Below, piece after piece: positions 1 to 64,000 of a stretch of 64,000 nucleotides of DNA. The position numbers and the translations under genes are program-made. Below the pieces are notes generated by a model. That model saw only the letters and a list, made by a program, of their open reading frames with translations, had not been told where the DNA came from and did no database searches. The stretch is from Mycoplasma zalophi (GTDB lineage: Bacteria > Bacillota_I > Bacilli_A > Mycoplasmatales > Metamycoplasmataceae). The stretch covers positions 1 to 64,000 of the forward strand of contig NZ_JAOOPZ010000004.1 of assembly GCF_025486335.1 (NCBI RefSeq), read 5' to 3'. The stretch's first letter is position 1. The number at the start of each line of letters is the position of its first letter.

Positions 1-1178
1 GCAGATAAATAAATTATTAAATCAACATGAGCAGGTATATTATTTTCTTCATCTCTTGCTTTGTATTCTTTTCAATAGAATTTAATATCTTCATTATTTT
101 GTGATTTTTCATCTATTGAGTAGTTTGCTATATTTCAATCCCTATTTATATAATATCTTAAATATTTGTTTGTATTTTCGTCATAGTAATAATTTAGTGA
201 TGGTTGTTTGTTTATTCCTGGTTTTATTTTCATTATAACTCTATAATGTTTCCCGGATTTATAGATTTCATTAATATTTAAAAGATTTTTTGAATCATAA
301 AAATATTGCAAGTTAAAAGATATTGTTTGTAAATTTAAATTTTTATTTAGATAATTAATATTTATTAAATCTCCCTCTTCAATTAAAAAATAAAATATTT
401 TAGTGTTAACATTATTTGATGATCCACCTTTATTTGTTCCTAAGTATGAAAGAAAATTTAAGAAAAAATCTTCCCAATATAAGGACATATCATCTTGATT
501 ATTTTGATTAGCTACATGCCTTGCATATTTAATAAGTTTTTTATAAAAATTGTCATCAAATTCAAATAAAAACTCTTTCTCTGTTAAATTATTTTGATTT
601 GTATTTCTTTTTAAAGTTACTTTTGTTGAATAATCATCTTTTGCAAACGGTTTTAAAGGGTCAGTATTATATGATTTCTCATATGTTGTATTTAATACTA
701 TATCAAAGTTATCATTTTTAAAATCTTCATGATCTACGTCTTCACTCGGAAGATATCTGTCTTCAAATTCTTTTAATTTTTTAAGAAGTTCTGAGATTTG
801 AATATCCTTGTTTTTTAATATTGAGTTTATCGATAATATTCTTTCTCTTAAATTGTTAGATTCTAATTCTAAAGTTTTAATTTCTTTTTCCAAATCACTT
901 TTTTCATTATTATTTTCATCACCAAATTTTTTGAATTTGTTATTTAATTTAGAAAGCTTAGATTGTTTTTCAATAAGTTGATTTTCTAAAAATGTTAATT
1001 GTGTCAAATAGTAATTTTTGTTATTTTCATTTTGTTTACTTAAATTTGCATTTTTATTTTTGATTAAATAATAAGTTGGAATGGATGCAATGGCGGCACC
1101 AAATAAAACAGATAGAAAAATAACAATTATTAAGATGAGTGTTTTTTTGTGTTTCTTTTTGTGAATTTCTTTTTCCAT
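1..1178 (-). CDS. Membrane-anchored coiled-coil protein (C-terminus outside window)
   Basis: Not a family I recognise. The start at 1178 (MEKEIHKKK) is chosen over an upstream ATG at 1205 because GGAGAA sits 6 nt before it. After a basic N-terminus there is one hydrophobic helix (about residues 12-34), then a Lys/Glu/Asn/Leu-rich coiled coil (about 45-140) and a more globular Tyr/Asn/Phe-rich part. The apparent stop at 135-137 is TGA (Trp), and the frame stays open to base 1, so the gene is cut by the window edge. Topology suggests a short cytoplasmic tail, one membrane anchor and a large extracellular domain. A TATAAT lies at 1251-1246 and a 16-T tract (coding strand) at 1304-1289. Function unknown; a surface protein is inferred. 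Confidence 0.75.
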
Positions 1179-1245
1179 TTTTTCTCCATTTATTGTTAAA
1201 AACATTAAATTATTAATATGATATTTAAATTAAATGCGGAAAGTT

Positions 1246-1251
1246 ATTATA
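1246..1251 (-). promoter_or_regulatory. -10 box for the 1..1178 gene
   Basis: TATAAT on the minus strand, about 68 nt before the start codon, with no clear -35. The 16-T tract ends 37 nt upstream of it, so here the tract is outside the -35/-10 spacer, unlike the cases at 6490 and 33017. Confidence 0.45.
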
Positions 1252-1288
1252 GCACATTAATAAGGTTGGAAAAATAAAAAGGAGAAAC

Positions 1289-1304
1289 AAAAAAAAAAAA
1301 AAAA
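1289..1304 (-). repeat. Homopolymer tract T16 (coding strand of 1..1178)
   Basis: Sixteen consecutive A on the plus strand, so T16 on the strand read by the downstream surface-protein gene. It also follows the terminator hairpin of the aminopeptidase gene. It has the same length as the tracts at 6490-6505 and 33017-33032. Such tracts slip easily during replication. Confidence 0.9.
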
Positions 1305-1310
1305 CAAAAT

Positions 1311-1336
1311 AAAAACCAGTTTTTTTCTGGTTTTTT
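1311..1336 (-). terminator. Rho-independent terminator of the leuS-aminopeptidase unit
   Basis: On the minus strand AAAACCAG pairs with CTGGTTTT across an A-rich loop, 4 nt after the aminopeptidase stop codon, and is followed by a T-rich tail. Confidence 0.75.
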
Positions 1337-1339
1337 GCG

Positions 1340-2698
<1,359 letters not shown>

Positions 2699-2738
2699 TT
2701 TCTCTCTCCTTATTATTTTCACAATTTATAATTTCATC

Positions 2739-5150
2739 CTATTTACAGATAAAGTTTATTATTGCATTTTCTTTGTAAATTACTTTTATTATATTCTTAT
2801 TTATTAAATATTTTTTAACTGATTCAATTTCTTTTGCTTTTTCTATAATTTCGTTTTCACTTCAACCATCTTCAATACCAATTTCGCCTCTTATTTTTCC
2901 ATTGACTTGTATTCCTATAAATACTTTTGAGATGATGATTTTATTTTCATCATAAATAGGTCATGTTTGATTCATGGTGGTTTCTTGTGATAATTTTTCA
3001 AGTAGTTCCTCTGCTAAGTGTGGTGCAAAAGGGCTTAATAGTATAGAAAAAGTTTTTAACGTTTCTAGCGATACTTGTTGTAATTGAGTTAAATAATTAA
3101 TAAATACCATCATTTTACTAATAGCAATATTAAATTTTAATTTTTCAATATTGTTTGTAACTTCCAATATAACTTTATTTAATTCACTCTCTTCTTCTTC
3201 AGTGGATTTGTCAGTTAATTTGTTTTTTTGAAGTCTTTCAAATTGTTTATATATTCTGTCTAATCATTTTCTAATTCCGTTAACACCAGAATCATTTCAA
3301 GCTTTTGTATCTGTTAATGGACCCATAAACATTTCATAAATTCTTAAAGTATCTGCTCCATAATTTTCAACAATATCATCAGGATTAATAACATTACCAA
3401 GACTTTTTGACATTTTTTGTCCATCAGTCCCTAAAATCATTCCCTGATTTACTAATTTAAAGAATGGTTCTTTAACAGGAACAATTCCACGATTAAAAAG
3501 AAAATTATTTCAGAAACGAGCATACAATAAATGTAATGTAGCATGTTCTTGCCCACCAATATATAAGTCCACAGGTAATCATTTTTTGAAACGTTTTTTA
3601 GCCTCTACACTGTTTAATTTTTCATATGTTCCATCAGAATTTTTTAGTATGTAGGCTAAAAAGTATCATGAAGAACCGGCTCATTGTGGCATAGTATTGG
3701 TGTCTCGACGATATTTTTTACCATCTATTTCTACATATAATCAATCTGAAAGATTTGCAAGGGGACTTTCTCCAGTTCCTGAGGGTTTAATGTTATTTGT
3801 TTCAGGAAGTTGTACTAGTTCATCAACTAAGCTAATATTACCTTCTTCGTCAAATAAAACAGGAAATGGTTCTCCCCAGTATCTTTGGCGGCTAAAAATT
3901 CAATCTCTTAATTTATAGTTTGTTTCAACTCTTCCTATCATATTGGTTTCAAAAAATTCATTTATTTGTTTTATTGCTTCATTAGTTTTTAAACCATTTA
4001 ACATTTCACTATTTATATGAACTCCATCACCTTCATAAGGTTTAGTTAAATCTTCTGTCTGAATAACTCATTTAATATCAAGGTTATATTTTGTTGCAAA
4101 TTTTCAATCTCTAGAATCATGAGCAGGTACACCCATAACAGCACCAGTACCATATCCTTCTACTAGATAATCACCTACATAAATAGGAATTAATTCATCA
4201 TTTAAAGGGTTTAAAACATAACTCCCTGTAAATACTCCACTTGTTTCTCTGTTTATATTATTTCTTTGAATTTGTGAAAGATTTTTCGCTTTTTCTACAA
4301 AATTTTCTACTTCTTCTTTTTGTTCTTCTGTTACTAATTTTTTTAATTTTTTATACTCTGGACTAACACAAATAAATGACACACCAAAAATTGTGTCAGG
4401 TCTAGTTGTGAATGTTCTTATATATATGTCTTTGCTTTTAACTTTAAATGAAACTTCTGTTCCTACGCTTTTACCTATTCAATTAGTTTGTAACGCTTTT
4501 AAACTATCACTTCAATCAAGATCTTTTAATCCTTCTAGTAATTCTTCTGCATAATTTGTTATTTTTAAAACTCATTGACGCATTGGTTTTTTTACAACTG
4601 GATAATGTCCACGTTCAGAAACTTTATTACCATTTTCATCTTCTATAACTTCTTCATTAGCTAAAACAGTTCCTAAAGCTTCGCATCAATTAACATCAAC
4701 ATTTTCTATTTTTGCCAAACCATGATTGTACAATTCTTTAAAAATTCACTGTGTCATTACATAATAGTTAGGATCTGATGTATTAATTTCTTTATCAAAA
4801 TCATAACTAAATCCCAAACTTTTTATCTGACGCTTGAAGTTTGCAATATTTTTAGCAGTAAAATCAGCTGGATTATTTCCTGTTTTTAGAGCGTATTGTT
4901 CAGCAGGTAAACCAAATGCATCTCAACCCATCGGGTGTAAAACATCATACCCATTTAATCTTTTATATCTACTTATTATATCTGTGGCAGTGTATCCTTC
5001 AGGATGACCAACATGTAAACCAGATCCACTAGGGTATGGAAACATATCTAAAATGTAAGCCTTTTTATCGCTTTTATTAGTGGTTTTGAATGCTTGAGTT
5101 TCATCTCAGTTTTGTTGTCATTTTTTTTCGATTAATTTGTGATTATACAT
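2739..5150 (-). CDS. leuS: Leucyl-tRNA synthetase
   Basis: Class I aminoacyl-tRNA synthetase that charges tRNA-Leu. It is 803 aa, normal for bacterial LeuRS. Starting at [15 protein letters not shown], the HIGH-type motif appears as [20 protein letters not shown] near the N-terminus, followed by the family block [13 protein letters not shown]. The CP1 editing domain is in the middle ([11 protein letters not shown] to VPAHDSRD), and a KMSKS-type loop reads [10 protein letters not shown] around 3405-3425 on the complement. The C-terminal part carries the VNGKIRGEI tRNA-binding module. Several TGA codons encode Trp. It is the first gene of a probable leuS-aminopeptidase unit. Confidence 0.97.
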
Positions 5151-5344
5151 ATTTTAATTTTATCTAAAATTCCAAAAAATTTGGTTAAATTCCTTATTTA
5201 TACACTTAAAAAACTGATAAAATTGTCAAATTTTGAAAAAATATTATTTTTAACTGTAACACAAATATTTTTATATATGTTTTTTAAAGTTGTCATTTAC
5301 TTTTTATTTTTAGAGTTTGTAACTTTAATTTTTTAAGTCAAATG

Positions 5345-5350
5345 TATAAT
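5345..5350 (+). promoter_or_regulatory. -10 box of the S66 hydrolase gene
   Basis: TATAAT 42 nt before the ATG at 5393, in the 242-nt gap divergent from leuS. An A-rich ribosome-binding site (AAAGGATAAAA) follows. Confidence 0.5.
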
Positions 5351-5392
5351 TTAATATTATGATATTTTTAGCACAAACAAGAAAGGATAAAA

Positions 5393-6373
5393 ATGAATAA
5401 ATTTATGTTTTTAAAACCTGGAGATGAGATTAGAGTTGTTGCTCCTGCAAGAAGTCTAAAATTAATTGGTGAAGTAAATACTAATTTAGCTATAAAAAAA
5501 TTAGAATCTATGGGTTTTAAAGTAACTTTTGGTAAAAATGTTTATGAAGTAGAAAATCGTTTATCTGGTTCAATTAAACAAAAAGTAGACGATTTGCATG
5601 ACGCTTTCTTAGATAAAAATGTTAAAGCTATTTTAACAGTTATTGGTGGGTTTAATTCGAATCAATTATTACCATATATAAATTGAGAAATTATAAAAAA
5701 TAATCCTAAGATTTTTTGTGGATTTAGTGATATTACATCATTACATTTAGGTATTTTAAAACATGCTAATTTTCCTGTCTTTTACGGACCTCATTTTTCA
5801 TCATTTGCAATGTTGAAAAATTCAGAATATGTTGAAAAACAATTTAGAAATATGTTTTTAAATGAAGATAAAGAAGTACAATTAGAAGCATCAGAATTGT
5901 GAAGTGATGATTTATGATTTATTGATCAAGAAAATCGTAAATTGGAAAAAAATAGCGGTTGATGAAATATTCAAGATGGAGAAGCAAAGGGGAAAATATT
6001 GGGTGGTAATTTATCTACCTTATTACTAATAAATCCAACTTCAAATTTTCCAGATGTAAAAGAAGATACTATTTTAGCAATTGAAATAGTGTCGCTATAT
6101 GATTATGATAATTTTGAAAGAATGCTAGTTTCATTGATTCAATCACCATGATTTAAACATGTAAAAGGACTTATGATAGGAAGATTTTGTTTAGGTTCCA
6201 ATATTTCAAAAGAAGATTTAATTACTATGCTAACAACAAAATCAGAATTAAAAAATATGCCAATTGTTGCTAATTTAGACTTTGGTCACTCTATGCCTTT
6301 ATCTGTAATTCCATTAGGTTTAGAAGCTGAATTAAAAATTAACAACAAATCAGAAATAAAAATTTTTAAATAA
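5393..6373 (+). CDS. S66 serine peptidase, MccF / LD-carboxypeptidase-like
   Basis: The protein is 326 aa. The N-terminal Rossmann-like half has GDEIRVVAPA and the nucleophile elbow GFSDIT (Ser near residue 112). The C-terminal half has GGNLSTL, an acidic catalytic segment (ILAIEIV) and the His motif DFGHS, which complete the Ser-Glu-His triad of family S66. Known members are LD-carboxypeptidases that trim murein tetrapeptides and MccF-type hydrolases that inactivate microcin C-like peptide-nucleotides. This organism appears to have no murein, so a role in peptide or antibiotic hydrolysis is the better inference. AAAGGAT lies before the ATG. Monocistronic: it has its own promoter and a terminator at 6391. 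Confidence 0.85.
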
Positions 6374-6390
6374 AAAATCTAAAAATTTTC

Positions 6391-6414
6391 AAAAATCAGG
6401 CAACTGATTTTTTT
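6391..6414 (+). terminator. Terminator after the S66 hydrolase
   Basis: AAAAATCAG-gcaa-CTGATTTTT hairpin with T tail, 18 nt after the stop. Confidence 0.8.
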
Positions 6415-6486
6415 AATATTTTTTTCTTTTAAAACTTTGCCAAAATTAAAAAAAGTTAAAAAACAAACAAAAATCTAAACAAAAGA

Positions 6487-6516
6487 TTGTTTTTTTTTTT
6501 TTTTTGATTGTATAAT
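6487..6516 (+). promoter_or_regulatory. Promoter with a T16 tract inside the spacer
   Basis: A -35-like TTGTTT (6487-6492) and a perfect TATAAT (6511-6516) are 18 nt apart. The spacer consists of the rest of the T tract plus GATTG, so gain or loss of T changes the -35/-10 distance. It drives the giant protein gene at 6593. Whether expression really varies is an inference. Confidence 0.6.
6490..6505 (+). repeat. Homopolymer tract T16
   Basis: Sixteen consecutive T between the -35-like element and the -10 box of the giant protein gene. Confidence 0.92.
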
Positions 6517-6592
6517 TTGTAAAATACTGCTTAGCATTCTAATAATAAAATTTATTTATAAATTCTTTGCTATTTGCAGTCGGGAGAAAGAA

Positions 6593-9500
6593 ATGAACTT
6601 AAATCAAAAGAAATTAAAGAAAATAAGTGGAATATTAGCTGTATCTACTGCTACTTTAGCAGCCACTACAACAGCATTTATTGTTGAAGAAGCTAGATTA
6701 AAAAATCTAATCCAAACTCAACAAAAATTATGAAACAATTTAAATGAATTTAAAAACACTGAGTTAAAAGATGATGAATTTTTATCAAAAATAGTACAAG
6801 ATATTTTAGATGATAATCCAGTGTTAAATATTTTTTATGATACATTTTCAAAGGTTAAGATAAAAATTAATAATCTTAAATTTTCTTTACAAAAATTTGT
6901 AACGTTAGTTTCAAATAATAAGGAAAACAGTTGAAAAAAATTTAATTCACTAAAGGAAGAAATAAAAAATTACATTAATAATGAATTAAAATTTTTGGAA
7001 TATGAAAATTTAAAAAATGAACTTCAAGAAGCAGTTCAAAACTCAGATAATAATTTAAATTCAAATTCTAGCCAAAAAGAAATAGATAATCAAACTGAAG
7101 GTCTTCAAGATATTTTTGATCAAATTAAAAAAAACAAAGCTATCAAAGACGATAATATTAAATCAATGGCTTTTTCTGACTATGAAACAGCTTTAAGAAA
7201 ATTAAATGAATTTATTAATGATCCTTTATCATTGCATGATTTTTATAATGAATTATATTCAGATGAAAAAACTAATCGTGATGAAATTATAAAAGATATT
7301 AGTTTTGAAAATTCTAATGTAGGAGATATTTTAGAAGCAAAACAAAAATTAATTCAAGAACTTGAAGATGCAACTAAAAAAGCGTATAAAGTTTCTAAAC
7401 AAGAGCTTCAAAGAGTTTATGATGAAGCTAAAGTATATTCAAGTGAAATATTAATTACACCAGATGATGTTCAAACAAAAGAAATTTTATTAAACTTTTC
7501 AAAGGAAAAATATGATGTAGGAATTGAAAGTAATGAATTTGAATTTGTTTATGACAGTATAAGTAAAATTACAAGCTACATAGAATCTGCAAAAGTTAAA
7601 AAATATTTAAATGATGTATTAAGAAATCATTCAATTGATACTTTAAAAAGTGCTCAAGAACTTGCAAATAATTTTTTAAATGATTTTTCCGACAATAAAT
7701 ATCCAGATATTAAACAATACGTATCTGATATTTTAACAACTGAAAGTCAAGATATTGATTCAAAAACATTTGACAAAATATATGAATCTGCAGATAAAAT
7801 AATTGAATCCTTAAAAATTAAAAAAGCTGAAGCAGTTACTGCTTATAATACACAAAGAGCGAAATTAAATGGAATTAAAGATGAATTAACAGAACCTAAA
7901 TATGAGTCAATTAAGCAAGAAATAATTAATTTGATAACGGAAAAAGATGCAATAATAAATAATCCAGATTCAACCACAAGAGATATTTTAGATGCAGTGG
8001 AAATATTAAAAAGCTTTGAAAGTCAAATCGAAAATAAAAAACAAGCTAAAGATAATATAAATTCAACATTTAGTGAAATTGAAAATTACATAAAAACTCA
8101 CACACATCCAGAAGATGCTAAGTCAATAAATGAATTACAAGAAGCTTTAAATAGTGTTAAAGAAAAAACAAAAAACTCTTCAAATACAGCTGAAATTCAA
8201 CAACAAAATAATGAATTATCAATTATTTTTGAAAAAACAAAACAAAAGGTTAATGAAACAGCAACAAATCGTGAACAAGCAAGCACAGAATATGAAACAG
8301 TTGCAAATAAAGCAAATAAATTAATATCAGAATTAGAAGTAAATATACAAAAATATCCTAATTTAGCTGAAGAATTAAAGACTAAAAAATCAGAAATTGA
8401 TGAAATTGTTGCTAAAAAAGATACTGAATCAACAAGCACACAAATAACACAAGCAAAAAATGATTTAGAATTAAAATTAAAAGAAATAGAAGCTAAAAAA
8501 GATAAAATCGATTTAGAAGAATCAAAAACTAAATATAAAAATAAATATTCTGAAGCATCTAATTACGGAAACTCATTAGATGAAGAAAAATACTCATCAA
8601 TCAAAACAGAATTAAAAAATAAAATTGCAGAAATTAATGACTTGTATGAAATAAGCATTAATAGCGAAGAAAAAAATGATAAACAAAAAAATGTTGACGT
8701 TAAAGAAGCAATTAAAAATATTCAAATTGCTCTTGATAAAGCTAAACACGACAAAGAAACCTTAGATAAAAATCGTAAATTCCAAAGTTATTTAGCACAA
8801 AAACATTTAATTGAAAATTATATTGATTCTGATTTAAAAGATTCTAAATTTAAGTTTATAAAAGATAAGTTAAATGAAGCAATTGAAACAAATGAACAAT
8901 TATTAGAAAATGATCCAGATGCTGCTGAACCAACATTAAAAGATTCAGTAACTGATGAACAAATTCAAGCATCAATTGATAATTTAACAACTATATTTGA
9001 AGCTAATAAAGAACTAAAAACATCAAAAGATAACTTTGATCTTCAAGTAGAAGATGCTGAAACATTATTATCAAAAATTAAAGCACCTGTTTTAAATAAA
9101 GATGATGAAGAACTTTATAATACTTTAAAAAATAAAGTAACAGAATTACAAAAATTTTTTAAAGATGATAATAATAAAACAAAAGACAATTTTGATCAAA
9201 AAGCAAAAGAATTATCAGGTGCAATAACTCAAGCAAATGACAAATACACTGAAAATAAAGCCAAAAGAAAACAAGCAAGAATTAATTTACAAGCAAAAAT
9301 TGATTCAATTAAACAATATGTCCAAGACAACTTACAAGAAAATAAAGATGGAACTTTTGTTACAAAACCCGAATATATAGCTACTGAAAGAAAAATTTTA
9401 GAAGAATTAGAAAAAGCAAAAACAATTCATGATAGTGCTTCTTCAACTGAGAAAAATTTAATTGATGCTTTAAATTCTTTAAATGATCAAGAAAAAATTC

Positions 9501-12500
9501 TTAAAGCATCAGAAGCATTTGATAAACAAGAAAAAGAAGCTTCAGATTTTTACAATACCTTAGATGATAAATTAGATAAAAATGTAAAAAATACATTAGA
9601 TTTAGCAATAACAAATGAAACCGATAATAAAATCAGTGTAGCAAATAACTTTACAAAAAATACAGCAACTATTGATGAAACAATTGATCAAATAAATCAA
9701 GCAAAAGAAAATCTAAATCAAGCATTAGAAGCTGCAAAAAATCAACAACTAGAAATTTTCCAAAATGCTTATGATAATTTATCTAAACAAGCAGATCAAT
9801 TATTGACTGAATTAGATGAAACTAATGGAGAAGATGCAAATAAACATTCTAAATACCCTGAAATTGCAAGAGCATTAAAAGACATAAAAGATCCAGAAGA
9901 TGCAAAAGCACTTTCAACATCTACACCTAAACCAACAATCGAGATTTTAAAAGAATCACTTCCCAAATTACAAAAAGCATATGATGATGCTGTTTTAGCT
10001 AAATCAAAATCAGATTTTGATAAAGTTTATGGCGATATTTTAGATAAATTTAAAGATACAGAAGGTTCTACAAAATATCAAAATCTAAAAAATGCAGTTA
10101 TAGAACATTTAAAATTACAAAAAAATATCAGAGATAATGATGATTCAATTGCACAACAAATCAATGAAGCTACTGAAGTACTTAAATCACAAATTTCGCA
10201 ATTATATTTAATAAAAGAAAGTTTTGATGAGTATAAAGATGCTTTTAAAGAGGTTTCAGATTACAATGATAGTTTAACTTCTGAAAATAATGAATCTAAA
10301 GACATTTTAACTAATGCTTTAAACACCTATAAAGAAAGTAATATAGGTGCTGATAATGCTTTAAATCCTGAAAAATATAGTGAATTTAAAACAGGATTAA
10401 AAAAAGCTCTTAAAGACGCAAAAGATATTGAAAGTTCAAAAACAAACTATAAAAATGAACTACAAAACACAACTTCTGATGACGAATTTGAAAATTATCC
10501 TGAAGCATTAAAAAAATATAAAAAAGCAATCGAAGATATTACAAAAGAAGATGGTTCACTTGCACAAGATTTAAAAACAGCTAAAACTCCAGAAGAAATT
10601 AAACAAGCATATGACAATGCAACAAATGCTCTTAAAAAAGCAAAAGAAGATATAGCTTTAAATAAAGCAAAAGAAGATTATGATAAAAAAGTAAAAGAAT
10701 TACAAACATTAAAAGATTCTTTAAATCCAAGTAATCAAGCTGAAAAAGCAATTATAGATGAATTACAAAACATTGAACATTCTTCAAAATCATCAATAAA
10801 AGCAAAAGAAGATTCAAAAACTATTATAGTAAATGACTATACAAAAACAATAACTACATTAGACGATGCAATATTAAAAGCTAAGTTAGATAAATCTAAA
10901 ATAGATTACGAAAATACAAAACAACAAGCACAAGCAACTTCTAATGAACTTGACGGAAATTATCCTAAAACAAAACAATATTATGATGAAGAACTGTTAA
11001 AAATTGAAAAAAAATTAACAACTAGTCTTACCGAAGCAGGAGAAGATAAACAAAAACAAAAAGAAGCATATGATGCAGCTAAAAAGGCAATTGAAACATT
11101 AAATGAAACTTTAGAGGCTAAAAAAACAGAAGAAACAAATGATAATAAAGCTAAATATGAAAAATCATTAGAAGAGTTTAATAAAACCAAACAAGAAGCC
11201 GAAAATATTAAAGATGAAGCTTTAAAAGCAAAAATAAAAACAGAATTAAATGATGCAAAAAATAAAGCTGATGCAATATTAAATTCTGAACCAAAAACCG
11301 CTGCTAAATATGAAGAAGCTAAAAAAATATTAGATGCTGCAAGTAATTTGGCTAAAACTCAAGAATTTGATAAATTAAAAGCTGATGTTGAAGAATATAT
11401 AAAATCAGATTTAAATGATGCTAAATATAATCAAATAAAATCCGACTTAGAAAGTACAAAAAATAGTCAAGATGCTATTGTTCACCCTACAGAAAATCAA
11501 GATAAACTAAATCCCGAAACAATTAAAGAAGCAATTGAAGATCTTCAAGATGCATTTGATAATGCTAAAAAACAAAAAGCACAAAAAGACTTTGATGATG
11601 CATATGATGCACTAAAAAATAAAGGTGCTAATGATAGTATTAAAAAAGCAATTGAAAAAGCGGTTTCAGATCAAAAAGCTGTTAGAGATAATGTTGATTC
11701 AACAACTGAAGAAATTAAGAATGTTACAACTCAATTAAATAATGCAGAAATAAGCAATAAAATTACTGAAACTAACAATAAAAAATCAGAATATGATGAA
11801 GAAATTAAAAAAATTCTTTCTGGTGAAAAATTAGAAGAAAAATTTGGAAACAATGAAAGAGCAAAACAAAATTATTTAAATGAAGTTAAAAAAGCTCAAG
11901 AAAAATTAGATAGTATTTTAAATTCAGATAATTCTGATTTAGACAGTATAAAAGATGCTTATAATCAAGCAAAAGAAAGATTACAACAACTAAATTCCGA
12001 TGCTAATATAAATCAACAAATTGCTGCAGATAAATACAGACAAGCGCTTGAATCAGCCAAAAATAAATATTCTTCATTAAACGATTTAGAAGAAAGTAAA
12101 ATCAAAAAAGATCTTGGGGACATAGTAACTCAAAATACAATTGAAGAAGCTGAAATTGATTCAACTTCAACTGCTATATTAGAAGAACAAACAAAAGCAT
12201 TAAATGATGCGGTCACAAAAGCCACTCAAGAACAAGAAAAAATGAAGCAAGCAAAAAATGTTTATGAAGCTAAAGTTTACGAATTAAATTCAGCAAAAAC
12301 AACATATCCAGATTTTGCTAATGAATTACAAACTGCTATAAATAGTTCAAATTCAAATATATCGGCAAATCAAAAAGCAAAAACAATACAAGCAAGTGAT
12401 TATAATGAAGAAACAGATACTTTAAGAGTGATTTTTGATAAAGTTAAAGCTAAAGATAGTTTCGATAAAGAATATAAAGAAATTACTGATGCTGTGGGTT

Positions 12501-15500
12501 CTGAATCAAAATATCAAAAAATTAAAAAAGCTATTGAAAATGATTTAAAACCACAAATAGAAATTAGAAATAACACAAATTCTAGTGCTTCAAATATTAA
12601 TCAAGCTAAAAATAATTTACATAAACAAGAAAATATTACTAAAATTTCTAAATATAAAAATTTATTAGATAGATTAGTTGAAAAAGAAACTGAACTTGCA
12701 GATTCAAAAACTACTTTATATAGCAATGATCCTGAAATTCAAAGTTACATTCAAAGTGTTTTAGGTAATGAAAATAATCTTCACAATTCAATTACAAATG
12801 AACAAGCATTAACTGACAATGCATATTCATCAAGACAAAACAAAATTGAAGAAACAATCACTAATGCAAGCAATATAAAAGCATCTAAAAATAGTTATAC
12901 AAATTCAAAAACAACATTAGAGAGAAATATTAATGCTATAACTGGAAACAGCAAAGCAAAAGAATTATTAAGTGCTGAAAAGAACCAAATTATTTCTACA
13001 TTAAATTCAGATATAACTAGTGCAAATAATGATCCTACAAAAATAAAAAAAGCTTTTGATAAAGCAACTACAAATTTAAATTCATTGCAAAATAATATAG
13101 ATTGATATAAAGCAGTCGGAGAATATGAGGCTAAAAGAAAAGAAGTTGAAGATTATAAAAATAGTTTAACTAAACCCGAATATAACAAAGTTAAAAATGT
13201 TGATTTAACAAATGCTATTTCTTCAGCTGATGGAAATGTAAATAAAACAAATAAATATAGTGGCAAAACCGCTCAAGAAATTAGAAATCAGATTAAGCCA
13301 TTAACAAATGCAAAATCATCTGCTCAAACTGAAGTTGCAAATATAAATACTAATAAACAATCTTATGATGCTACAGTTACAGAATATACTACATTTAAAA
13401 ACGATGCAAAATATGCTGAATATAAATTAGATTTAGAAACATTTTTATCAAACAATCAAAATTCATTAACTACAAAACAAAATAATAATACAATTTTTTC
13501 AACTGATTTTTCTACAGCTAAATCACAATTAGAAAATAAAATGAGAGATGTGTCTGCATTAAGATATCAAAAATTAAGTGAGACTGTAGAACGTTATGTA
13601 AATAATACCCTAAAAAGTGATTATTACAAAGATTTAAAAGCAGATCTTGAAAGAACAAAAAATACAGAAGATAGTATTTCTCTTCCAAATAATAATCCAA
13701 CACGAGAACAATCTGAAGGATCATACTCAAGATTAGATACTAAATTTAATAACATAAAAACAAGAAAACAATCTCGCGATAATGCTATAAATCAAATGAA
13801 TACTTCAAGAAATGATTTTCAAACAAAAAAATCTTTAATATCAGCTCATTATAATAAAGATATTAATATAGATAGTTGAATACAACAAAAAATTCAGGGC
13901 ATAGAAGATTCAGTTACAAATGCAGTTAATAATGGTACACTCAGTGATCAAACATTTCTTGATGCTAAACAAAAATATGATAATTTAGAAAAAGAAGCAT
14001 ATCAAGAAATAGCAAAACAATTAAATACAAAAATTGAAGAAGTTCTTTCAGACCCTGAAAATGATAAAATAGTCGAAAGTCAACAAAATTATTCAAGATT
14101 ATCACAACTAAAAAACTCACTTTCTAAAGTAAATTACAATAGTTCAAATTATGCAGATGCTATAAAAAATATTTATGATGAAGCAATACAAAATATTAAA
14201 AAAATTAATGATAATAAAAAAGAATATGAAAAAGCACATAAATTAGCAGTTCAAAATCTTAATAAACAAAAAGAATTTGTAACAGCTATTGATAATGCTT
14301 TAGTTCATCTTCCAACACCAGATAATAGATGAGGAAGAAGTTTTAATCCTATTCCACCTGCAGAAAATTCTTCACCAGTTCCTGCAGATCAAAATTATGT
14401 ATTAAAAGTTGACAATCAACAGTTTAGAACTGCAAATACATCTGCAAAAACTGCTTATAACAATTTAGAAGAAGAGGTTAATAGTAAATCTATAAAGAAA
14501 AATAAAGATTCACAATTAGTAAATATTTCAAATGATATTGACCTAATGTTTTTAACTAACAATTTAAATACTCTTGTTAATAACACAGAAAAATTTATAC
14601 AAGTATCGAAATTAAATCAATCTGAAAACGGATTTATAAATAGACAAAATGATCAAACACAAATTAATGGATTTACAAGATTATCTGAAACAAGAAATTT
14701 AAATAATGTTTTACAAAAAGAGTTTCTTGAATCTTACAAAAATAATACAAACAGCAATGTATATAGAGATAACAAAATTAGACTGATTAATGATTATGTA
14801 GAATATAGAGATAAATTTTTTAATTCTATAAAATACTATGAACAAGAAATGGATATGTTAAAAGATAAACTAAAAGAATTCGTTGCTTATGATGAAAACG
14901 GACAACCAGGAAAATATGTACAGCAATTTAGAAAATTATATTCTTATTTGCCTTTTCTTGTTGGATACCAAAATTGATATAAATACTTAACATTCTTTTA
15001 TAATAATTTATTTATAGGTACTAATGAATATGAAAATTTTGACTTTTTCTTTTCATATGATTCAAAAGGACAACCAATTAATTTTAACTATAAGAATATA
15101 TATGAAGATGTACTAAGATTACAAACATCAACCACTCCAGGGAATAATGAAAGCATAGAAGCGGTTATAAAAAATATTGAAAATAGGGCTGGAAATTTAG
15201 CAGCAAGAAACTTTAGTTCAAATTGACCACTTAAAAATTATTCACAATATTATTGAAAAAATTATAGTACATGACCACAATTTAAATTAAGGGGCTCATC
15301 TGATTCTTACGTTATTAATGAATATATTCGAAAAATGGGATTTTCTTTATTAAATAAAATTCCAAACAAAAATAAATCTAACAATCTTTATATACAATTT
15401 TCAAATAAATTAGATTCTTTAAAAAGAGAAGGAGGTCCATCATCAACACAGGCTGTACTTCATGATTACAACAATTATCAAAATAAAATTAAAGATGTCA

Positions 15501-15667
15501 TTAATTATTACTTTTTAGTTATTGATAAACTTTATGAAGAAAAAAATAATAAAGAATACAAACAATTATTACTATGAGATGGTAGTGGAGCAAATCCAGA
15601 AAATACAACAATAAATAAAGAAATTCATTATGTAGATGGAAATAATTTTGTATTTAAATTATTATAA
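6593..15667 (+). CDS. Giant membrane-anchored helical-repeat protein (FIVAR/GA-like)
   Basis: A single open frame of 3,024 aa. All TGA codons (for example 13103-13105, 13877-13879, 14975-14977, 15575-15577) fall at plausible Trp sites. GGGAGAAAG precedes the ATG. A basic N-terminus and one hydrophobic helix (about residues 12-30) form an uncleaved signal anchor; I see no lipobox. From about residue 130 to 2500 the protein is built of roughly 75-90-residue units following the pattern Y..I...L..AI......D..S..I..AI..L..A...AK, i.e. three-helix bundles resembling FIVAR or GA modules of long Gram-positive adhesins such as Ebh. The last 550 residues differ: Trp/Tyr-rich with few repeats, perhaps a binding head. 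Lys/Glu/Asn content is very high and Cys is essentially absent. It probably forms a long extracellular fibre. Adhesion or host-protein binding is inferred from architecture only. Confidence 0.85.
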
Positions 15668-15723
15668 CAAACACACAAAAATTAAAAATTTTATAATTGT
15701 CGTTTCTAAATTATAAAACAATC

Positions 15724-15756
15724 AAAAACCTAACACTCTATGTGTTAGGTTTTTTG
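15724..15756. terminator. Bidirectional terminator between convergent genes
   Basis: AAAACCTAACAC-tctat-GTGTTAGGTTTT with a T run on one side and an A run on the other. It serves the giant gene (+) and the lipoprotein pair (-). Confidence 0.85.
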
Positions 15757-15763
15757 ATTAAAT

Positions 15764-16807
15764 CTAATCTTCAAATTCAACACTATTTTTAGGTAATCCT
15801 AATTCAGTAACAAGTGCTTCTAAGTTTGTTTTTATTTGTTCTAAAATAGCAGTTGAATCTTCTTGTAATTTAAAGTCTAATGATGAAGAAATAGCTTCAG
15901 AATTTTGAGAAATTAATGTTTCTAAATTATTTTTTAATAATGTAAATTTTGTATTTATTTCTTCTGCTTTTTCACTATTTGCTTTTGTAATAAGTGGTTT
16001 AATTGTATCGTTGAATGTATTTATTATCATATTCTTGTTTGTTGCGTTATTATTTTGTTTATTTACAACATCAATAAAATTATCTACTCATTCAAGACTT
16101 TCATAGTATAAATTAGCAGCAGCATGTGAGTGATTATGTTGATTTGAATTTTGTGGATTAACATCTTGTTCATGTAAATGTTCTTCTTCTGTAAAGTGAT
16201 CTGGATCAACTAATGTGTGAGTGAAGAAAATTCAAATATTTCTTAAACTACTTTGTAATGTACCATTTGTTATATTTTTTTCCTCTAGTTTATCTTGTAT
16301 ATTTTTTAAATTTTCAAAAAATTCATTATTTTTGTTATTTAAAGCACTTATGTGAGTTCCCATAACTAAATCTAAATCTTCAGATATATCTGCTAATTTA
16401 TTTAATGAAGTTGCATATTCTGATGTTTGGTCTTTTTTAACTTCTTCTGGAATAGTCAATCATGTATTTACATAATTTGTAATTGTTTGTTTTTCTTCGT
16501 CACTTAAACTATCGGTTTTTGCTATTTCTGTTAAATTATTATTTAAATCTTTTAATGAATTTGTAAAAGCTTGTGCTTTAATAATAAATTTATCGGCATT
16601 AACCTTGATTTTGTCGATAACAAATTTTTTTGCTTCATCATAATTTGCTTTCAAGTTATTATAATTTTTAAATTCATTTGTTGTTTTTTTATTTTCTTCT
16701 GATTTAGTTTGTGCACAAGAAGCAGCAATTGCAGGAACTGAGATAGCTGCAATTGTGCTTATTGTTAATAAACTAAAAGCAAAAAGTTTCTTGTTTGTTT
16801 TTTTCAT
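15764..16807 (-). CDS. Lipoprotein with a histidine-rich segment
   Basis: 347 aa. Signal peptide MKKTNKKLFAFSLLTIST followed by a lipobox ending AIAASC, so lipid attachment at Cys near residue 31 is predicted. The mature protein is helical and Lys/Glu/Asn-rich. About three fifths along is a His/acid-rich stretch, DPDHFTEEEHLHEQ then NQHNHSHAAAN, the kind seen in zinc-binding surface proteins. AAGGAG lies 6 nt before the ATG and overlaps the stop codon of the upstream lipoprotein gene (TAAGGAG), so the two are translated from one message. ZIP is the next locus on the divergent side, which supports metal capture at the surface. That role is inferred; I cannot assign a named family. Confidence 0.8.
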
Positions 16808-16816
16808 TTTTTCTCC

Positions 16817-18610
16817 TTAAAATGTAAATGGTTCTTTCTTTGTTTGATCATAACCCTTAAAGCCATTTCATAAAATTATTTTATTTTGATTTTTTTCATT
16901 AAGTAATTCTACTTCTTTTGAATTTTCATAGGCAATGAAGTGGAATTTTAAAGCAACTTGACCTGCAGAATATGGTATATCAGCAATTTCAACTCTTATA
17001 TGATTTAACATTGTATTAATATCACCTTTTTTAGTATTTATTGCATATTGTAAAACAAAAAGATTAAGTCATGTTTGAAAGTATTTAAATGCTTCTGAGT
17101 CATATGTTAGTCACCCTGCTTCAAAATTACTTTTAATATTATTATTTCATAGGCTCAGATAGTAAGGCATTTTAATATGTTTTATTGCTGATTGATCAAT
17201 TGAATTTAAAATGCTTTTAAATAGGTCTGATTCAAAAAAGTCATTTGCATCTATGCCTGTAAAATCTCTTTTATCTTGGTTATTTATTTTTAATTGAAAT
17301 GTATCATTCTGTAAATTAAACTTCTCTAAATTAGGATTAAAACTTTCAAATATTAATTGGTTTTTTATTTTATTAATTAGTGGTTTCATTTTGTGACCAT
17401 GATCATCAAAATCACTACTTATTCATCAAAAATATTCTTTGGAATCATCTTGATGAATAACTTCAATTTTAATTTTTAGTAATTGTCGTGTTCCGAAAAA
17501 TTCAGCGATTTCACTTGAAACAAATCGATATGCTTTGTCAGTGGTCTTTTTGTATTCCGGAACTTCTAATTCAATTAAATCACTATGTGTGTTTAAAAAA
17601 TAATTTAAACCGTCACCACTTATAAATTCCGGACTATATAAATCACTTACAAAACTATTTATATCACTAACTGAATAGATATTATTAAGTTTAAATTTTA
17701 AAATTGGACTAACTAAATATTCATTAAAAAGTTTTAAATCATCAATATTTTTAAATACTCCAAACTTTGGGTCATTTAAGTAATTTTTAAAACCAAATAA
17801 ATAAAATTTTTTGTTTTTATTTTCTTCTGATAATAAATTGTTGTTATCTTTATCAAAACATTCTAAAGAAAAACTAACCATATTATCATTTTTATCTTCT
17901 AAAAAATCCTCTTCATTAATTTTAATATTTATTTTGTAAACATCAGTATTAAAATAATTTATATATGTTAGTAAAAGGGTTTCTAAAAATTTTTTTTGCA
18001 AAGGATTATCTAATCATGATTGTAATCTAATTGTGTTTAGATTATAAAAATAACCGTCGAAAAATTTTAAATTAGTTACGCTTGCTCATGTACCATTTCC
18101 CATGTCATCAATTATTTTATAAATTAAAGTTTGAATATCTGGAAATGGTTTTAAACCTATTTCAGAATATTTTATATTATAAACAGTTGGCAAAGTATTT
18201 GTGATTCATGGCAAGCAGTTGTTTGTAGTTTTAACTATGCTTTTATCAAATTGTACAAAAAAATTATTTATGTCTATTTTTTGTGCATCTTGGGTTTTTA
18301 TTACATCAATAATCTTTTCTTGTCCTATTTCAATTCCAAACTCATTTGTTTTAGGTTTTGTTTGTTCGATAATGTTATAAAAAGTATTATCATTATTTAA
18401 ATTTTCGATTTCTTTATTTAAAAAAGGATAAAAATTATTTAAAATATTAATTTGTTTGTTATTAAATAGCATTAATAATTTTTTATCTATTATTGATTCA
18501 TTTATACTTTGAGTATTTATATTTGCTGTATTACATGATATGCAAGCCAAGGCACTAATGCTAGATAAAGACAAAATAGAACCTAAAAATAACTTATTTT
18601 TTTTCCACAT
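16817..18610 (-). CDS. Lipoprotein, function unknown
   Basis: 597 aa. MWKKNKLFLGSILSLSSI is a signal peptide; the Cys pair in ACISC gives a weak lipobox. The start at 18610 follows AAGGAAATATC; a longer TTG start at 18637 has no ribosome-binding site. The mature protein is Asn/Asp/Phe-rich with a conserved-looking C-terminal segment (WWISSDFDDHGHKMKPL) that contains two His. First gene of a two-gene unit with the His-rich lipoprotein, 9 nt apart. It is divergent from the ZIP gene across a 118-nt control region with a duplicated 13-bp motif. No close family recognised. Confidence 0.75.
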
Positions 18611-18630
18611 GATATTTCCTTGCCGTAATT

Positions 18631-18658
18631 TTTGCAATTATTAATTTTGCAATTATTA
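18631..18658. promoter_or_regulatory. Duplicated TTTGCAATTATTA motif (candidate operator)
   Basis: Identical 13-mers at 18631-18643 and 18646-18658, 15 bp apart, sit in the divergent region between the lipoprotein operon and ZIP, immediately downstream of a minus-strand TATAAT (18663-18658). The placement fits a repressor site shared by both directions. The sequence is A+T-rich, so chance is not excluded. Confidence 0.4.
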
Positions 18659-18728
18659 TTATAATATAATTAAAAAAAATTTGGTAAAATATTGTAAGTT
18701 ATTATCAAAAATTATATAAAGGAGAGTT

Positions 18729-19733
18729 ATGTTTTTTAAGGAAATTCAATTTAATAATAATCTTGAATTAACAATATTAATAAATTTATTAATTTACTCA
18801 CTTATATTGCTTGCGGCACCTGTTATTGTGTCATTAGTACTAAGTGCAATTAAACCAAAATTTTCTAAACATAAAATGATTTATCTTTATGCATTTAGCA
18901 CAGGAATGTTTTTAATAATTGGTTCAGCAGGTTTTATTAAAGAAGCTGTTTTAAGTCTTGAAACTTGATTACATACAAGCGGTGAAAATGGAGGATTAAG
19001 ATTAACAAATGGAGATGTTACTAAAGAACAATTATATATGGCAGTTATTGTTGGGATAAGTGCTTTAATTGGTTTAACTTTAGTTATTCTTTGAAGATAT
19101 ATTTCTATTAAAAAACATAAAGGACATATTCATGAATCTCATGAAGAACATGGACATTCAGATCATATTATTTCTTTTACAGATATAGATAATCCCAAAG
19201 CTGCATGAATAGCTATTTTAATGTTATTAATTCATAGAATAATAGATGGTCTTGTTTTAGGATTAAGTGTCTATCAAATGACAAGTATAAATTACACTAA
19301 CCCTAATATTGGTTTAATTGTTACATTTAATATTCATATTCTAGTTGAAAATATTATTATTTATTACCGTCAAACTCAGTACGGTCAAACTAAATGAAAA
19401 GCAATAAGATATAATTTATATACAATGTTATTAATAATTCCAATTTTATTTTTTGGGGCATTTTTAGGTAAGTATTTAGATTATCAAAAATGAGTTATAC
19501 CATCACTTCAAATTATCGGTGGAGTAATTATAGTTTTTACTGCTATTTTTGAATTAGTGCCTGAATTTATTCACAATAGAAATTCTTCTGTCAAAGTTCT
19601 TTATACTACGTTTGCTTATTTTGCGGCAAGTGTTATTTTAACGCTTGTAATGCTTTCATTCCATACACATTTACAACCGCCGGCCATTTCCGGTGAGTCT
19701 ATAGAGATTCAAGGAATATTACCATGAAGTTAA
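18729..19733 (+). CDS. ZIP family divalent metal transporter
   Basis: 334 aa, about eight hydrophobic helices. Between helices 3 and 4 lies the cytosolic His-rich loop HKGHIHESHEEHGHSDH, typical of ZIP zinc/iron/manganese importers. Helix 4 carries LLIHRIIDGLVLGLS, matching the ZIP HxxxDG-type motif, and helix 5 has TFNIHILVENIIIYY (HxxxE). These are the transmembrane metal-site positions of the family. GGAGAG precedes the ATG. The 3' end overlaps the next gene by 10 nt, so uptake and the following lipoprotein are co-expressed. Zinc is the likeliest substrate, but the sequence cannot separate Zn from Fe or Mn. Confidence 0.85.
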
Positions 19734-22294
19734 AAAAAATATTTTTAAGTAGCATATTATTATCAGCTCCTATTGCGGGGCTTTTTGCAGTTAGTTGTAA
19801 AATTAATAATTTTTTAGAAACTAATGATCAATATATTGAAACGTACAACTTTCCTAATGACAACAATAATTTTTCAATTTATAATAAAAATAATGTTTCT
19901 AAAAAAATTAATAATTTAATTTCTACTAAACTATTTAGAATAGTATCACAAGATAAACCAGCAATTGATTTTGTAAATAATAAAATTCTAAAACCATCCA
20001 AAATGTTTTTAAAATTTGAACAAGCTTCAAGAATACAGATAACTTGAAATAGCGATGAAAATGACGCTATGCAAGAAGAAATTTCAGTTTTTGATAAAGA
20101 TACAATTAAAGATGTATCTTTTGATAAATTGCCTAGCGGAGATCCTGCTAATCCCGATACTTTTCTTGAAGAAGATAATCCAACAACAGGTTATGCTAAT
20201 TTATATAAATTCATTGAAAGTGATGATTCGCATTCAATTAATAGTAAAACATTTAAAAAGGCATTAAAAAATGCAAAAAAAATTGAAATATTTGTTTTAG
20301 ATAATAAAAATCCTTGATTAGATGCTGAAGGTAATAAAATTAATGAAACTGTTAAAATTCAAGATTTTAAATTAGGGTTCTTAAGGTCAATTATGTTATC
20401 TAAAAATAACCGTACAAAAATATTAAAAAATCCAAATTTAATCTTACAAGATACGCAAATTACTAAAAATATAAATTATTTCAATCAAGATGATATTTTA
20501 GAATACTTAAAATCGAATAATATTAATATAAAACCATTTTTAAATCCAAATTTTGTAAAAACTGATAAGCCGCTGACTTTTGAATTAGAAACGGATGGAA
20601 GTTTTTTAACTTCAGATTGATCAGACGTTTTTAGAAATTTATTTTTATTAGATAATGTAACGGATGCTATTCCAAGTTTTAAATTTAGCTTAGATTTTTT
20701 TTCAAGTGATTTAAAAAACTATGATTTTTTATATGAATATGGTAAGACATATCAAGATTTATTTTATTCTAGTTATTATTTTGTAACAAATAATACATTA
20801 GACAATATAAAACTATATAAAAATAAACATTATATTAATAATACAAACTGACAAAATCAATATCGTTTAAATGAAATTAATTTTAAATTTAATGTTTTAC
20901 CAATTAATTCACAAACTTTTAATATTCAAACGTTTAATGCTTTTAATCAAAATTTAAATAGTAGTCTTAATTTTAATAATTTAGATGAGTTACAAAAACA
21001 GGATATTATGAATAATTTTGAAAAGTATAATCTTAATTATTTTAAAAACTATCAAATGTATAATAATCAAATTCCTTTAATTATCAATTTATTTCCTCAT
21101 TCTGACACATTATTTTTTAATAATGCATTTAGTAGACTATATTTTGGTTTAAATAAAAATGAATTAAAAAATGATTATTTTATTAAACAAACAGTTACAA
21201 AGGATACTATTGTTTTTAGAAGTTTAATTAATAATGTAATAAATCCTTATGTTTTAAGTAGCTTAAAAAATTCTGACGTATATCTTTCACAAGCACCAAG
21301 TGGAATTTTTATATCTGCTAATGATATTGAAAATACTAATTATAAAAATTTAATTGATGCAGCACAACAAATATCAAAACAAATAATTTTTGATGATAAT
21401 TTACAAAAAATTAATAAAACAACAAGCTTTGAAAATAAACAAAAAGCTAAACAATTGGACAATATAACAAATTATAATAAATCTTTAGAATCCGTAGATT
21501 TTTATCAAATTCAACAAGTTATAAAGCCAATTTTAGATAATTATTTTAATCTTCACAAAGACGAAAATACTGTAAATTGAACAGTTCCACTAGATAACAG
21601 ACAAGGCCTTTATTCAGTTTCTAAATTAGCTAATTTCATTAAAAATACTTTTAAAAATTTAGATAAAAGACTTGAAGTAGAAATAAAACTAATTGAAAAT
21701 GACGATCAATATAATTTATATTTTAAAAATCAAAACAGTATTTATAATGAAAATAATTTTCAAATTTCTACTACTGATACAAATGGTTTTTTATATAAAT
21801 ATTTAACGCAAAATAATTATAAAAATTTATTGCAATTAATATATATATGAGATGTTGTAAAAGATACAAAATCTTATCCAGAAATTAGTCAGTTCATAAG
21901 AAACTTACAAACAGAATTCGGATTTAGTAACTATTCTTATGCAAATAAGATGTTTGATAAATTTAAATATTCAGATTTTAAAAACTTTGAGCAATTTATC
22001 AAAAAGTTTAATACAAATAATTTTAGTTGAAACATAGAAAAGTTTAATAATATGTTGCTATCATTTATTACAAATTATTCAAAAAGAAACATAACTTTTA
22101 CCATTGTTAATCTAATAAATGAAATAGCAAATGCACTTAGTTACACTATAAGTATTGATAATTATGTTTCACTTAATAATTATTCAAAAAATTTATTACA
22201 AAAATACATAATTAAACCAGCTTCATATTACAATTTAGAATATTTACAAGATATATTGATTTTAAATGAAAGGATAAGGAATGATAAAAAATAA
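19724..22294 (+). CDS. Large lipoprotein, function unknown
   Basis: 856 aa after reading TGA as Trp (frames at 19724, 20069, 20393, 21008 and 22052 are one). Signal peptide MKLKKIFLSSILLSAPIAGL with lipobox FAVSC at about residues 22-26. The mature part is Asn/Lys/Asp/Tyr/Phe-rich, with no motif I recognise. The start codon lies inside the last codons of ZIP (10-nt overlap) with GGA 8 nt upstream, indicating translational coupling. It overlaps the next lipoprotein gene by 14 nt. Surface component of the ZIP operon; metal or ligand capture is inferred from context only. Confidence 0.8.
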
Positions 22295-23075
22295 AAAAAA
22301 GTGAGTCTTATTAACTTTAATTCCAGCAATTTCTTTAGTTGCAATACCTGCTGTATCTTGTGTTAATGGTACATCTAATACAGAAACTAAAGTAAATGAT
22401 TTGCCTTTAAGTCTAATTCAACAAATTTATGATTCATTTGAATTAAAAATAAAAAAAGATACACAAACAACATATGAAGAATTTTTAAAATTATTTAAAC
22501 AAAAATATGAAAAAAATAATAATGATATTTATAGAACTTTAAAAGATTTTGAAATATCAAATATTGTATCTTCCAAATTAATGGACATAAACAAAATGCA
22601 ACCCGGACATAAGTTAATTATTAAACCTGTTTTTAATTCTAAAACTAAACAATTTGCACTAAATATAAAAGTTATGCATATTCAAGGTGGATATATTGAA
22701 GGTAAAGAAGAAGGTAATAATACAATAGCAAAAGGTGAGTTTAGATTATTTTCTGAAGAAGATAAAAGAATACAAAAAGAATTTCTTGATAATTATGTGA
22801 ATAATTTAATTTTTAAATTAAAAGATAATATATCTATGTCTGAAGTATTACAACAAATTGATGATTCTAAATTACAAGATTCTTCTTATGTTTATAAATT
22901 ATTTTCACAGGAATTAAATGATAAAATTACTTTTAATTTACCACAATTAAATCGTCCTCATGATACTGTTTTAGCATTTAATGTTGAAAAAACAGATCAA
23001 GTAAAGTTAGTTATTTTATTAAAAAATGAATTTAATTCTAATGTTCTCTTTAAGCAATTTAAGATCTTAAGTTAA
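22281..23075 (+). CDS. Lipoprotein, function unknown
   Basis: 264 aa. Signal peptide MIKNKKKWVLLTLIPAISLV and lipobox IPAVSC. AAGGATAAGG lies just before the ATG, within the end of the preceding gene. The mature protein alternates helical stretches with a strand-rich centre (QPGHKLIIKPVFNSKTKQF) and has no recognised domain. Third gene of the ZIP operon and followed by a terminator. The frame is intact. Confidence 0.78.
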
Positions 23076-23076
23076 T

Positions 23077-23102
23077 TTAAAAGCCATAAATTGGCTTTTT
23101 TA
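23077..23102 (+). terminator. Terminator of the ZIP-lipoprotein operon
   Basis: AAAAGCC-ataaatt-GGCTTTTTT, directly after the last lipoprotein stop. Confidence 0.75.
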
Positions 23103-23115
23103 TTATTTTTTAAAT

Positions 23116-23280
23116 AAAAAAACTCTCTTTTTCTTATTAAACGAAAAAGAGAGGTACATTACATATTTAGATTTGTTGTAATACATGTTGAACCAAAATT
23201 TTGATCCCTTGCTTTCCACCTTGAATTAACAGGTTGGCATGCGTCATTGCCGCTAAGCTACGCAACTCTGAATGTTTTGC
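23116..23280 (-). ncRNA. Candidate structured non-coding RNA, about 165 nt
   Basis: No open frame of note. On the minus strand there is TATAAT at 23292-23287 with a -35-like TTTGAA 16 nt upstream, and a strong terminator at 23153-23116 (11-bp CTCTCTTTTTC/GAAAAAGAGAG stem, then T7). Between them the sequence is more G+C-rich than its surroundings and can fold: GCGT...ACGC; CCAACCT...AGGTGG; GATCA...TGGTTC; and a 9-bp stem UGUAUUACA/UGUAAUGUA. It does not fit a cloverleaf tRNA, and I do not see the SRP, RNase P or tmRNA cores. It ends tail to tail with the ZIP operon, so it is not a leader. Identity unknown. Confidence 0.5.
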
Positions 23281-23321
23281 TAGATAATTATAACATAATT
23301 AAAAATTTTTCAAATAAATTA

Positions 23322-24596
23322 TTAATTAGTTTTTTCAACTACAATTCTTTGTCCTTTAACTATTAACTTATGACCTGGTCATTCAATTATTTGTGATTTA
23401 CCATCCTTTGATTTATATGATAGTGTAATTACTAAATTTTCTGAGTTTTCATGTTTTAGTATCGAATCTATTTTTGTTATTGTTACACTAGCATAATCTT
23501 CTTTTGCATTTACAATAGCTTTAATTGGTCAAAAACCAGTGCCTGGTTTTGTAGCTAATAAGTAAAATTCATAATTTTTGAAATTTTCATTTGAACCAAT
23601 TCCTTTTATCCTAAGTACTAAATTTTTTGCATTAGCATAAATATAATCAATTTTAAATTCATTAGTTTGAAAGCCATCAACATCCCCGTTTATTGATTCT
23701 CCTTTTTGTGTATTTAATTGTGTTGTATTGTTTTCATTGCTTTTATTGTCGTGTATTTCTTTCTTTGTTTCCATATTTTGTTTTTCTTCAGTTTTTGGTT
23801 CTTTTGGTTCTTTTGGTTCTGTTTTTTGAATATTATTTGAGTTTGTGGATTTTGCATTTTCTTTTTGCGTATTTGGAGATTCTTGTGTATTTGTGCCGCT
23901 TCCAACATTATTTTTTAAATCATTTTCAGATTTATCTGGTGTAGAATTTTTTGGTTGAGTTGCATTTTCTTTTGGCGTACTTGGAGATTCTTGTGTATTT
24001 GTGCCGCTTCCAACATTATTTTTTAAATCATTTTCAGATTTATCTGGTGTAGAATTTTTTGGTTGAGTTGCATTTTCTTTTATAATTTCAGAATTAGCTG
24101 GCTGCGTAGAATTTTCTTGTTTTTTTAGGTTTTTTAATTTTTCACCACTTGTAGAATTATCATTGTTAACTTTATTTTGGCTTTCATTACTTAAATCATG
24201 TCTTGGCTGTTGTGGTTGACTTAGATCATTGCTTGAACTTTGATTTTCATTTATTTTTGGAGTTGATGTTAAATTACTATTTGAATTTGGTGCTTCTGGT
24301 TTGTTTTTTATCTCTGTATTTTTTGTTTGGTTTTGAGTATTTTGAGTGTTTTTCGGTGCTTTATCACTTTGTTTGGTTAAGTTTGTTGTATTGTTTGTTT
24401 TTGGTTTTTGCGGTGTAATAATTGGTTTGTTTTCTTTTTGTAAATTATTTTCATTACTTAATTCACTTTTATTCGCTTTATCAATAGTTTCTTTTGCTTT
24501 TTGTGCGTTGGTATTATTATGAGCGCAAGAAATCGCTATAAACGGTATGGTTATTGACAAAGGCAATAACAAAATAAAAAACTTATGTTTTTTCAT
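23322..24596 (-). CDS. Low-complexity lipoprotein with internal tandem duplication
   Basis: 424 aa. Signal peptide MKKHKFFILLLPLSITIPF with lipobox AISC at about residues 22-25. Residues 30-300 are a Pro/Asn/Thr/Gln/Lys/Ser-rich stalk, containing two near-identical 36-residue repeats (ENATQPKNSTPDKSEND core, then NNVGSGTNTQESP). A compact C-terminal domain of about 120 residues follows (VDGFQTNEFKIDYIYANAKN onward, ending VVEKTN). AAGGAAC precedes the ATG. The architecture is a lipid anchor, a variable-length stalk and a terminal beta-rich domain. It resembles size-variable mycoplasma surface lipoproteins; the binding partner is unknown. Confidence 0.82.
23867..24082 (-). repeat. 108-bp tandem duplication inside the lipoprotein gene
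   Basis: 23867-23974 and 23975-24082 are nearly identical over 108 bp (36 codons), with one clear mismatch (GCGTAT/GCGTAC). The unit length preserves the frame, so copy number can change without breaking the gene. Confidence 0.9.
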
Positions 24597-24712
24597 ATAG
24601 TTCCTTTTTATATTAATAATTCATATTTATAAAATAATTTTTAAATTTTAAAGACATAAAATAAATTGCAAAAATTAATAAATTTAAAGTATTTAAAAAT
24701 TATTTACAAAAT

Positions 24713-24718
24713 TATACT
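24713..24718 (-). promoter_or_regulatory. -10 box of the low-complexity lipoprotein gene
   Basis: TATAAT on the minus strand, 116 nt upstream of the ATG. An ACTGA/ACTCA motif cluster lies 28-67 nt further upstream (24746-24785). The 264-nt gap holds no gene. Confidence 0.4.
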
Positions 24719-24827
24719 AAAAAGTAATTAAATTTACAAAATAAAATTATTTTTCAGTATTTTTTTGAGTATATTTCAGTATTTATATTTAAAAATAATG
24801 AATTTATCACTATTAAAAAAACAAATA

Positions 24828-24852
24828 AAAATGCCATGATTTGGCATTTTTT
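24828..24852 (-). terminator. Terminator of asnA
   Basis: On the minus strand AAATGCCAA-atca-TGGCATTT followed by T-rich sequence, 10 nt after the asnA stop. Confidence 0.7.
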
Positions 24853-24860
24853 ATGATTGT

Positions 24861-25841
24861 TTACAGTAAATTAATTCCCTTAGTTTGTAGATTTTGTCTA
24901 TCTTCGTCAGATCAAATACTTACTTGAACTTCTCCGATATGTTGTTTTTCTAATAAAAACATGGCAATTCTACTTTGTCCTATTCCACCACCAATTGTGT
25001 AAGGGAGTTTTGAATTAATAATATTTTTATGATATTCACTAATATTTTCAATTTCTTGTTTGCTTGTTTTATATTGATTTATCATTGCCACATCATCTAC
25101 TCTTATTCCCATGCTTGAAATTTCTAAAGGACAATCATTAGGTGCGTGATAAACAATTAAATCTCCATTAAGTGTTCAATCATCATAATCTTTTGCACGT
25201 AATGAATGAGGTTTTTTATCAGCTAAAGGATAACCTATTTCTGTTATGAATACTGCTTTGTGTTTTTTTACTATTTCATATTCGCGTTCTTCAGGTGATA
25301 AATGAGGGTATAAATTTTGTAATTCAGATGAAGAAATAATAAATAAGTTTTTAGGAAGTTTTTTAGATAATTGAGAGTATTCAGATCTAATTTTTTTCTC
25401 AGTGGTTTTTAGACATTCAAAAATATCTTTTGCTATTTTATGTAATGTTGTTTTATTTCTTTCTTCTTTTGCAATGATTAATTCTCAATCTCATTGGTCT
25501 ACATATATGCTATGTAAAAAATCTAATTTTTCTTCTCTTCTTATTGCGTTCATATCACAATATAAACCTGTATGCATTTTAAAGTTGTAATTTGCTAGTG
25601 CTTGTCTTTTTCATTTTGCAAGAGAATGAACTATTTCTAGTTTATCGTTTAAATCTTTTGCTTCAAACATAACTGGTTTTTCACCATTTAAACCATCGTT
25701 TAATCTGCTTATTGATGTTAAAAATAATGGAGCGGACACTCTTACTAAATCTAATTTTTTAGAAATATAAACTGAAAAAACATTTTTTAATTCTGCAATT
25801 GCATATTGTGTTTCATTGATATTTAATAAAGATTTATACAT
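24861..25841 (-). CDS. asnA: Aspartate-ammonia ligase (asparagine synthetase A)
   Basis: Makes asparagine from aspartate, ammonia and ATP in the cytosol. 326 aa, standard AsnA length. The class II synthetase-like fold shows at the N-terminal VSAPLFL block, HSIYVDQWDWE, the [10 protein letters not shown] region, and the C-terminal motif 3 region [19 protein letters not shown] lies 6 nt before the ATG. Divergent from the MATE gene. Three Trp codons are TGA. The gene suggests the cell makes its own Asn despite its reduced genome. Confidence 0.95.
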
Positions 25842-25897
25842 TTTTCTCCTATTCTTTTAAATTCTACTAAATTAAATATTTAAAAATAAAAAAATTA

Positions 25898-25925
25898 TTG
25901 ATTATTTTTTTCGTAGTGATAAAAT
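25898..25925 (+). promoter_or_regulatory. Promoter of the MATE gene
   Basis: TTGATT (25898-25903), a 16-nt spacer and TAAAAT (25920-25925), then GAGGGGAAA before the ATG at 25951. Confidence 0.55.
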
Positions 25926-25950
25926 AAATCATTATTACAAAGAGGGGAAA

Positions 25951-27780
25951 ATGGCGATGGTTATTTCAGAAAATAAAAAACAACAACGAGCAATCCAATT
26001 ATTTGAAAAAACACCAATAAAAAAAGCTATTTTTATTGTTACTATACCTGGTATTTTAACAATGTTAACAATGGGTCTTTATGCATTTTTTAATCAAGTA
26101 TTTATTTTAAATTTTGTACCTAGAACGATTGGTTTATTAAATGGTGATTTAGCTTCAAATAGTGATAAATTATATTTTTATTTAGATAATGCTATTCCAA
26201 TTTTAAATCGAGAGCAATTTAATTCCATGTTTAATTTTTATATGTCAACACTTCCTGATGGAGAATATATTTCAACTATTTCTAGTGATGTTATGGCTTC
26301 AATTTCAATGAATGCTGCTTCACCTTTTTTTATTAGTGCTAATGCTGTTATATTTTTAGTTCCTATGGGTTCAAGTGTTTATTACACAAAATGTATTACA
26401 AAAAAAGTAGAAAGAACCGGAAAAGATCTTTGAGCAACTACTTTTTGAAGTTCATGTATAGTTGCATTGTTTACAACTTTATTGATGTTTATTTTTATCT
26501 GAAGTAATTTAACGGGACAAATTGTAAGTCACTCAAAATTTAATTCCGCTAGCTTAACTTTATTAGATAATGAATTTAAAAATGCTTCATTTGTAACGGA
26601 ATCCAATTTATTACCTTCACATATTTTTCAAGGATATTATGATGCAAGCCGTAAAATGGCCACTTCATGAGTAAATACTTATTTATATATTTATGGTTCT
26701 GGAAGTATTTTACAAGCTTTATATTTATTATTTAGCTATTTATTAAGAGCAGAAGGGAAAAATGCTCATGTAATGATTTGAGCAATTGTTGCCAATGTCA
26801 TTGGACTTGCATTTGATGCTTTATTTATTATTGTTTTAAAAATGGGTATTTTAGGCGGAGCTTTAGCAACATTAATTGGTTGGTTTTTTAACCTTGGAGC
26901 ATATTCGATTTATGTATGAATTGGAAACAAACAAAGCACAACATGACTAAGTTATAAACATTTATTACATTTTAAATTTAGATGAAGATTACTAATGCCT
27001 ATCTCTTTATTGGGATTAAGTGCATTTGTAAGAACTCTAGGAGTAGGTTTAATTAATTTGATGATAACTTTACTTTTAAATAATTTACCTTTTAGTGATG
27101 GGTTTACCAATGTTTATAATTGAGCAAAAGCAGCTCCAAGTATAACCTTATTTGCTTTAGCATTATTTGGTATAAGTGATGGTGCCGCTTCTTTATTAAG
27201 TTATAACTATACACAAAGAAACATCCAAAGAATTAGACAAATATACTGATGATCTTTATTGATTGCTGCAATTTATGCACTACTAGTTTATATATTAGTT
27301 GCTTCTTTTGCTAAATACTTTGCAATTTCTTTATTTGTACCGGAAAACAGATTACAAGATGTTATGTTATATATGCGAATTAATATGTTAAGAATGATTT
27401 TTTATAGCTTAGCTATTGGAGGAATATTATTATTTAGAGCAACGAATGATATTAAAATGTCAATACTTGTTGTTTCACTTGAAACGTTTATAACATTTTG
27501 ATTTGTTATGGGTATTGCGGTGGGAGTTGGGTTTGCATTATTTAATAATGGTTATCCAAATAGTCAATCTAGTTTAGTTGTTAGTGTTGGATTCGCATTA
27601 AATGGACTTGTAACAGGAATTATAAGTTTTATATTGAGTCTAAAATGGTTATATAAAACACTACCAAACATCGATAAAAAAACAAAATTAACTTGAAGCA
27701 TACAAATTGAAAACAATTTTTTTGAACATGCTAATAAATTAGAAGAAGAATATAAAAAAACTTTGATTACAAATAGTTAA
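25951..27780 (+). CDS. MATE family efflux transporter
   Basis: Integral membrane exporter of drugs or cationic metabolites, driven by a Na+ or H+ gradient. 609 aa with about 12 hydrophobic helices. It is longer than the usual 450-aa MATE because a soluble loop of about 85 residues follows helix 1 (LNGDLASNSDKLYFYLDNAI onward) and there is a second insert near the middle. The two-fold repeat is visible: FIVTIPGILTMLTMGLYAFFNQVF in the first half and LMPISLLGLSAFVRTLGVGL in the second. The start could be Met1 or Met3; GAGGGGAAA favours the first. Followed by its own terminator. Confidence 0.85.
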
Positions 27781-27783
27781 TTG

Positions 27784-27818
27784 ATAAGCATCTTGTTTAT
27801 AAGATGCTTATATTTTTA
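27784..27818 (+). terminator. Terminator of the MATE gene
   Basis: ATAAGCATCTT-gtttat-AAGATGCTTAT then ATTTTTAT. Confidence 0.8.
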
Positions 27819-27869
27819 TAAAATTTAACACAACTTTGTCATTTTATTTGCTTTATATATTAATTAATT

Positions 27870-27875
27870 TATAAT
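27870..27875 (+). promoter_or_regulatory. -10 box giving a leaderless fmt mRNA
   Basis: TATAAT only 8 nt before the fmt ATG, with no ribosome-binding site between them; transcription should begin at or beside the start codon. Confidence 0.55.
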
Positions 27876-27883
27876 TTGATAAT

Positions 27884-28723
27884 ATGAAATTACTATTAGC
27901 AGGAACAATAAAATTTAGTGTAAAAATTTTCGAACATTTAATTAAAAATTATGAAATTGTCGGAATTATTTCACAACCAAACAGAAAACTAAATAGAAAA
28001 AAAGAACTACTAGATACAGAAGTAGCTGAACTTGCAAAAAAACATGATATTAAATTATTTCAACCAGAAAAAATATCAGAAATTTATGAAGAATTATCAG
28101 TTTTAGATTTTGATTTTTTAATAACGGCAGCTTTTGGACAATTTATTCCAAGCAAAGTGTTAAATTTAGCCAAAATTGCTTCTATTAATGTTCATGGTTC
28201 ATTACTTGAAAAATATCGTGGAGCAGCTCCAATTCAACATGCATTTTTAAACAATGAAAAAGAAATGGGAATTACTTTAATTTACATGACTAAAGAAATG
28301 GATGCGGGAGATATGATTGCAAAAGCTAAATTTGAAGTTCAAGAAGAAGATACTGCATTAGAAGCATATGAAAAAATGGCAGATTTAGCAATTGAAAATA
28401 TTGATTCATGATTAAAAGGACTGTATACAAAAACAATTTTAGCCGCTAAACAAGATACTTCAAAAGTAACATATGCACCAAAAATATCAAATGAAGAAAG
28501 TGAAATTACTCAAGATATGACCAAAAAGGAGGCTCTTGCAAAAATTAAAGCTTTAAATAATCAACCTGGAGCCTTTTTATTTTTAAACCAAAAAAGAATA
28601 AAAGTGTTTAGAGCGACAGAAAAGAAAATTCAAAGTCCTTTAAAAGTTATGTTTAGCGATGGTTATTTATATTTTTATGAATATCAATATGAAGGTAAAA
28701 AAATTGTTAAACATGAATTATAA
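27884..28723 (+). CDS. fmt: Methionyl-tRNA formyltransferase
   Basis: Formylates Met-tRNA-fMet for initiation. 279 aa, slightly short of the usual 310. Catalytic block SINVHGSLLEKYRGAAPIQ with the Asn-His pair and SLLxKYRGAAP (Glu replaces the usual Pro after LL). The preceding ITAAFGQFIP and later ITLIYMTKEMDAGDMI match the family, and the C-terminal OB-like domain is present. It heads the overlapping unit fmt-ung-pepA2-pepA3-ECF S. The -10 box 8 nt upstream suggests leaderless translation. Confidence 0.95.
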
Positions 28724-29378
28724 TTTACAAAAATTTTTAAAAGAAGAGTCACAAAAAGAATATTTTATTAATTTACAAAAAAAATTACAAAGTGAAAATC
28801 AACAAATTGTCCCCGAAATAAAAAATTGATATAGGGCTTTTGAATTAGATTGAAATAATGTAAAAGTTATTATTTTAGGACAAGATCCATATTATACAAA
28901 AGGTACTGCAGATGGTTTAGCATTTAGTACAAATGACAAAAAAATTCCATCTTCTTTAAAAAATATTTTCAAAGAAATAAAAGCAAATTATTCTGAGGCT
29001 ACTTTTGAAACTAACAGTTTAGAATATTGAAAACAACAGGGAATTTTGTTATCAAATACAAAATTAACAACCGTTTTAGATAAAGCTCTTGCACATGAAA
29101 AAATAGGTTGAGAAATTTTTGTAACTAATGCAATTAAAAAAATTTTAGAATTAAACGAAAATGTTATTTTTTTAAGTTTTGGTCAAAAAGCACAAAAATT
29201 TATTGAAAATTTGCATCTAGATCAACATTACGTACTTCAAACATCACACCCTTCAGGATTAAGTTGTTATCGTGGGTTTTTAGGTTCAAATATTTTTTTA
29301 AAAGCTAATTTAATTTTAAAATCTATAAATAAAAAAACAATCGATTGAAGTACTAAAAAAGTAAATTCAATGAATTAA
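28713..29378 (+). CDS. ung: Uracil-DNA glycosylase (family 1)
   Basis: Removes uracil from DNA. 221 aa. Motif [20 protein letters not shown] holds the water-activating Asp and uracil-stacking residues. The uracil-recognition Asn lies in LLSNTKLTT (usual LLLNxxLT). The DNA-intercalation loop reads [13 protein letters not shown], where families normally have HPSPLS, so the Pro after the second Ser is Gly. The ATG lies inside the end of fmt (11-nt overlap), implying coupled translation. Repairing U:A/U:G matters in so A+T-rich a genome. Confidence 0.95.
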
Positions 29379-29386
29379 GGAGAAAT

Positions 29387-30760
29387 ATGAATAAAAAATA
29401 CATTCAAAAAAGAAATGAATTTGTACTTTTAAAAGCTGTTTTTAAAGATACTGATGTGCCTGAATTTGTTTCTAAAAATAAATTAGCGCTTACATTGGAT
29501 AATAAAAACAACATTTTATATTTTTATGTAAATACAATAAAAAATTACACACAATTAACATCCAAAGTTGATTTTATTATTGAAAATCAAGATCAAGATA
29601 TTTTAGTAGATGTAAAAAGTTTTGTTAATGAACATGTTAGTTATGAAGATGTTTTACGTTCATTTTATTTAAGAAATAGTTTTTTTAATGATGAAATTTA
29701 TAATCAAAAAACTGAAAAAGAAAATTCTAAATATCAATTAGATTTTTTAATTGAAACAGATCAATATAAAGATTATGAAAATAAGTTAAATTTACTTGTT
29801 GAAAATGTAAGACAAACAAGAGATTTACAAATTACTCCACCTAATGTTTGTACAAGTGAATGATTAGCTGATTTTATTGAAAATGATTTTAAAAACTTTG
29901 AAAATGTCAGCGTAAAAGTACTAAAAAGACAAGAAATTGAAGAATTAGGTATGGGTCTTATGCTATCTGTTAATGCAGGTAGTTTATACGAACCTAGAGT
30001 TGTAGTTTTAGAATATAAACCAATAAAAGACTCAGATGAAAAAATTGCTATTGTTGGTAAGGGTATTACTTATGACTCAGGCGGTTATAATATAAAAACT
30101 AATGGTTATATGAATTACATGAAAATGGATATGTCTGGGTCTGTAATTGCTGCATATGCATTAAAAAATATTGCTCAAAACAAAATAAAAACAAACGTTA
30201 GTGTTGTAATGATGATTACTGATAATAAATTAAATAATGACGCTTCAGTTGCTGATAATGTTTATGTATCTATGTCTAAAAAAACTGTAGAAATTGTTGA
30301 TACAGATGCTGAAGGTAGATTGGTACTTGCAGACGGTATAACATATGCAAAAGATGTTTTAAAAGCAAACACAATTATTGATGTTGCTACTTTAACAGGA
30401 ACTATTTTGACCGCTTTAGGTGATAAGTATTCAGGAATTTATACAAATAGCGATCAAGAGTGAGAAATATTTTCATCAGCTGCTAAATCAGTTCAAGAAA
30501 AAGTATGGAGAATGCCTCTTCATGAAGATTTTAATAAACCTAATAAAGAATCTCTTGTTGCTGATCTTTTAAATTGTTCAACAAACGCAGCACTTAGTGA
30601 TTGTAATATTGCGGCTTCATTTTTATATAATTTTGCAACAGAGCATGTTAATTTCATTCACTGTGATGTAGCCGGTACTACTGAAGATGAAAAACACAGA
30701 CCACTTGCTGCTTTAGTTGCAACACTTACTGAATATGCTTATGCAAAGGAGAAAAAATAA
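29387..30760 (+). CDS. Leucyl aminopeptidase, M17 family (copy 2)
   Basis: 457 aa; AAGGAGAAAT before the ATG. Same fold as copy 1: GKGITYDSGGYNIK with metal and catalytic Lys, then [14 protein letters not shown]. Here Asp replaces the Asn that precedes TDAEGR in copies 1 and 3, and KTNGYMNYMKMDMSG replaces the usual Pro-Ser stretch, so specificity may differ. The C-terminal domain ends MPLHEDFNKPNKES...VDVAGTT-like. The stop overlaps the start of copy 3 by one base (TAATG). A tandem pair with copy 3, presumably an old duplication since sequence divergence is considerable. Confidence 0.93.
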
Positions 30761-32085
30761 TGCAAAAATTTATATTAAGAGCAAAATTTACTGAAAATAG
30801 CGAAAATAAATGAAAAATCATTGAAAATGTATACACAAATGAAGCAGAAGTAATTGCGGGGCAAAAAGAAAAATTAACATTTGAAGATTTACAAAAATTT
30901 GCATTAAATTTACCTAAAAATGCAAATAGAGTTTATAAAATTGATTTAGACACTTTTGTTTGTGATAATTTAGATATAAAACAAGTTATAAAATGTTTTA
31001 GTTATGGGTTAACTTATGGTCAATATAAAACATTTTCATTGAAAACACAAGAACAAGAAAATTTAATATTCGAACACGAAATATATTCAAAAAACCTTGA
31101 AAACTTTCAAGAAATTGCAAAAAAATCACAAATTATTGCTCAAGCCGTTAATAATGCTAGATACTATCAAGCATTAAGTCCAAATATTGCAAATAGTGAA
31201 ACACTTGCAAAACTTATTCCTGAACATTTTAAAGATATAGAAAACATTAAAGTTACTATTTTAGATCAAAATGATATGCATCAATTAGATATGAATTTAA
31301 TGTTAAGTGTTAATAAAGGTTCATTATTTTTACCAAGAGTTGTAGTAATTGAATATACTCCAAATCCTAATGATAAAAATAAAACTGTTTTAGTTGGTAA
31401 AGGTATTACTTATGATTCAGGTGGATATTCTTTAAAATCACCTAGATCATTAGTTGGTATGAAATATGACATGACTGGTTCAGTAGTTGCTGCTTTTAGT
31501 TTAGAAGCTATTGCAAGGCTAAAAGCAAATCAAAATTTTGCAGCTGTTTTAATGTTGACTGATAACCGCGTAAATGGTGATGCATCATTACCTGATAATG
31601 TTTATAAATCAATGAATGGGAAAACAGTTGAAATAAACAACACAGATGCTGAAGGTAGATTAGTACTTGCAGATGGAATAACATATGCAATTAGAAATTT
31701 AAAAGCAACTAAACTAATTGATATCGCTACATTAACTGGTGCAATTTTTAAAGCATTAGGTGATACATATGTTGGTACATTTTCAACTTCTGATGAGTTT
31801 TTTAAAGAATTTGAAAAAGCATCAAAAAAAGCGCATGAAAAAATATGAAGAATGCCGATGGATGAAGAATATGCTGAAAATATTAAATCATCACAAGTTG
31901 CAGATTTAAAAAATGCAGATTTAAGTGGACTTGGTGGTTCCATTTCTGCTGCTATGTTTTTAAATGAATTTAGAGAAGATATCGACTTAATACATTTAGA
32001 TATTGCAGGTGTTGCTAAGAAAAATAATTTTTCAACCATTACTATGGTACAAACTATTGTGGAGCTTGCTTTAAATGAAAAATAA
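30760..32085 (+). CDS. Leucyl aminopeptidase, M17 family (copy 3)
   Basis: 441 aa. Catalytic blocks GKGITYDSGGYSLKSPRS and [14 protein letters not shown] are intact. VNGDASLPDNVYKSMNGKT closely matches copy 1, suggesting copies 1 and 3 share a more recent ancestor than copies 2 and 3. No separate ribosome-binding site is needed: GGAGAAAAAATAATG couples it to copy 2. The end overlaps the ECF gene by 11 nt. Likely cytosolic hexamer; mixed assembly with copy 2 is possible but untested. Confidence 0.93.
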
Positions 32086-32947
32086 TAATCCAGATACACC
32101 TGTGTTGCAAAAAATTCATAATTGATTTAAAAATAATTTTAAATTAACTGCATATGATGTTGCCATTTTTGGCCTATTAATAGCGCTTTATATGATTTTT
32201 CATTCGATTCAAAAATTTGTTTTAACAGGACCTAAAAATATTTCAATAACATATGCTTTATTTGTTGTTTATGGAATTATTTTAGGACCAGTAAAAAGTG
32301 CAATTTTGAGTATTTTGTGTGATACAACTTCACAATTAATTTATGGAATTCAGTTTTGAATGCCTGAATATGCAATTGTTCCTGTGTTAATTTCAATAAC
32401 AAGTGCATTCATTTTTAAATTAAGAAAATTAGATTCAAAATGATTGTGAATTGTTGGAATTATTATGTTAATTATGATAACAATTACTTTTATTAGTGTA
32501 ATTTCTATCTATGGTAATTCTATTAAACAAAGAGAAACATCATTAAAAGGTAAAAACATTCCATTTAATATAGTTTTAGGAATTTCAATCACTTCATTAA
32601 CTTTAATTTGAATTGTTGTAATTGTAATTTGTTTACTTCATAGCTTACACTCATCACAAAAAATTAAAAAAATTACTCAAAATTTATTTGTTATTTTGTT
32701 AAACATAACTATAACTATTGTTTTATATCGTTGATTCTGAGGGCCATTTGCTTACATAAATTATCATAATAGATTTAGAAGTGGGACATGAAAATATGAA
32801 GATTATTATCTTATTTTTATGATTCCAATTATTTTTAAATCATTAATTGAAATACCTATTTATACATTCTTTATTTTCAATTTACAACCAGCTATAAAAT
32901 TTTTAGAAAAAAAATATAAACATGAAAACATTCAAAGACAGTTTTAA
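32075..32947 (+). CDS. ECF transporter S component, vitamin-type
   Basis: 290 aa, six to seven hydrophobic helices. The segment YALFVVYGIILGPVKSAILS followed by a Gly/Asp-containing helix resembles the substrate-binding core of energy-coupling-factor S components (folate/riboflavin-like group). Substrate cannot be read from the sequence. A hydrophobic insert in the middle makes it longer than the usual 180-200 aa. It would work with the EcfA-A'-T module encoded elsewhere. The start overlaps copy 3 of the aminopeptidase by 11 nt; a terminator follows directly. Confidence 0.65.
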
Positions 32948-32968
32948 TCAGCACTAGCTGATTTTTTT
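32946..32968 (+). terminator. Terminator of the fmt-ECF operon
   Basis: AATCAGC-acta-GCTGATTTTTTT overlapping the ECF stop codon. Confidence 0.8.
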
Positions 32969-33016
32969 ATGTCTAAAATCAGTATAAATTCAGCATTATT
33001 TGAAATTTTTGAGTCG

Positions 33017-33047
33017 TTTTTTTTTTTTTTTTGTTTCATAGTAAAAT
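33017..33047 (+). promoter_or_regulatory. T16 tract and -10 box of a lipoprotein gene
   Basis: T16 at 33017-33032 is followed 9 nt later by TAAAAT (33042-33047). The nearest -35-like hexamer, TTGAGT (33009-33014), is 27 nt from the -10, about 10 nt too far at the present tract length. If that pairing is right, the promoter is in a weak or OFF state as sequenced. Confidence 0.5.
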
Positions 33048-33079
33048 AAGCAATATAAAAATTTATTTCGGAGAAAAAA

Positions 33080-34171
33080 ATGAGAATAAAATATAAAAAA
33101 ATATTATTATTAACTATGTTTGCTACTAGTGCAATTGCAGCTATTTCTTTAGTTAGTTGTCAAAAAAATGAAACAAATGTAAGTAACAAAAATACTGATG
33201 TTGAAAAACCAATTCAATATAAAGTAAAAGAAATAACGCTTCCAACACAAAGTAACGAAAATAAAGAATCATCTTTTACTGAATTTATTAACGAAATTAA
33301 TTCAGTTAATTCTTTACCAAAAGAATACAATGAAATTTTTATAAAAATGCCATTGTTTAACGTGCAAAAAAAATTTACACGTGAAGATTTTTTAACTAAT
33401 GTCCTTCCATTAGTAAATAAAACAAATATAGATTTTAATTTAAACGAAGAAAGATTAGAATTTGTTATTGACACAGATATGACTTTAAAAGAAATGGAAG
33501 ATTTTTTAGAAGAAGAATTTAACAATTATTATGTTAGCGACAAATTTTTTGCACAATATTTAAAACAAGCAATAGAAAAAGCAGATTATACCAAACTTAA
33601 AACAGGTAAAATAACACAACAAAAAGCACAAGAAAACAATAAATTAACTGAATATCAAAACGTTGTAACTTTAATAAAACAATGATTTTTTGATCAATCA
33701 ATGATAACAATATCAGATGATATAAAAATTGTTGAAATTAATTACAATCAAAAACCAGCATGATCTTTAAGTTTAAAATTTGCTTTAAATAACCAAACAT
33801 CTAAAACAATAAAATTAGACTTCAAAAAAATACCTAAAAATTCAAATTGAGATGAACAAACAATTAAAGAACAAAATTTAAATCGTGGTTTGGCAAACAA
33901 ATTAAAAAACAAATGAAATGAAGTAGTTGCTAATTCAGAATTTGCAAATAAATTTGAAAATATCCTTCAAACTTTAAAACTAGCTATCTTAGTAGATGAT
34001 CAACATAAAATTGCTTCTAGAGCATCAGTTATAACTTGAAATATATTAAGCGCTAATATTAGTAAAAAAGTTAAAGCGCCTAGATTTATTTTAAAAAGTT
34101 TAGGAGCAAAATTTGTTATTCCTAAACTTACAAAATTAATTACTTCACTAGAAGAAAAATTAAAAAAATAA
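33080..34171 (+). CDS. Lipoprotein, function unknown
   Basis: 363 aa. MRIKYKKILLLTMFATSAIAA signal peptide with lipobox SLVSC (Cys near residue 29). CGGAGAAAA before the ATG. The mature protein begins with an Asn/Lys/Glu linker and then a helical, charged domain ending LGAKFVIPKLTKLITSLEEK. No known motif. Isolated between two terminators, with its own T-tract promoter. Candidate variably expressed surface antigen by context. Confidence 0.8.
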
Positions 34172-34191
34172 TTTTCAAAATTTAAATATTA

Positions 34192-34241
34192 AAAAACAAG
34201 TTAAAATTCACAAAAAAGTTTTAAATTTTAACTTGTTTTTT
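34192..34241 (+). terminator. Terminator of the lipoprotein gene
   Basis: Long stem AAAAACAAGTTAAAATT/AATTTTAACTTGTTTTT with 15-nt loop and T tail. Confidence 0.75.
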
Positions 34242-34256
34242 GTTATTTTTTAACAT

Positions 34257-34288
34257 AAAAAATCAAACATTATAGTGTTTGATTTTTA
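34257..34288 (-). terminator. Terminator of plsY
   Basis: AAAATCAAACA/TGTTTGATTTT-type stem around a short loop, 31 nt past the plsY stop, T-rich on the minus strand. Confidence 0.6.
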
Positions 34289-34318
34289 AATTTGAGTATT
34301 TTTTCAGTATTAATACAA

Positions 34319-34981
34319 TTATTTTTTAAATATTTTATTTTCTGTTTTATTTATTAATCTTAAAATGTTTTTTCTGTGTGAAATAACTACAAAAATATAA
34401 CAAATAAATAAAATAACTGCAGGTAGTCAAAATAAATTTTGTACATTTGTAAAACCAAATAAACCAGTTGATATTCAAGGTATTAAGGAAATTAAACTTA
34501 TTAATAAAGGTACAGTTATTGAAGCTAGTGAAACGTATTTTGTAATTAATATAATGATTAAAAATAAACAAATTGCAATTAGAAATAACACAAAATTAAC
34601 AGCTAAGGTAATACCTAAAAAACAACTAACTCCCTTACCACCTTTAAATTTAAAATAAATGGGAAATAAGTGCCCTAAAACAACTCCTATACCACAACTA
34701 ATTGCGATGATATTTTCAACAAATGGTTGAGAGTGTAATTGTTTTTGAATAAAAAATACCAGTATTATTGTTAAATAAGCTTTTAACATGTCAAATAAAA
34801 ACACAAAAAGGGCAACATTTTTTCCATATGTTCTTAGTATATTTGTTGCTCCTGCATTTTTTGAACCTAGTTCTCTTATATCTTGTTTTGATATTTTTTT
34901 ACTTATTATTATGCTTATATTTATTGAACCAATGAAATAACTAAGTACTATTAAAATAAAATTTATTCAAATGTAATTCAT
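34319..34981 (-). CDS. plsY: Glycerol-3-phosphate acyltransferase
   Basis: Membrane enzyme that transfers acyl from acyl-phosphate to glycerol-3-phosphate, the first step of phospholipid synthesis. 220 aa, about six helices. Family motifs: SYFIGSINISIIISK, GSKNAGATNILRTYGK (motif 1) and GHLFPIYFKFKGGKGV (motif 2, phosphate binding). Divergent from lepA with about 100 nt between the starts. Confidence 0.95.
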
Positions 34982-35066
34982 AAATTAAATTATATAAAAC
35001 AATTATATATTTATAAAAAATAATATGTTATGCTAACCTGATACACAAGAAATATTAAAAATTTAT

Positions 35067-35072
35067 TATAAT
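35067..35072 (+). promoter_or_regulatory. -10 box of lepA (leaderless type)
   Basis: TATAAT 9 nt before the lepA ATG, no ribosome-binding site. Confidence 0.5.
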
Positions 35073-35081
35073 ATATAAACT

Positions 35082-36875
35082 ATGACAGATAAAAAAATAA
35101 GAAACTTTGCAATAATCGCTCATATAGACCACGGTAAGTCAACTTTAGCAGACCGTATTTTAGAAATTACAAATACTGTTGAAAAAAGAGATTTAGAAGC
35201 TCAACATTTAGATCAAATGGAATTAGAACGTGAAAGAGGAATAACAATTAAGTTAAATGCTGTTGAAATTAAGTATAAAGATTATGTTTTCCATTTAATT
35301 GATACTCCTGGACACGTTGATTTTACTTATGAAGTTTCAAGATCACTTACAGCTTGTGAAGGTGCTTTATTATTGGTTGATGCAACACAAGGAATTGAAG
35401 CACAAACCCTTGCAAATGTGTATTTAGCAATGGAACATGATTTAGAGATTATTCCAATTATTAATAAAATAGATTTACCTTCAGCTAATCCCGAAGCAGT
35501 AAAAAAAGAAATTGAAGATGTAATCGGTATTGATGCTTCAGATGCTATTTTAGTTAGTGCTAAGACTGGTCAAGGGATTGAAGACGTTTTAGACGCAATT
35601 ATCAATAAAATTCCTTATCCAAAAGAAGCAGATACTGCTAAACCGCTAACAGGACTTGTGTTTGACAGTTATTTTGATGCTTATCGTGGTGTAGTTTTAC
35701 TTGTTAGATTGTTTAATGGAAAAATATCAGTAGGTGATGAGTTTGTTTTAATGCATAATAAAATGAAATTTTCTGTTACTGAATTAGGAATAAGAACTCC
35801 AAAAGAAATTAAAAAAGATTTTTTACAAGCAGGTCAAGTTGGATGAATTGCTGCAAGTATTCGTGATGCAAAATACATTCAAGTTGGAGATACAATTACA
35901 TTAACTTCGAATCCAGCACCAGAACCACTTCCTGGATATAAAAAATTAAAAAGTGTTGTTTATACTGGGTTTTATCCAGTAGATACTCGTGATTTTAATG
36001 ATTTAAAAGATGCTTTAGAAAAAATTTCTTTAAGTGATAGCTCAATTTCATACCAACCAGAAACATCTAAAGCTTTAGGATTTGGATTTAGAATTGGGTT
36101 TTTAGGTATGTTACATATGGAAATTCTTCAAGAAAGATTAGAAAGAGAATTTAATTTAGATATTATTGCTACTGCTCCTAGTGTTGAATTTTATGTAACA
36201 AAAACAGATGGTGAAACAATAAATATTACTAACCCTTCATCACTACCTGAAAGAAGTTATATTCAGATGATTGAAGAACCATATATAAGAGCAAGTATTT
36301 TTCTTCCACAAGAGTATTTGGGGTCAATTATGGATCTTTGTCAAAATAAACGTGGAAAATATATTGATATTGAGTACATCGATCAAAATAGAAGAAGATT
36401 AATATATGAATTACCATTAAATGAAATAATTTTTGACTTCTTTGATCTTTTAAAAAGTTATTCAAAAGGTTATGCAAGTTTTGAATATGATTTTATTGGT
36501 TTAAGAGAATCTGAGTTAGTTAAGGTTGATATTTTATTAAATGGTGAGAAAATTGATGCTTTAGCAATGATTGTTCATAAAGATTCAGCTTATCAAAGAA
36601 GTCGTGAATTATGTGAACGTTTAAAAACTGTTATTCCGCGTCAAAACTTTGAAGTTCCTATTCAAGCTGCAATTGGTGGTAAAATTATAGCGAGAGAAAC
36701 TGTTAAAGCTTATCGTAAAGATGTTACTGCAAAATTATACGGTGGAGATGTTACTCGTAGACAAAAATTACTAAAAAAACAAAAAGCCGGTAAGAAAAGA
36801 ATGAAAAGTATTGGAACTGTAGAAGTTCCTCAAGAAGCATTTTTAGCAATTTTAAAAACAGATACTTCAAAATAA
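35082..36875 (+). CDS. lepA: Elongation factor 4 (back-translocating GTPase)
   Basis: 597 aa, the normal LepA length. G domain: [15 protein letters not shown] (G1), RERGITIK (switch I), [11 protein letters not shown] (G3), NKIDLPSA (G4), SAKTGQGI (G5). It then has the EF-G-like domains and the LepA-specific C-terminus ([15 protein letters not shown]-type: [20 protein letters not shown] and [10 protein letters not shown]). Only one internal TGA/Trp region. Ribosome-associated factor that remobilises stalled complexes. Followed after 8 nt by a membrane-protein gene. Confidence 0.97.
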
Positions 36876-36883
36876 GGAAAAAT

Positions 36884-37798
36884 ATGCAACTAAAACCCTG
36901 AAATCAAGAACATAAAAATCAAAATGATGACTCACAACATACTGCTACTATGTCAATAAATAATACAATTGAAAATAAATCTTTTGCATCAACAAAAACA
37001 AAAGATCCTGAAGGTATTATCCCTAATAGCATTATGAGAATTTATAATTGAGAAAATTTATCAAAAATTATTAATATATTAATTTCATCAGTTTTATTAG
37101 TAGCTTCTTCAATACTTATAATATTATTAGCTCTAAAACCAACATTATTTAAATTGGAAAAAACTCCTTGAATTTGATATGTTTTAATTGGTGTTTTTAT
37201 GTTATTTGTGTTGTGAAAATGAATAAATGATGTAATTGAATTTTCTAGTTTAAAAAGATCGATTAAAGATTATCGCGAAACAATTTTAAGACAAGAAAAA
37301 ACAACACCTGCTTTTATTGGTATTTTGTACAGAAAATTAGTTTTAAGGCAAACTTCACATAATTGAATCACTATTGCAACTGTGTTTTATTTTGGAATAT
37401 TTACATTAATTTTTTGAGCAATTAAAGACTCACAATGAATTCAGTATGGTGATTTAGTTCATAAAGACACTAATAATCCTGCTTTTGTTTTGGATTTTAA
37501 AACATGAATAAATAATTCATTTCCAAATCCAATTAACTGAGTTTATTTATTTACAGGTATAATATTTTTAATAGTATTAATTCACATCGTGTGAGCTATA
37601 TTAAGAAAAGTAAGAATAACAAATATTAGGGATTCTTTTGGATTAGAAACAGAAATCATTCAAAAAATTCAAGAAGAAAAAGCGAAACAAAATCGCTTTT
37701 ATGCAAAAATATTTTTAATATCAATCTTATTGGTATTAATATTACCATTTATAATTTATATATTTACAAAGAAAATATTTTTAAGGAAAAGAGGTTAA
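36884..37798 (+). CDS. Four-helix membrane protein, unknown
   Basis: 304 aa. A soluble polar N-terminus (about 60 residues), two close hydrophobic helices (about 66-88 and 98-118), an amphipathic charged linker, then helices near 165-185 and 225-250, and a last helix before the basic C-terminus. AAGGAAAAAT before the ATG, 8 nt after lepA; the stop is one base from the YneF start. It resembles uncharacterised membrane proteins conserved in mollicutes; function unknown. Confidence 0.7.
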
Positions 37799-37799
37799 T

Positions 37800-38027
37800 A
37801 TGTCAACAGGTGCTATTGTAGCTTTAGCTATTGGATTATTTTTAGTAGGGTTATTAGTTGGAGCAATTTTTGCCGCTTGATTAACTCAACGTAAAATCAA
37901 AAAACAATTAGATGAAAATCCTCCAATTAATGAAAAAATGATTCGTGTTATGTTTGCGCAGATGGGGCGTAAAGCATCAGAAACACAAATTAAAAGCATA
38001 ATGCGTTCAATGAAACAAGCTAAATAA
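37800..38027 (+). CDS. UPF0154 (YneF-type) small membrane protein
   Basis: 75 aa. One N-terminal helix (residues 5-29) then a basic tail with the family block NPPINEKMIRVMFAQMGRKA and SEQ-like IKSIMRSMKQ. This matches the small conserved YneF family of Firmicutes and mollicutes. It follows the upstream membrane protein by one base (TAATATG), so it shares the lepA message. Function not established for the family. Confidence 0.88.
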
Positions 38028-38036
38028 AAATGAATT

Positions 38037-38070
38037 AAAAAATTAACATCGACAAAATGTTAATTTTTTA
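38037..38070. terminator. Terminator between the lepA unit and the NUDIX gene
   Basis: AAAATTAACAT/ATGTTAATTTT stem with 7-nt loop; A- and T-rich on both sides, so it can serve both convergent genes. Confidence 0.7.
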
Positions 38071-38088
38071 TTACCTAATTTATTTATA

Positions 38089-38622
38089 TTAATCTTCAAT
38101 TAATTTGTAATATAAATAAGCTAAACTAGCAATAGTTAGTTCATTTTTAACTATTTCTTTAAAGTCTTTTTCACTATATCATTTGTTATAACTTACTTTT
38201 TCAAATACAGAACCATCAGTAGTAGGTTCAATTTGTTTTAAATTAGTAACATCAAAAATAAAACCACAAACAATTTCATTTGATTGTGTACTTGCTAGCA
38301 TTCTAAATGATTTAACTAGATTTTCTTCATTAACCTTAATTCCTGCTTCTTCAAATGTTTCTCTTATTGCTGTTTGTAAATAAGTTTCATTTTGTTCTAA
38401 ACCACCAGTAATAGGGCTTGGAAAACAATCGTTTCATTTTTGTTTTTCTTTTATTTCGGGTAATGGTTGAAAATGAACTAAAAATTCTCTTTGATTATTT
38501 GTTATACGATAACAAAGTACAGCAACTGAATCAATATTTTTTCTTTCAGAATAAATAAAACCTTTGTCGGTTTGATAAAGACTTAATCAAGGTGTAAAAT
38601 ACAATAATTTATCTTTTTTCAT
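38089..38622 (-). CDS. NUDIX hydrolase
   Basis: 177 aa. The NUDIX box reads GGLEQNETYLQTAIRETFEEAGI (Gx5Ex7REUxEExGU), so Mg-dependent hydrolysis of a nucleoside diphosphate linked to another group is expected. Flanking regions (DSVAVLCYRI, EFLVHFQPLPE) look like the ADP-ribose/sugar type, but the substrate cannot be fixed. AAGGAAAAT before the ATG. Divergent from the first 5S gene. Confidence 0.9.
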
Positions 38623-38748
38623 ATTTTCCTTAAACTTAAATTAAATTTAAATATCTAATTTATACATATATATTACAACAATTAAAAACAAGTGTTTAAA
38701 AATAAAATATATACATATAAAAATTGTAAGAAAAAATTTTTATTTTTT

Positions 38749-38778
38749 TTAACAACTTTTTTAAAAATAGTATAAAAT
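38749..38778 (+). promoter_or_regulatory. Promoter of 5S rRNA copy 1
   Basis: TTAACA (38749-38754), 18-nt spacer, TAAAAT (38773-38778); the 5S 5' end follows 8 nt later. Confidence 0.6.
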
Positions 38779-38785
38779 ATTAATT

Positions 38786-38886
38786 ACAGCAATCAAAGAG
38801 AAGGGGTTCACCTGATTCCATTCCGAACTCAGCAGTTAAGACCTTCATCGCCGACGATACCGTATGGGAAAATAGGACATTGCTAT
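38786..38886 (+). rRNA. rrf: 5S ribosomal RNA, copy 1
   Basis: About 101 nt. Conserved core CCATTCCGAACTC followed by AGCAGTTAAG, then CGCCGACGATACCGTATGGG and helix I pairing AGCAAT at the 5' end with ATTGCT at the 3' end. A T run follows at once as terminator. No 16S or 23S gene is adjacent, so 5S is unlinked from the main rRNA operon. Its RNA sequence is the same as copies 2 and 3. Confidence 0.92.
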
Positions 38887-38977
38887 TTTTTTTATTCTTT
38901 TTTTAATACAAAAGCAATTTTAAATATTGTATTTTTTAGATTTAGTGCAAAAAATACAGTGATAAAATGTATATATT

Positions 38978-39907
38978 ATGAAAAACGAAAATATTTTTAT
39001 ATTAGCAATTAGTGTTCTTTCTCTTATCGTTTCTATTTTTTCATTGTTATTTTTTTATCTATACCCTTACATTAAACAACATATGATAAATAAAACCTTT
39101 ACAAGAATTGAAAAATTTTATTCATTATATTCATATTTAAATCCTTGACTTTTACCAAAGGGTACAAAAACACAAAACTTGACTTATCAATTAATACATC
39201 AATCTTTGTTTTCAAGTGGACTTCCTAAATTTAATTATTTATTTGAAAACATAGGACAAAATATATTTGAATTTAATCCTTTTGTTTTAAGGTATACAAG
39301 TTGGGAAAAACAACTAACAATTACAGAAATTATTTACTTTTATAACTTTTGAAAAAAAGCTTTACCAAAGCTTAATTATATTAAAAATGTTATAAACAAA
39401 TATGACTATATAATGGAAGTTGAATTAAAAAGAAAAATAATTGTATATAGAGATTCATCTGAGAAAAAAATTGAAGAATCATCTATTTCTCTTTGTCCTT
39501 CATTTGATAAAATGAAACTACTTAGAATTTTCACTAATCCATCTTCTTTTGATCATAAAGAAACAAAATTTAACTTAGATTGTATTGATGAATTAGAATA
39601 TAATGAAAAAAATAAATATAAAAAAGAATTAAAATCAAATAAGTTTAGTTTAAATTTAAGGTTCTCAGGTTCTGATGCAAATAACGAATATTGTTATTCT
39701 ATCATATTTGAAAATGAAAAAATTACTAGAATTGAAACATTTTTGGATAGTAATATTCTTTATTATTCAAAAAAACCTAGTAAAGAAACCATAGAAAAAA
39801 CAATAAAAGATTTGGAATGAATAAACAAAACTTTTAATATAAATTCTATTTCATTAATTAATGACCCCACAACAACTAAATATATTAAAACTAAGCATTA
39901 TTTATAA
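38978..39907 (+). CDS. Membrane-anchored protein, unknown
   Basis: 309 aa. One N-terminal helix (residues 6-28) and a soluble Lys/Tyr/Phe/Asn-rich domain. The segment ITRIETFLDSNILYYSKK is moderately conserved-looking, but I recognise no family. TAAAAT at 38963-38968, 9 nt before the ATG, suggests a leaderless transcript. The gene sits between 5S copies 1 and 2, all on the same strand. Confidence 0.65.
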
Positions 39908-39964
39908 CTAATTAGTAACATTTTGCTGTTAACAAAAAAGTACATTAAATAAAATTTATTTTTT

Positions 39965-39993
39965 TTGTAAAATTTAAAAAAATAGTGTAAAAT
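39965..39993 (+). promoter_or_regulatory. Promoter of 5S rRNA copy 2
   Basis: TTGTAA (39965-39970), 17-nt spacer, TAAAAT (39988-39993), 7 nt to the 5S start. The same elements precede copy 3 at 40117-40145. Confidence 0.7.
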
Positions 39994-40000
39994 ATTAATT

Positions 40001-40101
40001 ACAGCAATCAAAGAGAAGGGGTTCACCTGATTCCATTCCGAACTCAGCAGTTAAGACCTTCATCGCCGACGATACCGTATGGGAAAATAGGACATTGCTA
40101 T
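40001..40101 (+). rRNA. rrf: 5S ribosomal RNA, copy 2
   Basis: Same 101-nt sequence as copy 1, with matching helix I ends and terminator T run. Confidence 0.92.
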
Positions 40102-40152
40102 TTTTTTTATCTTTTTTTGTAAAATTTAAAAAAATAGTGTAAAATATTAATT

Positions 40153-40253
40153 ACAGCAATCAAAGAGAAGGGGTTCACCTGATTCCATTCCGAACTCAGC
40201 AGTTAAGACCTTCATCGCCGACGATACCGTATGGGAAAATAGGACATTGCTAT
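40153..40253 (+). rRNA. rrf: 5S ribosomal RNA, copy 3
   Basis: Third copy, 152 bp after copy 2, with the same promoter and T run. Confidence 0.92.
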
Positions 40254-40331
40254 TTTTTTTATCTTTTTTGCTAAAATGTAGATATAAAAAATAGTTAATA
40301 AGTCAATAAATAATAAACATTGTGAGAATAT

Positions 40332-41159
40332 ATGAAAATAACATTTACCCAAAAAGTTAAATTAGAAGTAATCGATCAAAAAATAAGTTGAGAATCAGCG
40401 ATAAATTTTTTAAATGGAATTTTGTATACTCAAACTAATACTAAAATACATAAATTAATAATAAATAATGAAAATATTAGAAAATTCATTGAAAAAATCT
40501 TACAAACATTAAACATTGAATACAAGTTACCTAAAAAAAATTGACTTTTATTTGAAATACCCGAGATATTTTTTACTTATAAATATAGAAAGAAAAAAGA
40601 ATTTTTTGCAGGAATTTTTATTGTTAGCGGATCAGTTAGTGATGTAAAAAGCACTTCCTATCATCTTGAAATAAAAACAAAAGATTTTAAATTTGCAAAT
40701 GATATTCAGGAAATAATGGATCATTATGGAATATCTTTTAAGATGGTTTTTAGAAAAGATCATTATTTGTTATATATTAAAAAAGTTGAACAAATTTGTG
40801 ACTTTTTAAAAGCCATTGGCGCTGTAGAAAGTTATTTGATTTTTGAAGAAAAAAAGATTGATAGAGATTATACAAACACAATTAATAGATTAACTAATTT
40901 TGATTTTTATAATCAACAAAAAATTGCAAAAAGCTATTTAAATTTTTTAAATCAATACGATTTCATTTGTGCTAATAATTTGCAAAATCTATTTACTTAT
41001 GAACAAATTATTTTTTATGAAACTAAAAAAGAAAATGATGGTGCAAGTTTAAATGATTTAGTACTGCTTTTAGAACAAAAAAACATAAAAAAAACAAAGT
41101 CAACATTAGGTTATTACTTAAAAAAAATTGATAAGGTGTATAATAAATACAAAAAATAG
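40332..41159 (+). CDS. whiA: WhiA-type DNA-binding regulator
   Basis: 275 aa. The N-terminal homing-endonuclease-like region contains EFFAGIFIVSGSVSD and SYHLEIKTK, the WhiA hallmark (AGIFLxxGSVxDP.YHLEI). The C-terminal helix-turn-helix (SLNDLVLLLEQKNIKKTKST) ends the protein. In Gram-positives WhiA regulates division and, in mollicutes, ribosomal protein operons. GTGAGAATAT precedes the ATG. Followed 8 nt later by the BI-1-like gene. Confidence 0.92.
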
Positions 41160-41167
41160 GAGGAAAT

Positions 41168-41953
41168 ATGTATCAATACAACAATGAAACAGTAAATTAC
41201 TCATTTAGTGAACTAAAAACTCAAAAAAAACACAAACTTTTGGGTTTGAGTTTACTGTGATTTAGTTTAGGAATTTTTATAACCATTTTATTTAGTGGAG
41301 TAATTGCTTCAATTCCTAGTGTGTATATCTCATGAATTTCATTTACGTTAAACATAGGGGTATCACCACAGACATTTATTTATGTGTCAGTTATTGTGGA
41401 ATTTATTGCATGCTTTATATTTCAACTATTTTTTGCTTACAAAAAAAATAAAAAAATCAGTATAGTAATATCAATTATTGCTTATTTTGCTTATGTTTTG
41501 ATAAGTACAGCTTCTTTAACATTTTTTACATTAGCATTAAATGCTTATTCACAACTAAATATGGCTCACGCAATATTAATGTTTATTATACCAATAGCAA
41601 TGTTTGCGGTTGTTGGTGTTTTGGGATACTTTGATAAAGTAGATTTCAGTAAATTTACTTGAATAGTAACTGTTGGAATTATTGCAACAGTTGTTATGTG
41701 AATAATTTCATTTTTTACAGTATTTAGATCAAACAAAATTTGAAGTTTATATTTTGCATTAATGATTATTGTGTCTTTAGTAATAATTGGATTTAATTTT
41801 CAAATTATTAAAAAATATGACGTTGAATTAGAAAATAGCAACCAAAATAATTTGGTTATTGTGGGATTAAGTATTACTTTTGGATTCAATTTATATATAT
41901 TATTTATTGGATTAATTTGAAAAGTTTTAATGTTAATGCTAAGAAATAAGTAG
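41168..41953 (+). CDS. Bax inhibitor-1/YccA-like membrane protein
   Basis: 261 aa with about seven hydrophobic helices; polar N-terminus. The ending GFNLYILFIGLIWKVLMLML matches the terminal helix of the BI-1 (TMBIM) family, though the Asp pair of that family is not obvious. AGGAGGAAAT is an unusually strong ribosome-binding site. Assignment rests on topology and the C-terminal helix, so moderate confidence. Possible ion or Ca2+ leak channel. Confidence 0.6.
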
Positions 41954-42034
41954 CAATAAAAGAATTTAATATAACAAATTAAGTTAATTATTATATTGAA
42001 CAAAAACAAACACAAAATTTAAACAGGAGAAAAA

Positions 42035-43219
42035 ATGATAAACAAAATATTAGTTATAAATGCAGGCTCATCATCAATTAAATGATCATTATTTAATGAA
42101 GAAAATCTTGATTTATTAGCATCTGGTTTAGCTGAAAGAATTAATGTTGATGGTAATTTAGTTTGTAAATTTGCTGGACAAGTTTTTGAAAAAAAAGTTG
42201 GTTTAAAAGATCATGAGGAAGCTGTTAGAGAGATTTTACAACAATGAAGTGAAAATAATATTGTTGAATCAATTGATGACATTAAAGTTGTAGGATTTAG
42301 AGTTGTAAATGCAGGACCTGATTTAATGAAATCAACAATAATAACTGATGAAGTTTTATTTGAAATTCACAGAAATACAAAATTAGCACCTCTACACAAC
42401 CCAGGAGCTATACAATCTATTAAAGCTTTCCAAAAATTACTGCCAAATGCAAAATTAACAATGACAGTTGACACAGGATTCCACGCAACAATCCCTAAAA
42501 TAAATTATTCATATGCAATTGACAAAGATTTAGCTAAAGAATATTCAATAAGAAAATATGGATTCCATGGTGTAAGTCATAGATTTGTAACACTAAAATT
42601 ACAAGAAATTTTGAATAAAGAAAAAGTTAATTTTGTTAATTTACACTTAGGAAATGGTTCATCTTTATGTGCTATTCAAGATTCAAAATCTATTGATACT
42701 ACTATGGGATTTACACCTCTTTCAGGAGTTATGATGGGAACAAGAAGTGGTGATGTTGATCCTTCTATAGTTTTATATTTATCTAAAGAATTAAATATTG
42801 ATGCACAGGAAGCTACTGACATTTTAAACAAAAAATCAGGATTATTAGGAGTTAGTGGAATTTCAAGCGATATGCGTGACTTAGAAAAAGTTCAATTAAC
42901 AAATGAAAATGCACGTTTTGCACTTGATTTATTTGCACAAAAATCAGCTGACTATTTAGCTTTATATTTAAACAAAATTGCTAAAAAACTAGATGCTATA
43001 GTATTTACAGCTGGTATTGGAGAAAATGATCCATTAACTAGACAAAATATTATTAATAGAATTCATTCATATAATGTAAAATTATCTGAAAAAAATACTG
43101 AAAAATTTGATAAATGATCTTTAATTAGCTCAGATGACAGTGAAATTCCGGTATTTGTAATTAGAACAAATGAGGAATTAATGATTGCTACAGATGCAAA
43201 AGAATTAACAACAAAATAA
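42035..43219 (+). CDS. ackA: Acetate kinase
   Basis: 394 aa. Makes ATP from acetyl phosphate and ADP. ASKHA-fold motifs: NAGSSSIKWSLF (phosphate 1), HNPGAIQSI, GFHGVSHRFV, NLHLGNGSSLCAI, and the terminal VFTAGIGEND adenosine motif. Near residue 90 the usual GHRVVHGG is GFRVVNAG, a local change at substrate-contacting positions (two His replaced). Strong ribosome-binding site (CAGGAGAAAA). Single gene with a terminator. Confidence 0.95.
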
Positions 43220-43222
43220 TTT

Positions 43223-43247
43223 AAAATGCCAATTGGCATTTTTTTTA
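43223..43247 (+). terminator. Terminator of ackA
   Basis: AAAATGCC-aatt-GGCATTTTTTTT, just after the stop. Confidence 0.85.
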
Positions 43248-43322
43248 TTAACATAACATAAAATTGAAAAATTATATTATAATAATATAAGTTATTTTTA
43301 AGTAACTATATTTTAAATATAA

Positions 43323-43366
43323 AATGGGGAAGGCACTCCTTGGCCAAAAAGGCCCAAAAGTCCAAA
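43323..43366 (+). promoter_or_regulatory. rpsF leader element (candidate S6:S18 autoregulatory RNA)
   Basis: This 44-nt leader is G+C-rich in an A+T-rich region. It can form TTGGCC-aaaaa-GGCC plus CTCC/GGAG-type pairing that involves the Shine-Dalgarno GGAG. Leaders of rpsF operons in other bacteria carry an RNA bound by the S6:S18 complex. Position, composition and pairing agree with that; the exact fold is inferred. Confidence 0.5.
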
Positions 43367-43376
43367 AGGAGAATAA

Positions 43377-43838
43377 ATGAACAAATATGAAATTATGTTA
43401 TTAGTTCACTCAACAACTTCACAAGAAGAAGTTGAAAAATTTGTTAATGAAATTTTTACATCTAAAAAAGAATTAACAAAATTAGAAAGAACACAATTAG
43501 CATATCCAATCAAAAAAGTAAATACAGCTCAATATTTTGTTTTAAATGTTGAAGCATCTGCTGAAGAAATTAAAGAATTTAACCGTAGAGAAGTTTTAAA
43601 TAAATCAATTTTAAGAACATTAGTAATTAATTTAGATACAGAAAAACCTCTACAAAGAAAACCAAAAATTTCAAAAGCAAGAAGACCAAAATTCACACCA
43701 CGTTCAAATGACAAAAAACCTTTTGTTAGAAAATTTGATCAAACAAACTCAAACGATGATAAAACACAAAAACCTGTAAGAAAATTTGACAAATCTACAA
43801 AAAAAGATTTTGCTAAATCACCTAAAATAGAAGAATAA
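43377..43838 (+). CDS. rpsF: 30S ribosomal protein S6
   Basis: 153 aa. Core MNKYEIMLLVHSTTSQEEVEKFV, LAYPIKK and YFVLNVEASAEEI fit S6, which pairs with S18 in the platform. A basic C-terminal tail of about 55 residues (Lys/Arg/Pro/Phe/Asp-rich, with repeated PVRKFD-like blocks) extends beyond the usual end. AAAGGAG before the ATG. First gene of rpsF-ssb-rpsR. Confidence 0.95.
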   Translation: MNKYEIMLLVHSTTSQEEVEKFVNEIFTSKKELTKLERTQLAYPIKKVNTAQYFVLNVEASAEEIKEFNRREVLNKSILRTLVINLDTEKPLQRKPKISKARRPKFTPRSNDKKPFVRKFDQTNSNDDKTQKPVRKFDKSTKKDFAKSPKIEE

Positions 43839-43858
43839 TAAAATCTAAAGGAGATAGA

Positions 43859-44371
43859 ATGAATAAAATTATTATTACTGGTAGAATATCACAGACACCA
43901 TTTACTGGAGTAACTGGCTCAAATACACCTTATACACGTTTTACTGTTGCTGTTTCAAGAAGACAATTTTCAGCTAATGCAGAACCTATAACTGATTTTC
44001 TTCCGTGTGTTGCATGAGCACAAAACGCTGAATTTATCAATAAATTTTTAGATAAAGGTTCATTGGTTTTAATAGAGGGTTCTTTACAAACGTCAAAAAT
44101 GACTAGAAATGGTGAAATTAATACTTTTTACACTATAAATGTGGATAATGTTGAAGCTCTTGAAACTAAAAAAATGGCTCAAATGAGACGCCAAGAACAA
44201 AATTCAGATACATTAGATATTAATCAACTAGAACAAAAACAAACAACACAAAGCAATTATTCATTCAATAATAATCAATCTTCTTATGATACAAATGCAA
44301 ATATAAATCCCATTGTAAATAAAGAATGAGAAGCGTTTGCAGATGAATTAGATAAAGAAATTAACAATTAA
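43859..44371 (+). CDS. ssb: Single-stranded DNA-binding protein
   Basis: 170 aa. OB fold: NKIIITGRISQTPF, TRFTVAVSR, DFLPCVAWAQNAEF, GSLVLIEGSL, TRNGEINTFYTINVDNVE. A Gln/Asn-rich linker and the acidic tip WEAFADELDKEI follow; the tip is near but not identical to the canonical acidic tail. AAGGAGATAG before the ATG. It sits between rpsF and rpsR as in most Firmicutes. Confidence 0.95.
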
Positions 44372-44384
44372 TTAGGAGAAAAAT

Positions 44385-44633
44385 ATGGCAAGAAAAATAA
44401 ATAAAAAACTTTTTGTGCGTCGTCGTCCATGTCAATTTTGTATAAATAACCAGGAATATATTGATTACAAAGACCAAGAATTATTACAAAACTACATTAA
44501 CCAACATGGAAAAATCCTTTCATCACGTATTACAGGATGCTGTTCACGTCACCAAAGAACATTAGCTACAGCAGTTAAAAGATCAAGAATAGTGGCAATA
44601 CTTCCTTTTATAGGTAGTGGTAGAGTTAAATAA
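44385..44633 (+). CDS. rpsR: 30S ribosomal protein S18
   Basis: 82 aa. RRRPCQFCINN, GKILSSRITGCCSRHQRTLATAVKRSR and the basic C-terminus are diagnostic. The CxxC plus CC set marks a zinc-ribbon (C+) S18. TTAGGAGAAA before the ATG. Last gene of the operon; a terminator follows. Confidence 0.97.
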   Translation: MARKINKKLFVRRRPCQFCINNQEYIDYKDQELLQNYINQHGKILSSRITGCCSRHQRTLATAVKRSRIVAILPFIGSGRVK

Positions 44634-44643
44634 TCAAAAAATT

Positions 44644-44666
44644 GAGTCCTTGTCGGACTCTTTTTT
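44644..44666 (+). terminator. Terminator of the rpsF operon
   Basis: GAGTCC-ttgtc-GGACTC then T6, 8 nt before the engB start codon. Confidence 0.85.
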
Positions 44667-44674
44667 AAATTAAT

Positions 44675-45226
44675 ATGTGAAAATTTATTAAATCAGCTAA
44701 TAAAAAAGATTCTTGATTAGATTCCACAAATAAAGAAATTTTATTTTGAGGAAGAAGTAATGTTGGAAAAAGTTCGCTTTTAAATTCATTGGCACAAAGC
44801 AAAATAGCAAAAGTTTCATCAACTCCTGGAAGAACAAAATTAATTAATTATTTTTCAACTGATACAGATAAAATAATTGTGGATTTACCTGGTTATGGTT
44901 ATGCAAAAATTTCTCAAACAGAGCAAAAAAGTATTTCTAGTATGATTGGAAATTATTTACACGATAGAGAAAATATATATTCTATTAATATTTTAATAGA
45001 TTCAAGAATTTCACTAACATTAATTGATATGGAAATGATTGAGATGTGTTTGAATTTAAATCATCAAGTAAATTTAATTGTTACAAAAATAGATAAAAGT
45101 AATCAAAAAGAATTAAGTAAAACAAAAAAAGACATAATAAATTATTTCCCCTTTTTAAATGTCTTCTATGTCAGTTCTAAAACTAAAAAAAATTTAGATC
45201 AATTAAAATCATATTATGAAATTTAG
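44675..45226 (+). CDS. engB: Ribosome-biogenesis GTPase EngB (YsxC/YihA)
   Basis: 183 aa, normal size. GRSNVGKSSLLNSL (G1), STPGRTKLINYF (G2), DLPGYGYAKIS (G3), VTKIDKS (G4). Helps assemble the 50S subunit. The start follows the terminator T run by 8 nt, with no ribosome-binding site and no obvious -10 box, so it may be translated from terminator read-through. A palindrome at 45260 follows. Confidence 0.95.
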
Positions 45227-45259
45227 TTTATTGAATTTGTATTACTTGTTATTTTCTTT

Positions 45260-45279
45260 TATACCTTATAAGGTATAAT
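45260..45279. promoter_or_regulatory. gdpP promoter with overlapping palindrome
   Basis: A perfect 18-bp inverted repeat TATACCTTATAAGGTATA (45260-45277) overlaps the -10 box TATAAT (45274-45279), which lies 6 nt before the ATG. It could be a repressor site, or as RNA a weak hairpin ending the engB message. Confidence 0.5.
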
Positions 45280-45285
45280 TTAAAT

Positions 45286-47271
45286 ATGAAAAATAAAATA
45301 AAATTGCGTTTTAAATATATTTATTTATGAATAACAACAATAATACTTCTTGTTGTTTCTTTTATTTTAATTTTTGCAATTAGTAACATCTTTAAAAATT
45401 TTCCATTACTAGGAATTATTAGTTTAAGTATTTTGGTTGCTTTTTCTTTTATCGCAATGATAATTCTTGGTTTTTTAACATATCAAAATTATAAAAATAA
45501 TGTAATTGTTAAAAGTACTTTAAATCAATATATAGAACAAGAAATAGCAAAAGAAGGTGTTGGAATTTTTGTGTTTAATGAGAGATTAAAAATTATTTGG
45601 GTTTCTCATTTTATAAAAGAGAGATTTGGAAATAAAATCATAGGTAAAAATTTAGATACTGTTTTTAATATTGAAACTCTGTCTAAGAAAAATTTTAAAA
45701 CAACAACGAAATACAATGATTTTTTCTATGAAATTAATTTTTTACCAGAAAAAAATATTTTAATGATTCGTGACGTTACATCATTGCAGAATATAACAAC
45801 ACTGTATGAATCGGAAAAAACTGTTTTTGGGGAAATTGATATTGACTCAATGGATTTATATCAATCAATATATTCTGAAGAAGAGATATTTAAAATTTAT
45901 AATTCTGTTGTAAAAGTGTTGGATGATCTATCAAAAACATATGATTTCGTTTATAGGCGTTTTATAAATAACAGATTCTTTTTAATAACAACAAAACAAA
46001 CGTTACAAAATTTCATTGCTAATAATTTTAAGTTTTTTACAGCAATAAATTCAGAAGATATCAACGGTAAAACGTTTAGGATTCCGCTTTCTGTGGGATT
46101 TGCATCTGGTATGGAAAAATTAGATGAATTAACAGAAACAACAAAAGATGCTCTTTCTCAATCTCAGTCTAGAGGTGGTGATCAAGTTACCGTTATTTTA
46201 AAAAATCAAAAACCGTTGTATTTTGGATCAAAATCAGAAATTGCTTTGAATAGTTCAAGAACAAAAATTTCTTTTATTGCAAAAGCACTTAAAGAAAAAT
46301 TTAATTCTCATGATATTAGTAAAGTAATAATTTATGGGCATAAAGAAGCTGATTTAGATGCATTAGGTTCTGCTTATGCATTGGCTACAATAGTCAGAGC
46401 AAAAAACAAAAAAGCATATATTCAAAACATAACTTTTGATGCAACGTGTAAAAAACAAAAAGATAAATATTTAAAAAATGACAATAGTTTATTTATAAGT
46501 CCAAAACAAGCAACAAAATTAAATGATGACTCAACAATGGTTATTATTGTTGATACTGCCGACATCAACAGAATAGAAAATCCTAATGCATTTAAAAATA
46601 TAAACCCAGAAAATGTTTTTGTTTTAGATCACCATAGAATTTCTAAATTGCCAGAATTTGTTTTAAAACAAAATTTATATGTTGACACAACAGCATCTAG
46701 TGCATCAGAAATAGTTACGGAAATATTGGTATTTAGTCAAAACAGTCAATATATTACCCTTCAATCAGCACAAATGTTATTAGATGGTATTTATATGGAT
46801 ACAAATAGATTTCAAAAAACGTCTTCTTCAAAAACTTTTAATGCTGTAAGTTTGTTAGAAGAATGAGGAGCAAGCAGTTCTACAAGTATAGAAACATTAA
46901 AAATGACTAAAGAAGTTTATCAAACTGTGTCAAAAATCTTAGAAAATCTTCAAGAAGTTAAGCAAGATTATTTTATTGCAGCATATGACAAGGAAGTAGA
47001 TAGTGACATAATTGCAATAGCAGCAGAAGAAATTTTAAGAATACAAGGGAGAAAAGCAGCATTTGTTATAGCAAAAATTCCAGGATCTAATAAATACAAA
47101 ATGTCTGCAAGGGGGATAAATACTAATGTTCAAATAATTGCTGAAGCTATGAATGGTGGTGGGCATTTTGGAGCAGCGGCATCAGTTTCAGATACCGAAT
47201 CATTAGAGGTATTTGTTGATAATCTTATTCAAGCGATTGTGAGTATAAAAGATGAAAGTAATATTAATTAA
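45286..47271 (+). CDS. gdpP: c-di-AMP phosphodiesterase (GdpP/DHH-DHHA1)
   Basis: 661 aa, matching GdpP. Two N-terminal helices (about 11-31 and 38-61), a PAS-like region, a degenerate GGDEF region, then the DHH module with YGHKEADLDALGSAYA, VDTAD and LDHHRISKLPEF metal-binding blocks, and DHHA1 ending NGGGHFGAAASV. Membrane-bound enzyme that degrades c-di-AMP to pApA. The -10 box 6 nt upstream suggests a leaderless message. It overlaps rplI by 20 nt. Confidence 0.93.
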
Positions 47272-47707
47272 AGATTTTAAAAAAAATAAAAAAAATGAAA
47301 TTATAGAAGTAAATGATGGGTTTGCAAAAAATTATTTAATCAGAAATGGTATTGCACAACCTATTAATTCTTCAACCCTAGCTAATAGACAAAAAATTCT
47401 TGATTCATTAGCAGAAAATGAAGCACAAAGAATTGCCGAAGCAGAAGCTTTGAAAGTTGAAATAGAAAAAATTGAATTAAATTTTGAACTTAAAGTTCAC
47501 ACTGAAAAAAATGGAATTAACATTGTTCATGGTTCAATAACATCAAAAGCTATTACAAAAGAATTATTAACAAAGCACAATATAAAATTACCTAATCATT
47601 CACTTGATAAGGTATCAATTACTACATTAGGAATTCATGGTGTACCTGTTATTTTACATCCTAATGTAAAAGCATTTTTAAAGGTAAGAATACATGAATC
47701 TAAATAA
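47252..47707 (+). CDS. rplI: 50S ribosomal protein L9
   Basis: 151 aa. MKVILIKDFKKNKKNEIIEV followed by DGFAKNYLIRNGIA are the N-terminal L9 signature; connector helix and C-terminal lobe follow. It starts inside gdpP (20-nt overlap), so translation is coupled. The gdpP-rplI-dnaB order is the same as in many Firmicutes. Confidence 0.96.
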   Translation: MKVILIKDFKKNKKNEIIEVNDGFAKNYLIRNGIAQPINSSTLANRQKILDSLAENEAQRIAEAEALKVEIEKIELNFELKVHTEKNGINIVHGSITSKAITKELLTKHNIKLPNHSLDKVSITTLGIHGVPVILHPNVKAFLKVRIHESK

Positions 47708-47724
47708 ATATGGAGAAATAGGCA

Positions 47725-49122
47725 ATGGAAAAATTTTTAAGTCAAGATGATAAACAAAACATTTTAGACAATGAAATCCCACTTATGGGACTTTTAATTA
47801 CAAATTCTAAAATTTATAAAGAAGTTGCCGATTCCTTAACAGAAAATTTATTTTACTATAAGGCAAATAAAATGCTTTATCAGTCAATTGTAAATTTATC
47901 TGAAGAATATCCAAATTATGATTTTAAAAATCTTTATAACTATTTGATAACAAATAACATATTAGATCAAAATTTAGGAATTGATAATTACAAAAAAAAT
48001 GATTATTTAGATTTTTTAGTAGAAAACGTAGGATACAAAGAAAAAGCACAAGATTATATAAATGTTTTAATACCTTATTCAAAAAAAATACAACTTAATT
48101 TATTAATTGAAAAATCAATTGATAGACTTATAAAGAAAGAAAATATTGATAATATTATTAATAATCTACAAATTGATTTAATTAACATGGATATTTCATC
48201 ATCTAAATCTCACTATGAGACAATTGATAATGTTCTTAAAGAAAATAAATCACTTTTATTAAAAAGAAGTAAAAATGAATTAAGTACAGGATTAAAATTT
48301 GGATTTAAAAAATTAGATGATTTAACCTTGGGATTTAATCCTGGCGATTTAGTTATTTTAGCTGCTAGGCCTTCAATGGGAAAAACAGCTTTTGCTTTAA
48401 ATATTGCTGCAAATGTTGCAAAACAAAAGAAAAGCGTATTATTTTTTAGTTTAGAAATGACAAATGTTCAATTAGTTGAAAGAATTATAGGATTTGAAAG
48501 TTATACACCCCTAAGCGATCTAAAAAAAGGAAATATAGATGAAGAACAATGGTATGCCTTAGAAGAAACTTTTGAAAAAATGAAACAATGACCACTATTT
48601 TTAAATGATCAAAGTTCTTTAAACATCAATGAATTAGTTTCAGTTTGCAGGAGATTTAAACAAACAAAAACTATTGATTTATTAATTGTAGATTATCTTC
48701 AATTAATAAATGATACAAAAAATTCGGGTGATAATAGACAACTTGAGGTTTCAAAAATATCAAGGAGTTTAAAACAATTGGCAAAAGAATTAGAATGTCC
48801 TGTTATTGCTTTAAGTCAGTTATCAAGAAAAGTAGAAAGTCGTGAAGATAAACAACCTATACTTTCTGATCTACGTGAAAGTGGAACAATAGAACAAGAC
48901 GCAGATAGTGTAATTTTTCTATATAGACCTGAGTATTATAAAAGAAAATCAGCTGAAGATAACTCCTATTCTGATGAAAATAATCCCAAAGACTTTGATG
49001 ATTTATATGGAGGAATTTCTAGTACAAATGTTATAGTTGCTAAAAATAGAAATGGTGCTATTGGAACGATTAAATTAGGTTTCATGAGTAATTTAAATAA
49101 GTTTATTGATGATGAAAGATAA
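47725..49122 (+). CDS. dnaB: Replicative DNA helicase
   Basis: 465 aa. N-terminal DnaG-interaction domain, then RecA-like helicase: LAARPSMGKTAFALN (Walker A), FSLEMTNVQLVER, LLIVDYLQLI (Walker B), ALSQLSRKVESRED, and SGTIEQDADSVIFLYR. The hexamer unwinds the fork. ATATGGAGAAATAGGC upstream gives a GGAG ribosome-binding site. Confidence 0.97.
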
Positions 49123-49151
49123 GATAGAAATAATAAAAAGGAGATAAATTA

Positions 49152-50252
49152 ATGAAAAATAAGATAAACCAGCAAGAATGAAATAAAGTTTATAATCCAC
49201 ATAACATTAATTTTTTAAATATTTGAGCCAAATTACCCAAAAAATTACTTCTTATTTTTATTAGCGCTATTTTATTTAATATTGGAGTTGCTACTTTTTT
49301 ATCAAAAGCAGCTGTTGTTGCAACAGGAACAAGTTCTCTTACTCAAATAATTACATTTACACTGGATTGAGATAAATATTTTGGATACTTTTATGTTTTG
49401 ATTAATTTGCCGATCATTTTTGTATTTTGAAGAAAAAATCCTCGATTATTTATGGTTTTAACTTGTTATTGGCTATTTTTTCAAGTGGTTAGTCAATTAA
49501 TATTGGGACAAATTAAATTTATTGATAAATTTTTAACAGAAACAATTACTTTATATAGTCCTAATGGTCATAAGTATTGAAATGCTTTTAATCTTGAATC
49601 TTCAAGTGAAGGATTTTATGATGGACAAACTTGACCTATTATTGTGTATTGTATAATAGGTGGGGTTTTAGATGGTATAGCAGCAGCTATAGCATGACGA
49701 GCTGGTGGCTGTGTGGCTGGTAGCAATGTTATTGTTTATTATGTTTCTAGGGTCAAAAAAATGTCCATTGGTAAAATTGCATTTATAGTTGCTATGTCAT
49801 TTGCTGCCTTTAGTATTTTAGTTTTAGGTAGTTTAGAGGTATATGATTTAATACCTTCAAGACCTTGAAAAGCAACTTGAGATGCTGAAAAAAATCCTTT
49901 AACACGTTTAATAGTTAGAATTATTTGTACAGTTATTTATATTGGAGTATATTCTTTTGTAATTGATTTAATGTATCCAAAATATAAAAAAGTCAAAATT
50001 GAAATATATTCTAATAAAATTGAAAAAATTACAGAACATTTAAAATTAATTAAATATAACCATTCACACAATATATATTATGGAGTTAGTGGTTATAGTC
50101 ACAAAGATTTTGGAAGAATCGAAACTATAACATTATTTTTAGAAAAAGATTGAGTAATTGGTCAAATAAAACACATTGATGCAAATGCATGAATTAGTAT
50201 ATTACCAATTCATGAAGTAGTTGGTGAATTCGATACTTCATATATTGATTAA
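49152..50252 (+). CDS. YitT family membrane protein (copy 1)
   Basis: 366 aa. About five hydrophobic helices with FNIGVATFLSKAAVVATGTSS, the conserved VLDGIAAAIAWRAGGCVAGS and VYYVSRVKKMSIGK, then a soluble C-terminal DUF2179-like domain (YPKYKKVKIEIYSNKIEKI). A polar loop splits the helical part. AAGGAGATAA before the ATG. First of two tandem paralogues. Function unknown for the family. Confidence 0.88.
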
Positions 50253-50299
50253 AAAAATTATTTTTTGATATAATAAATAAGCAAAATTTAAGGCATAAC

Positions 50300-51592
50300 A
50301 TGAAAAATATTTTTAAAGAAAAAGATGTTGAAACAACAACAGATGATATTGATCCATTTCATATAAATAGTCACAATTTAACTATTTTAAACACTTGAAA
50401 AAAATTCCCTAAAAAATTACTTTGAATGTTCATAAGTGCTTTTTTATTTAATTTAGGAATTGCTACTTTCTTAGCAAAAGCAGGAACAGTTGCTAGTGGT
50501 ACAAGTGCACTTATTCAAGTAATAACTTATACATTTGAATCTCTTAGACAATATTTTGCAATTTTTTATTTATTAATTAACCTTCCTTTTATTATTATTT
50601 TTTGAAAGAAAAATTCAAGGTTATTTATGATTTTAACTCTTTATTGATTACTATTTCAAATAGTAAGTGAATTCTTTTTTTATGGTTTTGACCCTAATAA
50701 ACCATATGTAATTAGAGATTGATTGCAACATGATTTTAGTATTTATTACACATCATATGATTTAGATGGCACAAAAATTTCTTGATCTGTATATCCAAGT
50801 GGAAATTTTTCTGGATCAAGTTTAGTAAATGAATTAGGTCAACCAATTGGATCTGATATAGTTGGTCAATGACAAAATTGAACATTGCAAAAAGATGTTA
50901 TCAACGAATCAACTCAACAAGTTGTTTTAAAAGCTGGTGCTCATGGCTGAACATATTTTAGAAATTTAAATCCACATTTAAATATGAATGTTGAAACATG
51001 ACCAGTAATAATTTACACATTGGGTGGTAGTGTATTGGGTGGTTTAGCAGCAGCTATAGCTTGAAAACACTCAGGATCAACAGCAGGAAGTGATATATTT
51101 ATTTATTACATTTCAAGAGTTAAAAAAATGTCAGTAGGAAAAGTCAGTTTTAGAATAGCTTGCTGTTTTGCTGCATTTAGTATTATTGTGATAGGTATTT
51201 TAGAATATACAGGTAGTGTTTTAGATCATCCATGGGATAGTAGTGTTTACCTGGTAAGGTGTATTTCAACAGTATTTTATATTGGTTTTTATAACTTAAT
51301 AATTAACTTTATTTACCCAAAATATAAAAAAGTCAAAATTGAAATTTATAGTTCAAAAATTAATGATATATGTGTTCATTTTAAAGATATAAATTATTGA
51401 CATGCATATAGTATAATAAAACAAACTTCAGGATTTACCCAACAGGAAAATTCTAGAATAGAAACAATTGCTTTATTTTTAGAACAAAATGAAATACTTC
51501 GTGAAATTCATAAAGTAGATCCTAAAGCATGAATAAATGTCATACCAGTTTTAAATGTAAAAGGAAAATTTAATACTCAAAAAGTTGAATAA
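50300..51592 (+). CDS. YitT family membrane protein (copy 2)
   Basis: 430 aa. The same blocks as copy 1 (FNLGIATFLAKAGTVASGTS, GGLAAAIAWKHSGSTAGSD, YISRVKKMSVGK, YPKYKKVKIEIYSSKI) but a longer central polar loop (about 60 residues more: DLDGTKISWSVYPSGNFSGS region). 47 nt after copy 1. The shared YPKYKKVKIEIYS stretch is nearly identical in DNA, so the pair probably arose by tandem duplication. Confidence 0.88.
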
Positions 51593-51621
51593 AAAACAAG
51601 CTTTAAATAGCTTGTTTTTTA
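51591..51621. terminator. Bidirectional terminator
   Basis: AAAAAACAAGCT-ttaaat-AGCTTGTTTTTT between YitT copy 2 and rpiB; it overlaps both stop codons. Confidence 0.85.
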
Positions 51622-52086
51622 TTCGCTAGATCCTTCTTCTGTTAGTGTTTCTATTCTTTGAATATGTCTTCCGCCCTCAAAATCTGTTGAATCCCATGTT
51701 TTAAACATTTCAAAAGCATTTTCAAGTGAAACTTGTCTTCCACCAAATGCTAAAACATTAGCGTCGTTATGAAGTTTTGCTAATTTAGCATCTTCTAAGC
51801 TAGATACTCTGGCTGCTCTTATAAAACTAAAACGATTCAGTGCATAACTTATTCCTAGTCCTGTTCCACAAATACCAATTCCTTTGGCTTCGGGGTGTTT
51901 TTTTAAGTAATGCGCTAGTTTAAATCCATATTCAGCATAGCTCACGCTAGTAGAACCTGATTCAGGACCAAGATCAACTATTTGATAACCTTCAGATATT
52001 AATTTTTTAGATAATTTATCTTTAAGTTCAAAACCAGCGTGGTCACTAGCAAATGCTATTATTTGATTATTTTTCTTTGTTTCCAT
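51619..52086 (-). CDS. rpiB: Ribose-5-phosphate isomerase B
   Basis: 155 aa. ASDHAGFELKDKL, VDLGPESGSTSVSYAEYG and GIGICGTGLGISYALNR are the LacAB/RpiB family blocks (phosphate-binding loop and active-site Cys). Interconverts ribose-5-P and ribulose-5-P. TAAAAT sits 6 nt before the ATG, leaderless type. Confidence 0.92.
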   Translation of the reverse strand: METKKNNQIIAFASDHAGFELKDKLSKKLISEGYQIVDLGPESGSTSVSYAEYGFKLAHYLKKHPEAKGIGICGTGLGISYALNRFSFIRAARVSSLEDAKLAKLHNDANVLAFGGRQVSLENAFEMFKTWDSTDFEGGRHIQRIETLTEEGSSE

Positions 52087-52113
52087 ACATAAATTTTACA
52101 ATATATTTTGAAA

Positions 52114-52581
52114 TTATGAACGTAATATTTTTTGAGTGTCTACATCAATTATTAAAGAAGGTTTTTGTGACATTTTACCAAATTTATAAAAATTTGTTAC
52201 TTCTGGGAATAATATTTTAGCTTCATTAATATTTTTTGCAACTGGAAAACCACTTTTATTGCAACTTGTTACGTAGCAAGGTCCATTTTGTTCTAAAAAC
52301 TCAAGAAGTTTATCTTGATTTGGCATTCTAAAACCAATACCATTTATTATTAAAGTTACAGCTCCAGGTCAGTATTTTTGAATATAATCTAAAGCATTTT
52401 GATTTAAATTTGTAATTTGTTCAACTTGTTTAATTGATGAAACCAAAATGATTATTTTTTTATCTAAATTTCTTTGTTTGAGTTCATATAAAAGATTAAT
52501 ATTATTGTCTTTTACTTTTACTCCAATACCCATAACTGTATCTGTTGTACAAATAAATACATCTTTAAATTTATTATTCAT
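52114..52581 (-). CDS. TsaC/Sua5-like threonylcarbamoyl-AMP synthase
   Basis: 155 aa, short for the family. TTDTVMGIGVKVKD matches the YrdC-fold TDTVYGLG loop; then LKQRNLDKKIIILV, WPGAVTLIING and GPCYVTSCNKSGFPVAKN (usual TSANxSG; here TSCNKSG). It makes the L-threonylcarbamoyl-AMP used for the t6A modification of tRNA. TATAAT lies 8 nt before the ATG. Divergent from mutM; both genes have leaderless-type starts. Confidence 0.85.
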
Positions 52582-52589
52582 ATTATAAA

Positions 52590-52624
52590 ATTATAGTATT
52601 TAAAAGCTAATAATAGTTTAAAAT
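52590..52624. promoter_or_regulatory. Divergent leaderless promoters of tsaC-like and mutM
   Basis: Minus strand: TATAAT at 52595-52590, 8 nt before the tsaC-like ATG. Plus strand: TAAAAT at 52619-52624, 7 nt before the mutM ATG. The 50-nt gap has no ribosome-binding site for either gene. Confidence 0.55.
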
Positions 52625-52631
52625 ATTATAT

Positions 52632-53456
52632 ATGCCAGAATTACCAGAAGCAAAAGTTGTAACAAAAGCTTTAAAATCAAGAATTTTAAACAAAACCATT
52701 GATAAAGTTGAAGTTTTACAACCCAAATTAATAAAAGAAGCAACAGTTGATGAATTTAGCAGTTTTGTTAAAAATGAAACTATTTTAGATGTTTTTAACA
52801 TTGCAAAACATATTATTATTCAATTATCTAATAACAAAATTTTAGTTACACATTTAAGAATGGAGGGGAAATATCATTTTTTTGAAACTAAAACTAAAAA
52901 ACACAAACATACCAGATTAGTTTATTATTTTAATGATAATTCACAACTTCAATATTTAGATTCAAGAATGTTTGGAACTGTTCATTTACGAACAAATGAA
53001 AACTATTTGGAAGCAAAACCATTAAATAAATTAGCTCCAACACCTGATAAAGTTAATTTAGATAAATTATATTCAAAAACTTCTAAATCAAGTGTCGCAA
53101 TAAAAACTTTAATATTGAATCAAGAACTAGTTTCAGGAATTGGAAATATTTATGCAGATGAAACACTATTTGCTTCAAAAGTCTTTCCTGCAAAGCCCTC
53201 ATTAAACATTTCTAAATCAAAATTAAAAGAAATTTTACAAAACGCAACTTTAATAATGGATAAAAGTTTTGAATTAGGTGGTTCTACTATAAATAGTTAT
53301 GAGTCTTTAAATAAACAAGAAGGACAGTTTCAAAACTTTCTTAAAGTACATACAAGAGTAAATAAACCATGTTTAAACTGTAATACAATCATAAAGAAAA
53401 TAAAAGTTAATGGTCGTGGAACATATTATTGTCCAAGTTGTCAAAAAGAAAGTTAA
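52632..53456 (+). CDS. mutM: Formamidopyrimidine-DNA glycosylase
   Basis: 274 aa. PELPEAKVV at the N-terminus provides the catalytic Pro2/Glu3 (usual PELPEVETV). LVSGIGNIYADETLFASKVFP gives the DNA-binding helix motif, and the C-terminal zinc finger is CLNCNTIIKKIKVNGRGTYY then CPSC. Removes oxidised purines such as 8-oxoguanine. The Smr gene follows in the same unit (10-nt gap, AAGGAG). Confidence 0.95.
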   Translation: MPELPEAKVVTKALKSRILNKTIDKVEVLQPKLIKEATVDEFSSFVKNETILDVFNIAKHIIIQLSNNKILVTHLRMEGKYHFFETKTKKHKHTRLVYYFNDNSQLQYLDSRMFGTVHLRTNENYLEAKPLNKLAPTPDKVNLDKLYSKTSKSSVAIKTLILNQELVSGIGNIYADETLFASKVFPAKPSLNISKSKLKEILQNATLIMDKSFELGGSTINSYESLNKQEGQFQNFLKVHTRVNKPCLNCNTIIKKIKVNGRGTYYCPSCQKES

Positions 53457-53465
53457 GGAGTAAGT

Positions 53466-53699
53466 ATGAGAGTGATAGATTTACATGGATATACTGTACA
53501 AAAAGCAACTGCATCAGTTTTAAACGCTCTTTTTGAATTTGATAATAATGATTATGAACATAGTTTAGAAATAATCACAGGTAATGGCACTGGAAGTTTA
53601 AAATTACTAGTTGCTGATATATTAGATAAAGAAGGATATTATTGGAGATATAATAATTTACAACAATCATCAATTATTGTTTTGAAAAATAAGTTTTAA
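53466..53699 (+). CDS. Smr domain protein
   Basis: 77 aa, essentially one Smr fold. VIDLHGYTVQKA carries the DLHG motif and IITGNGTGSLK the HGxGxG-type loop (here TGNGTG). Stand-alone Smr domains can be nicking or RNA endonucleases linked to repair or ribosome rescue. AAGGAGTAAGT before the ATG; co-transcribed with mutM. Confidence 0.85.
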   Translation: MRVIDLHGYTVQKATASVLNALFEFDNNDYEHSLEIITGNGTGSLKLLVADILDKEGYYWRYNNLQQSSIIVLKNKF

Positions 53700-53726
53700 A
53701 AAAATCAGGGATTGCCTGATTTTTTT
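53699..53726. terminator. Bidirectional terminator
   Basis: AAAAATCAGG-gattg-CCTGATTTTT between the Smr gene and potD. Confidence 0.85.
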
Positions 53727-55347
53727 AACTCTTAATACTTTTGTAATTATACGCACTAATTGCTGTTCTTAGTTGCGTATCAATTATTTGATAAATATAT
53801 ACATTATAATCTTCTGATTGATCTGGTTGATCATATAATTGTATTGCTACTTCATCTGTGCCAAAGTATCATTTTTTAATAAAATTATATGTAGCTTTTA
53901 GTGTTGGTGTATAATTTACATAATCAAAATTGATAATTTCTGTGTATTCAACTTCTCCAAAAGCGTTTGCAAATTGATCTGCTCAAGCATCTTCATCTTC
54001 TAAATGGAGATCTCAAATTTTTTGAATAATATTTTTGTCTAGATTTTCATCAATTCTGTTTTGATTTAAAATATCATAAATTTTTTTAGCAATAGAATTT
54101 TCTTCTAATTTTGTTTTTGATTCATTTACTAATGATTTTAAAGTTTCTAAATATGATAATTCATATTGTTGTTCAATTTTTTCAACTGGTTCATTTGCGT
54201 CAAGTTTATTATAAAGTTTATTTTTAAGTTCTAAAATAAAATCATTTGATTGTTGTGCAGTTAAAGATTTTGCTTGAATTCATACATCAACTAATAAGTA
54301 ATTGTTTTTTGGACGAATAAATCTAATATCTCCATCATCAGCATCACTAAAATTATCACTTGAATAATAAGCATCAATTGCATCACCATTATATAAAATA
54401 GCTGCATCTGCCTTATTTAATTTTGGTTCTATTAAAGTGTTTAAAAGTTCTAAACCATCACCAATTAAAAAGTTGTGTTTTGTATCGCGAATGTCAAATG
54501 TTGTAGTATCTTTTATAAATTTATTAAATCCATCAATTGCTTCAGTATAATTCATGAAATTAAATTGTTTTAATTCTTTTGTTTTTTTGTCAATTCAAGA
54601 CCCAGGGTTTTTGTATTCTTCATAAAAAGCACCAATCATTAAATTATCATAATATGCATTATTTCAACCAAAATTTGTATATCCATGTTCTTTTAAAGTT
54701 TTCATTATTCCAAATCATGATTTGTCTTGAAACTCAATTCCATTTTCTTTTTCTTCTTCTGTTAATTTTATGTGTGGACGGAATTTATTGTTTATATTAT
54801 AAGCAATCACTTTATCTTGTGAATAATAGGGAACTACGTATTCTCAAAAATGATCTTCTTCTTTATCACCATCAACATCATATGTATTTTCTGTTAATAA
54901 TTTTTGAGGGTATTTAGTTTTTATTAAACTTAAAATATAATTATCGTAAACAATTAAATGATCAATAATTTCTTTACGAAATATATTTTCTAACCCATTT
55001 AAAACATTATTTTCAATATTGAATAATAATTTGAAATCAATTTTTTTGATTTTATCGTCAATAATTAACTGTGCAGCTTGGAAATCACTTCCCACTCCAG
55101 CTATTGCTTTTTCATTATTTAAAGCAGTTGTAAATTCATTTATGTCATTAAAAACTTTGTAATTATATTTTGATTTAAATTCTTTAATAATAGAAGGTTC
55201 TAAATATGAACCGTAATTATAAATACTTGGTTTGTATCCTGTATCCAATTTTATTGTTATAGCAAAAGCAACAGAAATAACTGAAATAAGACCTAAAATA
55301 ATTCCAGAAAATAAAGTTATTATTTTTTTAACTTTACTTTTTAACAT
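53725..55347 (-). CDS. potD: Polyamine ABC transporter substrate-binding protein
   Basis: 540 aa. N-terminal hydrophobic anchor without a Cys lipobox, then a periplasmic-binding-type fold: IYNYGSYLEPSIIKEFKSKY, NDINEFTTAL, AGVGSDFQAAQLI, VPYYSQDKVIAYN, LYNGDAIDAYYS. The start at 55347 (MLKSKVKK) replaces a longer TTG option; AGGAAAATTG precedes it. It overlaps potC by 14 nt at the end of potABCD. It is larger than the roughly 350-aa PotD of other bacteria because of a C-terminal extension. It binds spermidine or putrescine by family. Confidence 0.88.
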
Positions 55348-56191
55348 TTTCAATTTTCCTATTTCTATTTATAACTTTTTTAAATTTTTCTTGTGTTGCT
55401 TTTAAAAAGTGAGTTTTGGTTAAAATATAAAAAATATTTGCTGCTATAACTATTAAAAGTGAAATAGAACCAAGTGCTAAACTTCATGCTTGGAATTGTC
55501 CTTCATAAAGTTGAGTTCCTAGTGTTTCAGTGTTTGAAACTATTCTTGTAATAATAAAGTCATCAAAACTTAAAACCATACTGATTACAAAAACAAATCC
55601 TATACTACCTAACATGTAAATAAAATAAGTTTTAAATCAGGTTTTTATTTTTGAATATCCTAAATCTTCTGAAGCTTCAAAAATATTTTTTGAAAATTTA
55701 TCTGATTTAGGTAACATAATCATAATAGCATAAGGTAAAATAATTACCACATGAGAAACTATAACTCTAATAAATCCTTCATTTGTAGCTTTTAAAACTC
55801 CAAAAAATGAGGTTAAAACAATTGCTAGAGTAAGAGCGGTGACAACATCACTATTAATCATCGGTATATTTGATGATGATTGAACATATTGTCTTGAACG
55901 TTTATTTTTTTGTCTTCAAAGTCCAAAAACAGTTAATAAAGCTAATATTATGACAATAATTGAAGTAAATACTGCAATTAAAAATGAATTTATAAAAGCT
56001 GAAAAATGACTTTTTGAAAATAATTCAGTATAAGCTGCAAAGGTAAATTTATTTCATGTTGTTACACTGAAAATCCCTTTATCACTGGGTGAATTAAATG
56101 AGTAAATTGCTCCAAAAATCAAAGGAATGTAAAAAATTAAAATAATTATTCCTATATATGATTTTTTTATATAAGTAGTAATCTTATTCAT
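55334..56191 (-). CDS. potC: Polyamine ABC transporter permease PotC
   Basis: 285 aa, about six helices. The EAA-type loop EASEDLGYSKIKTWFKTYF contacts PotA. YSFNSPSDKGIF near the N-terminus and LSFDDFIITRIVS near the C-terminus are PotC features. It starts 8 nt inside potB, translationally coupled. Confidence 0.92.
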
Positions 56192-57020
56192 TGTTACTCC
56201 CTTTATAACGATATTTATTTAATAATACTGGTATTAAATAAATAATTCCATATATAGACATAAGTACCAATAAAGTAATTAAAACAAGAGTTGAAGCATT
56301 TGCTAAATCAAAAGGATTTGAAGCATTTGCAAAATTATTAATTAAATTACCAATTAATTGATTTTGTGAACCATTTGGTAATAATCTATCACTTAAAATA
56401 ATAGATGTAGCGGTTATTAAAAATACCAAACTAAATCCACCTAATATTGCTTTTAAGGTGTATGGAATAACTACTTTTAACATAGTTTTAATTTTTCCAT
56501 ACCCAAGATCCTGTGAAGCTTCTATTATATTAGAAGGCATATTTTTTAAGACTTGATAAAGTGGCATAATAACAAAAGGAATATATAAATAAATAATTCC
56601 TAATATTAAAAAAGCTTCATTATTTAGCGAATTTTCATCAAAAATTACTGAAAATAACCCTCTTATTGATAATGCTTTTGAAATTGTAAAAATTAATAAA
56701 GGACTCAAGATTAAACTTAATCCAATATTTTTAGTTACATTAGATTTTGATGTTGCAATTATATATGCATATGGAAACCCAATTAATACACACAAAAAAC
56801 CACCAACAAAACCAGTTCAAATACTTCTTCACATAATAATTCACGTAGTTTTTGAAGAAGCTATTTCTCAATTATTAAAAGAATTGTTTAAAGGAGTAAA
56901 AGCTTTAATAATTACTAATATTAATGGCAAAATTATAAATAAACCACTGAAAATAACATAAGGTAAAATCAAAGATAATCTTAAATTTAAACCTAGTTTA
57001 TTTTTGATTTTTTCTACCAT
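56184..57020 (-). CDS. potB: Polyamine ABC transporter permease PotB
   Basis: 278 aa, six helices. The EAA-type loop IIEASQDLGYGKIKTMLKVV contacts the ATPase; FSLVFLITATSIILSDRLL follows. The ATG overlaps the potA stop by one base (TAATG). Confidence 0.92.
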
Positions 57021-58390
57021 TATATAAGTTCTTTATCCCATTCTTTTGTGTCTTTTGCCATTATATGAATTGCATCATCATCTCAAGAAAGATATACTTT
57101 TTGTTCTTCTGAAAATTTATTTATGGTTTCAACGTAAAGAATTTTATTATTTACCTCAACATCTATGTAGTAGTAACTTCCCTTATAAACAGTTTTTTTA
57201 ACTATTCCTTCTAACTTAGAATTTTTATCTAACTTAGAAATTAAAATATCTTCAGGCCTAATTAAAACATCAACATTTTCATTTTCTTTAAATTCTGTAT
57301 GAATTGTATCAAACACTTTACCCATAAATTTTACTTTGTTTTTTTCGATAAAAACAGCATCAAAGAAGTTACCATCCCCTATGAAGTTAGCAACTCATTT
57401 ATTTTTTGGATAATCATATAATTGGTGTGGTGTTGTAAATTGTTCAACTTGACCATCTCGTATAACTGCAATTCTATCGCTTAATTGTAAAGCTTCATCA
57501 CGATCATGAGTTACAAAAATAAATGTTAAATTTAATTTTTTTTGTAAATTTCTTAAAAGAATTTGCATTTTTTCACGTATTTTAGCATCTAATGCACTTA
57601 AAGGTTCATCAAGTAAAAGAATTTTAGGACTTATAACTAAACTTCTTGCAAGTGCAACTCTTTGTTTCATTCCTCCACTTAAGTTTGAAATTTGTTTTTT
57701 TGCATTTCCTTCTAGACCTACAAGTTTAATTATTTCTTCAACTTCTTTATCCATTTCAGCATTTGTAATTTTTCTGGTTAAGTGTTTTTTTTCATAATCT
57801 TCTGTTTTAAGGTCAACATAGTTTTCTCAATATGAGTATTGAAAATCACTGTCGTCAATTCATTTTTGAATTTTTGCTTGTTTTTTTGTTGATAATTTAG
57901 TATTTTCTAATTCTTTTTCATATTGAGTCATAGTTTTGTCTAAATTTTTCATTTTAGATTCAGCTATTTTTTTTCAATCTTTTTGTTTTTTTTGTAAAGT
58001 GTTAAAATATGATGTATTTACATTTTCTCTTGGTTTTCTTTTTAGTCTTAAACCATATTTAATGTTGTTTTCAACATTTAAATGTGGAAAAAGTGCATAA
58101 TCTTGAAAAATTGTAGACACATCTCTTTTGTGTGGGGAAAGATCTTTTATATCTTTTCCATTATATTTAACTTCACCACGTGTGGTTCATTCAAAACCAC
58201 CAATTATTCTTAAAATTGTAGTTTTACCACTACCACTTGGACCTAATAATGTAATAAATTCACCACGATTAATACTTAAATTAATATGGTCTAAAACAGT
58301 TTTGTTTTCAAATTCTTTAACTACATCAACAAGTTCAATGATAGGATATATTTTTTTATTTTTTTCATGAGTTTTGTTATTTATTTCCAT
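57020..58390 (-). CDS. potA: Polyamine ABC transporter ATPase PotA
   Basis: 456 aa. [20 protein letters not shown] (Walker A), [13 protein letters not shown] (Q loop), [16 protein letters not shown] (signature), [12 protein letters not shown] (Walker B), VTHDRDEA (H loop). A Lys/Gln/Asp-rich insert of about 85 residues (roughly 110-200) separates Q loop and signature. Mollicute PotA proteins are known to be enlarged this way. The C-terminal TOBE-like region is present. AAGGAAGTAC before the ATG. Confidence 0.93.
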
Positions 58391-58473
58391 TGTACTTCCT
58401 TAATATATTTTTTAATACAAAAGTGAAATTAAATCATTTTTAAATGACTTAATTTCTAAATAACGAGGGCAGA

Positions 58474-58502
58474 ATTATAAATATACTGAGTGTATTCAGT
58501 AT
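58474..58502 (-). promoter_or_regulatory. potABCD promoter with palindrome
   Basis: Minus-strand TATAAT at 58479-58474. The perfect inverted repeat ATACTGA (58483-58489), 6 nt, TCAGTAT (58496-58502) covers the -35 region, fitting a repressor site. The 276-nt gap has no gene. Confidence 0.45.
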
Positions 58503-58666
58503 TTAATCATTTAAGAGTGCAAAAAGTCAAAGTAAAAATATTGACAAAAAAAAGTCACATAGTATTATTTACATTTAATTTAAGTTTTTGCCTCTTTAAC
58601 ATATTATAAAAATTTTAGCATAGTTTTATGTTTTTAAGGGTTATAAATTGAAAATTTATAAGTAAA

Positions 58667-60295
58667 TTATGAATGAGTTTTTTCAAAGTATTTTTTTATA
58701 ACTGTTGATTTAACTTCTTTATCTAAAGGAACATAAAATGAATAATAAATATCTTCATCAATATTTATGTTATATATATTTTTTGCTTTTATATCTACTT
58801 CTTTATTTTCATCTAAAAAATAATAATCTTTAAAAAAATTAAATTCGTTTTTTATTGTTGGTGTATAGTTTACATTATCAAAATTAGATAACATATTACT
58901 AAAATCAAAATCTTTAAATTTTTCAAAATTTTGAGTAAAAAATTCAGTATCTAACTCAGAAATAGTCTTTGGTATATTATTTGTAAATAATTTACTTCTT
59001 AATGATTCTTTGTTATCAAAATTATTTAATATATTGTTATAGTAAGCTGAAACAAGTTCATTATATGAGTAACCAATTGTATCAAAAACAACTTCTTTTA
59101 AATATTTTAGCATTGCATCTGAGTCACTATCACTTACAGATTTAGAAATTATTCATGCATCTAATAAAATCATGTTATTTTGTGGTCTTATATAGTCTAC
59201 ATTTTTTCCGTCTTCTAACATACTAAAATTATCATTTGAATAATAACTATCCAAAACATCACCGTTATACATTAAAGCTGCATCTAATTTTTCTTTACTA
59301 GGATCGATTAAATCGTTTACAAGTTCAAGTCCATTTGTTGCTAATTTGTTAAATTTTGTTTCCAAAATTGAGTGATGAGTAGTTGAAAATACAAATTCTT
59401 TAAAATATTCAATTATGTTATCAATGTTATTTAAATTAATGTTTGCGAGTCCATTTTCAGTTAAATAATTATGTTTATTTTCTTCTGATGCAAAATATTG
59501 TCCTAACATTAAATTATCATAATAAACATTGGTTCATCCAAATTTATGATAACCTAAATTATAAAGAGTTTCGTAAATATTTTTTCATGTTCTAGAATTA
59601 AAATATTTTTCTGAATTTCAGTTTGTTATATGTGGTCTTGAATTTTTATTTATGTTGTAAGCAACAACTTTATCTTGAATAAAGTAAGGTATTAAAAATT
59701 CATAAAAATTATCAATTCCTTCCTCTGAATCCACTTCAAACCCTAAAATATTTTCTCTTGAATTTTTATTGCTTAAATTTTCATTTTTGTAATATAAAAA
59801 AGGTTTAATTACATGATTAAAAGAATCTCTGTTTTTATTGTTTTCAGGATTAATTTCAATTATTTTATTAATAATTCAATTTTCATATTTTTCAATGTGT
59901 GAATTTGTTATATCAGTAAAAATATTTTGTATTTGTTGTTTTTTTTCTTCTCTATTATTTGATAAATTATCAATTAGAATATTTCAGTTTATTTTTTTAA
60001 TTTTACCTTCTAATACTAAATTAGCAATTTGAAAATCACTTCCAACACCACCAACAGTTTTCCCTTGTTCTATATCCTTTGTAAACACATTTATATCATT
60101 AAACACACGATATGAATATTTTTTGTTTATTTTTGCAATAAGTGGTTTTGATAAATATGATTCATAATTATATATACTAACTAAATAAGGTGTTTTAATT
60201 TTAAAAATAACAGCAGTAGTAATGCTTGCTGTTAATAAGGTTAAAAATGTAAAAAGAAGTATTTTTTTTAAAGTTTTAAACTTTATGAGTTTCAT
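58667..60295 (-). CDS. PotD paralogue (second polyamine-binding protein)
   Basis: 542 aa. The same architecture as the 53725 gene: N-terminal anchor (MKLIKFKTLKKILLFTFLTL), then SIYNYESYLSKPLIAKINKK, NDINVFTKDIEQGKTVGGVG, VGSDFQIANLVLEGKIKK, LMYNGDVLDSYYSNDN. Sequence identity to that PotD is clear but partial. The gene begins one base after era, in a tight unit ybeY-era-potD2, and lies 276 nt upstream of potABCD. It may feed the same permease with another ligand specificity. Confidence 0.85.
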
Positions 60296-60296
60296 G

Positions 60297-61181
60297 TTAA
60301 TATCCTAATTTTTTAATTTGATCTTCTTTATCTACTCAATTTTTATTAACTTTTACTTTAATTTCTAAAAATATTTTATGTGAAAATTGATTTTCTAGTT
60401 TTTTTCTAGATAACATAGATATTTTCTTTATCATTGTTCCATTAGCACCAATGATAATTCCTTTTTGTGATTCTTTTTTAGCAAAAATCGTTGCTCTTAT
60501 AACATATGGTCTTCCATCTTCTTGTTCTGTAAATTCATCTATAACAACAGCAATTGAGTGAGGAAGTTCTTCTTTTAAATTTAAAAATGCTGTTTCTCTT
60601 ATTGTTTCTTTCGCAATAAAACGCATTGGTAAGTCTGTTAAATATTCGGGATCATAATAAGGTTCAGAGTCTTCTAAATTGTCTGCATATTCTTTTTTGA
60701 TAACTTCTAAAATATCTTCATAAGTTGTATCAAATCCAAATCCTACCGCCATGACAGTGTCAAATTTATATTTTAATAATTCGCTAGCTTTATTTTCAAT
60801 TTCTTCTTTTGTAGCTAAATCTATTTTACTTATAATGGCAAACTTATGTTTGATGTTTTCTAGTTTTTTCATGATGAATTTATCACCATTTCCAATTTCT
60901 TCATTGGCAGGTTGTAAAAATAATACTAAATCTACATCTTCTAAACTATCATAACTAGCTTGATTTAATTTTTCATTGAATACATGCTGTGCTTTATGTA
61001 TTCCTGGTGTATCAATAAACACTAATTGATAGTTATCATCAGTGTAAATCCCTTTAATTTGATCTCTTGTAGTTTGTGGTACATTTGTAATAATTGATAA
61101 ATCATAATCAATTAATTTATTTAATAACGTACTTTTTCCTGTGTTTGGTCTTCCTATTATTGCTATTGTACAGACTTTCAT
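60297..61181 (-). CDS. era: GTPase Era
   Basis: 294 aa. IIGRPNTGKSTLLNKLI (G1), FIDTPGIHKAQHVFN (G3), ISKIDLAT (G4). The C-terminal KH domain has RATIFAKKESQKGIIIGANG and a Lys-rich end. It binds 16S rRNA 3' end during 30S assembly. Adjacent to ybeY, which also acts in rRNA maturation; gap 7 nt. Confidence 0.96.
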
Positions 61182-61188
61182 ATTTCTC

Positions 61189-61638
61189 CTAACGACTTAT
61201 GCTTAATTTTTCCATAATTGCATCCACGTGCTTATTCATATTTGCTTCTTCTTCAGGTGTTAAATGATCAAAACCAAATAAATGAGCAATTCCATGGCAG
61301 AATATGTAGCAAAATTCTCTTCTTATGCTATGGTTATATTCTTTTGCATGCTCTTTTATTTTTTCATATGAAATAATTATTTGCCCTAGTGGTCTATTAT
61401 CTAAAAAATTTAATGACATGTCATCATCAAAAGGAAATGAAAGAATATCTGTTGGATAATTTTTGTTTCTGTATTCTTGATTATATAGTTGAATTTGTTC
61501 GTTATTTACAATTAAAATATCAACATCAATATCTTTTTCAGAATTAAATTCTTCTTTTGCAAGATCTAAGATATTTTGGTAGTCTTTTTTGTATCTAAAA
61601 CGATAATTTGTATCATTTGTAAATAAAATTCTATTCAT
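61189..61638 (-). CDS. ybeY: Endoribonuclease YbeY
   Basis: 149 aa. Zinc-binding motif HGIAHLFGFDH is intact; also PTDILSFPFD and LGQIIISYEKI. Single-strand endoribonuclease in rRNA processing. TATAAT at 61651-61646, 7 nt before the ATG, leaderless type; this promoter lies in the 30-nt gap after the 61669 gene. Confidence 0.95.
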   Translation of the reverse strand: MNRILFTNDTNYRFRYKKDYQNILDLAKEEFNSEKDIDVDILIVNNEQIQLYNQEYRNKNYPTDILSFPFDDDMSLNFLDNRPLGQIIISYEKIKEHAKEYNHSIRREFCYIFCHGIAHLFGFDHLTPEEEANMNKHVDAIMEKLSISR

Positions 61639-61668
61639 AAATTTTATTATATAAAAATAATGTCATAA

Positions 61669-62040
61669 TTATCTAAAAAATTTAATAATTTCAGTGAAAT
61701 TTGTAATTTTTAAATATACATTTGAAAACTTAAAAAAATATGCAAAATTTAAAAATTTAATCTTGAATATAAAATAGCCTTTTTCTCCTACTGTAATGCT
61801 TAATAATTTAGCAAAAATTTCTTTTTCATTAATTTTTAATGTAATTGTGTCATTTATTTTAAAAAAATCATTTAAATTCAAATCAGTTTCAAAAATAAGT
61901 TGTTTATTGTCAATTATTTTTATCTTTTTGTATTCAAAATTTAACTTTTGAAAAAATATTAAAAACAAAATAAGTGAAAACAAAATAGATATTGTTATGA
62001 TTAGAATTAAAATTTCTAACTTAGAAAATTTAAATTTCAT
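61669..62040 (-). CDS. Small membrane-anchored accessory protein of the exporter
   Basis: 123 aa. Short basic N-terminus, one helix (about residues 8-30) and a C-terminal beta-rich domain (FETDLNLNDFFKINDTITLK). It overlaps the exporter gene by 11 nt, so it is translationally coupled. The topology recalls a shortened HlyD-type membrane fusion protein, but no coiled coil is present. Accessory role inferred from coupling alone. Confidence 0.6.
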   Translation of the reverse strand: MKFKFSKLEILILIITISILFSLILFLIFFQKLNFEYKKIKIIDNKQLIFETDLNLNDFFKINDTITLKINEKEIFAKLLSITVGEKGYFIFKIKFLNFAYFFKFSNVYLKITNFTEIIKFFR

Positions 62041-64000
62041 TTAATTTAATAAGATTTTCATTAAAAATATATTTTTTTGAGTGAGAAACTTCAATAGTAT
62101 AAGTATTTTTTAAATGTTGTTGAAGAATTATTTTAAGATTATTGAAAATTTTTTCATCTAAATGTTCAAATGCTTCATCTAATAAAATTATTGAATAATT
62201 ATTTGCAAATATACTGAAAACATTAACTATTGCCTGTTGTCCATTGCTTAAATTGGTGGCATTATTTTCTAATGTTGTATCTAGTTTTAAATTAACATAA
62301 TCAAGAATATTTTGTAACTTATATTTTTTAAAATTAATATAAAATTGATTTTCTAAACTAGTATTTTTTAAAGTAATTTGTTCAAAAATATTTTTTGCAC
62401 TAAATAAAATATTTTTATTTAGATATAAAACTTTTTCGTATATTTCTTCATTATTGAAATTTTTAAGTTCTATATTATTAATTTTTATTGAACCTTGATA
62501 GTCATAGTGTTTCGCTAATATTTTTAAAAATGTAGTTTTGCCTGTACCATTTTGTGACTCTAAAGTTGAATGTTGCAAAAGATTAAGTTTATTTATTTTT
62601 AAAAATTTAACACTTGGAACGTATCCAAATTCTAGGTTTTTAATTTCTATGCTATTGCATTTTATAAAATGTAAAAAAGGTTGAAAATTATTAGTTGTAT
62701 CTAAATTTAAAATAAAGTTAATTTTATTTAAATTAATTTTGTAAGTTGTATATTGTGAAACAATTAAAGAAAAACTTAAAATAGGATTTAATAAATAATT
62801 ATAAAATGTGCTAAAAATAATAAGTATTCCTAAGTTTATATCTTGCTTGTAAATTACTTTAATTCCAATAAACATAATTAAAACTGGTGTAATTTGCATT
62901 GCTAAATTTATTAATTTATCTTTTGATAATATATTTTGGTGATAAGTATAAGATTTCAATAAGTATTCTTTATTTATTTTTACAAAAGATTGAAAATTAT
63001 ATGTACTATTATATAGATTTTTGTTTTGGAAAGAATTTAAAATTAAATTTAAAAAGTTATTTATATTTTCTTCAGATAATTTTATTAGTTTTTCATATTG
63101 CGGTTTATTTAGAAAGTTAAATAAAAGCGAAATTAATAATATAATAACTAATGAAATTAAAGCAATTAATGTTAGATAAATATTGAAATATCATAAAAAA
63201 ATAATAGATATTATAAATCCAAAGCTTTGACTAAAAATTATCAATAAAAATTGTGATTGATATTGTGCAATTGCATTAACTAAAAAAAAGCGACTTAAAA
63301 CGTCAGATTTATCTAATTTATTTAAAGAAATTAAATTAGCATTGAGTAATTTTTTTATAAATACTTCAGTTATGTTGTTTATTAAATTAATTTGAATTTT
63401 ATTTTCGATCATCGAGAGTGAAAAATTAATCAAGATTCTTGAAAAAATTACTCAAAAACTAACAATAAATATTGTAGTAATTAAATTTTCATTTTTTAGA
63501 GATAAAGCATTATCAATAATTTGTTTTGCAAGATAAGAACTAAAAATATTTAAAAGAAACACTACAATGGACAATATTATTGAAAATAATACTAACTTTA
63601 AATTATTAAATACTGAAAAAATAGTATTCTTTTGAAAATTATAAGAAATAGTTCTATTGCCTTTTTCTATATTTAAAATAACATTTAGGTATTTTTTCTT
63701 TAATTCTTGTACATCAATTAAATATTTTCCTTTTGCAGGATCTAAAACTTCATATTTATTGTGATCTTTTTTAACAATAATTATGTAATGTAATAAATTA
63801 TTGTTATTTACTAATACAATTAATGGTTTTGTAATTTTTAGCTGCAAAAAACTGTGAAAATCACCTTCTAGTATTTTCATATCTAAATTATTATTGTATG
63901 CAAGTTGCTGCATTTCTATTAAATTTAAACCATTTTGAGAATAATTAGCTTGAGTTTTTAAATCATTTATATTTATTCATTTTTTAAAATAGTATTTATA
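62030..64000 (-). CDS. C39-peptidase ABC exporter (N-terminus outside window)
   Basis: Frames at 62030, 63191 and 63452 are one gene; the catalytic Cys lies beyond base 64000. Visible C39 parts are LHYIIIVKKDHNKYEV (His) and VLDPAKGKYLID (Asp), followed by about six helices. In the ATPase domain the Walker A loop reads SQNGTGKTTFL (Ser replaces the first Gly), the signature is LSNGQQ (usual LSGGQ), Walker B is IILLDEAFEHLD and the H loop is VSHSKK. Such proteins cleave a double-Gly leader and export the peptide. The substrate gene is not in the window. Confidence 0.85.

What the first reader, a model, noticed from the sequence alone, without database searches (positions are those of the whole stretch)
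6487..6516. T16 tract inside the promoter spacer of the giant surface protein
A 16-T homopolymer lies between a TTGTTT -35-like hexamer and a perfect TATAAT, so slippage would alter the 18-nt spacer and switch transcription. Promoter-spacer homopolymers are an established phase-variation device in mycoplasma lipoprotein families such as vlp of M. hyorhinis. The gene here is a giant helical-repeat protein.
Basis: partly seen in the sequence, partly recalled or inferred. Interest (0 to 1): 0.75.

Follow-up and report, generated by a model that had tools for sequence, protein, structure and literature searches.

The report
Slippery T-tract promoter of giant mycoplasma protein
A run of 16 T's sits just before the core promoter of a giant mycoplasma membrane protein and is most likely a copying-error-prone expression switch of a kind already known in mycoplasmas; the same kind of run also precedes other genes in this genome, including the antibody-capturing and antibody-cutting operon.

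Summary
Homopolymers of 9 or more are otherwise almost absent: the 767-kb genome has seven runs of 10 or more, six of them 15-17 long, all intergenic. All six lie upstream of genes: the giant protein, an unknown anchored protein, two lipoproteins, an SPFH protein and the MIB-MIP antibody-cleavage operon. Five of the six recur at orthologous promoters of a related species; three have changed length (16/17, 16/18, 15/17), and none is interrupted. All 24 tracts in three species are 15-19 nt. T-tract-then-TATAAT is strongly directional across the family (42 sites against at most 6 control windows).

Best explanation: slippage changes the geometry of the promoter, so transcription of the giant protein varies between cells. 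Switching itself is not shown. This is a new member of a known kind (vlp, maa2, vmm, M. bovoculi vpb). A caution: the similar vpma T-tract of M. agalactiae was shown not to switch expression. The most interesting extension is the tract on MIB-MIP, found in three species.

The parts
6490..6505 (+). T16 homopolymer between the putative -35 and the -10
   Evidence: T17 in G023, T16 and T18 in G013 paralogs
6487..6492 (+). TTGTTT, proposed -35-like hexamer (weak; 3/6 to TTGACA; not conserved)
   Evidence: alignment shows TCGTTT in G023; not listed by the scan
6506..6510 (+). GATTG, fixed link between tract and -10, identical in G023
6511..6516 (+). TATAAT, putative -10
   Evidence: identical in G023 and in both G013 T-tract paralogs
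6517..6592 (+). predicted start-site region and 5' UTR with GGGAG (6582-6586) as ribosome-binding site
   Evidence: Sequence; start site not mapped (inference)
6593..15667 (+). giant protein, 3,024 aa, no Cys, N-terminal hydrophobic anchor, helical; ortholog 76% identical in G023
   Evidence: no Pfam or NCBIfam match
6391..6412 (+). stem-loop then T's after the upstream S66 peptidase gene; separate from the T16 tract
   Evidence: Fold -9.2 kcal/mol, z -2.27
5393..6373 (+). upstream gene, S66 LD-carboxypeptidase-like
   Evidence: PF02016/PF17676
33017..33032 (+). T16 tract, second member of the set, upstream of lipoprotein 33080-34171; T16 at the G023 ortholog
1289..1304 (-). T16 on the minus strand, upstream of an anchored protein gene that runs off the window start; TATAAT 37 nt downstream; T18 in G023

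Best explanation
The T16 run is a contingency element in the promoter of the giant membrane protein. It fills the space between the -35 region and a TATAAT -10. DNA polymerase slippage adds or removes T's, which changes the spacing and helical phase between the -10 and everything upstream of the tract, so RNA polymerase uses the promoter well at some lengths and poorly at others. The cell population is then a reversible mixture of high and low (or on and off) expressers. Shown here: the anatomy, its conservation with changed length, the association of such tracts with -10 elements, and the near-absence of other long tracts. Inferred: slippage within a population, promoter activity, and length dependence.
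For: Exact anatomy. Bimodal run lengths: six runs of 15-17 and only one other run of 10 or more in 767 kb. The orthologous promoter in G023 keeps tract + GATTG + TATAAT with T17 instead of T16, flanks 87-92% identical; G013 paralogs have T16 and T18 with 4 nt before TATAAT. Five of six G000 tracts lie at orthologous promoters in G023, three with changed length. None is interrupted, although flank divergence gives a rough joint probability of 4e-4 for no substitution in all five (ignores purifying slippage). All 24 tracts of three genomes are 15-19 nt. Family scan: 42 distinct T14-N3-6-TATAAT sites in 31 of 135 genomes, against at most 6 windows in 4 genomes for the reversed pattern. Genes behind such tracts in the genus are mostly anchored proteins, lipoproteins and MIB. 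Spacer indels switch vlp, maa2 and vmm (PMC2268961).
Against: No reads, isolates or mRNA were available; each species is one genome, and 1-2 nt differences in homopolymers can be assembly error. The TTGTTT -35 is weak and not conserved. The comparable T-tract immediately upstream of the vpma -10 was concluded to play no role in switching (PMC2268961). Of the homologous giant genes, the G023 tandem copy has no such tract, and the C4 paralog and its G023 ortholog have a TA repeat instead.
Confidence: 0.74

Rival explanations
1. Graded tuning, not an on/off switch: the tract changes DNA bending and phase next to a promoter whose -35 matters little, giving a rheostat as in H. pylori sabA.
For: The -35 hexamer is not conserved while tract and -10 are; across the family the tract's 5' edge lies 17-28 nt before TATAAT in 34 of 35 sites. 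The sabA T-tract gives multiphasic output with period about 10 bp (PMC4081817).
Against: The sabA tract lies upstream of the -35, this one ends 5 nt before the -10 inside the spacer; mycoplasma spacer tracts reported to switch behaved as on/off (PMC2268961, PMC10502178).
Confidence: 0.3
2. The tract is a static promoter element (a rigid AT-rich spacer) whose length variation has little effect on expression, as concluded for the vpma T-tract.
For: vpma phase-locked mutants never lost expression despite a T-tract immediately upstream of the -10 (PMC2268961). All tracts here lie within a narrow 15-19 nt, which could be a fixed structural optimum.
Against: Lengths differ at 3 of 5 orthologous promoters; pure runs this long are otherwise avoided in the genome, so keeping a mutable one as plain spacer looks costly; most promoters do without one.
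Confidence: 0.2
3. The T-run is the tail of a transcription terminator or a by-product of AT-rich drift.
For: Terminators end in T-runs, and the tract at 1289-1304 does lie a few bases after a stem-loop; composition alone allows about 4 runs of 15 or more per genome under low-order models.
Against: For the T16 here the upstream gene has its own stem-loop at 6391-6412, about 78 nt earlier, and no stem directly precedes the tract; runs of 11-14 are missing and runs of 15-17 are all in upstream regions, with TATAAT within 10 nt in 3 of 6 (0.5 expected); conserved in the relative with its -10.
Confidence: 0.06

Closest known systems
M. hyorhinis vlp promoters
   Same: Homopolymer in the promoter region of surface-protein genes; length changes switch transcription (PMC10502178, PMC2268961).
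   Different: vlp uses adenines and drives lipoproteins of one gene family; here thymines and a single giant anchored protein. Switching not tested here. The A-tract members of this genome (MIB-MIP, small lipoprotein) are closer to vlp in layout.
M. arthritidis maa2 promoter
   Same: Nucleotide insertion or deletion in the -35/-10 spacer turns transcription on or off (PMC2268961, citing Washburn 1998). From memory, not checked, that tract is also poly-T.
   Different: Different gene product; the original paper was not in the library.
M. bovoculi vpb contingency locus
   Same: Each gene has a putative promoter with a homopolymeric T tract (PMC3931370).
   Different: Array of five paralogs next to each other; here scattered single genes of unrelated families. 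Also predicted only.
M. agalactiae vpma promoter T-tract
   Same: T homopolymer immediately upstream of the -10 of a surface-protein promoter (PMC2268961).
   Different: Switching is by Xer1 recombination; the T-tract was concluded to play no role. This is the main caution against the claim.
M. mycoides vmm (TA)n spacer
   Same: Simple repeat in a promoter spacer with on/off transcription (PMC10502178, PMC3053259).
   Different: Dinucleotide repeat. A TA repeat ((TA)14.5 against 11.5 in the relative) does occur before the paralogous giant gene on C4, but downstream of its best TATAAT.
H. pylori sabA T-tract
   Same: T-run of similar length near a core promoter, variable between isolates, tunes adhesin expression (PMC4081817).
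   Different: Tract adjacent to and upstream of the -35, graded output, different phylum.

Membership tests
Promoter-spacer homopolymer switch (vlp/maa2 type) | Pure homopolymer between -35 and -10 of an intact surface-protein gene | tested here: met
   T16 ends 5 nt before TATAAT, ORF intact; the -35 half is weak and surface location is inferred
Promoter-spacer homopolymer switch (vlp/maa2 type) | Tract length differs between related sequences at the same promoter | tested here: met
   T16 against T17 in G023; T16 and T18 in G013 paralogs; between species only
Promoter-spacer homopolymer switch (vlp/maa2 type) | Length varies reversibly within one population | not testable with these tools
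   No reads or multiple isolates held
Promoter-spacer homopolymer switch (vlp/maa2 type) | Transcription depends on tract length | not testable with these tools
   Needs mRNA measurements in clones of known tract length
Promoter-spacer homopolymer switch (vlp/maa2 type) | Recognisable, conserved -35 hexamer upstream of the tract | tested here: inconclusive
   TTGTTT 3/6, TCGTTT in the ortholog, no TTG in G013 paralogs; mycoplasma -35 boxes are generally weak (own knowledge)
H. pylori sabA-type T-tract rheostat | Tract lies upstream of the -35, outside the core promoter | tested here: not met
   Tract ends 5 nt before the -10; not filed as a member, though a graded effect is not excluded
M. hominis Lmp proteins (for the giant protein) | N-terminal transmembrane helix and repeats | tested here: inconclusive
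   Hydrophobic residues about 12-30 by eye, helical model of residues 301-700; regular sequence repeats were not demonstrated
M. hominis Lmp proteins (for the giant protein) | 57-residue Lmp motif (PMC2751442; absent from 2 of the 8 Lmp proteins) | tested here: not met
   Best motif score 22/57, equal to shuffled sequence
MIB-MIP operon (for the A15 tract on C4) | MIB and MIP families encoded side by side | tested here: met
   TIGR04526 E 1e-215 and NF045842 E 2e-221

The most novel reading that the evidence does not exclude
One shared device, a 15-19-nt A or T run close to a -10, independently switches a small set of unlinked genes: giant helical anchored protein, lipoproteins, and the MIB-MIP antibody capture and cleavage operon. 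The antibody-cleaving system itself would then be phase-variable, and each cell would carry one of many combinations.
Probability: 0.45. Interest if true: 0.62.

Novelty: new member of a known kind. Interest (0 to 1): 0.45.

Why it matters
If true, it adds a giant helical membrane protein family, and more notably MIB-MIP, to the mycoplasma genes that switch through promoter homopolymers. That would mean mixed populations in which only some cells cleave antibodies. It also gives a simple rule for finding such genes from sequence alone: isolated 15-19-nt runs ending a few bases before TATAAT in genomes that otherwise avoid runs of 9 or more. The published failure of the vpma tract to switch makes the question open and directly testable.

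Tried and rejected
Chance from AT-richness: length alone does not reject it under low-order models; the missing 9-14 class and the upstream-only location do. Terminator tail: rejected for this tract, the upstream gene has its own stem-loop; open for the 1289 tract. G at the 5' edge as a sign of a TTG -35: the genus looked G-rich, but across 35 family sites C (17) exceeds G (13) and G/C edges are enriched on both sides, so this does not identify a -35. Lmp membership of the giant protein: motif at shuffle level. Fold of the C-terminal 465 aa: single-sequence model useless (pLDDT 35). Fold match of the helical part: nothing at E <= 0.001. The SPFH gene found no match in G023 or G013, so that tract could not be compared.

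Full report
OBSERVATION. The sequence reads TTG, a run of 16 T's, GATTG, TATAAT: TTGTTT 6487-6492, T run 6490-6505, GATTG 6506-6510, TATAAT 6511-6516, spacer 18. The ATG at 6593 opens a 3,024-residue frame in genetic code 4.

IS IT MORE THAN CHANCE. In this 75% AT genome a run of 16 is not by itself improbable: order-1 to -3 Markov models expect about 4 runs of 15 or more per 767 kb. The same models expect about 480 runs of 9-12; the window has none between 9 and 15, and the genome has one run of 10 and none of 11-14. So runs are avoided, and six exceptions of 15-17 stand alone: C6:1289, C6:6490, C6:33017, C3:79076, C3:214254, C4:249020. All are intergenic (coding fraction of the window 93%). 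An exact TATAAT lies within 10 nt of the tract in three of the six, with 0.5 expected from the intergenic rate (P about 0.015).

WHAT LIES BEHIND THEM. The giant protein; an anchored protein that runs off the window start; a lipoprotein at 33080; a small lipoprotein on C3; an SPFH/zinc-ribbon protein (PF13421); and, on C4, an A15 run 5 nt before TATAAT of an operon whose two genes match MIB (TIGR04526) and MIP (NF045842) far above cut-off. Five of six therefore precede genes with surface-type N termini; the SPFH protein is the exception.

RELATIVES. In G023 the giant gene (76% identical, 3,025 aa) sits behind the same S66 and leucyl-tRNA synthetase genes and carries T17-GATTG-TATAAT. In G013 two homologs carry T16-GGAA-TATAAT and T18-GAAT-TATAAT. 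Five of the six tracts are present at orthologous promoters of G023: 16/17, 16/18, 15/17, 16/16, 15/15; the two unchanged pairs are also those with the most similar flanks (93-98%). No tract is interrupted; simple substitution at the flank rate would leave all five clean with probability about 4e-4, an argument that ignores slippage as a purifying force. All 24 tracts of the three genomes are 15-19 nt.

THE -35. TTGTTT is TCGTTT in G023 and lacks TTG in G013. What is constant is the tract and the short link to the -10. Over 35 family sites the tract's 5' edge lies 17-28 nt before TATAAT in all but one (a T72 run), so the tract spans the spacer and reaches the -35 position.

FAMILY-WIDE. T14-N3-6-TATAAT occurs at 42 distinct sites in 31 of 135 genomes; the reversed pattern gives at most 6 windows in 4 genomes. 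A14-N1-6-TATAAT occurs in 37 genomes, its reversed control in 8. In the genus, T-tract promoters mostly drive anchored coiled proteins (one with the Myco_arth_vir_N signal) and one lipoprotein; A-tracts drive lipoproteins, including one matching the variable surface lipoprotein model, and MIB in three species.

THE GIANT PROTEIN. No Cys, hydrophobic anchor near residues 12-30, no Pfam or NCBIfam match. A single-sequence model of residues 301-700 is nearly all helix with one confident stretch (pLDDT about 90 at 181-260 of the model) and no significant structural match. It resembles M. hominis Lmp proteins in layout but lacks their 57-residue motif (PMC2751442).

LITERATURE. Spacer indels switch vlp, maa2 and vmm (PMC2268961; PMC10502178). 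M. bovoculi vpb genes have T-tract promoters (PMC3931370). The vpma T-tract was concluded not to generate variation (PMC2268961). H. pylori sabA shows a graded T-tract effect (PMC4081817). I found no report of promoter tracts on MIB-MIP in the papers held; this is a limited search.

VERDICT. A conserved, probably slippage-prone promoter element; new member of a known kind. Shown: anatomy, conservation with changed length, directionality, rarity of other runs. Inferred: promoter activity, switching, on/off rather than graded. Confidence 0.74 that length variation modulates expression of the giant protein. The confidences given for the rivals are not exclusive of this figure: the rheostat is a form of it.

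LIMITS. One genome per species; homopolymer lengths can be off by one or two through sequencing; no reads or transcripts; species unnamed.

Noticed in passing
L027 4990 (G000:C4:249020-249034): A15 run 5 nt before TATAAT of the MIB-MIP operon; A17 in G023, A14 before MIB in G006. Possible phase variation of antibody cleavage.
   Followed up: partly
L038 11433 region (G000:C4) and L039: A second giant paralog (2,293 aa), next to a second MIB-MIP pair and F1-like ATPase genes, has a (TA)14.5 repeat before its start; (TA)11.5 in G023. The repeat lies downstream of its best TATAAT.
   Followed up: partly
L025 about 5016 (G000:C3:79076): Small lipoprotein behind the A15 tract is short and lacks the upstream start that the relative's copy has; it may be decaying while its promoter tract is kept.
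   Followed up: no
39955-40277: Tandem duplication, period 152, that looks like two 5S rRNA genes in a row (98% match).
   Followed up: no
23852-24081: 108-bp tandem repeat (2.1 copies, 98%) in the region of a 424-aa minus-strand ORF (23322-24596), possible size-variable protein.
   Followed up: no
5393-6373: S66 LD-carboxypeptidase-like gene (a family acting on peptidoglycan peptides or microcin C) in what should be a wall-less bacterium.
   Followed up: no
G000 whole genome: A/T runs of 10-14 are almost absent (one run of 10) against about 480 runs of 9-12 expected by low-order models, so the genome avoids runs strongly outside the six tracts.
   Followed up: yes
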